Source of the DNA: Flammeovirgaceae bacterium
Lineage (GTDB): Bacteria; Bacteroidota; Bacteroidia; Cytophagales; Cyclobacteriaceae
Reading direction: 5' to 3'
Length of the DNA stretch: 46,670 bases
Assembly: GCA_021298355.1 (NCBI GenBank)
Contig: JAJTEH010000018.1
Location: 1-46,670 of the forward strand
The position numbers and the translations under genes were made by a program. The notes beneath the pieces are model-generated. The model was not told where the DNA came from. It did no database searches and saw nothing but the letters and a program-made list of their open reading frames with translations. Shown here piece by piece: positions 1 through 46,670 of the stretch. The first letter of the stretch is position 1; each line of letters starts with the position of its first letter.

Positions 1-588
1 TTAACCATTACAAAAAGCACAACTACAACTTTAACCCAAACCGCTTGCGATAGTTTTGAGTGGCACGGCACAACATACACCGAAAGCGGCTCGCATCAGT
101 TTGTAACAACTAACTCAGTTGGATGCACCCATACAGAAACATTGGCTTTAACCATTACAAAAAGCACAAATTCAACTTTAACCCAAACTGCTTGCGATAG
201 TTTTGAGTGGCATGGAACAACATACACAGAAAGTGGAACGTATCAATTTACATCAACCAATGCAGCGGGTTGCACGCATATTGAAACGTTAGATTTAAAA
301 ATAAACAAAAGCACTTTATCAATGCAGACTAAAACCACTTGTGATAGTTTTGAGTGGAATGGCATAACATACACGGAAAGTGGAACGTATCAATTTACAT
401 CAACCAATGCAGCGAGTTGCACGCATATTGAAACGTTAGATTTAAAAATAAACAAAAGCACGTCATCAATGCAGACTAAAACCACTTGTGATAGTTTTGA
501 GTGGAATGGTAAAACCTATACACAAAGCGGAGCATATCAGTTTAAAACTACAAATGAAGTTGGATGCACACATACCGATAATTTAGAC
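1..588 (+). repeat. Four in-frame 147-bp tandem repeats inside the T9SS protein gene
   Basis: Units lie at 1-147, 148-294, 295-441 and 442-588. The 147-bp period is a multiple of three and encodes 49 residues. Units 2 and 3 share long identical DNA stretches, including at synonymous positions, which points to recent duplication or gene conversion. More copies may lie upstream of the window. Confidence 0.9.
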
Positions 589-1050
589 TTAGAAATTGTA
601 TTGTTTGATGAAACACTGACGTATGCTAATAATTTACTAACTGTAAAGCAAAGCAATGTTGATTACCAGTGGATAAATTGCAACAATGGAAAAACCATAG
701 AAGGAGAAATAAACCAGTTTTTTAAACCTAAAGAAAATGGAAAATATGCTGTTATAATGTCAATAGGAGAATGTAAAAAACAATCAGAATGTTTTGAAGT
801 CGCAGATTTAACTGAACTTGAATTTAAAGTTTATCCTAATCCGTTTACTACTGAGGTATTAACGATAGTAATTCCTGATACAACAGATTACGAAATTGTA
901 TTCTTAAATTCGCTTGGTATTGAAATGGTAAATTATAAGGGAAATTCGAGCAATTTTTTAAACGTAAATTTCGTTTATGAATCTGGTGTGTATATAGTTA
1001 TACTTAAACAAAATGGAAAGATAAAGTCGCTTAAATTAGTTAGAGATTAA
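1..1050 (+). CDS. Secreted repeat protein with T9SS type A sorting domain (5' partial)
   Basis: The reading frame is open from the first base, so the gene starts outside the window; 349 residues are visible. The first 196 residues are four tandem 49-residue units sharing the core CDSFEW.G.TYT.SG.YQF followed by GCTH, each with two conserved cysteines. A spacer of about 75 residues follows, then a C-terminal region starting near YPNPF and ending SLKLVRD, which fits the type A sorting domain that sends Bacteroidota proteins through the type IX secretion system to the surface or medium. The role of the repeats is unknown; by analogy with other such proteins they may act in adhesion (inference). 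No catalytic domain is visible in this part. Confidence 0.8.
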   Translation, partial: LTITKSTTTTLTQTACDSFEWHGTTYTESGSHQFVTTNSVGCTHTETLALTITKSTNSTLTQTACDSFEWHGTTYTESGTYQFTSTNAAGCTHIETLDLKINKSTLSMQTKTTCDSFEWNGITYTESGTYQFTSTNAASCTHIETLDLKINKSTSSMQTKTTCDSFEWNGKTYTQSGAYQFKTTNEVGCTHTDNLDLEIVLFDETLTYANNLLTVKQSNVDYQWINCNNGKTIEGEINQFFKPKENGKYAVIMSIGECKKQSECFEVADLTELEFKVYPNPFTTEVLTIVIPDTTDYEIVFLNSLGIEMVNYKGNSSNFLNVNFVYESGVYIVILKQNGKIKSLKLVRD

Positions 1051-1135
1051 ACAGGTTGTTGTATACTTTACTACACGTGATCTAAACTAAAAATCAATCC
1101 GATTTCTTTTAACCTCTACCACGCGCCACTCATTA

Positions 1136-2041
1136 TTAATGAAGTGGCCGTTTTTTTATCATACCACCTTTTATATCGGTTACGCTGCTTTCCACTACAA
1201 AAGCTTCGTCATCTATTTTAGCAATTTCTGTTTTTAGTTTTTGTAATTCTAAGCGAGTTATCACTGAGTAAATTACATCTGTTTCTTTCTTATGTCCTTG
1301 TTTGCCATATCCGCTCTCTCCCTTTAAGATGGTTACGCCTCGTCCCATTTTTTCGATAATGGCATTTTTGATTTCAGTACTCTTTGAAGAAACAATCATC
1401 ACTCCAGTGTATTCTTCAATACCGTGTACAACGAAATCAACTGTTTTAGATGCTACCAAATAAGTAAGAATAGCATAAAGAGCTGTTTCAATATTAATGA
1501 GATACGCAGCAACTGAAAAAATAATGATGTTAAGAATTAGAATAAAATCGCCTACCGTAATAGCTGTTTTCTTGCTCGAATAAATGGCTAGTACTTCGGT
1601 GCCATCAATTACACTTCCTCCACGAATGGATAACCCAATGCCTAAGCCCAAAAAGAAACCACCAAAAAATGCTATTAATAATTTATCATCTGTAACAACC
1701 GGATAATTAATTAACTCTACACAAACTGCCAATAAAACTATGGCAACTAATGTTTTAAAAGCGAAGTTGCGCGAAACTTGTGTATAGGCAATAAGGATAA
1801 ACGGAATGTTGATTAAGAAAATTAATAAAGAAAGATTGATACCGTATAATACTTCAATCAACAATGAAATTCCTACCACGCCACCATCTAAAAAATTATT
1901 GGGTAATAAAAAACCTTTTAATCCCAACCCTGCCGAGAGTACACCGAAAACAATAAACACAACATCTTTAATAGCGCGTGCCCATTCAATTCGCCTGTTT
2001 CGTAGTTCTTTAAGTGCTTGTAATCTTTGTAAACTTCCCAT
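1136..2041 (-). CDS. YitT family membrane protein (DUF161/DUF2179)
   Basis: The 301-residue protein has about five or six hydrophobic helices between residues 25 and 205. A soluble C-terminal domain of about 90 residues (EYTGVMIVSS...GRGVTILKGESGY) matches the DUF2179 domain that closes YitT/YpjC-type proteins. Length and order are normal for the family. Its transport or regulatory role is not established; the C-terminal domain is thought to bind a small ligand (family knowledge). The gene starts 36 bp after the stop of the MreB-like gene on the same strand, so the two are probably co-transcribed. The start ATG at 2041 is followed by a basic cytoplasmic stretch before the first helix. Confidence 0.85.
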   Translation of the reverse strand: MGSLQRLQALKELRNRRIEWARAIKDVVFIVFGVLSAGLGLKGFLLPNNFLDGGVVGISLLIEVLYGINLSLLIFLINIPFILIAYTQVSRNFAFKTLVAIVLLAVCVELINYPVVTDDKLLIAFFGGFFLGLGIGLSIRGGSVIDGTEVLAIYSSKKTAITVGDFILILNIIIFSVAAYLINIETALYAILTYLVASKTVDFVVHGIEEYTGVMIVSSKSTEIKNAIIEKMGRGVTILKGESGYGKQGHKKETDVIYSVITRLELQKLKTEIAKIDDEAFVVESSVTDIKGGMIKKRPLH

Positions 2042-2077
2042 GTTGGAAGATACAAAACAAGTGTTAAACCAAAAACA

Positions 2078-3097
2078 TTAATGTTGAAGAACCAAAACGT
2101 TTTTAAATTTAGATGGTTGTTGCATAACCTTAGTAATGCCCAAACTTACCGAAGTTAATGCGTTTGGATCTTGCATTACTTTTAATCCGGTTAGTTTTTC
2201 AATTTTTTCTTTTACGCCTAATAATAATGAAGAGCCTCCCGTAAGATAAATACCGCTCTGGTATATGTCGGCAGCTAATTCTGGCGGACAATTTTGTAAT
2301 GTCTTAAAAATAGCTGATTCAATTTCCGAAAATGTGGGTTGCAATATGTTTACCATCTCTTCGTAAGAAATAACAATGGCCTTAGGAATTCCATCTTCTA
2401 ACGATTTACCTTTTATGCTTACTGCATTAGGTTTTTGTTTGATATCCAGATAAACGCCTCCGATTTTTTTCTTAACATCTTCCGCAGTTTTTTGGCCTAT
2501 CAGCAACTGATAATTTTTTCTCATATAATCCTGAATGGCCATATCGAACGCATCGCCTGCTGTACGAATGGATTCAAATGCAGCTACACCCGAAAGCGAG
2601 ATCACGACAATTTCAGTTATACCACCACCTATGTCAACAATCATTTTACCTTTAGGTTCTTCTATGTTTAAGTTTAAGCCTAATGCTGCTGCTAAGGGTT
2701 CGAACAATAAACCGGTGTGTCGCGCACGAAATTGTTCTAATGAATTTCTAAAGGCTTCGCGCTCAACGTGTGTAGTATGATACGGAACACCCGAAATAAC
2801 CTGATCGAAACCTTTGCTGAATAGGGAACGACCAAAAACTTCTTCTACTAAAGTTTTGATCATTTTATCTGCTGCTTTATAATCGGCAATTACACCTCCG
2901 CGTAAAGGTTTAATTGGGTGCAAAGCTTCGTGTTCTTTTCCCCAACAAGCGTACGCACTTTCGCCTACAGCTTTAACGCGCTGGCTATCGTCTAATACAA
3001 TGTAAGAAGGTTGATTAGCCTTTATGCCCGATTTATCGGTGATAAGGGTGTTGTTGTTTCCTAAATCGATGGCAAAACTTTTATCGCGTAGAAGCAT
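2078..3097 (-). CDS. MreB-like bacterial actin (rod shape-determining protein family)
   Basis: The 339-residue protein has MreB length and the actin-fold signatures: phosphate-1 loop FAIDLGNNNTLI near the N-terminus, LRGGVIADY, the LFEPLAAALG segment, phosphate-2 loop IVDIGGGITEIVVISL, and adenosine loop YLTGGSSLLLGV near the C-terminus. MreB polymerises under the inner membrane and guides wall synthesis. This copy is divergent from canonical MreB (LEPLAAAL for IEEPMAAAI) and has no mreC, mreD, pbp2 or rodA beside it, so it may be a secondary paralogue rather than the main shape gene. It leads a probable two-gene unit with the YitT gene. Family is certain; the exact role is not. Confidence 0.85.
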   Translation of the reverse strand: MLLRDKSFAIDLGNNNTLITDKSGIKANQPSYIVLDDSQRVKAVGESAYACWGKEHEALHPIKPLRGGVIADYKAADKMIKTLVEEVFGRSLFSKGFDQVISGVPYHTTHVEREAFRNSLEQFRARHTGLLFEPLAAALGLNLNIEEPKGKMIVDIGGGITEIVVISLSGVAAFESIRTAGDAFDMAIQDYMRKNYQLLIGQKTAEDVKKKIGGVYLDIKQKPNAVSIKGKSLEDGIPKAIVISYEEMVNILQPTFSEIESAIFKTLQNCPPELAADIYQSGIYLTGGSSLLLGVKEKIEKLTGLKVMQDPNALTSVSLGITKVMQQPSKFKNVLVLQH

Positions 3098-3336
3098 AAG
3101 TAACTTTGTTTAACAAGATGTAAAATACAGGAAGGTGATAAAAAAGTATGACATAAAAATACTTTTAAATACAATTGTTATCTACGTGTTGACTTAAAGT
3201 TCAAAAAAATACCTTTGGCTTTTTTCTTACCGCGAATGTTGCTCTTTAATGGAAGAGGGGAAAGGCGTGCTGTTTTATAGATTTTATTTTCTAGTTTAAA
3301 ACCTGGTGCGGGCTCGGAAAATTTAAAATTATGGAA

Positions 3337-3377
3337 TTCAAAAATAAAACAGTCCACGAGGTAACTCGTAGACTGTT
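3337..3377 (-). terminator. Rho-independent terminator of the amidohydrolase operon
   Basis: A 13-bp stem with one mismatch pairs 3348-3360 with 3365-3377 around a 4-nt loop. On the minus strand it is followed by GTTTTATTTTTG (3350 downward). It lies about 90 bp past the stop of the last amidohydrolase gene. The rest of the 3098-3465 gap shows only a possible non-Met frame (see rejected list) and no clear gene. Confidence 0.75.
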
Positions 3378-3465
3378 AATTAAATTGATTTCAAAAAAAA
3401 ATTAATGCCTTGCTGCTAAAATCTAAAGTCTTATTCAAAAAAGAATAGAGATAACAGGTAGGTCA

Positions 3466-4776
3466 TTATTGTTTAGCTTTATTAACTCCCGGATCGCGTT
3501 GTAAAAACTCATCATACAATTGCGTTTGTCTGCTCACCATCGGTATTTGCCAACCATCAATAAATACGTGTTTAATGTTGGTTTTAGTTTCGAACGGATC
3601 GCCATCGCAAATAAATAAGGTAGCAGATTTGCCAACTTCTATCGAACCTAATTTATCGGCCACTCCAAAAATTTCTGCGGGTACAATGGTAACGGCTTTC
3701 AAGGCTTCTTCTTGTCCCATACCGTAAGCGGCAGCATACGCAGCATGGTAAGGAAGATTTCTAACATTTTCTGCTTGGCCCGTTTGTAATGCAACTTTTA
3801 CTCCCGCTTTACGCAATAACCCTGGGTTGGCATAAGCTCTATCATAGCGATCGTATTCGCGAGAGGGTACGGCTTGCACAGGTCCTGCAATAACAGGTAT
3901 TCCTGCTTTGGCTATTTCATCGGCCACGCGCCAACCTTCTAACACTCCGGTTAATACAACTTTCTTAATCTTTTTTTCTTTAATCCATTTCAATGCAGCT
4001 GTTATATCTTTCGATGCGTTGGCTTCAATTAACAAAGTTTGTTTACCTCTTAACACAGGCAATAAGGCTTGCAACTCTGGATAGTAACCAACACCTTTTC
4101 CGTTGGTGGCAGAATCGAGTTTGTGGTATTGCGTGGCTTTGTCCCAAACATCGTTTAGTTTTTCCATGGCTTTATCGGTAGCCTTTTTAATTTCATCATC
4201 TGTTCTTCTATCCCAAAAACCTCTGCGACCTGTATTTGGAAAGTTAAGCACCACTCCTTCGAAACCGGCAAACATTTGATCGGGTGTATAACCGTGTAGG
4301 TTGATTAATGCAGCTGTTCCTGGAAACATGCTTCCTTCCGGATTTGAAATAACAGTTGTAACACCGCTTACTCTTGTAACAGGAATTAATGCTGAGTTTG
4401 GATTAACAGCAGTTAGGGCTTTCATTTGCGGCACTACATCACCTACTTCATTAAAATCGGTTGTACGCGGATCCGAACTTACTTCCACTAAACCTAAACG
4501 AGTTCCGCTGTCAATCATACCAGGATAAATAAATTGTCCTTTGCAGTCGATTACTTCTGCTCCTGAAGGAATGGCAATGTTTGTTCCTACGGCTTCTATC
4601 TTTCCGTTTCGAATGATAACCGTTCCGTTATTGATGATGCCTTTTGTAACCGTATAAACAGTTGCATGGGTTAAGGCAAACGTTCCATACTTGCCTTTCG
4701 GGCTTTGCGCAAAAGTATAGCTAAGCGTTAAAAATAAGGCTATTGCTATGGCTATTGTATTCAATGATTTTTTCAT
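3466..4776 (-). CDS. Secreted amidohydrolase-like protein lacking the metal-binding HxH motif
   Basis: The 436-residue protein begins with a clean signal peptide (MKKSLNTIAIAIALFLTLSY, cleavage after AQ), so it is periplasmic or outer-membrane facing. The composite amidohydrolase fold is clear: the N-terminal beta segment (IIRNGKIEAVG), PGMID at the end of strand 1, and the C-terminal AxIFGVADKLGSIEVGKSATLFICDGDPFE block. The HxH metal motif that should follow PGMID is replaced by SGTRLG (about residues 90-95). Later ligand positions also differ: LIEANAS, VVLTGVLEGW, and LQTGQAEN where the catalytic Asp normally sits. It is the last gene of a three-gene operon, 8 bp after the canonical member. 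It is probably a non-metal or non-catalytic partner (inference). Confidence 0.8.
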   Translation of the reverse strand: MKKSLNTIAIAIALFLTLSYTFAQSPKGKYGTFALTHATVYTVTKGIINNGTVIIRNGKIEAVGTNIAIPSGAEVIDCKGQFIYPGMIDSGTRLGLVEVSSDPRTTDFNEVGDVVPQMKALTAVNPNSALIPVTRVSGVTTVISNPEGSMFPGTAALINLHGYTPDQMFAGFEGVVLNFPNTGRRGFWDRRTDDEIKKATDKAMEKLNDVWDKATQYHKLDSATNGKGVGYYPELQALLPVLRGKQTLLIEANASKDITAALKWIKEKKIKKVVLTGVLEGWRVADEIAKAGIPVIAGPVQAVPSREYDRYDRAYANPGLLRKAGVKVALQTGQAENVRNLPYHAAYAAAYGMGQEEALKAVTIVPAEIFGVADKLGSIEVGKSATLFICDGDPFETKTNIKHVFIDGWQIPMVSRQTQLYDEFLQRDPGVNKAKQ

Positions 4777-4784
4777 GTTCGTGA

Positions 4785-6167
4785 TTAATTAAAGCCAAAC
4801 AATTTCACCATGGTTTGTTCTGCGCCTTCCAAACAATTTTCGTGGTTGTGAAAATATTTATGGAAGGTGGCGTTATCGGTAGTTCCTTTCGGATCTACAT
4901 AAATGCGTTGGTCGTCAGCATCTTTCTCTCTGTCAAATCGTACCACACCATCTACAAGCGTAAGCATAGGAATGGTGTAAGAAGATAAAGGATGTCCTTT
5001 AAAAATAGCGATGTCGGCTTCTTTGCCTACTTCAATTGAACCTACGCGGTTTTCAATACCTAATTGTTTGGCCGCATTGATGGTGATCATTGCCAATGCT
5101 TCATCGTCTGTTAGTCCGCCATACTTTTGTGTTTTGGCAGCTTCGTGGTAGAGGTGGCGAATTAGCTCTTCACTATCGGAGTTGATAGAAGTTACCACAC
5201 CATTTTTGTGTAATATCGCTGCGTTATATGCAGTTGAGTAATACACTTCAAACTTATAGGCCCACCAATCGGCAAACACAGATGCCATGGCTCCAAATTG
5301 TGCCAACTCGGGTGCTACTTTAAAGCCTTCGTTTACGTGTTGGAAAACTAATTTTTTAACACCAAAATCTCTGCACACATTTAATAACATATAAATTTCA
5401 TCGGCACGGTACGAGTGACAATGAATGATGATGTTGCCGCGTAAAATATCGGCCATCGTCTCTAACCGATAATCGTAAGCCGGAGGTGCGCCTCTGAAAC
5501 CTTTTGTTTTAGATGCCGCTTTGTAAGCATCCCATTTCTCCATGTATTCTTTTCCTTCGGCAAAACTTTGGCGGATAACGTGCTCTACACCCATGCGTGT
5601 TCGGGGTACTATACCATTACCACTACCATGCACACGTGTAGGATTTTCGCCTAATGCAAATTTGATCGTGCGAGGTGCGCCATCCATGCGCAAGGCGTCA
5701 GCATCTACGGTTCCATACCGATGTTTGATTGTTTCGCATTGGCCACCTATAGCGTTGGCAGAACCATGCATAGCGTGTGAAGTGGTGCAACCACCCGCTA
5801 ATGCACGGTAAATAGAAACATCTAATGGATCAAGCGCATCGCCAACAAAAACTTGTCCGGTGTTGGGTTGTGTGGCTTCGTTTACTACCGATAAGGCAAT
5901 GTGCGAGTGTGCATCAATTATACCCGGCATAACGTGCATGCCGCTTGCATCGATAACGTTATACCCAGCAGGAGCAACTAAGTTTTTTCCTATTTGAGTA
6001 ATCTTTCCATCTTTTACTAACACATCTGTATTTTCTAATGTGCCTTTTGTTACCGTTAACACAGTGCCGTTTTTAATCAGCACATTTCCGGTGAGCGATT
6101 GTGCTTGTGCCCCAAACCAGGTGCAGCAAAGCAGCAGAAAAAATATTTTTAGTTTCATGTTGATCAT
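4785..6167 (-). CDS. Secreted metal-dependent amidohydrolase
   Basis: The 460-residue protein has a signal peptide (MKLKIFFLLLCCTWFGAQAQ); the second Met at 6158 is an equally good start. The full amidohydrolase ligand set is present: HxH in PGIIDAHSHI (residues 87 and 89), His in IIIHCHSYRADE, His in LVFQHVNEGF, and the catalytic Asp in TSINSDSEELIRH. The family hydrolyses C-N bonds of cyclic amides, dipeptides or related compounds using one or two metal ions; the substrate cannot be read from the sequence. It sits between two homologues that lack these ligands, with 7-8 bp gaps, which suggests that the three act together in the periplasm. Imidazolonepropionase- or prolidase-like activity is possible but unproven. 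Confidence 0.85.
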   Translation of the reverse strand: MINMKLKIFFLLLCCTWFGAQAQSLTGNVLIKNGTVLTVTKGTLENTDVLVKDGKITQIGKNLVAPAGYNVIDASGMHVMPGIIDAHSHIALSVVNEATQPNTGQVFVGDALDPLDVSIYRALAGGCTTSHAMHGSANAIGGQCETIKHRYGTVDADALRMDGAPRTIKFALGENPTRVHGSGNGIVPRTRMGVEHVIRQSFAEGKEYMEKWDAYKAASKTKGFRGAPPAYDYRLETMADILRGNIIIHCHSYRADEIYMLLNVCRDFGVKKLVFQHVNEGFKVAPELAQFGAMASVFADWWAYKFEVYYSTAYNAAILHKNGVVTSINSDSEELIRHLYHEAAKTQKYGGLTDDEALAMITINAAKQLGIENRVGSIEVGKEADIAIFKGHPLSSYTIPMLTLVDGVVRFDREKDADDQRIYVDPKGTTDNATFHKYFHNHENCLEGAEQTMVKLFGFN

Positions 6168-6174
6168 TTTTATA

Positions 6175-7896
6175 TCACGGTTCTTTATTGCCTTTCACAG
6201 GGAAACTTCCGAAGCGACCGGCTGTCATGGTTCCTTCAAAAATGGTTGCATCAAGGGCAACATTAAATTCTACTTTTAAAGCATTGCCACCAAAATCTGC
6301 ATTGTAATAGAAAGATAATTTGTTGCCATCGATTGAGATGTCTTGCAATTCATAATCGCGGTTTGCCATGCTGGAGGTAAGTGTTCCAGTCATTTTTCCT
6401 CCATCATTTTTAATGCTGATGATGCCCGTGTTTGCTCCTTGTGGCGTATCGGCTGTGTAAGACCAACGGCCCGAAGCATCTGCTTTTTTACCTGATCCTT
6501 CTGTTTTCTTTTCTTCTTTACTTTCTTTTACCTCTTGTTTATAGAGAACACCATCTACAAAAACGTAACGTACTTTTGCTTTTTCGTTGAAGTAAGATTT
6601 ATCGCTGATAACGATGTTGGCCATTTTGCCCACCTCTAATGTTCCTACTCTGTCGCCAATGCCAAGCAATTGTGCAGGTGTGGTGGTTAAGGCAGCTAAT
6701 GCCTGATCTTCGGTTAACCCTGCAGCGATTATGTTTCGTAACGTTGCAGGTAAATCTTTTGCTTTCGCATTGTTGGTTGAAAACGCAAACGCAACTCCGG
6801 CTTTCTGAAAAGCACTGGCTTGGCCAAAATATTTATTGGTAAATTCTTCCTTGCGTTTGTCGAGGGCTTCTTTTTCTAACTCAGTTGCTGTTTTAGGTTT
6901 ATCAGGTTTGTTTTCCTTCTTTTCGTCTTTTTTATCTTCTTTCTTTTCTTCTTTCTTATCTTCTTTTTTCTTCTCTGGTAAATCTAAACTTAAAAATACT
7001 TTTGCATTGGCATTTTTGATTTTGTTGATTACATCCCAACCTTCTTTTACATCTACTAAGGTTAGATTAAAACCTAAATCTTTTTGCAAATTAATTACAC
7101 GTTGCACATCCAACACTTTTTCTGCTTTAAAGGCAACGGCTTGTTTTTTATCAATCACAGGATAGAAAGCTTGTAATACACGATCAGGTTGCGGTCTTTC
7201 TAAACCATTTCTGTTAGAGGCATATACGGCTTCATAATTTTTAGTGAGGCTGGCTTGCTGGTATAACTCTCTGAATTTGGCCATTACACCGATAATGGTA
7301 TTCGGGTACATTCTTTCAGCAGGTGTTAATTCGCTGTATAGAGCAGCGTTATTTTGCAATACCATGTTATCTGTTCCCGTGCCACCTAATAAGATAAGTG
7401 CAGTTTGCCCGGGCAACATACCGCCATAGGGCGCAACATGTGCTAAAGTAAAACCTGCATTGCGCCACTCGTCAATGGCTTTATCAGCAGGGTTAATAAA
7501 GGTTCGCACATCGTTTTGCGGTGTAATGCCTGCTTTATCAGGTGGTGGATTACCGGGATCTTTCAATCGCTCGCGGCCTTCTTCTTTCGGTTTGGTTACA
7601 CCCGTTCTGGAAAAACCATCAATAAAGCCCGCATAAGCTTGCATGCTGTCGGCTTTAATAACCCACGCATCAGCAGGTATAGTAATGTTTTTTCCTACGG
7701 CTTTGATGACTCCGTCTTTAATCAGAATGGTTCCCATTTCGATTTTCTTTCCGGGAGCCTGGTTGATGTTTACGTTGGTAATGGCGTAGGTTTTGGTTAC
7801 AGGAGTGAGCACAACTTCATCTTGCGCCTGCAAGTTGGTTGCCCAACACCAGCACACCAGCAACACCAGTTGCCACAATCTGTACTGTTTTCTCAT
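6175..7896 (-). CDS. Secreted amidohydrolase-like protein with Lys/Glu-rich insert and C-terminal extension
   Basis: The start is placed at 7896 (MRKQYRLWQLVLLVCWCW, signal peptide ending LQAQ) rather than at an upstream Met at 7923, giving 573 residues. The fold is composite amidohydrolase (ILIKDGVIKAVG, YAGFID, LLGIGDRVGTLEVGKMANIVIS), but the HxH after GFID is replaced by GFSRTG and the catalytic-Asp region reads AFSTNNAK. About residues 308-352 form a highly charged insert of repeated KKEDKKEEKK type. The last 100 residues (WSYTADTPQG to the end) are a beta-rich extension resembling small lipocalin-like domains. It is the first gene of the operon. An intact frame argues that it is functional, perhaps structural or substrate-binding (inference). 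Confidence 0.8.
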   Translation of the reverse strand: MRKQYRLWQLVLLVCWCWATNLQAQDEVVLTPVTKTYAITNVNINQAPGKKIEMGTILIKDGVIKAVGKNITIPADAWVIKADSMQAYAGFIDGFSRTGVTKPKEEGRERLKDPGNPPPDKAGITPQNDVRTFINPADKAIDEWRNAGFTLAHVAPYGGMLPGQTALILLGGTGTDNMVLQNNAALYSELTPAERMYPNTIIGVMAKFRELYQQASLTKNYEAVYASNRNGLERPQPDRVLQAFYPVIDKKQAVAFKAEKVLDVQRVINLQKDLGFNLTLVDVKEGWDVINKIKNANAKVFLSLDLPEKKKEDKKEEKKEDKKDEKKENKPDKPKTATELEKEALDKRKEEFTNKYFGQASAFQKAGVAFAFSTNNAKAKDLPATLRNIIAAGLTEDQALAALTTTPAQLLGIGDRVGTLEVGKMANIVISDKSYFNEKAKVRYVFVDGVLYKQEVKESKEEKKTEGSGKKADASGRWSYTADTPQGANTGIISIKNDGGKMTGTLTSSMANRDYELQDISIDGNKLSFYYNADFGGNALKVEFNVALDATIFEGTMTAGRFGSFPVKGNKEP

Positions 7897-8176
7897 GGAT
7901 ATATAGTTTGGGTAAAAATTCAAAGAGTCAATATAGAATAGCTTTGGTAATTCTCTAAAAACTGGTACAGGAACGGCACGAAATAGCCTTGAAAGGATTG
8001 AATTTCTAGGGAATACTTAAAACTTATTTAAAAGCCCCGATGAATCATCGCTTATGAATTGCAGTAGGACGCGAAAATGCTAATTTGCATCTGTAAAATG
8101 ATGAAGTGGGTTAATTTACATTTCCAAGAAATCCAATCTTCATTTTAACTTTACTATCAACTAAAATTTTAATCCT

Positions 8177-10624
8177 TTGAAAAACTTTTCTTTTACAAAA
8201 CATTTTTTGCCGCATGCACTTGCATGTGCTGTTTTTATTGCTGTAACCCTAGTTTTTTTCAGCCCTATTTTTTTTGATGGAAAAACAGTTAGGCAACATG
8301 ATATTCAGCAATTTCAGGGAAGTGCAAAGGAGATAATCGATTACAGAAAACAAACAGGTGGAGAAGCCTTGTGGACAAACAGCATGTTTAGCGGTATGCC
8401 AGCGTATCTTATTTCTACACAGTGGTCGGCTCAACCCATTACATATATCAAGAAAATTCTAACCGCAGGATTTCCATCTCCTGTGGCAAATATTTTAGCA
8501 GCCTTTGTTTCGTTTTACATTTTGCTTTTGGCATTTGGTGTTCGCCCATATTTAGCAATAGGCGGAGCTATTGCCTTCGGGTTGTCTACATACATGATAA
8601 TTGGCTTATCTGCCGGCCATAATGCGCGCATCGGAGCCATTGCTTTTATGCCTTTGGTTGTAGCAGGCGTGCGTCTGGTTTTTCGAAACAGAATATGGTT
8701 GGGTATGGGTGTAACCAGTGCGGGCCTGGCTTTGCATTTACGCGAAAACCATTTACAGATAACTTATTATCTGCTTATTATTTTATTGGTGTATGCCTCG
8801 GTTGAAGCCTGGCAAGCTTTACGCGAAAAAACGATTAAAAAATTTATCGTTAACGGTTTGCTGTTATCGGGTGCTGCCCTACTGGCTGCAGCAACTTTCT
8901 TTGGTCCATTATGGTCGGTACAGGAATATACAAAGTATTCCATCCGAGGTAAATCAGAATTAACAGCGCACATAAAAAAAGATGCGAGTAATTCGAAAGC
9001 CTTAAGTCGAGATTACGCATTTCAATACTCTAATGGAATTTTTGAACCGATGACTTTACTTATTCCGAATATTTACGGAGGAAGCAGCATGCAGTATCTT
9101 TTTCAGAACGAGAAAAGTGAAACGTACAAAGCATTGATTCAATCCGGTAATCAGGAACAAGCTAATCAGTTGGCAGCCTATACAGGAGCATATTGGGGAA
9201 GTCAACCTTTAACGATGCCCTATTATGCAGGAGCAATCATTTGCTTTTTGTTTGCACTAGGACTTGTTGTGGCTGATAAAAAGTTAGTGGTTTGGCTTTC
9301 GGGAGTTGCTTTACTTGGTATTGTGTTAAGTTGGGGAAGCAATTTCGAGAGCTTCAATTATTTCTTGTTCGATTATTTGCCAGGTTATAACAAATTCAGA
9401 TCGGTAACTTTTGCTATGCTATTCCCGATTTTCAGTTTTTGTTTATTAGGAAGTTTAGCACTCGAACATATAGTTGAAGGTAATTTCCAATCACTCAAGA
9501 AGAAGTTAATTTGGCCGGCCGGCATTGTGTTGGGTATTTGTTTATTGTTTGCGTTAACCGGAGGGATGGGCTCATTTTTAAGAGATGGTGAAGCACAACT
9601 ACCCACCTGGTTAATGCGGGCTATGCAGGCCGATCGTAAAGATTTACTGCAAAGCGATGCGTGGCGTGCATTTTGGTTTATACTTGTTACCGGTGGTGTT
9701 TTAGCAGCGTTACTTAAAAAATGGATTAGCCCTGTTATAGCTTATGTTGCCATTCCGCTATTGATGGTAATTGATTTAACAGGAGTAAACAAACGCTATT
9801 TTACCGCTGAGAATTTTCAGCGTAAACGCGATAACACTTTTTTTGCTCCTACTGCAGCCGATGAAGCCATTTTAAAAGATAAAAGTTATTACCGCGTGTA
9901 TAATTTACAAGATGCGATGAGCGAAGCGCGTACATCTTATTTTCATCATTCAGTAGGCGGTTACCACGGTGCAAAAATCAGAAGGTATCAGGATTTTGTT
10001 GATTCTTGTTTATATAAACAAACAAGTGATTTGATTACAAACTTTCAAAGTGGCAACACTTCGTTTCAAAATTATGGAGCCATCAATATGTTAAATGCCA
10101 AATATTTGGTGTATGGACCTGGGGCAGAAAATATCCTGGTTAACAACGCTGCTTACGGGCCGGCATGGTTTGTAAAAGAAATAAAGAAAGTTAAATCTGC
10201 TGACGAAGAATTGAGTGCCCTTAACGCAACAGATGTTGGCACAACGGCTATTATAGATGAAACAAAATTTGCAATAAACAATTTTGGGTATGATAGCATG
10301 GCAACGGTTAAGCTACAAGATTATTCGCCTAAAAAATTGGTATACGAAGTAGAAACAGCACAGAATGGTTTGGTAGTCTTTTCTGAAATTTATTATCCGG
10401 AAGGATGGAAAGCTTTTATAGATGGCAAAGAAGTAAATATTCTTCGTGCCAATTATATTTTACGCGCATTAGACGTACCGGCAGGTAAACATAAAATTGA
10501 ATTTAGATTCGAACCTGCGTCTTACCATATCGGTAACTCCGTTACGGCTGCATCATCGTGGATTGTTTTATTGTTTCTGATTAGTTGCATTGTATTAGAA
10601 ATAAGAAAGAAAAATGTCGGTTAA
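8177..10624 (+). CDS. YfhO family multi-pass membrane protein
   Basis: The 815-residue protein carries about a dozen hydrophobic helices over residues 10-535, then a soluble C-terminal domain ending in a final helix. The YfhO signature GGEALWTNSMFSGMPAY follows the first helix, and the C-terminal YYPEGWKAFIDGKEV...VPAGKHKIEF block is typical. YfhO proteins are GT-C-like enzymes thought to move sugars from lipid carriers to surface polymers, as in lipoteichoic acid glycosylation in Bacillus (family knowledge). The start is TTG at 8177: an in-frame stop lies at 8162 and the next ATG is about 70 codons in, after the first helix. It overlaps the next gene by 11 bp. Confidence 0.85.
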   Translation: MKNFSFTKHFLPHALACAVFIAVTLVFFSPIFFDGKTVRQHDIQQFQGSAKEIIDYRKQTGGEALWTNSMFSGMPAYLISTQWSAQPITYIKKILTAGFPSPVANILAAFVSFYILLLAFGVRPYLAIGGAIAFGLSTYMIIGLSAGHNARIGAIAFMPLVVAGVRLVFRNRIWLGMGVTSAGLALHLRENHLQITYYLLIILLVYASVEAWQALREKTIKKFIVNGLLLSGAALLAAATFFGPLWSVQEYTKYSIRGKSELTAHIKKDASNSKALSRDYAFQYSNGIFEPMTLLIPNIYGGSSMQYLFQNEKSETYKALIQSGNQEQANQLAAYTGAYWGSQPLTMPYYAGAIICFLFALGLVVADKKLVVWLSGVALLGIVLSWGSNFESFNYFLFDYLPGYNKFRSVTFAMLFPIFSFCLLGSLALEHIVEGNFQSLKKKLIWPAGIVLGICLLFALTGGMGSFLRDGEAQLPTWLMRAMQADRKDLLQSDAWRAFWFILVTGGVLAALLKKWISPVIAYVAIPLLMVIDLTGVNKRYFTAENFQRKRDNTFFAPTAADEAILKDKSYYRVYNLQDAMSEARTSYFHHSVGGYHGAKIRRYQDFVDSCLYKQTSDLITNFQSGNTSFQNYGAINMLNAKYLVYGPGAENILVNNAAYGPAWFVKEIKKVKSADEELSALNATDVGTTAIIDETKFAINNFGYDSMATVKLQDYSPKKLVYEVETAQNGLVVFSEIYYPEGWKAFIDGKEVNILRANYILRALDVPAGKHKIEFRFEPASYHIGNSVTAASSWIVLLFLISCIVLEIRKKNVG

Positions 10625-11099
10625 GTTTGAAACAAAGAAAACAACGCTGAAAGTATTTTGGGTTGGATTTCTTTCCTTCGCCATTATTTTTGGTGGGCTT
10701 TATGTGGGTATTCGATTTATTTTTGATGCTGATTTTACTTTTCAGGGAAGTCAGTATTTCACCTATGCTATTTATCTGATCATTTATCCTTTGTTTTTTG
10801 CACTCATTTTACAAAAAAATGCAAAAGCGAGTTTGCTCACCATTACTGAGTTTGAAAAAATAGGAGATTTTAAAAACAAACTACTAACGCGGGTTCGTAA
10901 ATTTTCTATGCTTGAAACTAAAGAAAACGAAATCTATACCTATCTGCCTAAAAGCTTTTTTAAGAAGTTGAACAACAATTGGTTTGAAACTGAAAAGTTA
11001 ACGGTTGAGTTTAAAAATGATGTGGTTATAGTAACCGGACCAATGTACAAGGTCTCGCAAATTCAGGATACGTTAACCTGGAATAAAGATTTTAAGTAA
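10614..11099 (+). CDS. Small two-helix membrane protein of unknown function
   Basis: The 161-residue protein has two hydrophobic helices (about residues 14-35 and 45-65) followed by a basic, probably cytoplasmic domain of about 95 residues (FEKIGDFKNKLLTRVRKF...). I do not recognise a named family. Its start overlaps the end of the YfhO gene by 11 bp and the DUF2721 gene begins 1 bp after its stop, so translation is probably coupled across the three. It may assist the YfhO protein or be an independent passenger (inference). Confidence 0.7.
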   Translation: MSVKFETKKTTLKVFWVGFLSFAIIFGGLYVGIRFIFDADFTFQGSQYFTYAIYLIIYPLFFALILQKNAKASLLTITEFEKIGDFKNKLLTRVRKFSMLETKENEIYTYLPKSFFKKLNNNWFETEKLTVEFKNDVVIVTGPMYKVSQIQDTLTWNKDFK

Positions 11100-11100
11100 G

Positions 11101-11502
11101 ATGGAGTTATCGATCAATACACCAGCGTTGTTGTTTCCGGCTATTACATTGCTTATGTTGGCTTACACCAATCGATTTTTAGGGTTAGCTACTTTAATCC
11201 GAAATTTACATGCGAAGTACAAGCAAATTCAGGAAGACAAAGAAGTGATTGTTGCCCAAATCAATAATCTGAATAAAAGACTTGTTTTAATAAGACGCAT
11301 GCAAATTTATGGCATCGTTTCTTTTTTTCTTTGTGTGTTAAGTATGTTTTTTATTTACATCCAACACAGCGATTGGGCCGCTTATACTTTTGGAGCAAGT
11401 TTACTTTGTTTACTTCTTTCGCTAGCACTTTCTCTATCCGAAATTTTTATCAGCACCAAAGCTTTAGAAATAGAGTTGCGCGATATGCAAGCAGGAAAGT
11501 AA
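11101..11502 (+). CDS. DUF2721 family membrane protein
   Basis: The 133-residue protein opens with TPALLFPAITLLMLAYTNRF, the conserved start of DUF2721 proteins, then a charged helix of about 40 residues likely to be coiled coil (YKQIQEDKEVIVAQINNLNK), then two more hydrophobic helices (about 60-85 and 90-115). Function is unknown for the whole family. It is the last gene of the YfhO unit, and its stop codon lies 1 bp from that of the convergent PorP/SprF gene. Confidence 0.8.
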   Translation: MELSINTPALLFPAITLLMLAYTNRFLGLATLIRNLHAKYKQIQEDKEVIVAQINNLNKRLVLIRRMQIYGIVSFFLCVLSMFFIYIQHSDWAAYTFGASLLCLLLSLALSLSEIFISTKALEIELRDMQAGK

Positions 11503-11503
11503 A

Positions 11504-12562
11504 TTAAAAATCAGGACAAGGAATCACAAGTTTATCAGCCGGAGGTTTACGGGGATTACGCATTGGCCAAGTGTATGTTAAACTGAATTCGTGCGCACCG
11601 CCACTACCTATACCTAAGCGTGAGATTGTATAATCAAAACTATACCCAATGTTGATGGCATCTTTAGCACCGATTTGTGCGAAACCTAACAGAAAAACAA
11701 TCGATTCATTATTAACAAAACCATTTACCGGTTTAAACGGAACTCCGCGATACCATGCACCAAACACCAACGGTTCTAACGTAAAGTAAACACCTAAATC
11801 TAACTGATCGAACTGCCCCTGATGGCGATATTGAAAGGCAGGTGAAATGCTTCGTTCGGTATTGCGCATGTATACACCACTACCTTGCACACCCGGACGC
11901 ATTTTAAATTTAAATCCACCATGTAATGAGTATTTAATAGGAAGAGGGCTGTTCTCATTTGTAAGCGATTGATTGGGCCTGTTTAGGTGATGAGCTGCCA
12001 CACCCAACCAGGCGGTTCTGGTAAAGAAAATACCTCCGGCAGAAAGATCTACAAAAAATTTACTGAAGCCCGTATTGAATTGCTCAGCTGATTGCGAAGA
12101 TCTAAGATTACCTGTTACCGGATCGAACTGATCGCCAAAAGTTAAGTCGCCAAAATTGATATCGCGTTGAAACATGGCCACTTGAAAACCCGGACGAAAA
12201 CCTAAATTTTTGTTTATCTCTAATTCATAAGAATACTGAGCGGCAATTTGTAAAGAGCGTAAACCCGCTAAACCTTCTACATCGCGCGACACCAAGAAAC
12301 CAACACCACTCTTCTTATCTTCAATAAAATAATCTCCATAAACCGACATGGTGGTAAAGTTGGCTTCCAGCGAAGGCCACTGATTGCGGTAGTTCATACC
12401 CACTCTGGCCTGCCCTGTTGATCCGGCAAAGGCAGGATTAAGATATAATGGCGCAGCATAGAACTGAGAAAATTGTGGGTCTTGCGCCCACGACATGCCA
12501 AGGTTAACAAAAACCAACAGGCCCGAAAGCATCCATCTTAAAGTGCGGTTACTTACCATCAT
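11504..12562 (-). CDS. PorP/SprF family type IX secretion system membrane protein
   Basis: The 352-residue protein (or 351 from the second Met at 12559) has a signal peptide ending MSWAQ, followed directly by the family hallmark DPQFSQFYAAPLYLNPAFAGS and then RVGMNYRNQWPSL. The rest alternates as expected for an outer-membrane beta-barrel. PorP/SprF proteins are needed to secrete or anchor partners carrying a type B C-terminal sorting domain (SprF for SprB in Flavobacterium gliding; family knowledge). The divergently transcribed neighbour has exactly such a domain, so the two are very likely a secretion pair. The pair is head to head here, whereas sprB and sprF lie in tandem. Confidence 0.9.
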   Translation of the reverse strand: MMVSNRTLRWMLSGLLVFVNLGMSWAQDPQFSQFYAAPLYLNPAFAGSTGQARVGMNYRNQWPSLEANFTTMSVYGDYFIEDKKSGVGFLVSRDVEGLAGLRSLQIAAQYSYELEINKNLGFRPGFQVAMFQRDINFGDLTFGDQFDPVTGNLRSSQSAEQFNTGFSKFFVDLSAGGIFFTRTAWLGVAAHHLNRPNQSLTNENSPLPIKYSLHGGFKFKMRPGVQGSGVYMRNTERSISPAFQYRHQGQFDQLDLGVYFTLEPLVFGAWYRGVPFKPVNGFVNNESIVFLLGFAQIGAKDAINIGYSFDYTISRLGIGSGGAHEFSLTYTWPMRNPRKPPADKLVIPCPDF

Positions 12563-12640
12563 CGAAGCAAAATAAAAGGAATAAGTGCTCTAAAAAAATA
12601 CATCTACCGTAAATAAACCCATTTACTTGACAGTAAACGT

Positions 12641-12648
12641 TAAATTTG
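12641..12648 (+). promoter_or_regulatory. Candidate -7 box for the giant surface protein gene
   Basis: TAAATTTG fits the Bacteroidota -7 consensus TAnnTTTG and lies 75 bp before the ATG. No good TTTG -33 box sits at the usual 17-23 bp spacing, so support is partial. Confidence 0.3.
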
Positions 12649-12723
12649 AACAAATTGTATACTTTCGTTAGGATTGGGCGTTTAGTCTTAAACATTTGTA
12701 AGCTAATCGGTCAAAAACAGGTT

Positions 12724-15700
12724 ATGAGATACAGGTATTTCTTTTTGCTTTTAATTTTTCTTCCTGGTTTTGTAAAGAGTCAGGATTATTCGCGTCATAA
12801 TTGGTACTTCGGAAATTCAACCCAAGCTTTACGTTTCGATGTGCGTACCAATGCTGTACAACGTATCAGCAAACAATTACCACAGCCCTTTGGCACAGGC
12901 GGAAGCCTTACCGTTACAGATCATACTAATAGAAATCTTTTGTTTTATTCTGATGGCGCAACTATATACGATGTTACCGGCACAGAAATGTTTAATGGTC
13001 AGGCATTAGGAGGTAGTACTTCCGAAAATCAACCGGTTGTAGCTTGTCCTGTTCCGGGCCAAAACAATCAGTACTATGTGTTCATACGTCAGGCATCAAA
13101 TACAGTTTTAGTTAGCACAGTTAACATGAACATTGGCGGTACTTTTCCGGCACCGCCAACCGGTGATGTAACAAGCCGCAATCAGCCGGTTGGTACAGGT
13201 ATTACTAACGCTACCGAGGCTATGATGGTAATTCCGGCTGATAATGGAACCGACTATTGGTTGATTACCCAACAAGCAGGTACAGGTTCGTTTATTGTTA
13301 CTTCGGTTACTTCTCTTGGCTTTACTCAATTGCCACCAGTAAACATCGGCATATCTTTTTCAGCTTCTCATTTGGCATATCATGCTGCCAGTGGCAGAAT
13401 AGCTGTTACACCAACAGAAGCATCAGAAAATGTTTTGATTTTAAATTTTAATGATATTACAGGGGCTTTAAGTTTAAATCAAATACTTTTTAACACCTCT
13501 GTTGCTGCTACAACGCAACCTGCATATTATGATGTAGAGTGGAGCTTAACCGGGCAATATCTTTACTTTTCGAGAACAGGCGATGCGGGTGTAAACGCCA
13601 ATATTTTACAATTAGATTTGGATACGCCATCTGCAAGTACGCAAATTATAAATACACCATCTTTTTTCAGGAGCTGGGGCTTACAACAAGCACCTGATTC
13701 TACTATTTATCACCTATATCAGAGCGTTAATGGCGGGCCGTTTTTACTCGGCCAAATCAATCAAATAGATTCAGCCGCCAACCTGGTCACGTACAGACCT
13801 CAATTGTTTGCAGGTAATGTTAATTTTAACGCTACCCAATTCTCTTCTTTTGCTCCAAGTCGAGAAATTACTTTAACAGTTACGTTTACTTCACAAGGTA
13901 ATTGCTCCAATGCCAACACAACCTTTTACCCCACCGTTACTCCGGCTGCTGATAGTTTAGTTTGGAATTTTAACGATGGTTCTGCACCTGTTACAGCCTG
14001 GAGCCCCGTTCATCAATTTACTGCAGGAGGAACTTTCAATGTGCAAGTCACTGCATTTTTAAGTGGAGAAACAGCTACGTTTTCTGCTCCTGTAATTGTC
14101 ACTCAATTCGATTTGCAAATTTCTTTAGTACAAGATACAACGGCCTGTTGTTGCGAACTTCCATTTCCGAGCACAATAGGTTGTACTTTTTCGTGTGAGA
14201 GATTTGAGGTTACAGCATCTGTAAGTGGAGGTACGCCAACGTCCACACAATGGTACGGACCAGCCGGAGAGTTAGCCGGCCAAACTTCTCTGACTTTACA
14301 ACCCGATTCAGCAGGTTATTATTATGTGGTTGTAACAGATGCAAGTGGCTGTTCTACACACGCTGGTGTAAACATACGAGAATATGGTGTGCAAGAACAA
14401 CGCGCTAACTTCTGGTATTTTGGAAACAGAGCCGGTATCGACTTTAATACTGGTGCCGTGCCGGTTAGCAATACAGTAATGAATGCGCCAGAAGGATGTG
14501 CCATCATTTGCGATAGAAACGGACAAACGATTTTCTTTACAGATGGAAATACAGTTTGGGATAGGGATTTTAATGTACTGGCCAATACTATCGGTGGCGA
14601 TGTTGCTTCTACGCAATCATCCTTAATTGTTCCGGTGGCAGGAGACGAAACACTTTACTACATTTTTACCACACAAGAAATTTTTGGATCCGGAACATTC
14701 GAAGTACGCTATTCATTATACGATTTAAAAGAAAACAACGGAGCAGGTGCTATTGTGCAACAATCAGTTCCGCTTTTTTCGAGAAGCACAGAGAGAATCA
14801 CGGGTAATCAAAATTGGGTAATTGTACACGAGTTTGGCAATAACAGATTTCGTGCGTATCGGGTAACTGCACAAGGCATAGAAAATCCTGTAATCTCAAG
14901 TGTTGGCTCAGACCATCAACTAACAATTAGAGAAAATGGAGAAGGATACATGAAATTAGGTCCTTTCAATCGTTTAGCGGTAGCCTTATCTACACCCGGT
15001 ACTACACCAGCCAATAGTGTAGAAGTATTTGATTTTGTAGATAGCACCGGAGTTGTGACTAATTTAAGAACCGTTAATACCCGCCAGAATACCGGCCAGG
15101 TATATGGTTTGGAATTTTCTCCGGGCGGAAATAAGTTATATGCATCCGTTACGGGTGCTACTTCGCAAATTGTAGAGTTCGCATTCGATTCGTTGGCAAT
15201 TCCCTATTTCAAAGGAGTAATAGGAACAGAAAACCAAACTTTAGGGGCTATTCAATTAGCACCAAACGGACAAATATATGTTGCAGCACAAAATCAAAAT
15301 ACGCTTGGTATAATCGTACCGGTAGAAGATACAACTCAGGTATCTGTATTTAACCCCGCATCTTTTGGTTTGTTTAGCGGAACTTCAAGCCGATTAGGAT
15401 TACCAAACTTTATTCAAAATCTATCAACACCAACGCAGGGGCCTAGCATACAAGTAGATGGTTTTTGTTTAGGAAGCGTTACATCTTTTACCGGCTCGGG
15501 CACAGACAATATTGATGAACTTACCTGGTTTTTTGGAGATGGTGAAAGTTTTATTGGCGATACGGCTACACACATTTACGATGCCCCAGGCGATTATACA
15601 GTTACCTTGCGTATAACCAACCGTTGTGGATTGCTATTAGAACTGACACAGGATATCACCATCAACGCCCCACCCGACAATCCAACATTTCTACCTGTTG

Positions 15701-17913
15701 GTGTTCCGCAACCTGCTATTTGTTCGGGTTCGCTTCTGCTTGAAGCCTTACCTTTGCCCGTACCAAATGGTTATACATACGCATGGACAACCGGAGAAAC
15801 AACAAGAACCATTGCTGTTACCCGACCCTTACGAGTAGGTGTAACCATTACCGATGCAAATGGTTGTACATCTGCCGGAAGTATAATCGTGAGCGATACG
15901 CGGCCACAGGTTGATTTAGGGCCCGATCAAAATATTTGTCAGAACACAACATTACCATTTTTAGATGCACAAAATCCTGGTTCTAATTATAGCTGGACCG
16001 TTAACGGAGGAAGCCCCAGCACAGGGCAAACACGGCAAGTTATCACAACATCCACAGGGATTTTTACCTATAGTGTAACCGTTACAGATCCGATTACATT
16101 ATGTACCGCACAAGACGATGTAATTTTTACAGTTAACGCAACACCGGTTTTTACAGCAGCAAGCATAGATGCAACAGGATGTTTTACAAACGATGGGCAA
16201 ATCAATTTATCAATTACCAATCCGCCCAGCACATTTTCTTATTTTATAACTGGGCCTGTGCCTAGTTCTCAATCCGATATAGTTGTTCCTCCAACTTTTA
16301 ATCAAAACATTGTAGGATTAACCTCAGGTAGTTATGGTGTAAGGGTTTTAGATCAGCTTTCGGGTTGCCAGCAAGCAAGCTCATTGGGTATTGGCAATAG
16401 CGTTATTTCAGTAAGTGCAACGGCTGTTGGTGTGTGCGATCCGATTACCATGGCTGTTACTCATAACCTGGGTGCGCAAGCCTTTAGCTACCGCGTGTTA
16501 GATGCCGCATTAACCATACTAGATAATGGCGCAAGTGCAGTAAGGGCATCGCCATTTAATACCAACACAATACCAAGCGGCAATACATATACAGTAGAGT
16601 TAAGAAGAACAAGCGACAATTGTTTAGGTACAGCAAACCTTACCATCAATCAGGCAGCTACTTTAACCATTAATGGCTTTTCAACTGCATGTGCTCCGGG
16701 TGGCTTAACACAAGTTACCGTTGATGCGCCAGGGGCCACAGCATTTACCTGGACAAAAACTTCTGGTGGAGCGAATATCGTGCCTCCTGCTAATCTACAA
16801 AGTGTTGTTATCTCCACAGGAAATATTGGTTTAACTGTATTGGTAGACGATGGACCAGCAGGGTTATGCCCCGCAACCGGAATATTTAATGCTACGGGCT
16901 CTGCGCCATTTACAGCAACGTTAGTTCAAAGCGATGCATGCGCAGATATCGTTACGTTAACAGCTAACCCTGCCGGTAACTTTACTTATCTGTGGACAAG
17001 AAATCCTGCTCCCGATCCAATAGGTGGTAGAAATTTGCAACTTTCCACTGCCGATGATAATGCGAATTATGGCATAACCGTTAGAGATATTACTTCGGGT
17101 TGTACATCAACAGCAAATATAACAGTAGCCGTAGTTGGCGAGTTGAGGGTAGCATTAACAACTACGCCACCATGCGAAGGTAATTTGTTTACCTTAACAG
17201 CCACGCCATCGCAAACTCCAGATGCATTTGAGTGGTTATTTAACAGAAACACTATTACCGGGGCCAATCTGTTAACGTACAACGATACACGAAACGGAGT
17301 TTATACTTTTTCGTTTAGCAGAAGAACGTGTACAGCAGCAGATTCTATACGGATAATTAGCTCGCCTCTTACACCGGGAAGTCTGAATGATCAGTATTTG
17401 ATTTGTAACGATCCGGCTAATCCAGATCCTACTACAAAAGAAGTTTTATTAAATGCAGGCAATGGGTTTACTTCATACAACTGGTTTAAAAATGGAAATC
17501 CTGAAAATGTTACAACACAAACATATACTGCAACAGAACCAGGTGTTTATGCTGTTGAGTTGATCAACAATTTTGGTTGTCCTAGCTCTGATGAGACAAC
17601 ATTACTGTTAGAATGCGAACCCAGCATAGTAGCGCCTACTGCATTTAGGCCATCCAGTAACGTGGCAGAGAATAGTTCATTTTTTATATATAGTTTCTTT
17701 GTTGCCAATGAAGGTTTTGAAGTATTTATATTTAACCGATGGGGCGAAATGATTTACCAAACCAATGAAAGAGATTTTCGTTGGAATGGTACCAATAAAA
17801 ACGGAGTACTACTACCTGCAGGAACCTACACCTACGTAGTAAAATACAGAAGTAGTTTTAAACCCGAATTAGGAATTTTAGAAAAACGCGGAGGCGTTGT
17901 TTTGGTAAGATAA
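12724..17913 (+). CDS. Giant surface protein with PKD domains and T9SS type B (gliding-associated) C-terminal domain
   Basis: The start is set at ATG 12724 because it opens directly into a signal peptide (MRYRYFFLLLIFLPGFVKSQ), giving 1729 residues. Two copies of a WYFGN module (from about residues 25 and 562, each about 350 residues with beta-propeller-like repeats) are each followed by a PKD domain (about 400-480, WNFNDGS; about 915-985, WFFGDGE). A long run of Ig/SprB-like units then includes ATGCFTNDGQINLSI...SGSYGVRVLD near 1150-1220. The last 95 residues (VAPTAFRPSSN...FNRWGEMIYQTN...W.G...G..LPAGTYTYVV) are the type B sorting domain. A cysteine cluster (TACCCELPF) lies near residue 480. 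It is likely an adhesin or gliding-type filament secreted with the adjacent PorP/SprF protein. Confidence 0.88.
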   Translation: MRYRYFFLLLIFLPGFVKSQDYSRHNWYFGNSTQALRFDVRTNAVQRISKQLPQPFGTGGSLTVTDHTNRNLLFYSDGATIYDVTGTEMFNGQALGGSTSENQPVVACPVPGQNNQYYVFIRQASNTVLVSTVNMNIGGTFPAPPTGDVTSRNQPVGTGITNATEAMMVIPADNGTDYWLITQQAGTGSFIVTSVTSLGFTQLPPVNIGISFSASHLAYHAASGRIAVTPTEASENVLILNFNDITGALSLNQILFNTSVAATTQPAYYDVEWSLTGQYLYFSRTGDAGVNANILQLDLDTPSASTQIINTPSFFRSWGLQQAPDSTIYHLYQSVNGGPFLLGQINQIDSAANLVTYRPQLFAGNVNFNATQFSSFAPSREITLTVTFTSQGNCSNANTTFYPTVTPAADSLVWNFNDGSAPVTAWSPVHQFTAGGTFNVQVTAFLSGETATFSAPVIVTQFDLQISLVQDTTACCCELPFPSTIGCTFSCERFEVTASVSGGTPTSTQWYGPAGELAGQTSLTLQPDSAGYYYVVVTDASGCSTHAGVNIREYGVQEQRANFWYFGNRAGIDFNTGAVPVSNTVMNAPEGCAIICDRNGQTIFFTDGNTVWDRDFNVLANTIGGDVASTQSSLIVPVAGDETLYYIFTTQEIFGSGTFEVRYSLYDLKENNGAGAIVQQSVPLFSRSTERITGNQNWVIVHEFGNNRFRAYRVTAQGIENPVISSVGSDHQLTIRENGEGYMKLGPFNRLAVALSTPGTTPANSVEVFDFVDSTGVVTNLRTVNTRQNTGQVYGLEFSPGGNKLYASVTGATSQIVEFAFDSLAIPYFKGVIGTENQTLGAIQLAPNGQIYVAAQNQNTLGIIVPVEDTTQVSVFNPASFGLFSGTSSRLGLPNFIQNLSTPTQGPSIQVDGFCLGSVTSFTGSGTDNIDELTWFFGDGESFIGDTATHIYDAPGDYTVTLRITNRCGLLLELTQDITINAPPDNPTFLPVGVPQPAICSGSLLLEALPLPVPNGYTYAWTTGETTRTIAVTRPLRVGVTITDANGCTSAGSIIVSDTRPQVDLGPDQNICQNTTLPFLDAQNPGSNYSWTVNGGSPSTGQTRQVITTSTGIFTYSVTVTDPITLCTAQDDVIFTVNATPVFTAASIDATGCFTNDGQINLSITNPPSTFSYFITGPVPSSQSDIVVPPTFNQNIVGLTSGSYGVRVLDQLSGCQQASSLGIGNSVISVSATAVGVCDPITMAVTHNLGAQAFSYRVLDAALTILDNGASAVRASPFNTNTIPSGNTYTVELRRTSDNCLGTANLTINQAATLTINGFSTACAPGGLTQVTVDAPGATAFTWTKTSGGANIVPPANLQSVVISTGNIGLTVLVDDGPAGLCPATGIFNATGSAPFTATLVQSDACADIVTLTANPAGNFTYLWTRNPAPDPIGGRNLQLSTADDNANYGITVRDITSGCTSTANITVAVVGELRVALTTTPPCEGNLFTLTATPSQTPDAFEWLFNRNTITGANLLTYNDTRNGVYTFSFSRRTCTAADSIRIISSPLTPGSLNDQYLICNDPANPDPTTKEVLLNAGNGFTSYNWFKNGNPENVTTQTYTATEPGVYAVELINNFGCPSSDETTLLLECEPSIVAPTAFRPSSNVAENSSFFIYSFFVANEGFEVFIFNRWGEMIYQTNERDFRWNGTNKNGVLLPAGTYTYVVKYRSSFKPELGILEKRGGVVLVR

Positions 17914-17928
17914 CTCAATTTTAATTGT

Positions 17929-18276
17929 ATGAAGAAGTCATTTATAATTACATTTTTAGTTTTTGCTACGATTGTTTCTTTTGCCTTTCAGATCATTAAA
18001 ACACAAGTTGTGATAACCGTTCGAAACGAATTGGGTAACACAGAAGCTAATGCCACGGTAACATTATTTAAAACTGAAACAGACTACGAAAAAGAAGTAA
18101 ACCCTATACAAAGTGGAGTAACCGATGCAAAAGGTGTTGTTAAGTTTAAAGACCTTGAAGCTATTCCGTACTTTGTAAAAGTACAGAAAGAAGACAAAGA
18201 CAATGCCGGTGGTGGAGAAAAGATAGAAGCCTTGGTAGCGAATAGAATAAACAAAGTTACTATCGTTATTCAATAG
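17929..18276 (+). CDS. Small exported protein with carboxypeptidase-regulatory-like beta domain
   Basis: The 115-residue protein has an N-terminal hydrophobic segment (signal peptide or anchor, about residues 5-20), then one domain with the pattern VVITVRNELGNTEANATVTLF...GVTDAKGVVKFKDLE..PYFVKV, typical of CarboxypepD_reg/Cna-B-like folds. Such folds bind other proteins or brace larger assemblies. It lies 15 bp after the giant surface protein gene and 4 bp before the Nudix gene, so it may be an accessory of the surface protein (inference). Confidence 0.7.
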   Translation: MKKSFIITFLVFATIVSFAFQIIKTQVVITVRNELGNTEANATVTLFKTETDYEKEVNPIQSGVTDAKGVVKFKDLEAIPYFVKVQKEDKDNAGGGEKIEALVANRINKVTIVIQ

Positions 18277-18280
18277 TTGG

Positions 18281-18832
18281 ATGAACACAAAGCAAGAACT
18301 CATCCATGCTTTATCGATATACACAAGTAAGTATGAAGTTGAGGCAGCGTTCAGTAAAAGATTTCTATCCTTATTAGAAAACGAAAATGCTTTTCAACGA
18401 ACACATTTACCAGGACACATTACGGGCTCGGCCTGGATTTGCAATGAAGATTTCTCTAAGGTTTTATTGGTTCATCATGCAAAATTAAATAGATGGTTGC
18501 AACCCGGTGGCCATGCAGATGGAGATGAAAACATCATTCAGGTTGCTTTAAAAGAAACGGAAGAGGAAACCGGAATTAAACATTATTCAATTCTCGCTGA
18601 AAGCATTTTTGATTTAGACATCCATCGTATACCTGAACGTAAGGATATGCCGGCACACGATCACTACGACATCAGGATATTAGTACAAGCAACTGATAAA
18701 CAAGAAATAGTCGTGAGCGAAGAATCGCACGATGTAAAATGGTTTGCTTTGGATGAAGTAAAAAATTTAACGGATGAACAATCGGTTTTGAGGATGGTGG
18801 AGAAAACCAAGTTACTTCGAACCAATCAATAA
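18281..18832 (+). CDS. Nudix hydrolase
   Basis: The 183-residue protein contains a Nudix box at residues 77-99: G77-x5-E83-x7-K91-E92-T-E-E95-E96-T-G98-I99. The usual Arg of REUXEEXGU is Lys here; the metal-binding glutamates remain. Nudix enzymes cleave nucleoside diphosphates linked to another group, and the substrate is not predictable from this sequence. The position after two surface-protein genes is probably a shared transcript rather than shared function. The 3' end overlaps, on the opposite strand, the tail of the 53-residue membrane protein gene. Confidence 0.88.
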   Translation: MNTKQELIHALSIYTSKYEVEAAFSKRFLSLLENENAFQRTHLPGHITGSAWICNEDFSKVLLVHHAKLNRWLQPGGHADGDENIIQVALKETEEETGIKHYSILAESIFDLDIHRIPERKDMPAHDHYDIRILVQATDKQEIVVSEESHDVKWFALDEVKNLTDEQSVLRMVEKTKLLRTNQ

Positions 18833-18973
18833 CAAAGCAAATGCAATTACCACCATCCAGAATAAATGCGGATGTAAAGCCGGAATGCTTACATATCCTA
18901 AACGCATTACTACTGCTAACAACACCAAAACAATAGCTGTAATTTTAAGAATCGAACGTGTTTTATTGCTCAT
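18812..18973 (-). CDS. 53-residue two-helix membrane protein
   Basis: The ATG at 18973 overlaps the stop of the glycosyltransferase gene by 11 bp, the same coupling seen elsewhere in this window. Translation runs MSNKTRSILKITAIVLVLL, then a first helix, RLGYVSIPALHPH, and a second helix ending ALLLIGSK and TAA at 18812. The composition (basic N-terminus, two clean helices, short polar loop) is that of a real membrane protein. It also overlaps the convergent Nudix gene by 21 bp. Function is unknown; it may support the glycosyltransferase (inference). Confidence 0.7.
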   Translation of the reverse strand: MSNKTRSILKITAIVLVLLAVVMRLGYVSIPALHPHLFWMVVIAFALLLIGSK

Positions 18974-19949
18974 GTTTATTTTCTATTCCTACTTTATCAA
19001 TTACTAAATATTCTCTTTTGCCTGCGGTTTGGGTGGCCATCATCTCGGCCATAAATCCGGTAACAAATAATTGCACACCAATAACAACGGCAACCAAGGC
19101 TAAGTAAAAAATAGGTTGTTCTGTTATGTCTCTTTTTATGGGTGTGTTCGAGATATAGAGGTCGTAAAATTTGTTATAAAAGAGAATGGCTGTTAATACA
19201 AAGCCCAACAAAAAAGAAAGTGTGCCCCATGTACCAAAAAAGTGCATGGGTTTTTGCCTGAACTTCGAAACGAATGTGATGGAAAGTAAATCTAGAAATC
19301 CGTTTACAAATCTTTCTAAACCAAATTTAGTGTAGCCATATTTTCTGGCTCGGTGTTCTACTACTTTTTCGGTTATGCGTGTAAAGCCCGCCCACTTGGC
19401 AATTACCGGAATGTAACGGTGCATTTCGCCATATACGGCAATGTTTTTTACTACGATCTGATCGTACGCTTTTAAGCCACAATTAAAATCGTGAAGTTTA
19501 ATGCCTGATATTTTTGACGTTACCCAATTGAAAAACTTGGAAGGAACAGTTTTCGATAAGGGATCGTTTCGTTTTTTCTTCCAACCTGATACGAGATGAA
19601 ATTTCTGTTCGGTAATCATTTTAAATAAATCAGGAATCTCATCCGGACTGTCTTGCAAATCGGCATCCATTGTAATAACTACTTTGCCAATGGCTTGTTT
19701 AAAACCTGTATGCAAAGCGGCAGACTTTCCAAAATTGCGATTGAATTTTATTCCCTTAATGGCAGGATTACTTTTATTTTCTTTTTCGATTTGCAGCCAA
19801 GTGTTATCGGTACTGCCATCGTCTATGAAAATTACTTCATAAGAAAAGCCGTGTGTTTGCATCACACGGCTTATCCAAGAACATAATTCGGGTATAGATT
19901 CTTCTTCGTTAAAAGCTGGAACTACAACTGATATTTGTGTTTGTGTCAT
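18963..19949 (-). CDS. Family 2 glycosyltransferase with two C-terminal helices (polyprenol-phosphate type)
   Basis: The start is taken at ATG 19949 (MTQTQISVVVPAFNEEES), because an upstream Met at 19994 would lie inside the preceding gene; length is 328 residues. GT-A features are clear: VVVPAFNEEESIPEL at the N-terminus, FIDDGSTDNTW (41-51), and ITMDADLQDSPDEIP (92-106) with the DxD metal site. Two hydrophobic helices near residues 235-260 and 275-305 match the ArnC/GtrB/DPM1 group, which loads a sugar onto polyprenyl phosphate at the cytoplasmic membrane. It is the penultimate gene of the minus-strand operon. A YfhO-type enzyme elsewhere in the window would be a plausible user of such a lipid-linked sugar (inference). 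Confidence 0.87.
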   Translation of the reverse strand: MTQTQISVVVPAFNEEESIPELCSWISRVMQTHGFSYEVIFIDDGSTDNTWLQIEKENKSNPAIKGIKFNRNFGKSAALHTGFKQAIGKVVITMDADLQDSPDEIPDLFKMITEQKFHLVSGWKKKRNDPLSKTVPSKFFNWVTSKISGIKLHDFNCGLKAYDQIVVKNIAVYGEMHRYIPVIAKWAGFTRITEKVVEHRARKYGYTKFGLERFVNGFLDLLSITFVSKFRQKPMHFFGTWGTLSFLLGFVLTAILFYNKFYDLYISNTPIKRDITEQPIFYLALVAVVIGVQLFVTGFMAEMMATQTAGKREYLVIDKVGIENKHEQ

Positions 19950-19953
19950 TCTA

Positions 19954-20508
19954 TTATTGCATCTCTGGCTCCTTGCGCTTGGCAACGGCACCACTAATCA
20001 ATGCAAAGATAGCACATCCTATTAAAGTAAATACATAACCGGTTAGCATACCAACGGGTGTAAAGCGTTTTTCTGTATCTTCTTTTTGTTTTGCTAGCGC
20101 TTCTTCAATGGCATCTTCGGGTGCGCCAAATTTCTCCATCATGGCAGCAGCATTTTCCATTGATGCTTCCGTTAATTTAGCCGGTAATTCTGAATCAATT
20201 ACTGTATATAAGAAAAGACCAAATACGGTAGATATTAATGCGGAAATTGCAAAAGTGATAAATCCATGTTGAAAAGCTTTTCCAAATGCTAAATACCCGC
20301 CATTTTCTTTTCTGTATTGGATTCCTGCATAGATACCATAGCCGAGGTAAACTGCAAATGAAAGAAAAGCGAAACTCATTGATACCAATAAAGTGTAATC
20401 AATTGCGTAGGCTGCTAAAGTTAATACAATGCTAATGACGCCTAATATGGCTGCATGCTTTAAAGCGTGTTGAAATAAAGAGGGAGGTGTTTGGGTCGTG
20501 TTTTCCAT
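19954..20508 (-). CDS. DUF4199 family membrane protein (copy 2)
   Basis: The 184-residue protein has four hydrophobic helices (two near the N-terminus, one after FGKAFQHGFITF, one near the C-terminus) separated by a charged extracytoplasmic or cytoplasmic loop (ASMENAAAMMEKFGAPEDAIEEAL). This layout, with GGYLAFGKAFQHGF before helix 3, is typical of DUF4199, a family seen mainly in Bacteroidota and of unknown function. A paralogue is 5 bp upstream and the glycosyltransferase 4 bp downstream. Confidence 0.8.
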   Translation of the reverse strand: MENTTQTPPSLFQHALKHAAILGVISIVLTLAAYAIDYTLLVSMSFAFLSFAVYLGYGIYAGIQYRKENGGYLAFGKAFQHGFITFAISALISTVFGLFLYTVIDSELPAKLTEASMENAAAMMEKFGAPEDAIEEALAKQKEDTEKRFTPVGMLTGYVFTLIGCAIFALISGAVAKRKEPEMQ

Positions 20509-20513
20509 ACTGA

Positions 20514-21044
20514 TTATTGTTTAGGTTGTTTTCTTAAAATAACGGAAATAATGATGCTGATGAAGAGGCCTATCCATACGTTTTGAATGACATAAACAAA
20601 AGCTCTTTCCGGGCCATTAGTAGCGCGGATGGCTTCTAAATTACGCTCAAAATTTTCTTTTCCCATTTGCTGAATTACCTCTGTTTTACCTGCTTCGGCT
20701 TGTTCTAAAAACAAGATAATATATTGTGTTATAAAATTGGGTTCTATCCAACTGAAAAGAATGATACCAATGGCTGTTATCAATGAAAATACACCAATAA
20801 ACTGATAGGCTCCAACCATACCTTGCCAGAAATACAAAATGTTTCCTTCTGTTTTATCGCGATATTCTTTTAACGTAAAAAAGATAAACAACCCGAATAA
20901 AAATATCCGGAAGTCGGCAATCATTGGCACTAAGAATGGATGTTTATCGGCCACGTATAAAACGATGATCATCGTAAGGGCTAATGCACCGGCAATGCTT
21001 CCGTTGCGTAGTGCTAAACGGAGTAGTAAAGATTTAATACTCAT
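20514..21044 (-). CDS. DUF4199 family membrane protein (copy 1)
   Basis: The 176-residue protein has the same four-helix plan as the next gene, with ILYFWQGMVGAYQFIGVF in the place of the paralogue's FGKAFQHGF segment and a charged loop (QAEAGKTEVIQQMGKENFERN) of similar length. Sequence identity between the two is low, so the duplication is old or they were recruited separately. Its start overlaps the end of the dihydroorotase gene by 11 bp. Confidence 0.78.
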   Translation of the reverse strand: MSIKSLLLRLALRNGSIAGALALTMIIVLYVADKHPFLVPMIADFRIFLFGLFIFFTLKEYRDKTEGNILYFWQGMVGAYQFIGVFSLITAIGIILFSWIEPNFITQYIILFLEQAEAGKTEVIQQMGKENFERNLEAIRATNGPERAFVYVIQNVWIGLFISIIISVILRKQPKQ

Positions 21045-22302
21045 CTTTATCGAACCAGCTTTTGTTGTTGTTCCAAACGGCTACTGCTTTACCTGTTAAC
21101 TCTTTATTCCACCACGGAGAGTTTTTACTTTTCGAAAAACTACTTCGCTCATTTAATATCCATTTTTTTTCAGGATCGAATAAAGTAAGATTAGCTTTTT
21201 GTTCAGGTTCAATACTTGGCACATCTACCTTTAAAACTTTTCTGGGGCCGGTTGTTACGGCTGCTAATAAAGTAGGCCAATCAATATCTTCTGATAGTGT
21301 GCTTAAGTTAGCGCCAACGGTTTGCAACGCGATAATGCCTGCATCGGCCATATCGAATTCCAGGTTTTTACATTCTTCGTCTAACGCGTGGTGCCCGCTG
21401 CATATCACTTCTATGGTTTTTTCTCTCAACGCTTTTTTCAAACTTTCTATATCGCTTGCTTCGCGCAAAGGCGGACTTACTTTATAATTGGTATCAAAGT
21501 CTGAAAGTAATTCGTCTGTTAATAAAAGTTGATAGCTGGCAACATCGGCACTTATATTCAATTTTTTCTTTGCTTGTTTGATTAATTCTGCCGAACGGCC
21601 GCTCGATAATTTGTTTACATGCAATCTGCCTCCGGCAAAAGCCAATAACTCGATGTTGCGTTGTAAAATTATTTCTTCGGCCAATCGGGGTATGCCTTTC
21701 ATGCCTAGTTGCGTGCTGCTTATGCCTTCGTGCATTTGCCCGAATTTACTGAGCCAGGGATCTTGCGGATGATCGATTAAAACACCATCGAACTGTTGTA
21801 AGTATTGAAGTGTTTTATAAAACACATCTGTATGCCAAATTGATTGTAAGCCATCGGTAAAACCAACTGCGCCTGCAGTGTGCAGGTCTATCATCTCTGT
21901 TAAATCTTCTCCTTTTGTGTTAAGTGTTACAGCAGCCAGCGGATGCAATTGCGTTAGTCTGTTTTCGTTGCGTTGGGTTATGTAGGCAACTTCATTTTTA
22001 CTTTGGATAACCGGATGCGTGTTAGGAAACACGGCAACTTCTGTAAAACCTCCGGCTGTTGCAGCTTTTGCTAAACTATCTACATCTTCTCGGTATTCGT
22101 GTCCGGGGTCGGCAGATACTGCGCCAATGTCCATCCAACCGATGGTTAAGAACATACCTTGCGCTTTAATAACTCTATCGGCCGAAAAATTTTTATCTCC
22201 TATATCCAGTATTTTTCCATTCTGGATAAGCACATTTTTTTCTTTGTTATGAAATGGTGAACCTTCGTGGATGATGCAGGGCGACTGAAGGAGAACTTTC
22301 AT
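21034..22302 (-). CDS. Dihydroorotase-family protein lacking the canonical metal motif
   Basis: The 422-residue protein aligns in order with bacterial dihydroorotases: VLIQNGKILDIG, the strand-1 region, AGGFTEVAVFPNTHPV, GAVGFTDGL, MHEG.SSTQLGMKGIP, NYKVSPPLR, TTGPRKVL and ANLTLFDPEKKW. The HxHxR metal motif after strand 1 is replaced by GWMDIGAVSADPG (55-67) and the usual SDHxP segment near residue 300 reads CSGHHALDEE. Similar ligand-poor proteins are common in Bacteroidota and are usually labelled pyrC, so this may be a noncatalytic subunit like the PyrC' of some aspartate transcarbamoylase complexes, or an enzyme with altered chemistry. The operon context gives no pyrimidine partner. Confidence 0.8.
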   Translation of the reverse strand: MKVLLQSPCIIHEGSPFHNKEKNVLIQNGKILDIGDKNFSADRVIKAQGMFLTIGWMDIGAVSADPGHEYREDVDSLAKAATAGGFTEVAVFPNTHPVIQSKNEVAYITQRNENRLTQLHPLAAVTLNTKGEDLTEMIDLHTAGAVGFTDGLQSIWHTDVFYKTLQYLQQFDGVLIDHPQDPWLSKFGQMHEGISSTQLGMKGIPRLAEEIILQRNIELLAFAGGRLHVNKLSSGRSAELIKQAKKKLNISADVASYQLLLTDELLSDFDTNYKVSPPLREASDIESLKKALREKTIEVICSGHHALDEECKNLEFDMADAGIIALQTVGANLSTLSEDIDWPTLLAAVTTGPRKVLKVDVPSIEPEQKANLTLFDPEKKWILNERSSFSKSKNSPWWNKELTGKAVAVWNNNKSWFDKDEY

Positions 22303-22305
22303 AGG

Positions 22306-23601
22306 TTATGGGTTATTGGTTGTGAGTGGTCGTAGTTCTACTAACTCAGGCAACGTTCTGTTCATTTTAATAATCTTTACCTTGTATTGGTCGACTTCAA
22401 TTTCTTCTCCTTCTTTCAGATCGAATGGTTTATGATGAATTAATAAACCCGCCAGTGTTTCGTATTCATCCGACTCGGCAAAAGGTACATCTAGTACTTT
22501 ATTTATATCGTGAAGTGGTGTGGTAGCGATAACAGAATAGGTATTACCAACACGCGTTACCACTTGTACTTCCTGATCGTGTTCGTCTTGTATTTCTCCT
22601 ACTAATTCTTCGATAATATCTTCTAGTGTAACAATACCAATGGTGCCGCCATATTCGCTCACTACAATGGCCATCTGTGCTTTTTTCTTCTGAAACTCGC
22701 GTAATAATTGATCGATGGCTTTATTTTCGGTAACGTAGTAGGCTTTATGCATAATATCGCCTAAACCTTTTCCGGTTTTTTCTATAAAATGCCGAACTAC
22801 ATCTTTAGATAAAATAACGCCTACTACTTCGTCTAAACTTTTATCATAAACAGGATATCGCGAGTAGCCTTCGCGCAAAACAATTTGTAAGGTTTCTTCT
22901 AAACTGGTAGTAACCGGAATACCACTTATTTTAAAGCGTGGCACCATTACTTGTTTAACAATTCTATTATCGAAATCGAAAACATTTTGGATCAACTCTC
23001 TTTCGCTGCTTTCTATGGCACCGCCTTCTTCGCTTTCTGCGATAATCAATTTTAATTCTTCTTCGGAGTGTATTTCTTCACTTTCGTGTACAGGTTTAAT
23101 GCCCATCAATTTCAAAATTAGGTTGGCGAAACCATTGAGTACGGAAATAAAAGGTTTGAAAATGAAATAGAAAACACGAAGCGGAATAGAAACTGAAAGG
23201 GTAGTAGCGGTAGGATAACGGATGGCTAAAGTTTTAGGAGCCAATTCGCCAAATACAATGTGCATAATGGTAAGTATGGCAAAGGCAATAGGCATAGCAA
23301 TTTTGTGAGCCGTGGCAGGGTCCATTTCAAAACCGAGGGAAGTCATCAGGTTTAAGATCAGATGCGAAACTACATCTTCGCCCACCCAACCTAAGCCAAG
23401 ACTGGCCAAGGTTATACCTAATTGTGTAGCTGCCAAGAAACCATCCAGGTTATCGATTATAATTTGCGCTGCTCTTTTAGAAGTTGTGCCGGCTTGTAAT
23501 GCAATTTGAGAAGAACGAACCTTAACAATGGCGAATTCTGCTGCAACAAAGAACCCGTTTAGAAACACCAAAAAAATGGTGATAAAAATATCGAAGGCCA
23601 T
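22306..23601 (-). CDS. CorC/HlyC-type transmembrane CBS-domain protein
   Basis: The 431-residue protein has an N-terminal CNNM (DUF21) membrane domain of about 190 residues with AEFAIVKVRSSQI in the first part, then a CBS pair (about 205-325: VMVPRFKI...YSRYPVY...VVGVILSKDVV and AIVVSEYGGTIGIVTLEDIIEELVGEI), then a CorC_HlyC domain to the end. Length and domain order are complete. Family members are implicated in Mg2+ or Co2+ efflux; they are often annotated as hemolysin without evidence of lysis. It is the first gene of the operon that runs through the dihydroorotase-like and glycosyltransferase genes, with a 3-bp gap to the next gene. Confidence 0.9.
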   Translation of the reverse strand: MAFDIFITIFLVFLNGFFVAAEFAIVKVRSSQIALQAGTTSKRAAQIIIDNLDGFLAATQLGITLASLGLGWVGEDVVSHLILNLMTSLGFEMDPATAHKIAMPIAFAILTIMHIVFGELAPKTLAIRYPTATTLSVSIPLRVFYFIFKPFISVLNGFANLILKLMGIKPVHESEEIHSEEELKLIIAESEEGGAIESSERELIQNVFDFDNRIVKQVMVPRFKISGIPVTTSLEETLQIVLREGYSRYPVYDKSLDEVVGVILSKDVVRHFIEKTGKGLGDIMHKAYYVTENKAIDQLLREFQKKKAQMAIVVSEYGGTIGIVTLEDIIEELVGEIQDEHDQEVQVVTRVGNTYSVIATTPLHDINKVLDVPFAESDEYETLAGLLIHHKPFDLKEGEEIEVDQYKVKIIKMNRTLPELVELRPLTTNNP

Positions 23602-23653
23602 ATAAGGGGTAAAGATACTGAAATAAAGAAAATGCGCCTGTTGGTTTGAGTTA

Positions 23654-23688
23654 GAAAAAAAGAAACCCCGGTGGATTTCCGGGGTTTC
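23654..23688 (-). terminator. Rho-independent terminator of the coiled-coil lipoprotein gene
   Basis: A perfect 10-bp stem pairs 23662-23671 (GAAACCCCGG) with 23679-23688 around a 7-nt loop. On the minus strand it is followed by TTTTTTTCTAAC. It lies 20 bp past the lipoprotein stop. Confidence 0.9.
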
Positions 23689-23707
23689 TGGCAGAATAAT
23701 TCGGTGA

Positions 23708-24454
23708 TTAAATCTTTTTCTCTAGTTCAGCAATTTTGGCTGCTGCACCGTTGTGCCCTAACGATTGTGCTTTTTTATACAACTCGATGGCTTCTTTAAA
23801 GGTTTCTTTTTTCTTTTTAGGAGCTAACTTGGTTCTGTTGGCTGCTTCTTCTACAGCGGCAGCGCGAGCAAAGTAAGCATCGGCTTCTGTCATTTTAGAT
23901 TGAATCATCATCTCCTGAATACGAGCTTCCAGCAAAGCCAATTCTTGTCTTTTAGCTGCGATTTGGTCTTCTTTATCAGCAATTTCAGCGTCTTGCAAAC
24001 CAATTGTTTGGATTAGGTTTTCGTTTTCGTTGCGGTATTTATCTACCAAAGATTGCAACTCGGCAATCTCTTTCGATTTATTTTCTAAATCAGCCTTTAA
24101 TTTTTTAATGGTAGCAGCATACCCGTTGGCTGTGTTTTTAGATTTCTTAAGGGCTTTTTCTAATTGCGAAATTTTGCTTTCGGTATCTTTCACATAATTA
24201 TTCAGATCCTTCATCCGATCGGTATAATTATCGTAGGTGGTGCCTTCAACCATGTTTACACGCAATAATTGGCGGTTAGCATCAATAGAATCCATTAGTA
24301 CGCCTACTTCTTGCAAGGTGCTGGCAAACTGCTGGCTGGTTTCCAGTTCGGTGCGGAGCGAGTCTATCTGGGTTTGTAATTTGGCATTTTCGCCACCTCC
24401 GCATGCGGAAAGCAGCAGGGCACTTAGGCCGATCAATACAACAGGTTTGGTCAT
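23708..24454 (-). CDS. Coiled-coil lipoprotein
   Basis: The start is placed at 24454 (MTKPVVLIGLSALLLSAC) because it opens directly into a lipoprotein signal with lipobox LSAC; upstream Mets at 24499 and 24475 would give an odd longer leader. The 248-residue protein is almost entirely heptad-rich helix (residues 22-195, e.g. QTQIDSLRTELETSQQ and IAELQSLVDKYRNENENL), then a short C-terminal TPR-like segment (AYFARAAAVEEAANR...EAIELYKKAQSLGHNGAAAKI). It is probably anchored to a membrane as a spacer or scaffold. No enzyme motif is present. It stands alone between a TAACTTTG box and a strong terminator. Confidence 0.8.
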   Translation of the reverse strand: MTKPVVLIGLSALLLSACGGGENAKLQTQIDSLRTELETSQQFASTLQEVGVLMDSIDANRQLLRVNMVEGTTYDNYTDRMKDLNNYVKDTESKISQLEKALKKSKNTANGYAATIKKLKADLENKSKEIAELQSLVDKYRNENENLIQTIGLQDAEIADKEDQIAAKRQELALLEARIQEMMIQSKMTEADAYFARAAAVEEAANRTKLAPKKKKETFKEAIELYKKAQSLGHNGAAAKIAELEKKI

Positions 24455-24555
24455 AATTTCGATAGTTTTTAAAAGCATTGGTAAAACGGATAATAACAAA
24501 CATTATGTTGCTGCAACTGCAATGGGTATTGTTTTATCCTTTTAAATACTGGTAT

Positions 24556-24563
24556 CAAAGTTA
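24556..24563 (-). promoter_or_regulatory. Candidate -7 box for the coiled-coil lipoprotein gene
   Basis: On the minus strand this reads TAACTTTG, matching TAnnTTTG. It lies about 100 bp before the ATG at 24454. A convincing -33 TTTG is not seen. Confidence 0.35.
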
Positions 24564-24655
24564 AAATCTTTGTTTATTCTGTTGTTCTGCCATTTAAAAT
24601 TTAATTGCAAAAAATGCTTTTCGAAAACGATAGCAGAACTTTCTTTTGTTTTCTC

Positions 24656-24685
24656 TTTAGGAATGCCGAAACCCGATTAACTTTG
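24656..24685 (+). promoter_or_regulatory. Promoter of the NADH dehydrogenase / kup operon
   Basis: A TTTA box (24656-24659) and TAACTTTG (24678-24685) are separated by 18 bp, a close fit to the Bacteroidota TTTG-N19-TAnnTTTG promoter. The ATG at 24713 follows 27 bp later, which supports that start over ATG 24614 upstream of the promoter. Confidence 0.5.
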
Positions 24686-24712
24686 CCACGTTTTTTTTAC
24701 AAAAAAATAAAG

Positions 24713-26029
24713 ATGCCCAAATTAATTACCACGCGCACGCGTATTGCAGATCTGGGCAAACCCCGGATTGTTATTATCGGAGGAGGATTCGGAGGTTTGG
24801 AAGTTGCAAAGGGAATGGCGGGCTTTAAAGCTCAAACTGTTGTATTCGATAAATACAATCACCATTGTTTTCAACCATTATTGTATCAGGTTGCTTCATC
24901 GGGTTTAGACACGGGTTCTATTGTATTTCCTTTCCGGAGAAGATTTGGTAATCAAAAAGATTTTTTCTTTCGTTTAGGTGAAGTTACTTCCATTAAACCT
25001 GAAGAGAATCAGATTGAAACATCCATCGGTAGTGTAAAGTATGATTATTTGGTTTTAGCGAATGGTGCTACTACCAATTATTACGGCATGAAGGATGTGG
25101 AAGAACATGCTGCACCGTTAAAGAACATCATCGATTCTATCAAACTAAGAAATAAAATCATTCAGAACTTCGAACTCGCTTTGTTAACAGACGATGCCGA
25201 GCTAATGAATGCACTGATGGATTTTGTGATTGTGGGTGGTGGCCCTACCGGTGTAGAAATGGCCGGAGCATTAGCCGAGTTAAAATCGCACGTTTTACCA
25301 CGCGATTACCCGGAGTTAGAATTCAGCCACATGGATATACATTTGGTGGAAGCCACTGGCAGATTATTGAATGGAATGTCGGACATGGCCGGTAACAAAG
25401 CCTTGCAATATTTACAGGAGATGGGCGTAAAGGTTCATCTCAACACTGCTGTAAAATCGTACGATGGACACGAAGTACTTTTTAACAACGGAACAAAACT
25501 TATTTCGCGCACATTAGTATGGGCTGCCGGTGTTACAGTAAAACCCATTGCCGGATTAAATGCAGAAGTAATTGGCAGGAGTGGAAGAATGAAGGTAGAT
25601 GAATTTAACAGAGTAAAAGGATACGATAATATTTTTGCCATTGGCGATGCAGCCATAATGGAAGGGGTAGACAAAAACTTTCCGAATGGGCATCCGCAAG
25701 TTGCACCACCTGCTATGCAGCAAGGAAAATTAGTAGCCAAAAATATTCAGCGTATTATTGCCAAAAAGAAATTAGTACCATTCAAATATACCGACCAAGG
25801 TAGCATGGCTACCATAGGAAGAAACAAGGCAGTTGTAGATTTAAAACTACCTGTGCGATTGAAAACGCAGGGAACATTGGCCTGGTTAATCTGGATGTTC
25901 GTACACTTAATGTCGCTGGTAGGCGCACGCAACCGGGTGATGGTTTTAATCAACTGGGTGAGCAGCTACCTTACGTACGACAAGAGCAATCGCGTTATCA
26001 TCGCCCGTCCGAAAGACGGAGTATCATAA
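24713..26029 (+). CDS. Type II NADH dehydrogenase (NAD(P)/FAD-dependent oxidoreductase)
   Basis: The start is ATG 24713, giving 438 residues; the frame runs further upstream (TTG 24605, ATG 24614) but a promoter falls between. The FAD-binding loop is RIVIIGGGFGGLEVAKG near residues 18-34, the NADH-binding loop is DFVIVGGGPTGVEMAGALAEL near 172-192, and VWAAGV and IFAIGDAA mark the second FAD contact. A C-terminal amphipathic/hydrophobic stretch (LAWLIWMFVHLMSLVG) is the usual membrane attachment of NDH-2. The enzyme passes electrons from NADH to quinone without pumping protons. The Kup gene starts on the base after its stop codon, so the two are translationally coupled. Confidence 0.88.
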   Translation: MPKLITTRTRIADLGKPRIVIIGGGFGGLEVAKGMAGFKAQTVVFDKYNHHCFQPLLYQVASSGLDTGSIVFPFRRRFGNQKDFFFRLGEVTSIKPEENQIETSIGSVKYDYLVLANGATTNYYGMKDVEEHAAPLKNIIDSIKLRNKIIQNFELALLTDDAELMNALMDFVIVGGGPTGVEMAGALAELKSHVLPRDYPELEFSHMDIHLVEATGRLLNGMSDMAGNKALQYLQEMGVKVHLNTAVKSYDGHEVLFNNGTKLISRTLVWAAGVTVKPIAGLNAEVIGRSGRMKVDEFNRVKGYDNIFAIGDAAIMEGVDKNFPNGHPQVAPPAMQQGKLVAKNIQRIIAKKKLVPFKYTDQGSMATIGRNKAVVDLKLPVRLKTQGTLAWLIWMFVHLMSLVGARNRVMVLINWVSSYLTYDKSNRVIIARPKDGVS

Positions 26030-28030
26030 ATGGAAAACGGTCATTCAAAAATTCAAAAACTCTCTGCGGCTGGTGTATTAGTTTCGCTTGGAATTATTTA
26101 TGGAGACATTGGAACATCTCCGCTCTATGTGTTCAAAGCCATTTTGCACAACAAAGACATTTCAGAAGAATTGATATTCGGAGGTTTGTCTTTGGTTTTC
26201 TGGACACTCACCCTCATTACAACTATAAAATATGTTTACCTCGCGCTTAATGCCGATAACAAAGGTGAAGGCGGAATTTTTGCTTTGTATGCATTGGTAA
26301 GAAGATACAAAGCCAGTTGGGTAATTTTTCCTGCCATAATCGGATGTGCAACGTTGATTTCGGATGGATTTATTACACCTGCCATTTCTGTATCATCCGC
26401 AGTAGAGGGTTTAAAAATATTAAATGAAGATATTCCTACTGTTCCGATTGTTATCGGTATCATCATCGCAATTTTTATTTTTCAGCAATTCGGAACATCG
26501 GTTGTTGGTAAAACCTTTGGGCCTATTATGCTCATCTGGTTTTCCTTTATTGGTGCAATGGGTTTGTTACAACTTGTAAAAAATCCGGAAGTATTAAAAG
26601 CCATCAATCCTTATTATGCCTATAATCTTTTAATGAATTATCCCGGAGGATTTTGGATTTTAGGTGCCGTATTTTTATGTACAACAGGAGCAGAAGCTTT
26701 GTACAGCGACTTAGGTCATTGTGGTAAATCTAACATTCGTGTAGGATGGGTATTTGTAAAAGTTGCATTGCTGTTAAATTACTTTGGGCAAGCTGCCTGG
26801 TTAACTACGCAAGTAGACAGCAGATTAGGCACCATCATTCCATTTTATGCAATTGTACCTGAGCCATTGTTAATTTTTGCCATTATCATCGCTACCTGTG
26901 CAGCCGTTATTGCCAGCCAGGCTTTGATTTCTGGCACGTTTACCTTGGTTAACGAGGCCATGAAACTTAAACTTTGGCCAGCCACGCGCCTGCGTTACCC
27001 AAGCGAAGTAAAAGGTCAGATTTATATACCTGCTATCAATTGGATTTTAATGTTTGGTTGTATTGCCGTTGTTTTAATCTTTAGAGAATCTACTGCTATG
27101 GAAGGTGCATACGGTTTGGCCATCACCTTCGATATGTTGATGACAACCTCATTACTGGTTTATTATTTTTCGCTTTCGCGGAAATCTACCTATCGTGCCA
27201 TTGGTATTGCAATAATCTTCTTTGCTATAGAGGGGTCTTTCCTTATATCTAACCTAAGTAAATTTAGCCACGGTGGTTGGTTCTCTTTCTTAATTGCAAC
27301 ATGCTTCTTTTTAATGATGTTTGTTTTGGTACGAGCCAGAAAACTGCGTGATAGGCACACAGAGTTTGTAAACCTTAATCAGTATGTTGATTTAATCAAC
27401 GATGTTCAAAACGATAACACCATTTCAAAAGAAGCAACCAACTTAGTATATCTGGCCGTTGCCGATAGTAAGCGTTACATAGATTCTAATATAATTTATT
27501 CTATTTTTAGAAAGCGACCAAAACGAGCCGATGTGTATTGGTTTTTACATGTTGATACTGTTGATAGCCCATACACCAGCAAATACTCTGTAGACACCAT
27601 TATTCCTAAACGTTGTTTCTTTGTGCGGATGAAATTAGGATTTAAAACACCACACCGCATTAATTTATTATTCAATAAAATTGTACACGAAATGGCTGAA
27701 TGTGGGGAGGTAGATATCATCAGTCCGTATCCATCCTTACACAAACACAGCATGTCGGCCGATTTTAAATTCATCATCTTAAATTCGTGGGCATCGAGCG
27801 ATAGCGAAATTTCGAACTTCGATCGCATCATTATTCAAGGCTACAGATTAATAAAACAATTTAGTTTAGGCACCGCTGAGCTATATGGTTTAGAAGCAGC
27901 CAATGTAGAAACAGAGAAAGCCCCTATTTCAGTTGGGCCACAGGCCAAAGCAAAAATAAAGCGTGAGAAAGAAGATTTGGAACGCGAGAAAGAACAACGC
28001 TACGCAGCGTTTGGTAACAAAAAAAGCTAG
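26030..28030 (+). CDS. kup: Kup-type low-affinity potassium transporter
   Basis: The 666-residue protein has the Kup/TrkD signature LGIIYGDIGTSPLYVFKAI at residues 17-35 and ALNADNKGEGGIFALYAL soon after, about twelve hydrophobic helices up to residue 440, and a C-terminal soluble domain of about 220 residues, the normal arrangement for these K+/H+ symporters. The last 30 residues are a charged helix (KAKIKREKEDLEREKEQRY), an uncommon but not unique tail. It is the second gene of the NDH-2 operon and is followed by a strong terminator. Pairing potassium uptake with an NADH dehydrogenase may link ion entry to respiratory state (inference). Confidence 0.92.
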   Translation: MENGHSKIQKLSAAGVLVSLGIIYGDIGTSPLYVFKAILHNKDISEELIFGGLSLVFWTLTLITTIKYVYLALNADNKGEGGIFALYALVRRYKASWVIFPAIIGCATLISDGFITPAISVSSAVEGLKILNEDIPTVPIVIGIIIAIFIFQQFGTSVVGKTFGPIMLIWFSFIGAMGLLQLVKNPEVLKAINPYYAYNLLMNYPGGFWILGAVFLCTTGAEALYSDLGHCGKSNIRVGWVFVKVALLLNYFGQAAWLTTQVDSRLGTIIPFYAIVPEPLLIFAIIIATCAAVIASQALISGTFTLVNEAMKLKLWPATRLRYPSEVKGQIYIPAINWILMFGCIAVVLIFRESTAMEGAYGLAITFDMLMTTSLLVYYFSLSRKSTYRAIGIAIIFFAIEGSFLISNLSKFSHGGWFSFLIATCFFLMMFVLVRARKLRDRHTEFVNLNQYVDLINDVQNDNTISKEATNLVYLAVADSKRYIDSNIIYSIFRKRPKRADVYWFLHVDTVDSPYTSKYSVDTIIPKRCFFVRMKLGFKTPHRINLLFNKIVHEMAECGEVDIISPYPSLHKHSMSADFKFIILNSWASSDSEISNFDRIIIQGYRLIKQFSLGTAELYGLEAANVETEKAPISVGPQAKAKIKREKEDLEREKEQRYAAFGNKKS

Positions 28031-28033
28031 ATA

Positions 28034-28059
28034 AAAACCCGACATCAGTCGGGTTTTTT
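28034..28059 (+). terminator. Rho-independent terminator after kup
   Basis: A 9-bp stem pairs 28034-28042 (AAAACCCGA) with 28049-28057 around a 6-nt loop and ends in a run of T. Confidence 0.93.
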
Positions 28060-28179
28060 GTTGATTAATACCGACCGATAACGGACGCCCACGTTCATTT
28101 TCATTCTACTGATCCGCACAAAAAGTGCGAAATTTCAAATTATTGCAAGAAAATCAAATGGCACTGAACTTGGTAAAGA

Positions 28180-30624
28180 ATGGCAAAACCTAGCGCCATG
28201 CTAATTAATTATCTACTCATTGCATTAAGAACCATTAAGCGGAATAAACTTTATGCTACGCTGAACTTGATAGGTTTAGCCATAGGCATTGCTTGTTGTT
28301 TGTTGCTCGCACTTTACATACAAGACGAGTGGCAATACGATAAACAACATAAGGACCTCGAAAACTTATATAGAATCGTTACTCATTTTGATAGAGAAGG
28401 AGATTTTGTTTCTTCAGGTACAACATCTCCACCGGTAGCCCAAACCATGCGAAGCGAAATTCCTGAGATAGAAGTAGCCGCCAGGGTTTTTAATCCTCCC
28501 GGAGTAGATCTTAACTTAATTAAATATGAAGACAAAATATTTTACGAGAAAAACGGACAAATAGCAGATTCATCCATCTTCGATATATTCACATACACGT
28601 TTACCGAAGGTTCTGCTACCAACGCCTTAAACCGCCCCAATACAATTGTTATTTCTACTGTTTTAGCAGAAAAATTGTTTAACAACGGAAATGCTTTAGG
28701 CAAAGTAATAGCAGTATCGCAAGGGCAAGGCTTTGTAGATTACCAGATTACCGCTGTATTTCAGCAACAAGATCAATCGCATTTGCAAGCCAATTTCTTT
28801 ACATCGATAGCAAGCGATGGTTGGGGAACTTTTGTTACGCGAGATCCACGCATGAGCGAAGAATGGGCCGGACAAAATTTTATTCCAGCTTATGTAAGGC
28901 TAACAAAAGAACACTACAAAAAAGCAGTTGAAGATAAGATGAACGCAGTATTGCAAAAATATGGTGCTGCCGATATGCAAGCTTTAGGTTTATACAAGAA
29001 ATTTTCGTTAGAACCTGTAGCCGACATATATCTGAAAAGTGATATCAGACAAACACCCCGTATGCAATACATATACATAATGATGATTATTGCTGGATTT
29101 GTGATGCTAATTGCGTGCGTAAACTTTATGAACCTGGCCACAGCCAAAGCCTCTAAACGCGCTACCGAAATTGGGATAAGAAAAGTAATTGGTGCGAATA
29201 AACGCAATTTAGTTAAACAACTTATTGGAGAATCTTTTCTACTGGTAAGTTTCGCTTGCATTATTGGTTTAACGCTTACCCAACTTGCCTTACCGCTTTT
29301 CAACTATCTAACAGATAAAAATCTAACAATTTTACAAAGTGATTGGAGAATTCTACTTAGCACTATGCTCGGATTAATCATTTTAATTAGTGTTTTAGCT
29401 GGAGCTTATCCTGCTTTATATATGGCATCGTTACAACCTGTTAAAATCTTAAAAAGCAAAAATATTATCAATAACGGTTCGGGTATACTTAGACAAGGAT
29501 TAGTAGTATCCCAATTTGCGATAGCTATTGTATTGGTGATTGGTGTATTTGTTATCAATAAACAAATCACTTTTATGCAAAATAAATCATTGGGCTTTAA
29601 TGCAAATGAACAAATTATTGTACCTCTGCGAACACCCGAAGCACAAAGTCAGTTTAGCAATTTAAGTAAAGCATTAAAAGAGAATAAGGCTATCGTTCAG
29701 GTTAGCGCTACAGATTATGCACCCGGCAGCAGAATATGGACCGACATGGGTTTTTATAAAAGTGGAAGCAATACAGACAACTCAATTCTACACAGAAGAA
29801 ACCGTATCGATGTAAATTACATGCAGCAAATGGATATAAAATTACTATCAGGTAGATACTTTTCTGATAATCTTGAAATGGAGAAGAGCAATATAATTGT
29901 AAACGAATCGTCAGCTAAGAGTTTTGGCTTTACCAACGAAGATGCTATCGGGCAGCAAATCTTTTTCGATTGGCAAGGAGAAAAATTTACTTTTACTATT
30001 ATTGGTGTAATGCAAAATTACCATCAGGTATCGCCTAAAGAAAAAATAGATCCGATTGCATTTGAGTTAGCAGAAGATCCAAACTCTTTAAGTGTGTTGG
30101 TGGCACAAGTAGATGGAAAGGAAATAGAAAGTGGAATTGCATCAATGGAAAAAGTCTGGAAAAATATAGTGAAAGATACTCCTTTCAGTTATACATTTTT
30201 ACAAGACGATTTAAACCAACAATATCATCAGGATAAAAAAACAGCTTCGATTATTAACTTATTTGCAGGTATTGCCTTGTTTATTTGTTGCTTAGGTTTA
30301 TACGGTTTGTCGTTGTACATGACAGAAAGAAGGTTTAAGGAAATTGGAATACGAAAAGTTTTAGGAGCTAGTGTGCAGTCTGTAGTACGGCTGATGTCGA
30401 GAGAATATGTAAAACTTATTCTGAGAGCGATGGCGGTATCTTTTCCTTTGGCTTGGTATTTGGCAGATGAATGGTTAAACACTTTTGCTTATCACACAAA
30501 CATTAGTGTACCTATATTTTTATATGCCGGTTTGGTAACGCTAACAATAACTGTGCTTACAGTAAGTATTGAATCTTTAAAAGCAGCAATCATCAATCCT
30601 TCAGAAACGTTAAAAAATGAATAA
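28180..30624 (+). CDS. FtsX/MacB-like ABC transporter permease (1 of 3)
   Basis: The 814-residue protein (808 if the second Met at 28198 is used) has the double-permease plan: helix 1 near residue 25 (YATLNLIGLAIGIACCLLLAL), a periplasmic MacB_PCD domain of about 230 residues, three helices near 290-420 with FMNLATAKASKRATEIGIRKVIGA, a second periplasmic domain, and a final three-helix block with RRFKEIGIRKVLGASV. Such proteins are mechanotransmission-type ABC permeases that act with a separate ATPase in export of peptides, lipids or antibiotics, or in signalling. No ATPase gene is near. It is the first of three paralogues 12-15 bp apart. Confidence 0.88.
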   Translation: MAKPSAMLINYLLIALRTIKRNKLYATLNLIGLAIGIACCLLLALYIQDEWQYDKQHKDLENLYRIVTHFDREGDFVSSGTTSPPVAQTMRSEIPEIEVAARVFNPPGVDLNLIKYEDKIFYEKNGQIADSSIFDIFTYTFTEGSATNALNRPNTIVISTVLAEKLFNNGNALGKVIAVSQGQGFVDYQITAVFQQQDQSHLQANFFTSIASDGWGTFVTRDPRMSEEWAGQNFIPAYVRLTKEHYKKAVEDKMNAVLQKYGAADMQALGLYKKFSLEPVADIYLKSDIRQTPRMQYIYIMMIIAGFVMLIACVNFMNLATAKASKRATEIGIRKVIGANKRNLVKQLIGESFLLVSFACIIGLTLTQLALPLFNYLTDKNLTILQSDWRILLSTMLGLIILISVLAGAYPALYMASLQPVKILKSKNIINNGSGILRQGLVVSQFAIAIVLVIGVFVINKQITFMQNKSLGFNANEQIIVPLRTPEAQSQFSNLSKALKENKAIVQVSATDYAPGSRIWTDMGFYKSGSNTDNSILHRRNRIDVNYMQQMDIKLLSGRYFSDNLEMEKSNIIVNESSAKSFGFTNEDAIGQQIFFDWQGEKFTFTIIGVMQNYHQVSPKEKIDPIAFELAEDPNSLSVLVAQVDGKEIESGIASMEKVWKNIVKDTPFSYTFLQDDLNQQYHQDKKTASIINLFAGIALFICCLGLYGLSLYMTERRFKEIGIRKVLGASVQSVVRLMSREYVKLILRAMAVSFPLAWYLADEWLNTFAYHTNISVPIFLYAGLVTLTITVLTVSIESLKAAIINPSETLKNE

Positions 30625-30636
30625 CCTCTCTTTTAT

Positions 30637-33000
30637 ATGATAAGAAATTATTTGCTCATCGCATTGCGAAACATTCAACGCAATTCAGTTTACTCGTTCA
30701 TCAATATTTTCGGCTTAGCAGTTGGAATTGCCAGTAGTATTTTAATTTTACTTTGGGTAGCAGATGAAACTTCGTACGATGCCTTTCATGAAAATGCTGA
30801 CCGATTAAGTCAGGTATGGATAAACGCTACCTACGATGGTAAAGTAAATACATTTAACTCTGTTCCGTACCCAACCTATGGCGCGTTAAAAACAACAGAT
30901 AGCAGAATAAAAAACACAGCCATTGCTAATTGGGGTGGAGAAAGTTTACTAGCAGTAGGGGAAACGCGCGCTAACAAGTTTAGCTTTTATGCCAGTGAGG
31001 AGTTTCTTACCATGTTTAAGTTCGAGCTTTTAAAAGGAGATCCAGCCCAAGTATTAAAAGATCCAAACTCTATAGTAATTAGTGAATCAACCGCAAAAAC
31101 ATTTTTTGGAGATAAAGATCCGATTAATCAATTGATAAAGGTGGACAATAGTTCTGAGTTAAAAGTAACGGGAGTAATGAAAGATTTTCCGAAAAATTCT
31201 TCATTTGATTTCGAAGTTCTCATTCCCATTAAACAACTGGAAAGCCAGGATTGGATGCGCAATTCTATAAACAATTGGGGCAATTATTCTTTTCAAGTTT
31301 ATGTAGAGTTACAACCCGAAGTAAAGAAAGAAGATGTAGATGCAGCAATAAAAGATTTATTAATTAAAAACGGACAAACAGATGTACCTCGCGAATTTTT
31401 CTTACATCCTTTAGATAAGTGGCGTTTATACTCAAACTTCGAAAATGGTAAAATAAGCGGAGGTATGATAGATTATGTAAAAGGGTTTAGCATAATCGCC
31501 ATTTTTGTTTTAGTTATAGCCTGCATCAACTTTATGAATTTGGCTACAGCCAGAAGCGAAAGACGCGCAAGAGAAGTTGGTGTACGAAAAAGTGTGGGCT
31601 CGAAAAGAAGAGATTTAGTATTTCAATTTTTAGGCGAATCTATTTTAATAACAACAATCGCATTTATTATTTCCATTATTATAGTGGAAGCAGCACTTCC
31701 ATTTTATAACGATCTCACACAAAAACAACTTGGCCTCGATTTTTCGAGTGCAAACTTTTGGTTAGGCGCTATTGCCATCATTCTGATAACCGGTGTTTTT
31801 GCGGGCAGCTATCCTGCTTTGTATCTGTCTAGTTTTAATCCTGTTAAAGTTTTAAAAGGGAAAATTCAACAAGGAAAAAGCGTAGCTACGCCAAGAAAGA
31901 TTTTAGTTATTCTTCAGTTTTTCTTTTCTACACTTTTAATAATAGGCACCATCGTTATAACAGAACAAATAGCTTTTGTAAAGGCTAGAGATTTAGGCTA
32001 CAACCAAGAAAATTTAATAACTATACCCTATACAACAGAAATAGCACAAAGTTTTAAAGCGATACGGCAAGAGTTAGTAGCAACAGGTGCAGTTTCATCT
32101 ATTACAAAATCGAATAGCCCGATAACAGAAGTATACTCAAATAATTTTTTAGAATGGCCGGGCAAACCAGAAGAGCAAAAAGTACTGTTTATTACTATTG
32201 CAACAGAATTAGATTACACCAAAACAATGGGCATTAAAATACTGGAAGGAAGAGATTTTATAGACGACCGTGATACAGCATCAATTTTAATTAACAAAGC
32301 AGCAGCAGAGGTAATGGGCTTAAAAGAAACTGTAGGTACAAAGGTTTCTTTTTGGGGAGAAGAAAACCGCGCAACAATTGTTGGAATAATTGATAACGTA
32401 ACGATGGGTTCGCCCTACAGACAAGCTTCGCCTTTATTCGTAACCTACATACCCGATTGGGCCAGTGCTGTTACAGTAAGGCTCGAACCTACTGCCGATT
32501 TACCCGGAGCAATAGCAAAAGTTGAAAGTGTGTTTAAAAAATTTAATCCTGCTTATCCGTTTGAATACACTTTTGTAGATGAACAGTTCGCTAAAAAATT
32601 TGCTACCATTAATTTAATCAGCACGCTTTCTAAATTGTTTGCTTTGTTGGCCATTATTATTACCGGGTTAGGATTATTCGGTTTGGCATCTTTCACTGCA
32701 GAGCAGAGAACCAAAGAAATAGGGATAAGAAAAGTATTAGGTGCTTCTGTAACAGGGTTAGTGAGTTTAATATCCAAAGAATTTTCGTGGTTAGTAATTA
32801 TAGCCATGTTGGTTTCATCTCCTGTGGCCTGGTATACCTTAAACTCTTTCTTAGAAAGATATCCGTATAGAATTGAGTTTCCCTGGTGGTCGTTACTACT
32901 AGCTGGTGGAATTGCTTTACTTTTTGCTTTGCTCATTGTAAGCATACAGGCCTTTAAAGCAGCTACAGCAAACCCATCTAAAAGTTTAAGAAGCGAGTAA
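30637..33000 (+). CDS. FtsX/MacB-like ABC transporter permease (2 of 3)
   Basis: The 787-residue protein has the same plan as its neighbours: N-terminal helix (FINIFGLAVGIASSILILLWVA), MacB_PCD domain, FMNLATARSERRAREVGVRKSVGS at the first FtsX block, and EQRTKEIGIRKVLGASVTGLV at the second. Both conserved E(I/V)G(I/V)RK coupling motifs are intact. It lies 12 bp after copy 1 and 15 bp before copy 3, so all three are probably one transcript. Function follows from the family only; the substrate is unknown. Confidence 0.88.
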   Translation: MIRNYLLIALRNIQRNSVYSFINIFGLAVGIASSILILLWVADETSYDAFHENADRLSQVWINATYDGKVNTFNSVPYPTYGALKTTDSRIKNTAIANWGGESLLAVGETRANKFSFYASEEFLTMFKFELLKGDPAQVLKDPNSIVISESTAKTFFGDKDPINQLIKVDNSSELKVTGVMKDFPKNSSFDFEVLIPIKQLESQDWMRNSINNWGNYSFQVYVELQPEVKKEDVDAAIKDLLIKNGQTDVPREFFLHPLDKWRLYSNFENGKISGGMIDYVKGFSIIAIFVLVIACINFMNLATARSERRAREVGVRKSVGSKRRDLVFQFLGESILITTIAFIISIIIVEAALPFYNDLTQKQLGLDFSSANFWLGAIAIILITGVFAGSYPALYLSSFNPVKVLKGKIQQGKSVATPRKILVILQFFFSTLLIIGTIVITEQIAFVKARDLGYNQENLITIPYTTEIAQSFKAIRQELVATGAVSSITKSNSPITEVYSNNFLEWPGKPEEQKVLFITIATELDYTKTMGIKILEGRDFIDDRDTASILINKAAAEVMGLKETVGTKVSFWGEENRATIVGIIDNVTMGSPYRQASPLFVTYIPDWASAVTVRLEPTADLPGAIAKVESVFKKFNPAYPFEYTFVDEQFAKKFATINLISTLSKLFALLAIIITGLGLFGLASFTAEQRTKEIGIRKVLGASVTGLVSLISKEFSWLVIIAMLVSSPVAWYTLNSFLERYPYRIEFPWWSLLLAGGIALLFALLIVSIQAFKAATANPSKSLRSE

Positions 33001-33015
33001 TTTAAATTTCATGGT

Positions 33016-35451
33016 ATGATTAAGAGTTATCTTACATTTTTGTTGCGTGTTTTAAACAAGAATAAAACACATACGCTAATTAACATAACCGGCTTATCGA
33101 TAGGAATAAGTACCTGTTTGGTTATATTTTTATTGGTACATCACGAATTTAGCTTTGATAAGCATATACCTAACCGTGATAGCGTATATCGAATTTATAC
33201 CGAGTTTAATGGAGCTTTTAAAGGAACCAACAGAGGGGTTGCCAATGGAGTTCATCAGTTTTTTCAGGAGAATTTTACCCAGCATGGTAAAGTTGTAGAA
33301 TTACACACATACGGAACGCAGGTAAAGTTAGCTCCGGGTAAGCAAGCAGAAAATTTTAAGTTAGATAACGGAATCACTTTTGCAGATAGTAATTTCTTTC
33401 AGGTGTTTCCAAAGAAATGGTTAGCTGGTAACATGGCGGATTTAAACAATCCGTATAAAGCAGTTTTAACAGAAAAGGCTTCACAAATTTTGTTTGGTGC
33501 GTTATCTCCTGAGCAATACCTCAACAAAGAATTTATCGTAAATGATTCTGTACTTTTTTCAGTAGCAGGAATTGTAGCAAACGAACAGCAAAATTCTGAT
33601 TTTGATTTTGCCTGTTATTTGTCTGCGGCCAGTATGGCACAAAAAGAATTTAAAGAAAATTACCAAAGAAATGATTGGCAAAGTACAAGCAGTGGCGAAA
33701 TTTTAATGGTTAAGGTAGATGAGAATAAAAATTTAGTACATCTGCAAACTATAATTGATGCGGCCAACAAACGCTTCAACGAAGTAAATACCGATAAAGG
33801 TTGGATGGTTTCTTACAAAGAGCAACCCTTGGCAGATATTCATTTTAATGGTGATTTAGGAATTTTTGATCATATCAACTCAACGGCTCATAAACCTTCT
33901 CTCTACATTTTGTGTGGTGTAGCTTTTCTTATATTACTGCTGGCTGCCATTAACTTCATCAACTTAGAAACAGCTCAGTCTGTAAAACGTGCAAAAGAAA
34001 TTGGAATTCGTAAAGTGTTAGGGAGTTCGCGTTGGCAATTGGTATTTCATTTCTTGTTTCAATCGGTATTGCTAACCAGCATAAGTGCCATTATTGCTAT
34101 ACCCTTAGCAGAAATAAGTTTTGTGTTGTTTAAAGATTTTCTTCCATCGGGTTTAACTATTCAATTTACTAACCCTGCCCTTTGGTTAATTCTTGCTGCA
34201 CTTATTTTATTTATCGGTATACTAGCAGGAGCCTATCCGGCATTTATCATGACGGACTTCAAGCCTGCTTCTGCACTCAAAAATTTAAGCGCAATAGACA
34301 AAACCAATTCGCGTACGCAGTATATGCGCAAAGTGCTGATTACGTTTCAATTTGGCTTTGCTCAGGTTTTAATTATAGGCACGTTAGTATTAGTAGCACA
34401 AATTGATTTTGTGCTGAATAAAGACATGGGCTTTAATCCTGAATCTGTAATTCATATTTATACACCTTACGATGAACCCATACATAAAGTACAAACCTTT
34501 AAGAATGAAATAGAGAAAATTGCGGCCATAAAAAAACTAAGTTTAAACAATGCAGCACCAGCCGAAAGTAGCTTTACCAGCAACACACTAAAGTTTAAGA
34601 ATAAAAACAAGGAAGAAATCGAAGTAAATGCATTTAGAAAATTCGGTGATGAAAACTACATCGATTTATATAACATTCAGTTGCTTGCTGGCCGGTATGC
34701 AAATCCTGCGGATACACTTACAGAAATTGTGATAAACGAAGAACTTGCAAAAGAATTTGGGTTAGAGATAAACGAGGCTATAGGTAAGTTTGTAAATGTA
34801 AACGACAACTCTATACCTATCGTGGGTGTTGTTAAAAATTTTAATATAGCATCTCTTAAAACAAAAGTATCGCCTGTTTACATGGCTTACGAAAAATCTA
34901 ATTTTACGAAGCTATCCGTAAAATTAGAGTATAACAACGACAATCTGGCGTTGGATGAAAACATAAAAAAGATGGAAAGCGCCTGGAAAAAAGTGTATCT
35001 CGATTACCCTTTCGAATATCAATTCGTAGACGAAAACATCGAGAACTTTTATAAAAGAGAAAGACAGATGACTAAACTAGCCACTGCGGCAGTTGTACTT
35101 TCTATTGTTATTTCATGTTTAGGTTTATTCGGCTTAATTTCTTTAGCTGCTATTCAAAGAACAAAAGAAATTGGCATCAGAAAAACGCTAGGGGCAAGTG
35201 TAAGCCAAATCGTGCTTTTACTCGCTAACGACTTTTTAGTGTTAGTGTTCATCTCATTTGTGTTGGCAAGCCCGGTAGCCTGGTATGTTTCAGAGTATAT
35301 TCTGCAAGATTTTGAGTATAAAATTGATACCCCTTGGTTTGCGTATGTGCTTACGCTGGTAGCTTCTTTAGTAATTGCTTTTACTACTTTATCTTTTCAG
35401 GCAGTTAAAGCAGCAAAGGTTAATCCGGTTGAGAGTTTAAAATCAGAATAA
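33016..35451 (+). CDS. FtsX/MacB-like ABC transporter permease (3 of 3)
   Basis: The 811-residue protein again has the N-terminal helix (LINITGLSIGISTCLVIFLL), a MacB_PCD domain, FINLETAQSVKRAKEIGIRKVLGS at the first FtsX block, a second periplasmic region, and IQRTKEIGIRKTLGASVSQIV at the last. The periplasmic domains differ most from copies 1 and 2, which suggests divergence in partner or ligand. It is the last of the three and is followed within 6 bp by a strong terminator. Confidence 0.88.
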   Translation: MIKSYLTFLLRVLNKNKTHTLINITGLSIGISTCLVIFLLVHHEFSFDKHIPNRDSVYRIYTEFNGAFKGTNRGVANGVHQFFQENFTQHGKVVELHTYGTQVKLAPGKQAENFKLDNGITFADSNFFQVFPKKWLAGNMADLNNPYKAVLTEKASQILFGALSPEQYLNKEFIVNDSVLFSVAGIVANEQQNSDFDFACYLSAASMAQKEFKENYQRNDWQSTSSGEILMVKVDENKNLVHLQTIIDAANKRFNEVNTDKGWMVSYKEQPLADIHFNGDLGIFDHINSTAHKPSLYILCGVAFLILLLAAINFINLETAQSVKRAKEIGIRKVLGSSRWQLVFHFLFQSVLLTSISAIIAIPLAEISFVLFKDFLPSGLTIQFTNPALWLILAALILFIGILAGAYPAFIMTDFKPASALKNLSAIDKTNSRTQYMRKVLITFQFGFAQVLIIGTLVLVAQIDFVLNKDMGFNPESVIHIYTPYDEPIHKVQTFKNEIEKIAAIKKLSLNNAAPAESSFTSNTLKFKNKNKEEIEVNAFRKFGDENYIDLYNIQLLAGRYANPADTLTEIVINEELAKEFGLEINEAIGKFVNVNDNSIPIVGVVKNFNIASLKTKVSPVYMAYEKSNFTKLSVKLEYNNDNLALDENIKKMESAWKKVYLDYPFEYQFVDENIENFYKRERQMTKLATAAVVLSIVISCLGLFGLISLAAIQRTKEIGIRKTLGASVSQIVLLLANDFLVLVFISFVLASPVAWYVSEYILQDFEYKIDTPWFAYVLTLVASLVIAFTTLSFQAVKAAKVNPVESLKSE

Positions 35452-35456
35452 ATCAT

Positions 35457-35482
35457 AAAGCCCGCTAAGCGGGCTTTTTTTT
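35457..35482 (+). terminator. Rho-independent terminator after the three permease genes
   Basis: A perfect 9-bp stem pairs 35457-35465 (AAAGCCCGC) with 35469-35477 around a 3-nt loop, then T through 35482. It separates the permeases from the SDYY-repeat and kinase genes. Confidence 0.93.
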
Positions 35483-35561
35483 GCAATTCAATACACTAGA
35501 ATTACAATTCAATACAGATCATTTTTATACTGATTACCAAACGTTAATCTTTACCGTTGTA

Positions 35562-37004
35562 ATGAAAAAAACAATCGTTATGAAAAGGTTTCAGATAATA
35601 GGGTTAAGCATAGTGTTGGTTTTAGTAAACGTATACGTGCAGGCTCAGGATGGAGGTAAACAAGTAATCAGTTTTAATAACAAAAGAATTGTCTATCAAA
35701 ATTCATTTGGTCCACTTCAAAATTTTCAGGTTGAAGTAAAAGGAGAAATTGAAGTGTCAGACGATGACCGCGATATCATAGGCATGTCTTCTGATGGATA
35801 CCTTGAAATTGAGAAAACCGTATTTGGAAACAGAAGGCGTATCATCATCACCTCACAAGGCAATTCCTTAAAAAGAGAATATTACGAAGGCAGAAGCAAG
35901 CAACCCTACGAACCCGAAGGAAGAAAATGGTTGGCCGAAATTCTACCGGAATTAGTAAGATCTTCTACCATAGGCGCCACAAGTAGAGTAAACAGATTCT
36001 ACAGAAAAGGCGGTACAGCAGCTGTACTGCAAGAAATAGATGATCTCGAAAGCGATTATGTAAAACATCACTATGCTTCTTTACTCATAAAGCAACCCGT
36101 GCAACCCAAAGAGTACCCCGGCATTGTGCAAAGCGTTAGCAAAAGCATCAACTCAGATTATTACCTGGCAAGTTTTATCGAAAAAAATATAGATAAGTTT
36201 TTACTTACACCCGAAGCAACGCATGCGGTATCAATAGCTGCCAACGAAATCACCTCAGATTATTATAAAGCCAGTGTTTTAAAGAAAGCGTTAAGGAGCT
36301 CCCAACTCACTGAAAATTCTTTAAAGTCGATAGTAGCATCGTCTACACAAATTAATTCCGACTATTACCTAAGCGATGTGTTAAACGCTGCGTTAAATAA
36401 AACCTTAACAGACGAGCTGATAGAGCAAATTGCACTAAGTGCAAAGTCAATCGGTTCTGATTATTACTTGGCGCAAGTATTAAATAAACTATTAAACAAA
36501 CAACTTTCTAAAAGCAGTTATCAGAAAGTAATAGAATCTGTAAATGAAATAGGTTCCGATTACTACAAAGCATCGGTTATTCAAAATCTGGCTAACCAAA
36601 GATTATCAACAGACGATTTAAAAAGCATCATCAAACAAGCAAGTACAATTGGTTCAGATTACTATCTAGCTAACGTTTTTGTTCAATTGGTTAAGAGTCA
36701 AAATTTGAATAGCGAAAGCTTTCAGTTTTTAATGGATAATACATCTGCCATCAGCAGCGATTACTACCTAAGCAATGTGTTGGTTACTGCAGTAGATAAA
36801 ACCGATTTAAGCTCCGAGCAACTGCAAAGTATCTTACAAGCTACCAGTAAAATAGCATCAGACCATTACCTTACCACCGTATTGGTAAAAGCTGCACCTA
36901 AAGTAAGAACAGGTAACGAAACAACGAAAGAACAATATAGAAAAACAGCAAAAGAAATTTCTTCTGAAACATATTACGGTAGAGTAATGCGCGCCATTGA
37001 TTAA
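35562..37004 (+). CDS. Exported SDYY-repeat (alpha-solenoid-like) protein
   Basis: The start is ATG 35562 or ATG 35580; the latter (MKRFQIIGLSIVLVLVNVYV, cleavage after QAQ) gives the cleaner signal peptide. The mature N-terminal third holds the motifs SSDGYLEIEKTVFGNRRRIII, EGRKWLAEILPELVR and RVNRFYRKGGTAAVLQEI. The rest is about nine units of 33-34 residues with core I(N/G/S)SDYYLA.VL...L.....L, each predicted as two short helices. Related sequences occur in other bacteria, often attached to or near BlaR1/M56-type peptidases, but no function is established. A terminator lies upstream and a histidine kinase gene starts 36 bp downstream, so it probably belongs to the kinase operon and could be its extracytoplasmic sensor or modulator (inference). 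Confidence 0.75.
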   Translation: MKKTIVMKRFQIIGLSIVLVLVNVYVQAQDGGKQVISFNNKRIVYQNSFGPLQNFQVEVKGEIEVSDDDRDIIGMSSDGYLEIEKTVFGNRRRIIITSQGNSLKREYYEGRSKQPYEPEGRKWLAEILPELVRSSTIGATSRVNRFYRKGGTAAVLQEIDDLESDYVKHHYASLLIKQPVQPKEYPGIVQSVSKSINSDYYLASFIEKNIDKFLLTPEATHAVSIAANEITSDYYKASVLKKALRSSQLTENSLKSIVASSTQINSDYYLSDVLNAALNKTLTDELIEQIALSAKSIGSDYYLAQVLNKLLNKQLSKSSYQKVIESVNEIGSDYYKASVIQNLANQRLSTDDLKSIIKQASTIGSDYYLANVFVQLVKSQNLNSESFQFLMDNTSAISSDYYLSNVLVTAVDKTDLSSEQLQSILQATSKIASDHYLTTVLVKAAPKVRTGNETTKEQYRKTAKEISSETYYGRVMRAID

Positions 37005-37040
37005 TCAATTCACATAAATTATCGTATTTTTATTAGCTTG

Positions 37041-38093
37041 ATGATGGCAAAAAAATTTAAGTTTAATAAATATACCTGGCCAATGGTTGTCGGAACCTTG
37101 GCCTCACTTTTATTTTATACCTATTGGCATTTTACACATGAAGGAGAATTAAAAACAGTTCTCAATAATCCCGCAAAAATATTTATTTCAATCATAGTCG
37201 GTATATCCTTAACCTATATTCAGTTTTTTCTTGATACAATTCTTAACAAGTTGCTTACTTGGAGAAAATATTTTTTACTTCGCTTAACGTCCGGGATATC
37301 CGTAATTCTTCTGCTTTGCACCTTTATTGTTTACCCGGCAACACACTATAATTTAATTAACACTGAAGAAGAACTACCAAAATTACTGGTAATCGTGTTT
37401 ATGTTCGGTATTGTGTATCAGATTACCTACGGAGCAATATATGCTTACTTCTATTTTTCAGTTTTGCAAATAGAAAAAGTAAAATCAGAGAGAATGCAAC
37501 TTGCTTTGCAGTTTCAGTCCTTAAAAAATCAAATTAGTCCGCACTACCTTTTTAATTGCTTAAACACCATTTCATCTCTTATTTATAAAAATCCGCACGT
37601 GGCCGAAAAGTTTATCAGGCGCATGACCGATACCTTTCAATATGTGTTAGGTTGGGAAAAGCAAAAACTGGTGTCGCTAAAAGAAGAACTCAATTTTGTG
37701 AAAGCCTATTTCTTTTTATTGCAAGCCCGTTACGAAAACCAAATCTCGTTAGACATAACCCTGCCTCAAGATTGGTACGAAAAAGCCATTCCACCGCTTA
37801 CCATTCAATTGCTTATCGAGAATGCCATTAAGCATAACGATATGTCTGTAGAACAACCGTTATCCATTCAAGTAAAATCGAATAAACAATACATTGAAGT
37901 GAGCAATGTAATACAAGCTAAAACCACCAAAGAAGAAAGCTTACAAATCGGTTTGCAGAATATACAACAACGATATAGTTTCTTTACAAACAAGAAAGTA
38001 ACCATTAGTCAAGATAAAGAATTTATAGTGTTGCTTCCTTTGCTCGAAAACGCAAGTACTTTTAAAAACGATACTCAATTCCATGAAGCGTAA
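37041..38093 (+). CDS. LytS/YehU-type sensor histidine kinase
   Basis: The start is ATG 37041 or 37044; the protein is about 350 residues. Four hydrophobic helices occupy the first 150 residues with very short loops. The His_kinase domain (PF06580 type) begins LKNQISPHYLFNCLNTISSL with phospho-acceptor His168, followed by the X region, the N box PPLTIQLLIENAIKHN and the G box IGLQNIQQRYSFF. These kinases pair with LytTR response regulators, and one is encoded two genes downstream. No separate sensor domain is present, so the signal should reach it through the membrane helices or a partner. Its 3' end overlaps the next gene by 11 bp. Confidence 0.9.
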   Translation: MMAKKFKFNKYTWPMVVGTLASLLFYTYWHFTHEGELKTVLNNPAKIFISIIVGISLTYIQFFLDTILNKLLTWRKYFLLRLTSGISVILLLCTFIVYPATHYNLINTEEELPKLLVIVFMFGIVYQITYGAIYAYFYFSVLQIEKVKSERMQLALQFQSLKNQISPHYLFNCLNTISSLIYKNPHVAEKFIRRMTDTFQYVLGWEKQKLVSLKEELNFVKAYFFLLQARYENQISLDITLPQDWYEKAIPPLTIQLLIENAIKHNDMSVEQPLSIQVKSNKQYIEVSNVIQAKTTKEESLQIGLQNIQQRYSFFTNKKVTISQDKEFIVLLPLLENASTFKNDTQFHEA

Positions 38094-39126
38094 CCTTATT
38101 TTTTCAATAGGCTTCAGATTGCTCTCCGGATTTGTTTTCGGTTTCATGGTATATGTGTTATTGTTATTCATCAATAATTCTTTATCCGAATTACAAGCCC
38201 TGTTTCAGAATCAGGAATTGTATGTTTGCATTGGCCTTACATATATTTCTTTCGAATGCATCCAGTTTATTTTTTCTCTTTTTAAGTTAAAACGAAAGCT
38301 CAATGATATCACCTTAAAAAAAATAGTAGGAGTTAGCGTTGTAGCCTTATTTAGTGCATGGATTTTAGTAGGAGTAGCCATTAGCTTATATTTTAAATAT
38401 GGTATCGGCTACTCCATTGCGCAAGTAGAACTTCAGCGTTTTTTATTATTGTATGCCATTGCAAATATTCTTTATCTCGTTTTGTTTATAAGTAATACAT
38501 TGCTTATTCGCGAAAACGCACGACAATTAGAGTATGAAGAAACATTACGAAAGAAAATCGAAGCCGATTTTATCTCATTCAAAGCAGAGATTAACCCCGA
38601 CTTACTCTACGAAAGTTTAGAAAACATAATCGCTAACGTTTACCACAACCCCGAGTTTGCTGAAGAACAAATAGACCACCTGGCAGCCATTTATCGCTAT
38701 GGTTTATTACACAAACATAAAGAATTAACAAACCTGCACGAAGAGGTACATGTTTCGGGTAGTTTACTAACACTAGTAAAAGAAAAATATAGCAAGCATA
38801 TCCATTTACAACTGGATGCAAACATACCCGAAGGTATCTTAATTATTCCGGGTTCGTTGTTGGTTATCATCGATCAGGTAGTAAGAAACACATTGATAAC
38901 CCAACAAAAGCCTTTGCATTTTAAATTGTATTACGATGAAGAAGATGCCTATCTGATTTTCGAACATACGTTAAACGAACGTTTATTAAAACACAAAGAA
39001 AGCCTCGAAGCTTATAACAGATTGCAAAGAGCCTATTCGTTTTTTAGCGATAAACCATTTGTACAAGTAAAAGCCGGTAATGAACAATTCATTAAATTGC
39101 CGGCCCTACAAGTAGCACAAGATTAA
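38083..39126 (+). CDS. Degenerate LytS-like histidine kinase homologue (probable pseudokinase)
   Basis: The 347-residue protein has the same four-helix N-terminus and kinase-sized C-terminus as the preceding gene. The phospho-acceptor motif NPHFLFNxLN is NPDLLYESLE, with Asp173 in place of His. The N box is reduced (LVIIDQVVRNTLI instead of LIENAIKHN) and the G box is absent (ESLEAYNRLQRAYSFF). The frame is intact and overlaps the active kinase by 11 bp, which points to a kept, noncatalytic role such as a heterodimer partner or adaptor for the regulator (inference). An orphan ancestral duplication in decay is the alternative, but no stop or frameshift is seen. Confidence 0.82.
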   Translation: MKRNLIFSIGFRLLSGFVFGFMVYVLLLFINNSLSELQALFQNQELYVCIGLTYISFECIQFIFSLFKLKRKLNDITLKKIVGVSVVALFSAWILVGVAISLYFKYGIGYSIAQVELQRFLLLYAIANILYLVLFISNTLLIRENARQLEYEETLRKKIEADFISFKAEINPDLLYESLENIIANVYHNPEFAEEQIDHLAAIYRYGLLHKHKELTNLHEEVHVSGSLLTLVKEKYSKHIHLQLDANIPEGILIIPGSLLVIIDQVVRNTLITQQKPLHFKLYYDEEDAYLIFEHTLNERLLKHKESLEAYNRLQRAYSFFSDKPFVQVKAGNEQFIKLPALQVAQD

Positions 39127-39137
39127 ATAAGCAAAGC

Positions 39138-39917
39138 ATGATGTTTAAGAACATGGTGATAATCGAAGACGAAAACCCCGCAGTAGAAAAACTGCAAAGG
39201 TATTTGCTTCGGTATAACAGCGATGTTAAAATCCTGGCTGTGCTCAATACCGTTCCTGCTGCAATCGAATGGCTCGAGGAAAACCAAGACTTGGCTGACG
39301 TTATCTTCATAGATATTCAACTGCACGACAGACAAAGTTTTGAAATAATAGAAAAAGTAAAGATTGTAAAACCTATCATTTTCGTTACTGCTTATAATGA
39401 TTTTGCACTGCAAGCTTTTAAAGCTAAAGCATTAGATTATTTACTTAAACCCATCACGTACGCAGATCTTGAAACAAGTTTGAAAAAACTGGAATCCATT
39501 GCGCAGCAATTTCAAACAGATACTGCCTTACAAACAAAACTAAAAGAAACGCTAAGCCACTCTACCAAAGAATTTAAAAACAGATTCATGGTAAAGGTTG
39601 GCGATCGCATTAAATCTATTACCTCAGATGAAATTGCTTTGTTTTATGCTGATGGACGAGATGTTTATCTCGTTAATAATGAAGCACGAAAGTTCATAGT
39701 AGATTATACGGTAGAACAGTTAGAAGAACTTGTTGACCCTACTATATTTTTTAGAATCAACAGAAGTTATTTACTTAACATCAATGCCATACAGGAAGTG
39801 AATGTGCACAGCAACAGCCGTTTGAAAATTAAAACACACATTCAATGGACAGACGAGATCATCGTGAGCAGAGAAAAAGTTGCCGACTTCAAAAAATTTT
39901 TTGACGGCAACGTATAA
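39138..39917 (+). CDS. LytTR-family response regulator
   Basis: The 259-residue protein (a start at 39153, MVIIEDENPA, is also possible) has a receiver domain with the acidic pair ED (residues 10-11), phospho-acceptor Asp59 (IFIDIQLHD), Thr84 (FVTAYN) and Lys104 (LLKPI), all intact. The LytTR DNA-binding domain fills about residues 155-259 (FMVKVGDRIKSITSDEIALFYADGRDVYLV...FFRINRSYLLNINAI). It lies 11 bp after the pseudokinase gene and ends 11 bp from the convergent OmpA-type gene. It should be phosphorylated by the upstream kinase and bind direct repeats in target promoters; the targets are unknown. Confidence 0.92.
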   Translation: MMFKNMVIIEDENPAVEKLQRYLLRYNSDVKILAVLNTVPAAIEWLEENQDLADVIFIDIQLHDRQSFEIIEKVKIVKPIIFVTAYNDFALQAFKAKALDYLLKPITYADLETSLKKLESIAQQFQTDTALQTKLKETLSHSTKEFKNRFMVKVGDRIKSITSDEIALFYADGRDVYLVNNEARKFIVDYTVEQLEELVDPTIFFRINRSYLLNINAIQEVNVHSNSRLKIKTHIQWTDEIIVSREKVADFKKFFDGNV

Positions 39918-39928
39918 ATCTTCGTTAC

Positions 39929-41689
39929 TTACTTCTTCAACACCGTAAACTCAACCCTGCGGTTATTAGCCCTACCTTCGTCTGTATCATTACTCTCAAT
40001 AGGCTTGCCTTCTCCATATCCTTGCGCAGTTAACCTGCCACGATCTATTCCTTGCGAAACAATGTAATCAACCACAGATTGCGATCTGCCTTGCGATAGG
40101 TTTAAGTTATACTCATCCGAGCCTTTGTTATCGGTGTGGCCTGCAATTTCTATTTCTACCGAAGGGTTTTGTTTTAAGAAATCAACAACTTTGTTCAACT
40201 CCGGATAAGATTCTTTTTTTAAGGTCGTTCTATCGAAATCGAAATAAATATTTTTTAACCGAACAGTTAAACCAACTTCAATCGGTTCTAAGTAAATATT
40301 TTTAATGAAAGGTGTATTCTCTTCATCATCTACATATACAGAATCCGTAGCCGATAAAAATCCTTCGGCACTTCCTGTTAGGTAATACCAACTTAATTCT
40401 TTTAACTCTTGCTCGAACTTTCCTTCACTTACTGAAAGATTAACTTGGCTATTCTTTTTTCCTTTAACACTCAACACTACTTTGGCCTGTGGAATTGTTT
40501 CTTCGGTTTTCTTATTCAACACAGTGCCCATCACCATTAACTTTTTAGCAATAGGTTGTAAGTAAACATCAATAACCAACGTTGTATCGCGCTGCGGTGC
40601 AGGAACAATAATGTCTTGGTTATCGCTAATAAATCCATCCGCGCTAGTAGCCAACATATACATCGCAAGTTCGTTTATGCGCTTGCTAAACTTACCATCG
40701 GCTTTAGTTGTAAAGGTTTCAGCTTTACCATCTTGTTCTAATTGAACTGTTGCCAGAATGGGCGAACTCGTTTTTTTATTCAATACATTTACTTGCAACG
40801 TTACCTTTACATTTTTAGGAATAAGTTTAAACAAATCTAAATTGCCACCATCAATGGTTGAATTGGCCCTGCTGGTAAAAACATTATTTTGGGTATCCAT
40901 GCAAAAGTATAATTCTTCTGCAGCTGTGTTAATAGATGGCCCCATGTTTTCGGGTTGCGACCACTTCTGCCACGAGTCATCTAATCGTGTTGTTTTATAA
41001 ATATCCAGTTTACCTCTCTTGCCAGGTAAATTTCTATCGCTAGCGAAATACAAAGTCTGGTTATCCATCCCGATAAACGGTCCGCAATCATCATCTTTTA
41101 CAGATATGTTTAGTTTAACAGGCTTAGTCCACGTGCCATTATCTGTTTTGTTGCTGATGTACAAACTGCTGCGTGTGCTGGTAGGAATTTCACTAAAGAA
41201 AAGAACGATGTGGTTCATATCCGAAGACATAGACGCACCATAAAACCTTCCCTTATTCATTTCTAAAAATCCCGGAATTTCTATTTCGCTTAATGCGCCA
41301 CTTGCCGAAACAAGAGAAAACCCCTTTGTGTCTTTCTTTCTGCCGCCTTTAATAAAAATAGAACCATCCGGTAAAGTAGTAAACACCTGGTTGCTTCTGT
41401 GTATATTAAAAGGTGCGCCTACATGTTGTGCCGCGCCCCATTCTCCTTTTTCGTTTAAAGTCGAAACCCAAATATCATCACTTCCTTCTTTACCATAATT
41501 ATTCTCCGGATGGTTGTGCACAAAGAAATACAGCTTCTTACCATCCTGCGAAATTACCGGTGCTGCCTCGTGGTAATGCGTATTAACTTCTTTGTTTAAT
41601 TTTACCAACTCGTAACGCGGTGCAAATTGCGCGCTCGCAGTAAGCGTACAAACAAAAGTAAGTAAGAAAAATGTAAAATACTGTAGCAT
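39929..41689 (-). CDS. OmpA-family outer-membrane protein with PD40-like propeller
   Basis: The 586-residue protein has a signal peptide (MLQYFTFFLLTFVCTLTASA, then Q). Residues 30-290 carry WD40-like PD40 repeats (APVISQDGKKLYFFVHNHP, CGPFIGMDNQTLYFASDRN). About 295-470 holds two similar carboxypeptidase-regulatory-like domains (VLNKKTSSPILATVQLEQDG and VLNKKTEETIPQAKVVLSV). The last 105 residues are an OmpA C-terminal peptidoglycan-binding domain (IYFDFDRTTLKKESYPEL...IAGHTDNKGSDEYNLNLS). This architecture is common in Bacteroidota and places the protein at the outer membrane, tied to the wall. It is convergent with the LytTR gene and not obviously in an operon. Confidence 0.9.
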   Translation of the reverse strand: MLQYFTFFLLTFVCTLTASAQFAPRYELVKLNKEVNTHYHEAAPVISQDGKKLYFFVHNHPENNYGKEGSDDIWVSTLNEKGEWGAAQHVGAPFNIHRSNQVFTTLPDGSIFIKGGRKKDTKGFSLVSASGALSEIEIPGFLEMNKGRFYGASMSSDMNHIVLFFSEIPTSTRSSLYISNKTDNGTWTKPVKLNISVKDDDCGPFIGMDNQTLYFASDRNLPGKRGKLDIYKTTRLDDSWQKWSQPENMGPSINTAAEELYFCMDTQNNVFTSRANSTIDGGNLDLFKLIPKNVKVTLQVNVLNKKTSSPILATVQLEQDGKAETFTTKADGKFSKRINELAMYMLATSADGFISDNQDIIVPAPQRDTTLVIDVYLQPIAKKLMVMGTVLNKKTEETIPQAKVVLSVKGKKNSQVNLSVSEGKFEQELKELSWYYLTGSAEGFLSATDSVYVDDEENTPFIKNIYLEPIEVGLTVRLKNIYFDFDRTTLKKESYPELNKVVDFLKQNPSVEIEIAGHTDNKGSDEYNLNLSQGRSQSVVDYIVSQGIDRGRLTAQGYGEGKPIESNDTDEGRANNRRVEFTVLKK

Positions 41690-41722
41690 GTGTGAGGGAT
41701 TTTAAGCGAACATAACGCTCAA

Positions 41723-42160
41723 CTAAAAGACTATAAATATCGGTCTTCCGCTTTGCATAATGGTCAAAACAATAATCAACAAAGCAGCCAGGTTAAAGAT
41801 AAACATCCTGCGGTGCTTCGATACATCGTCTGGTAGTTTCTTAGAAGAAATTCTGGCCACGGTAATTAAACCAACAGCAATCAACATACCTAGCAAATGT
41901 TCAACAGTCCAGTAGCGGGTTTCGGCTACCTTCATAGTATCGGCACCCCACTTAACCCACGGACTAACAAAGTATAAAACAATACCTAGTAATAACTGAA
42001 TGTGTGTGCTAATGAATAAAAAAAGACTAAGTTTATCATCTGCCTTGGTAAAACTTTTTTTACCAAAAAAACCTGCTGCACTGCGTACAACTACTAACAG
42101 CAACAACACAACAACGATGTAGCGCAACCCTGAGTGAGAATGAAATAAACCTGTATACAT
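41723..42160 (-). CDS. Four-helix membrane protein, possibly cytochrome b-like
   Basis: The 145-residue protein has four hydrophobic helices and conserved-looking histidines near helix ends: HSHSGLRY at the N-terminus, STHIQLLLGIVLYFVSP, and VEHLLGMLIAV. The pattern resembles small four-helix Bacteroidota proteins sometimes labelled cytochrome b, where histidines could bind heme; no heme ligand set can be proven here. It is divergent from the channel gene with 81 bp between starts. Confidence 0.65.
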   Translation of the reverse strand: MYTGLFHSHSGLRYIVVVLLLLVVVRSAAGFFGKKSFTKADDKLSLFLFISTHIQLLLGIVLYFVSPWVKWGADTMKVAETRYWTVEHLLGMLIAVGLITVARISSKKLPDDVSKHRRMFIFNLAALLIIVLTIMQSGRPIFIVF

Positions 42161-42203
42161 ACGGAAATCTGTTTAAATGAATTATCCCGAAAATTAACAC
42201 CGC

Positions 42204-42234
42204 TTTTCGAGACTTCCGAAAAATCTTACTTTTG
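42204..42234 (+). promoter_or_regulatory. Promoter of the channel gene, giving a near-leaderless mRNA
   Basis: TTTT (42204-42207), a 19-bp spacer and TACTTTTG (42227-42234) fit the Bacteroidota promoter with one mismatch in the -33 box. The ATG at 42242 lies only 8 bp after the -7 box, so the transcript would start within a few bases of the start codon. Confidence 0.5.
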
Positions 42235-42241
42235 TTTACCC

Positions 42242-43195
42242 ATGAAAACCCTAATCCGCACCAGCTTGCTTGTTTCGCTGTTATTTACAAGCGTTTTAGC
42301 GCAAGCACAACACCCCGATACCGTTAAAATCGGTGCATACATCATTAATTTGCACGATATCGATTTTAGAAATAAAGAATACACCATTCGGTTTTGGTTG
42401 TGGACGTTATACAAAAATCCATCATTCGATTTTGCGCAGCAGCTAGATATACCCAACGCAAAAGAAATTGAAATACCCAGCCCGCAAATGGATTTAGTAG
42501 AGGGCACCACCTGGCAACTGATGAAACTAAAATGCAAGATGATGCAAGATTGGGAAGTAGAAGATTTTCCTTTTGATAAACAACACTTAATGGTGCGAGT
42601 CGAAAATTCCATCTACGATAAAAGCCGAATGGTTTTCGTGGTCGATGGTCTTGGTAGTGCATACGACAGAGAGTTAACCTTGGAAGGTTGGCGCATCAAT
42701 ACGTTTAAAGTAACCACAGCCGGCAACGAATACACAACTGTTTTTGGCGACCCGAGTAGCACCATGCTACACTCCGAATACGATGCCTTTCAAATAGAGT
42801 TAGATATTGAACGCGATGCATGGGGCTTGTTCTTCAAAATCTTTATCGGCATGTATTTCGCATTTCTCATTTCTATAATCAGTTTTACGTTACAGCCGCA
42901 AGAGTTAGAGCCACGTTTTGGTTTACCTGTCGGTGGATTATTTGCAGCTGTCGGTAATAAATACATCATCGATTCTATTTTACCGGAGTCAACTGCGTTT
43001 ACGTTGGTAGATACACTACACACCATTACGTATTTAAGCATATTAGTAACACTTACCGTATCGGCTATCGCCTTGCATTATTTCGATACAGGTAGAAAAG
43101 AGAAAAGCATTGCAACAAACAAAATAGGCTCAAGGTTGGTAATAGGGTTGTACATTCTCACAAATGCTATGGTTATCTTCAATGCGATAAGTTGA
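42242..43195 (+). CDS. Probable prokaryotic pentameric ligand-gated ion channel (Cys-loop receptor superfamily homologue)
   Basis: The 317-residue protein has a signal peptide (MKTLIRTSLLVSLLFTSVLA, QAQ), an extracellular beta domain of about 170 residues, and four C-terminal helices at about 194-217, 225-246, 254-281 and 295-316. This is the exact order of Cys-loop receptors. The segment WEVEDFPFDKQHLMV (104-118) matches the FPFDxQ loop of the superfamily; as in known prokaryotic members, the loop lacks the two cysteines. Helix 2 (RFGLPVGGLFAAVGNKYIID) is unlike the pore helix of GLIC or ELIC, so ion selectivity cannot be inferred. There is no cytoplasmic loop of note between helices 3 and 4. 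A membrane receptor of the same fold without channel activity is the main alternative. Confidence 0.65.
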   Translation: MKTLIRTSLLVSLLFTSVLAQAQHPDTVKIGAYIINLHDIDFRNKEYTIRFWLWTLYKNPSFDFAQQLDIPNAKEIEIPSPQMDLVEGTTWQLMKLKCKMMQDWEVEDFPFDKQHLMVRVENSIYDKSRMVFVVDGLGSAYDRELTLEGWRINTFKVTTAGNEYTTVFGDPSSTMLHSEYDAFQIELDIERDAWGLFFKIFIGMYFAFLISIISFTLQPQELEPRFGLPVGGLFAAVGNKYIIDSILPESTAFTLVDTLHTITYLSILVTLTVSAIALHYFDTGRKEKSIATNKIGSRLVIGLYILTNAMVIFNAIS

Positions 43196-43238
43196 TAGAG
43201 TGACGTAAGACACAAGACATAAGAATTTATTTCTATAG

Positions 43239-43280
43239 GCGATGTTTGCTTGTAAAAACAATCGCTTTGGTTTGCATCTG
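43239..43280 (+). terminator. Imperfect terminator-like hairpin after the channel gene
   Basis: GCGATGTTT (43239-43247) can pair with AAACAATCGC (43256-43265) with one bulged base; the sequence after it is T-rich (43266-43279). Confidence 0.4.
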
Positions 43281-43300
43281 TTTTTTATCTTAAAGAAGGT

Positions 43301-43409
43301 ATTGCGTGAGCGATAGAAGCGGAAAGCCCGAAGTGCGCAAGCATGTGTGTGGCCGGACTTGTAGCGGATAGCGCGACCCCAACCCGAAGGCGTTGGGGAC
43401 ACGCCCAAG
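43301..43409. repeat. Structured dispersed element, copy 1
   Basis: This stretch is much more GC-rich than its surroundings. It opens TTGCGTGAGCGATAGAAGCG and closes CACGCCCAAG. GCGTG (43304-43308) pairs with CACGC (43400-43404), and CCCCAAC (43377-43383) pairs with GTTGGGG (43392-43398). It shares its ends and overall layout with the minus-strand element at 45454-45540. Elements of this look recur in Bacteroidota intergenic DNA (recollection, not checked). The rest of the 43196-43635 gap holds a 15-bp direct repeat (43520-43534 and 43544-43558) and the promoter of the next gene. Confidence 0.55.
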
Positions 43410-43601
43410 TAAATCTCAACTTTATAAATCTAATGGTATGCATCAAGTTGAAAATACCACCAACCAAACTCATAAAAAAATCAACACGCAGTAATCCATA
43501 AATAACTAAACCATTTCTTTAATTCTCAAATTACCTCACTCGCTAATTCTCAAATTACGGTTAACCATTCCTTTAGCTAACACCCATTCGCTTGTTTTTC
43601 C

Positions 43602-43609
43602 TAAATTTG
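43602..43609 (+). promoter_or_regulatory. Candidate -7 box of the cystathionine beta-synthase gene
   Basis: TAAATTTG matches TAnnTTTG and lies 26 bp before the ATG at 43636, the same distance as for the NADH dehydrogenase gene. No good -33 TTTG is at the usual spacing. Confidence 0.4.
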
Positions 43610-43635
43610 CCAGCAAATACGCAAAACCATTCTGC

Positions 43636-45009
43636 ATGAAAGTTTATAATTCAATAGTCGAAACCATCGGCAACACGCCCATGGTGCGCTTAAATCGCCT
43701 CGGAAATGATATACCAGGAACCATCCTCGCCAAAGTAGAATACTTTAATCCTGGCAATTCCACCAAAGACAGAATGGCCTTAAAGATGATAGAAGATGCC
43801 GAGAAAGCCGGCTTATTAAAACCAGGCGGCACCATTATAGAAGGAACTTCCGGCAACACAGGCATGGGCTTGGCATTAACAGCCGTGGCAAAAGGCTACA
43901 AATGCATTTTCACCATGGCCGATAAACAATCGCAAGAAAAAATAAACATCTTGCGTGCTGTAGGTGCAGAAGTAGTAGTTTGCCCAACCAACGTAGAGCC
44001 AGACGACCCGCGCTCGTACTATTCAGTAGCCAGAAAATTAAACAAAGAAATTCCTAATTCTTTCTATCCCAATCAGTACGATAACTTATCGAACACAAAA
44101 GCACATTACGAAACCACCGGCCCCGAAATTTGGGATCAAACCGATGGAAAAATTACACACTATGTAGCCACCGTAGGCACAGGAGGTTCCATGTGTGGCA
44201 CAGCAAAATATTTAAAAGAGAAAAATAAAAATTTGGTAACAGTTGGTATCGATACATACGGGTCTGTATTTAAAAAATACAAAGAGACAGGCATCTTCGA
44301 TGAAAAAGAAATCTATCCATATCTAACCGAAGGATTCGGAGAAGATATTCTACCTAAAAATGTCGACTTCGATCTCATCGATCTATTTATCAAAGTAACC
44401 GATAAAGATGCCGCCCTGATGACACGCAGGTTGGCAAAAGAAGAAGGTTTATTTGTAGGCTGGTCATGCGGCTCTGCAGTACACGGTGCGTTAGAGTATG
44501 CCAAACAACATTTAAAGAAAGACGATGTAATGGTCATACTTTTACCCGACCATGGCACACGTTACTTAGCCAAAGTATACAACGACCAATGGATGCGCGA
44601 CCACGGCTTTTTAGATTCGCGAAGTTTCGGTACTGCCAAAGACATAATCCAGAATAGAAAAAGCAAAAGCAGTTTACACACCGTAAACAAAAACACAAAA
44701 ATTGGCGAAGCCATAGTGTTAATGAACAAAGAAGGCATCGACCAAATTCCCGTAACAGATAACGGGCATTTCGTAGGCAGCATCAGTTCATCATCACTCT
44801 TAGAAAAAATGGTAACCGACCCCATGCTCACACAAAAACAAGTAGGCGAGGTCATGGAAAAAGCCATGCAATTTGTAGCACCCGATTCAACGCTAGATGT
44901 ATTATCCTCCTTCTTAAACAAAGATACCAAAGCCGTACTCGTACGCGATGATGCCCAACAAGTACACATCATCACACAACACGATGTACTACAAGCAATG
45001 GCACAATAA
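43636..45009 (+). CDS. Cystathionine beta-synthase / cysteine synthase with C-terminal CBS domains
   Basis: The 457-residue protein has a fold-type II PLP domain over about residues 1-325: TIGNTPMVRLNRL, FNPGNSTKDRMA with the PLP lysine K44, EGTSGNTGMGLAL for the substrate carboxylate, and GTGGSMCGTAKYL for the PLP phosphate. Residues 335-457 form a CBS domain pair (GEAIVLMNKEGIDQIPVTDNGHFVGSISS and VGEVMEKAMQFVAPDS). This is the size and order of bacterial cystathionine beta-synthase (serine + homocysteine to cystathionine) but also of some CBS-domain cysteine synthases. No cystathionine gamma-lyase or cysE lies nearby to decide. The gene is single, with its own -7 box and terminator. Confidence 0.88.
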   Translation: MKVYNSIVETIGNTPMVRLNRLGNDIPGTILAKVEYFNPGNSTKDRMALKMIEDAEKAGLLKPGGTIIEGTSGNTGMGLALTAVAKGYKCIFTMADKQSQEKINILRAVGAEVVVCPTNVEPDDPRSYYSVARKLNKEIPNSFYPNQYDNLSNTKAHYETTGPEIWDQTDGKITHYVATVGTGGSMCGTAKYLKEKNKNLVTVGIDTYGSVFKKYKETGIFDEKEIYPYLTEGFGEDILPKNVDFDLIDLFIKVTDKDAALMTRRLAKEEGLFVGWSCGSAVHGALEYAKQHLKKDDVMVILLPDHGTRYLAKVYNDQWMRDHGFLDSRSFGTAKDIIQNRKSKSSLHTVNKNTKIGEAIVLMNKEGIDQIPVTDNGHFVGSISSSSLLEKMVTDPMLTQKQVGEVMEKAMQFVAPDSTLDVLSSFLNKDTKAVLVRDDAQQVHIITQHDVLQAMAQ

Positions 45010-45047
45010 AAAAAGTAGATTAGAATACATTTTAGTATTCAATTATA

Positions 45048-45083
45048 AAACAGCCCGCGATATTAATTGTGGGCTGTTTGTTT
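45048..45083 (+). terminator. Rho-independent terminator after the cystathionine beta-synthase gene
   Basis: AAACAGCCCGC (45048-45058) pairs with GTGGGCTGTTT (45069-45079), including one G-T wobble, around a 10-nt loop; TTTGTTT follows. A smaller hairpin (GAATAC 45023-45028 with GTATTC 45035-45040) lies between it and the stop codon. Confidence 0.85.
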
Positions 45084-45206
45084 ATAACAAGTCATCATCA
45101 ATCAATACGCAACATGTATAATCTCGAACGCATCCACACATACACAGATTAAAATACTTCAATAAAGCCTACGAATTACAAATGCAGAAAAGCAAAATAC
45201 ATCTCG

Positions 45207-45448
45207 CTACTTACTACTTACGCCTTACGTCTATTACGAACAACCAACAACTACACGAAAGCACGTCTTACTACTTACTACTTACGTCTTACGTCTATTA
45301 CGAACAACCAACAACTACACGAAAGCACGTCTTACTACTTACTACTTACGCCTTACGTCAATTACGAACAACCAACAACTACACGAAAGCACGTCTTACT
45401 ACTTACTACTTACGTCTTACGTCTATTACGAACAACCAACAACAAAAA
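45207..45448. repeat. 64-bp minisatellite, about 3.8 copies
   Basis: Copies start at 45207, 45271, 45335 and 45399; the last is partial. Each contains TACTTACTACTTACG, then TTACGAACAACCAACAAC and ACACGAAAGCACGTCTTA. Copies differ at only a few bases (for example CGCCTTACG or CGTCTTACG). The 64-bp period is not a multiple of three and there is no spacer variation, so it is neither a coding repeat nor a CRISPR. It lies in the gene-free stretch 45010-45878. Confidence 0.92.
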
Positions 45449-45453
45449 CACAA

Positions 45454-45540
45454 GGGCGGCAGCCGGGCTGTTCGGGGCTTCGCTTCGCTTCGGTGCTCCA
45501 CTTCGTTGCGCACCAAGCCCCTACCATCCCTGCCGCAACC
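45454..45540 (-). repeat. Structured dispersed element, copy 2
   Basis: This GC-rich block has nested complementary arms: GCGGCAG (45456-45462) with CTGCCGC (45530-45536), GGGGCTT (45474-45480) with AAGCCCC (45515-45521), and GGTGC (45492-45496) with GCACC (45510-45514). On the minus strand it opens TTGCGGCAGGGATGG, like the opening of the element at 43301. An AT-rich imperfect palindrome follows at 45550-45602. Confidence 0.6.
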
Positions 45541-45602
45541 TTCTAATCGATAGCAAAAATTCAAAATTCAAAATCTGAAATTTTGAATTTAAAATTTTGA
45601 AT

Positions 45603-45717
45603 TCACCAAGCCAACCCTCAGCTACTTGCAAAAGAGTGAGTCTTGTATTACTTTTATAAAGGCTCCTACAGGAAATAACGGCATTTAGTTGCTGATATAA
45701 ATATGTTATGCACAATG
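45603..45717 (+). repeat. 115-bp cassette-type repeat, copy 1 (attC-like)
   Basis: It shares its full length with 46338-46452; the two are the same size and 735 bp apart. Both begin TCACCAAGCCAACCCTCAGC and end near TATGTT.....CAATG. Inner boxes CAGCTACTTGC (45619-45629) and GCATTTAGTTGCTG (45681-45694) are imperfectly complementary. The outer right box is GTTATGC (45705-45711). Confidence 0.7.
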
Positions 45718-45821
45718 CCGCGGGACAGATTCGGTGCTTGGAACATTGGCACATTTGCTCGCCAAACATTCCCGCGCAAGACCAAAGCAAGCAAAAGAGC
45801 CAAAGTAATCGCAAAATTTGT

Positions 45822-45829
45822 TAGTTTTG
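45822..45829 (+). promoter_or_regulatory. Candidate -7 box of the cassette lipoprotein gene
   Basis: TAGTTTTG matches TAnnTTTG and lies 49 bp before the ATG at 45879. It is the only such box between the 115-bp repeat and the gene, so the cassette may carry its own promoter. Confidence 0.35.
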
Positions 45830-45878
45830 GTTTACAAATAAAGGATTGAAAAATTTATATAATTTAAAAAATACAGTT

Positions 45879-46277
45879 ATGAAAAACATCGTGTTGTTAA
45901 TCGTATCAATTTTCATTTTCGCATTTAGTTGCGAAAATGATGTAACATCAAACCAACATTGTATTTCGGGTAAGATTGTTGGACAAAAGTGTGACGTTTA
46001 TGCACTACAACTTGACCAGAAAATATTAGGTGCCACGGAATGGACAAAAAAGGATTTGGTAACCGGAGAGATTGAAGCAACATACCCTAATGTAATAGGC
46101 TTGATAAATCTTCCAGATGAGTTCAGAGCAGATGACAAAATAGTTTTTGTGACCTTTAGAGAGCCGACCACAGATGAAAGAAATATTTCCTGCTACACTG
46201 ATATGCCTCCCCCGCCTTCTCCATATTATATAGTTCTATCAGCCAGCGAAACAAAGTGTAATGAAACAGAAAGATAA
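45879..46277 (+). CDS. Small lipoprotein of unknown function in a cassette-like setting
   Basis: The start is ATG 45879, which gives 132 residues and a lipoprotein signal (MKNIVLLIVSIFIFAFSC, lipobox AFSC). The frame also runs upstream to a TTG at 45846, but that would bury the signal. The mature part has cysteines in HCISGKIVGQKCDVYALQ and near the end (ISCYTDMPPPPSPYY, ETKCNETER), with a beta-rich middle (LVTGEIEATYPNVIGLINLP). I do not recognise the family. It is the only intact gene between the two 115-bp repeats and is followed by a hairpin at 46306-46329. Confidence 0.7.
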   Translation: MKNIVLLIVSIFIFAFSCENDVTSNQHCISGKIVGQKCDVYALQLDQKILGATEWTKKDLVTGEIEATYPNVIGLINLPDEFRADDKIVFVTFREPTTDERNISCYTDMPPPPSPYYIVLSASETKCNETER

Positions 46278-46298
46278 AACTATGAAGCCATTTTATAT

Positions 46299-46329
46299 TT
46301 TGCCTGTGGTCGGTGTTGTCACCGATCAC
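46299..46329 (+). terminator. Hairpin after the cassette lipoprotein gene (repeat B, complete copy)
   Basis: GTGGTCGGTG (46306-46315) pairs with CACCGATCAC (46320-46329) around TTGT with one G-T wobble; TCTCTTTCT follows. Bases 46299-46323 recur exactly at 46549-46573, where the right arm is cut short. It could be a terminator or part of the cassette recombination structure. Confidence 0.6.
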
Positions 46330-46337
46330 TCTCTTTC

Positions 46338-46452
46338 TCACCAAGCCAACCCTCAGCTACTTGCAAAAAAGAAAAGTGCTTATTACATTTATAAAGGGCT
46401 CCAATAGAAATAACAGCAATTAGTTGCTGATATAAATATGTTGGCGGCAATG
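46338..46452 (+). repeat. 115-bp cassette-type repeat, copy 2 (attC-like)
   Basis: GCCAAC (46345-46350) and GTTGGC (46440-46445) are exact inverted ends. Inside them CAGCTACTTGC (46354-46364) faces GCAATTAGTTGCTG (46416-46429), which is complementary apart from an extra TT-type bulge and one mismatch. This R/L box layout resembles integron attC sites. The next start codon is only 13 bp beyond GTTGGC. Confidence 0.7.
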
Positions 46453-46457
46453 TTTTT

Positions 46458-46577
46458 ATGACGAGCAGACTAAAAATAATCGCGGTACTATTTTTCAGCT
46501 TTTGGACATCGGGACTATTTGGTAGCCCGCAAATGCCGGACTACATTATTTGCCTGTGGTCGGTGTTGTCACCATAG
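46458..46577 (+). pseudogene. 5' fragment of a secreted-protein gene, truncated at repeat B
   Basis: ATG 46458 opens a signal-peptide-like sequence (MTSRLKIIAVLFFSFWTSGL) and a mature start SPQMPDYII. The frame then runs into the repeat B sequence (46549-46573) and stops at 46575-46577, giving only 39 residues. The good signal peptide with an abrupt switch into repeat DNA suggests that the rest of the gene was replaced by recombination at the repeat. A genuine short secreted peptide is the alternative. Confidence 0.5.
46549..46573 (+). repeat. Repeat B, truncated copy
   Basis: An exact 25-bp match to 46299-46323, 250 bp downstream. It keeps the left arm and loop of the hairpin but diverges after CACC. 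Confidence 0.8.
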
Positions 46578-46624
46578 TCGTTAACTTAAGGAATATTGAT
46601 TTGAATTTTCTTATAGAGACAGAA

Positions 46625-46637
46625 GCCCCATTGGGGC
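46625..46637. repeat. Short GC-rich palindrome at the window end
   Basis: GCCCC-ATT-GGGGC stands out in AT-rich DNA. Similar palindromes recur in many Bacteroidota genomes (recollection). No gene is visible from 46578 to the end. Confidence 0.4.
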
Positions 46638-46670
46638 AAATTTTGTAATTTTCTCCCCATAGTTTTTTTA

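Follow-up and report, generated by a model that had tools for sequence, protein, structure and literature searches.

An exported repeat protein encoded with a histidine kinase, a pseudokinase and a LytTR regulator in a conserved block of Bacteroidota

Many sensor kinases carry no sensor domain of their own, and where the signal enters such kinases is an open question. In the window (the whole stretch of DNA analysed, 46,670 nucleotides), an initial annotation had proposed that an exported protein with SDYY repeats forms a signalling unit with a PF06580 kinase (HK), a PF06580 homologue without the acceptor histidine (pHK) and a LytTR response regulator (RR). The arrangement is conserved, and because it offers a candidate for the input protein, along with a dedicated pseudokinase and a precise operator, the question of signal entry can be put to the test in it. 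The features discussed are as follows.

35457 to 35477, + strand: intrinsic terminator, 9-pair stem with 6 G-C pairs and a T tail
35483 to 35516, + strand: putative LytTR-type operator, direct repeats GCAATTCAATACA (35483-35495) and ACAATTCAATACA (35504-35516), period 21 bp
35522 to 35553, + strand: promoter-like elements, T run at 35522-35526 and -7-like AATCTTTA at 35546-35553
35580 to 37004, + strand: SDYY gene, predicted exported protein; this start is likelier than 35562 or 35481
about 35658 to 35903, + strand: SDYY beta domain (AlphaFold2)
about 35907 to 37001, + strand: SDYY alpha solenoid (AlphaFold2)
37041 to 38093, + strand: HK, PF06580 histidine kinase, acceptor His168 at 37542-37544
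38083 to 39126, + strand: pHK, PF06580 homologue, Asp173 (38599-38601) in place of the histidine, N box eroded
39138 to 39917, + strand: RR, receiver and LytTR domains, acceptor Asp59 at 39312-39314

Recurrence of the four-gene block

The co-directional layout SDYY-HK-pHK-RR, with its strand, coordinates and gaps of 36, -11 and 11 bp, was borne out on recheck, as was the terminator ahead of it, which sits 3' of upstream MacB/FtsX permease genes and separates them from the module. The interval annotated at first (35562-39917) starts too late to include the operator and promoter (35483-35553). Of 55 loci, 50 show the full order and, as the flanks of the block differ between loci, this argues for more than chance; the median gap is -4 bp both for HK/pHK and for pHK/RR. 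SDYY and pHK co-occur almost one to one: among 196 family genomes, 45 carry both, one carries SDYY alone, one pHK alone and 149 neither, so that pHK is present in 45/46 SDYY genomes and SDYY in 45/46 pHK genomes. In a phylum sample of 395 genomes, pHK is restricted to six, all of which carry the block (SDYY/pHK co-occurrence 6/6). That the genes are chance neighbours without a common function is scarcely credible, since it is contradicted by this co-occurrence and by the common operator, and nothing beyond the absence of experiments speaks for it. Judged by sequence comparison, the four genes form a real, conserved signalling unit of Bacteroidota, strongly supported by co-occurrence, conserved order, parallel divergence and a common operator before the first gene.

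Two outcomes had been named as refuting the proposal: SDYY genes lying mostly away from kinase genes, or a separate transcript ending before 37041. The first is not so in the protein's own family, where 45/46 SDYY genomes carry the block. This is qualified by another family (f5, 10 genomes with an SDYY-type gene), where the neighbour is an ECF sigma factor in 4/10 and no regulator neighbours are found in 5/10. As for the second, a scan of the + strand between SDYY and HK found no terminator, and there are no transcript data.

In these counts, duplicate loci (L031, L033, L036) were dropped. One locus (L038) was missed by the phmmer step and lies outside the 55; its SDYY, HK and pHK were nonetheless seen, and its HK and pHK entered the conservation comparison and the tree. 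Only the first 4-10 candidates were scored per genome, and divergent copies may be missed. One genome has SDYY without pHK (G176), and another has HK-pHK without RR on the contig (G087). Plasmid-borne relatives were sought without a match. A defence system was considered and rejected, the only PADLOC match being a weak one to the receiver part of RR.

The kinase and its histidine-less homologue

HK matches PF06580 with 78.7 bits, carries its histidine within QISPHYLFN, has the ENAxKHN box and shows 3-4 membrane helices by hydropathy. It had been described as a kinase with no sensor domain of its own; none was found with Pfam, and the acceptor histidine is kept in 51/51 loci. pHK, with 4 N-terminal membrane helices (hydropathy), matches PF06580 with 35.3 bits and reads EINPDLLYE where HK has its histidine motif, in line with the annotated loss of the acceptor, which none of 50 loci retains. 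It is because this loss is fixed that a positive role of the dead kinase can be argued for. RR had rightly been called complete, having both domains and five receiver residues that are invariant in 50/50 loci. The block thereby resembles PF06580/LytTR two-component systems, HK having the PF06580 domain, acceptor histidine and N box, and RR a receiver and LytTR domain with an intact acceptor site. The label LytS turned out to be loose: LytS proper has a 5TMR_LYT membrane sensor domain, which is absent from the Pfam matches of HK and pHK.

The membrane part is better conserved in pHK (0.51) than in HK (0.40), whereas the catalytic boxes are less conserved in pHK than in HK. In a tree of 132 rows, HK (53 rows, SH-aLRT 99) and pHK (54 rows, SH-aLRT 100) each fall on one side of a branch. 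A membrane domain retained while the catalytic boxes erode would also suit a pHK that is no subunit of HK and acts as an independent regulator, for example as a decoy titrating RR or as a membrane receptor downstream of the kinase. We find this doubtful, given that the HK and pHK genes overlap and their products have a domain in common, that known kinase-pseudokinase pairs form heterodimers, and that the parallel divergence of HK and pHK is the strongest of six pairs (r 0.93; SDYY-pHK 0.81; permutation maximum 0.19). Part of these distance correlations reflects the species history that the proteins have in common; the comparison included no control gene, and L066 and L067 were left out.

In FasBCA of Streptococcus pyogenes, FasB and FasC form a heterodimer by two-hybrid, and one of them is a proposed pseudokinase, according to the available part of the source (PMC12675982). 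As there, two kinase-like membrane proteins and one response regulator appear to share an operon here, on the strength of gene order and overlaps and without transcript data. FasC, however, is described as keeping its phospho-acceptor histidine (H246), with a dispensable kinase domain, whereas pHK has lost the histidine and the N box; an exported repeat protein is not described for FasBCA in that part of the source (PMC12675982). The HK-pHK heterodimer itself is inferred.

The operator and its reach

New here is a putative operator of two direct repeats, spaced by 21 bp, ahead of SDYY and its promoter. It was found in 56/58 loci (for each locus, the best site on the SDYY strand was taken wherever it lay, and distances were checked afterwards), the exceptions being the two solitary SDYY genes, and a PWM scan found no operator at the M56, ECF and stand-alone SDYY-family loci. 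Within the window no other site reaches PWM >= 12, and no other intergenic site of the window genome matches with <= 3 mismatches. The loci on which the PWM was trained are the very ones it later describes; a motif-free period test, independent of it, placed 20/57 loci at period 21 and 0-3 loci at every other period from 12 to 44.

With 56 loci lined up, CAnnTTTG emerges as the family form of the -7-like element, which, like the T run, keeps a set distance from the operator; the window's own AATCTTTA is a poor match. The Bacteroidota -33/-7 consensus is TTTG/TANNTTTG in the part of the source available (PMC6847099). A sigma-70 promoter scan (9 found, 16.3 expected) is uninformative for Bacteroidota. 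Since the -7-like element places the transcript start, by inference, near 35558, ATG 35580 is a likelier gene start than the 35562 first annotated. In one locus (L039), a 226-codon ORF lies between operator and SDYY.

Because the operator precedes SDYY in 56/58 loci, the operon probably activates itself; RR as the binder, and activation rather than repression, are both inferred. In the LytTR Regulatory Systems HdrRM and BrsRM, positive feedback acts through repeats that mostly lie 12 bp apart, as far as the accessible part of the report goes (PMC6193735). Like them, the block has a LytTR regulator and, immediately 5' of the operon promoter, direct repeats with a period of ~21 bp; unlike them, described there as regulator plus membrane inhibitor with no kinase, it has a receiver, a kinase and a pseudokinase.

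Could a set of MacB/FtsX permeases, serving detoxification or envelope repair, be the real output, and self-regulation secondary? At a core score >= 20, 25 operator matches outside SDYY were found in 50 genomes (49 with SDYY, and G087). Thirteen of them precede a MacB/FtsX permease, 4 of these with a PadR-like gene between site and permease in a two-gene operon (PF03551 checked in one of them), against 1 permease among 11 matches in 50 family genomes lacking SDYY; a further 3/25 stand before genes for outer-membrane proteins (PF14905 checked in two). Yet none of the 13 such permeases of the window genome has the operator in front of it, and matches outside SDYY at <= 3 mismatches (70) little exceed the background of SDYY-lacking genomes (54) and of a decoy spacing (56). 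In promoter score, too, all 13 permease sites fall far short of the SDYY loci (-32.1 to 0.5, against a median of 17.5), with 4/13 above the random 95th percentile (-7.1). Moreover, a different LytTR regulator could own these sites, several of which belong to one genus, and 12 of the 25 were among 14 extra regions first picked by eye. The 13 still missing from the list of 25 were added afterwards, the list being complete at this core score among matches at <= 3 mismatches; decoy matches were counted only, neither scored nor put in context. We regard the permeases as a rather improbable principal output. A wide regulon was likewise rejected: as the matches lie near background, only self-regulation is claimed, and for the permeases the link is no more than suggestive.

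The repeat protein as input or output

SDYY had been annotated as an exported, alpha-solenoid-like protein of unknown function. This fits a single N-terminal hydrophobic segment (hydropathy), about ten SDYY-type repeats and an AlphaFold2 model (mean pLDDT 91.5) with a beta domain (residues 33-114) and an alpha solenoid (116-480); Pfam, NCBIfam and PDB gave no match of note. Foldseek identified no fold for the whole model, returning generic solenoids only (12 matches at E <= 0.001, query TM 0.10-0.35), and nothing at E <= 0.001 for the beta domain alone. Membership of this domain in Toastrack/GIN was rejected, the window protein having no DUF4097/2154/2807 match at E <= 1; Toastrack models are also absent among the matches listed (25 of 77 Pfam families) for 26 SDYY members. 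The available part of a study of LiaF/VraT-type accessory proteins describes a Toastrack domain predicted to be intracellular, in some contexts with LytTR (PMC11237479). SDYY resembles these as an accessory envelope protein with a beta domain and an adjoining two-component system, and differs from them in being predicted exported and without such a match (PMC11237479).

Our best reading places SDYY outside the cytoplasm, as an input or feedback subunit that acts on a membrane complex of HK and pHK; both the input role and the heterodimer are inferred. We give a probability of about 0.6 to a four-component, self-regulating envelope-sensing system of this kind. Exported SDYY, through its beta domain and repeat solenoid, would sense or report a condition outside the inner membrane and act on a complex of active HK and dedicated pHK, whose membrane domain is its best-kept part relative to HK. 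HK would autophosphorylate and pass the phosphate to RR, which would bind the two repeats immediately ahead of the SDYY promoter and turn on the whole operon. What the sequences themselves show is the block, the lost histidine of pHK, the almost one-to-one co-occurrence, and the operator with its position ahead of the promoter. Contact with SDYY, signal direction, binding of the repeats and a ligand are inferences. Counted against this scheme are the lack of any experiment behind it, the beta domain without a recognised fold, the f5 genomes without regulator neighbours (5/10), the incomplete sets in G176 and G087, and the ORF in L039; furthermore, autoregulation alone fits SDYY as effector equally well.

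Indeed, SDYY could be the output, an envelope-protective or scaffold protein controlled by the two-component system. It is the sole non-signalling product of the operon, which has the only intergenic operator match of the window genome; solitary SDYY genes exist; and MacB/FtsX permeases tend to adjoin SDYY (16/259 near genes, 4/266 far genes). We nevertheless consider an output role unlikely, because M56 proteins incorporate SDYY-type repeats and, once, the beta domain, and because three kinds of signalling partner suit an input domain better than an effector. SDYY-family genes beside BlaI/M56 genes and ECF sigma factors, with one M56 fusion, are reported here for the first time. In three genomes (G443, G374, G610), operons of SDYY relatives contain M56 and BlaI, and the M56 protein encoded beside SDYY ends C-terminally in SDYY-type repeats; a fusion protein in G604 has the SDYY beta domain behind its M56 domain (E 8.4e-9). 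BlaR1/MecR1-BlaI systems consist of an M56 peptidase and a repressor, and BlaR1-type sensors have their sensor domain behind the M56 domain. The likeness lies in these distant relatives, whose M56 C-terminal part consists of SDYY-type repeats and once of the beta domain; unlike BlaR1/MecR1-BlaI, the window block has no M56 or BlaI among its four proteins (Pfam), and its output is a LytTR regulator. The input role of SDYY is still an inference, in favour of which the M56 contexts count, the fusion included.

Taken together, a broader reading, which we hold tentatively and at somewhat less than even odds, is that SDYY represents a family of extracytoplasmic sensors, not covered by any Pfam model, that is transferable and has been built by evolution into three unrelated membrane-to-DNA chassis (LytTR two-component, BlaI/M56 proteolytic relay and ECF sigma/anti-sigma), and that in the two-component version signal entry has been separated from catalysis and assigned to an obligate pseudokinase, which serves as a receptor subunit. 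M56 proteins of Acidobacteriota and Gemmatimonadota, phyla beyond the searches made here, may carry comparable SDY repeats. Were all three chassis to share one domain family, a signal identified for one of them could be looked for in the other two.

Gene order and co-occurrence of the module

Re-examination of the window sequence bore out the four ORFs on one strand proposed in the initial annotation, with gaps of 36, -11 and 11 bp, as well as the terminator before them. The features concerned are:

28180-35451 (+), three tandem MacB/FtsX-type duplicated permease genes (PF12704, PF02687)
35457-35477, intrinsic terminator directly after the three permease genes, with a 9-pair stem including 6 G-C pairs
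35483-35516, operator, two LytTR-type direct repeats
35562-39917 (+), module of SDYY (exported repeat protein), HK (PF06580 kinase), pHK (PF06580 homologue) and RR (LytTR response regulator)

Both HK and pHK exceed the PF06580 cut-off, and pHK indeed lacks the acceptor His, having Asp at the position where HK has His. RR is complete as described, with receiver and LytTR domains, and the SDYY protein of the window has no family match of note.

A genome search detected SDYY relatives in 46 of the 196 genomes of the window's family, and a contig scan yielded 12 loci, partly from genomes already among the 46. After removal of 3 duplicates and of L038, which the phmmer step missed, the 58 loci (L031-L088) and the window gave a set of 55, of which 50 have the full order SDYY-HK-pHK-RR. 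L042 has only SDYY-HK before a contig end, and four loci have SDYY without the other genes, two at contig ends (L037, L039) and two truly solitary (L075, L082). The possibility that SDYY occurs mostly away from kinase genes is thus refuted in its own family, the block being present in 45 of the 46 SDYY genomes. Among block-bearing genomes, HK is split into two ORFs in L067 and SDYY in L066. Median gaps between the four genes are 78, -4 and -4 bp; the surrounding genes vary from locus to locus, some being common to near relatives.

The pHK profile separates cleanly, with 46 of the 196 family genomes scoring at least 317 bits and the next score at 182 bits. SDYY and pHK occur together in 45 genomes, SDYY without pHK in one (G176) and pHK without SDYY in one (G087, where the contig starts inside HK), an association with a Fisher p of 4e-42, uncorrected for kinship. 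Several genera are mixed, certain members having both genes and others neither. In a phylum sample of 395 genomes, pHK (E <= 1e-50) was found in 6, identical to the 6 with the SDYY kinase block. The G087 contig (L115:1-3518) carries no response regulator after HK and pHK.

The pseudokinase and a possible mechanism

The acceptor position is His in HK at all 51 loci and never in pHK, where it is Asp in 25, Glu in 16 and other residues in 9 of 50; all five receiver residues of RR are kept in 50 of 50. A quick tree (132 rows) places HK (53 rows, SH-aLRT 99) and pHK (54 rows, SH-aLRT 100) each on one side of a branch, separate from 25 other PF06580 kinases. Conservation of pHK exceeds that of HK in the membrane part (0.51 against 0.40) and falls below it in the H, N and G boxes (0.38-0.59 against 0.68-0.84), a pattern that fits a role as membrane receptor or as coupling subunit. 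The four proteins diverge in step, their pairwise distances being correlated at r 0.76-0.93 over 48 loci (permutation maximum 0.19; without a control gene).

We rate the module as a two-component system that includes an obligate pseudokinase together with a new partner protein, SDYY. In the simplest reading, SDYY would be an extracytoplasmic input or feedback subunit, HK and pHK would form a membrane complex, and RR would activate the operon; the main rival makes SDYY an effector instead of an input. The nearest precedent for the kinase-pseudokinase pair is FasB-FasC (PMC12675982), ChrS-HrrS is a heterodimer involving a pseudokinase (PMC9491836), and accessory beta-domain proteins (Toastrack) have been described beside two-component systems (PMC11237479). 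No published description of the module was found from titles and the beginnings of abstracts in searches on LytTR with pseudokinases in Bacteroidetes, on the sensor domains of M56 proteins, on LytTR alongside FtsX/MacB, and on M56 combined with ECF and sensor domains, most subscription literature lying outside their reach.

The operator and its other possible targets

In 57 upstream regions, period 21 is the only one with an excess of direct repeats: 20 loci reach 9 or more matching bases out of 10, against 0-3 loci for each other period from 12 to 44. The refined motif is approximately (A/G)CA(G/A)TTCA-N-TACA, twice. Of 58 loci, 56 carry it on the same strand as SDYY, and it is missing exactly at the two solitary SDYY genes, L075 and L082 (L075 has a single weak site, score 17.4, on the opposite strand about 5 kb past the gene). 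The first in-frame ATG follows at a median of 70.5 bp (20-130 bp in 44 of 56). At a score of at least 16, no operator was found in loci with M56, ECF, stand-alone or short-domain contexts (L109-L114, L151-L162), nor in the two stretches without SDYY (L115, L116). In most loci the operator is followed at a set spacing by a run of T and an element like CAnnTTTG, which resemble the Bacteroidota -33/-7 elements TTTG/TANNTTTG (PMC6847099). LRS-type LytTR regulators bind 9-bp direct repeats, mostly 12 bp apart, directly upstream of their own promoter, giving positive feedback (PMC6193735); AgrA likewise binds direct repeats upstream of AgrA-driven promoters (PMC4227749).

Two loci add to this picture. 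In L039 a 226-codon ORF (6817-7497, +) between operator and SDYY is a possible extra operon member. In G009, a genome counted as lacking SDYY, an operator and promoter (L221:3118-3568, -) precede a short, broken SDYY relic with an unrelated gene behind it.

The operator pattern matches twice in the window genome, at SDYY and, with three mismatches, inside an ORF. Across 50 genomes (49 with SDYY, and G087) there are 122 matches, 52 at SDYY loci and 70 elsewhere. Since 50 SDYY-lacking family genomes give 54 matches and a decoy spacing gives 56 in the same 50 genomes, most of the 70 are chance matches. With a core score of at least 20, 25 remain, 13 of them upstream of MacB/FtsX permeases and 3 upstream of outer-membrane proteins (PF14905 tested in two), compared with 1 of 11 matches upstream of a permease in the SDYY-lacking set. 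All 13 permease sites have promoter scores below the median of SDYY loci, and 4 exceed the random 95th percentile. The window genome encodes 13 MacB/FtsX-type permease proteins, none of which has the operator before its gene, and the examined genes flanking the three tandem permeases showed no ATPase gene. Such a permease lies within two genes of SDYY in 9 of 70 SDYY loci, and permeases make up 16 of 259 near genes versus 4 of 266 farther away (p 0.006, observations not independent). A link between these permeases and the SDYY system is suggestive only.

Among other sites, an operator with a well-matching promoter (19.7) precedes a 62-codon ORF in G048 (L208:3484-3769, +), a possible small-protein target. 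Operator-like sites also stand upstream of genes for lipoprotein-like proteins (L211, L219, L225), both where the genome has SDYY and where it does not; they may belong to another LytTR regulator.

The SDYY protein and its relatives

The proposed alpha-solenoid-like exported protein is supported by AlphaFold2 (mean pLDDT 91.5, 38 sequences), which predicts a signal segment, a beta domain and a solenoid of two-helix repeats. Foldseek searches returned only generic solenoids from the PDB for the model and no significant match for the beta domain. Repeats within one protein (L032-L088 and the window) are mostly alike, and the signature switches between lineages (SDYY, SDHY, SDYE, SDFE, SNTE, SSSE), a pattern as in concerted evolution.

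The SDYY family occurs in 12 of the 395 phylum genomes, 6 with the kinase block and 6 in other contexts. Two have BlaI-M56-SDYY, the M56 protein ending in SDYY-type repeats (G443, G374); two have an ECF sigma factor, a small anti-sigma-like protein that matches no Pfam family, a small membrane protein (matching DUF6249 weakly in G442) and SDYY (G578, G442); and two have only a short beta-domain protein (G550, G566). A sample of 175 genomes from the class of G443, 5 of them with the family, added another BlaI-M56-SDYY locus (G610), a short form (G583) and, in G604, a single protein with an M56 peptidase domain followed by an SDYY-type beta domain (L160:2277-4169, -). By eye, a coiled coil follows the beta domain of this fusion in place of repeats. 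In the family of G578, 10 of 147 genomes have SDYY relatives: 4 in the ECF context, 5 stand-alone and 1 as a short form that has DUF6249-like and sigma genes nearby.

Stand-alone proteins of 116-128 aa consist of the SDYY beta domain only (L113, L114, L159, L161, L162), and L159 adjoins a DUF6249-like gene with a sigma factor gene nearby. The stand-alone SDYY genes of L152-L156 belong to one family; those of L153 and L156 adjoin MacB/FtsX permeases.

Elsewhere in the window, an exported-looking protein (42242-43195, +) weakly matches the ligand-binding domain of neurotransmitter-gated channels (PF02931, E 1.7e-6, 28.1 bits with the cut-off at 26); its C-terminal half is hydrophobic by eye, and it is a possible pentameric channel relative.
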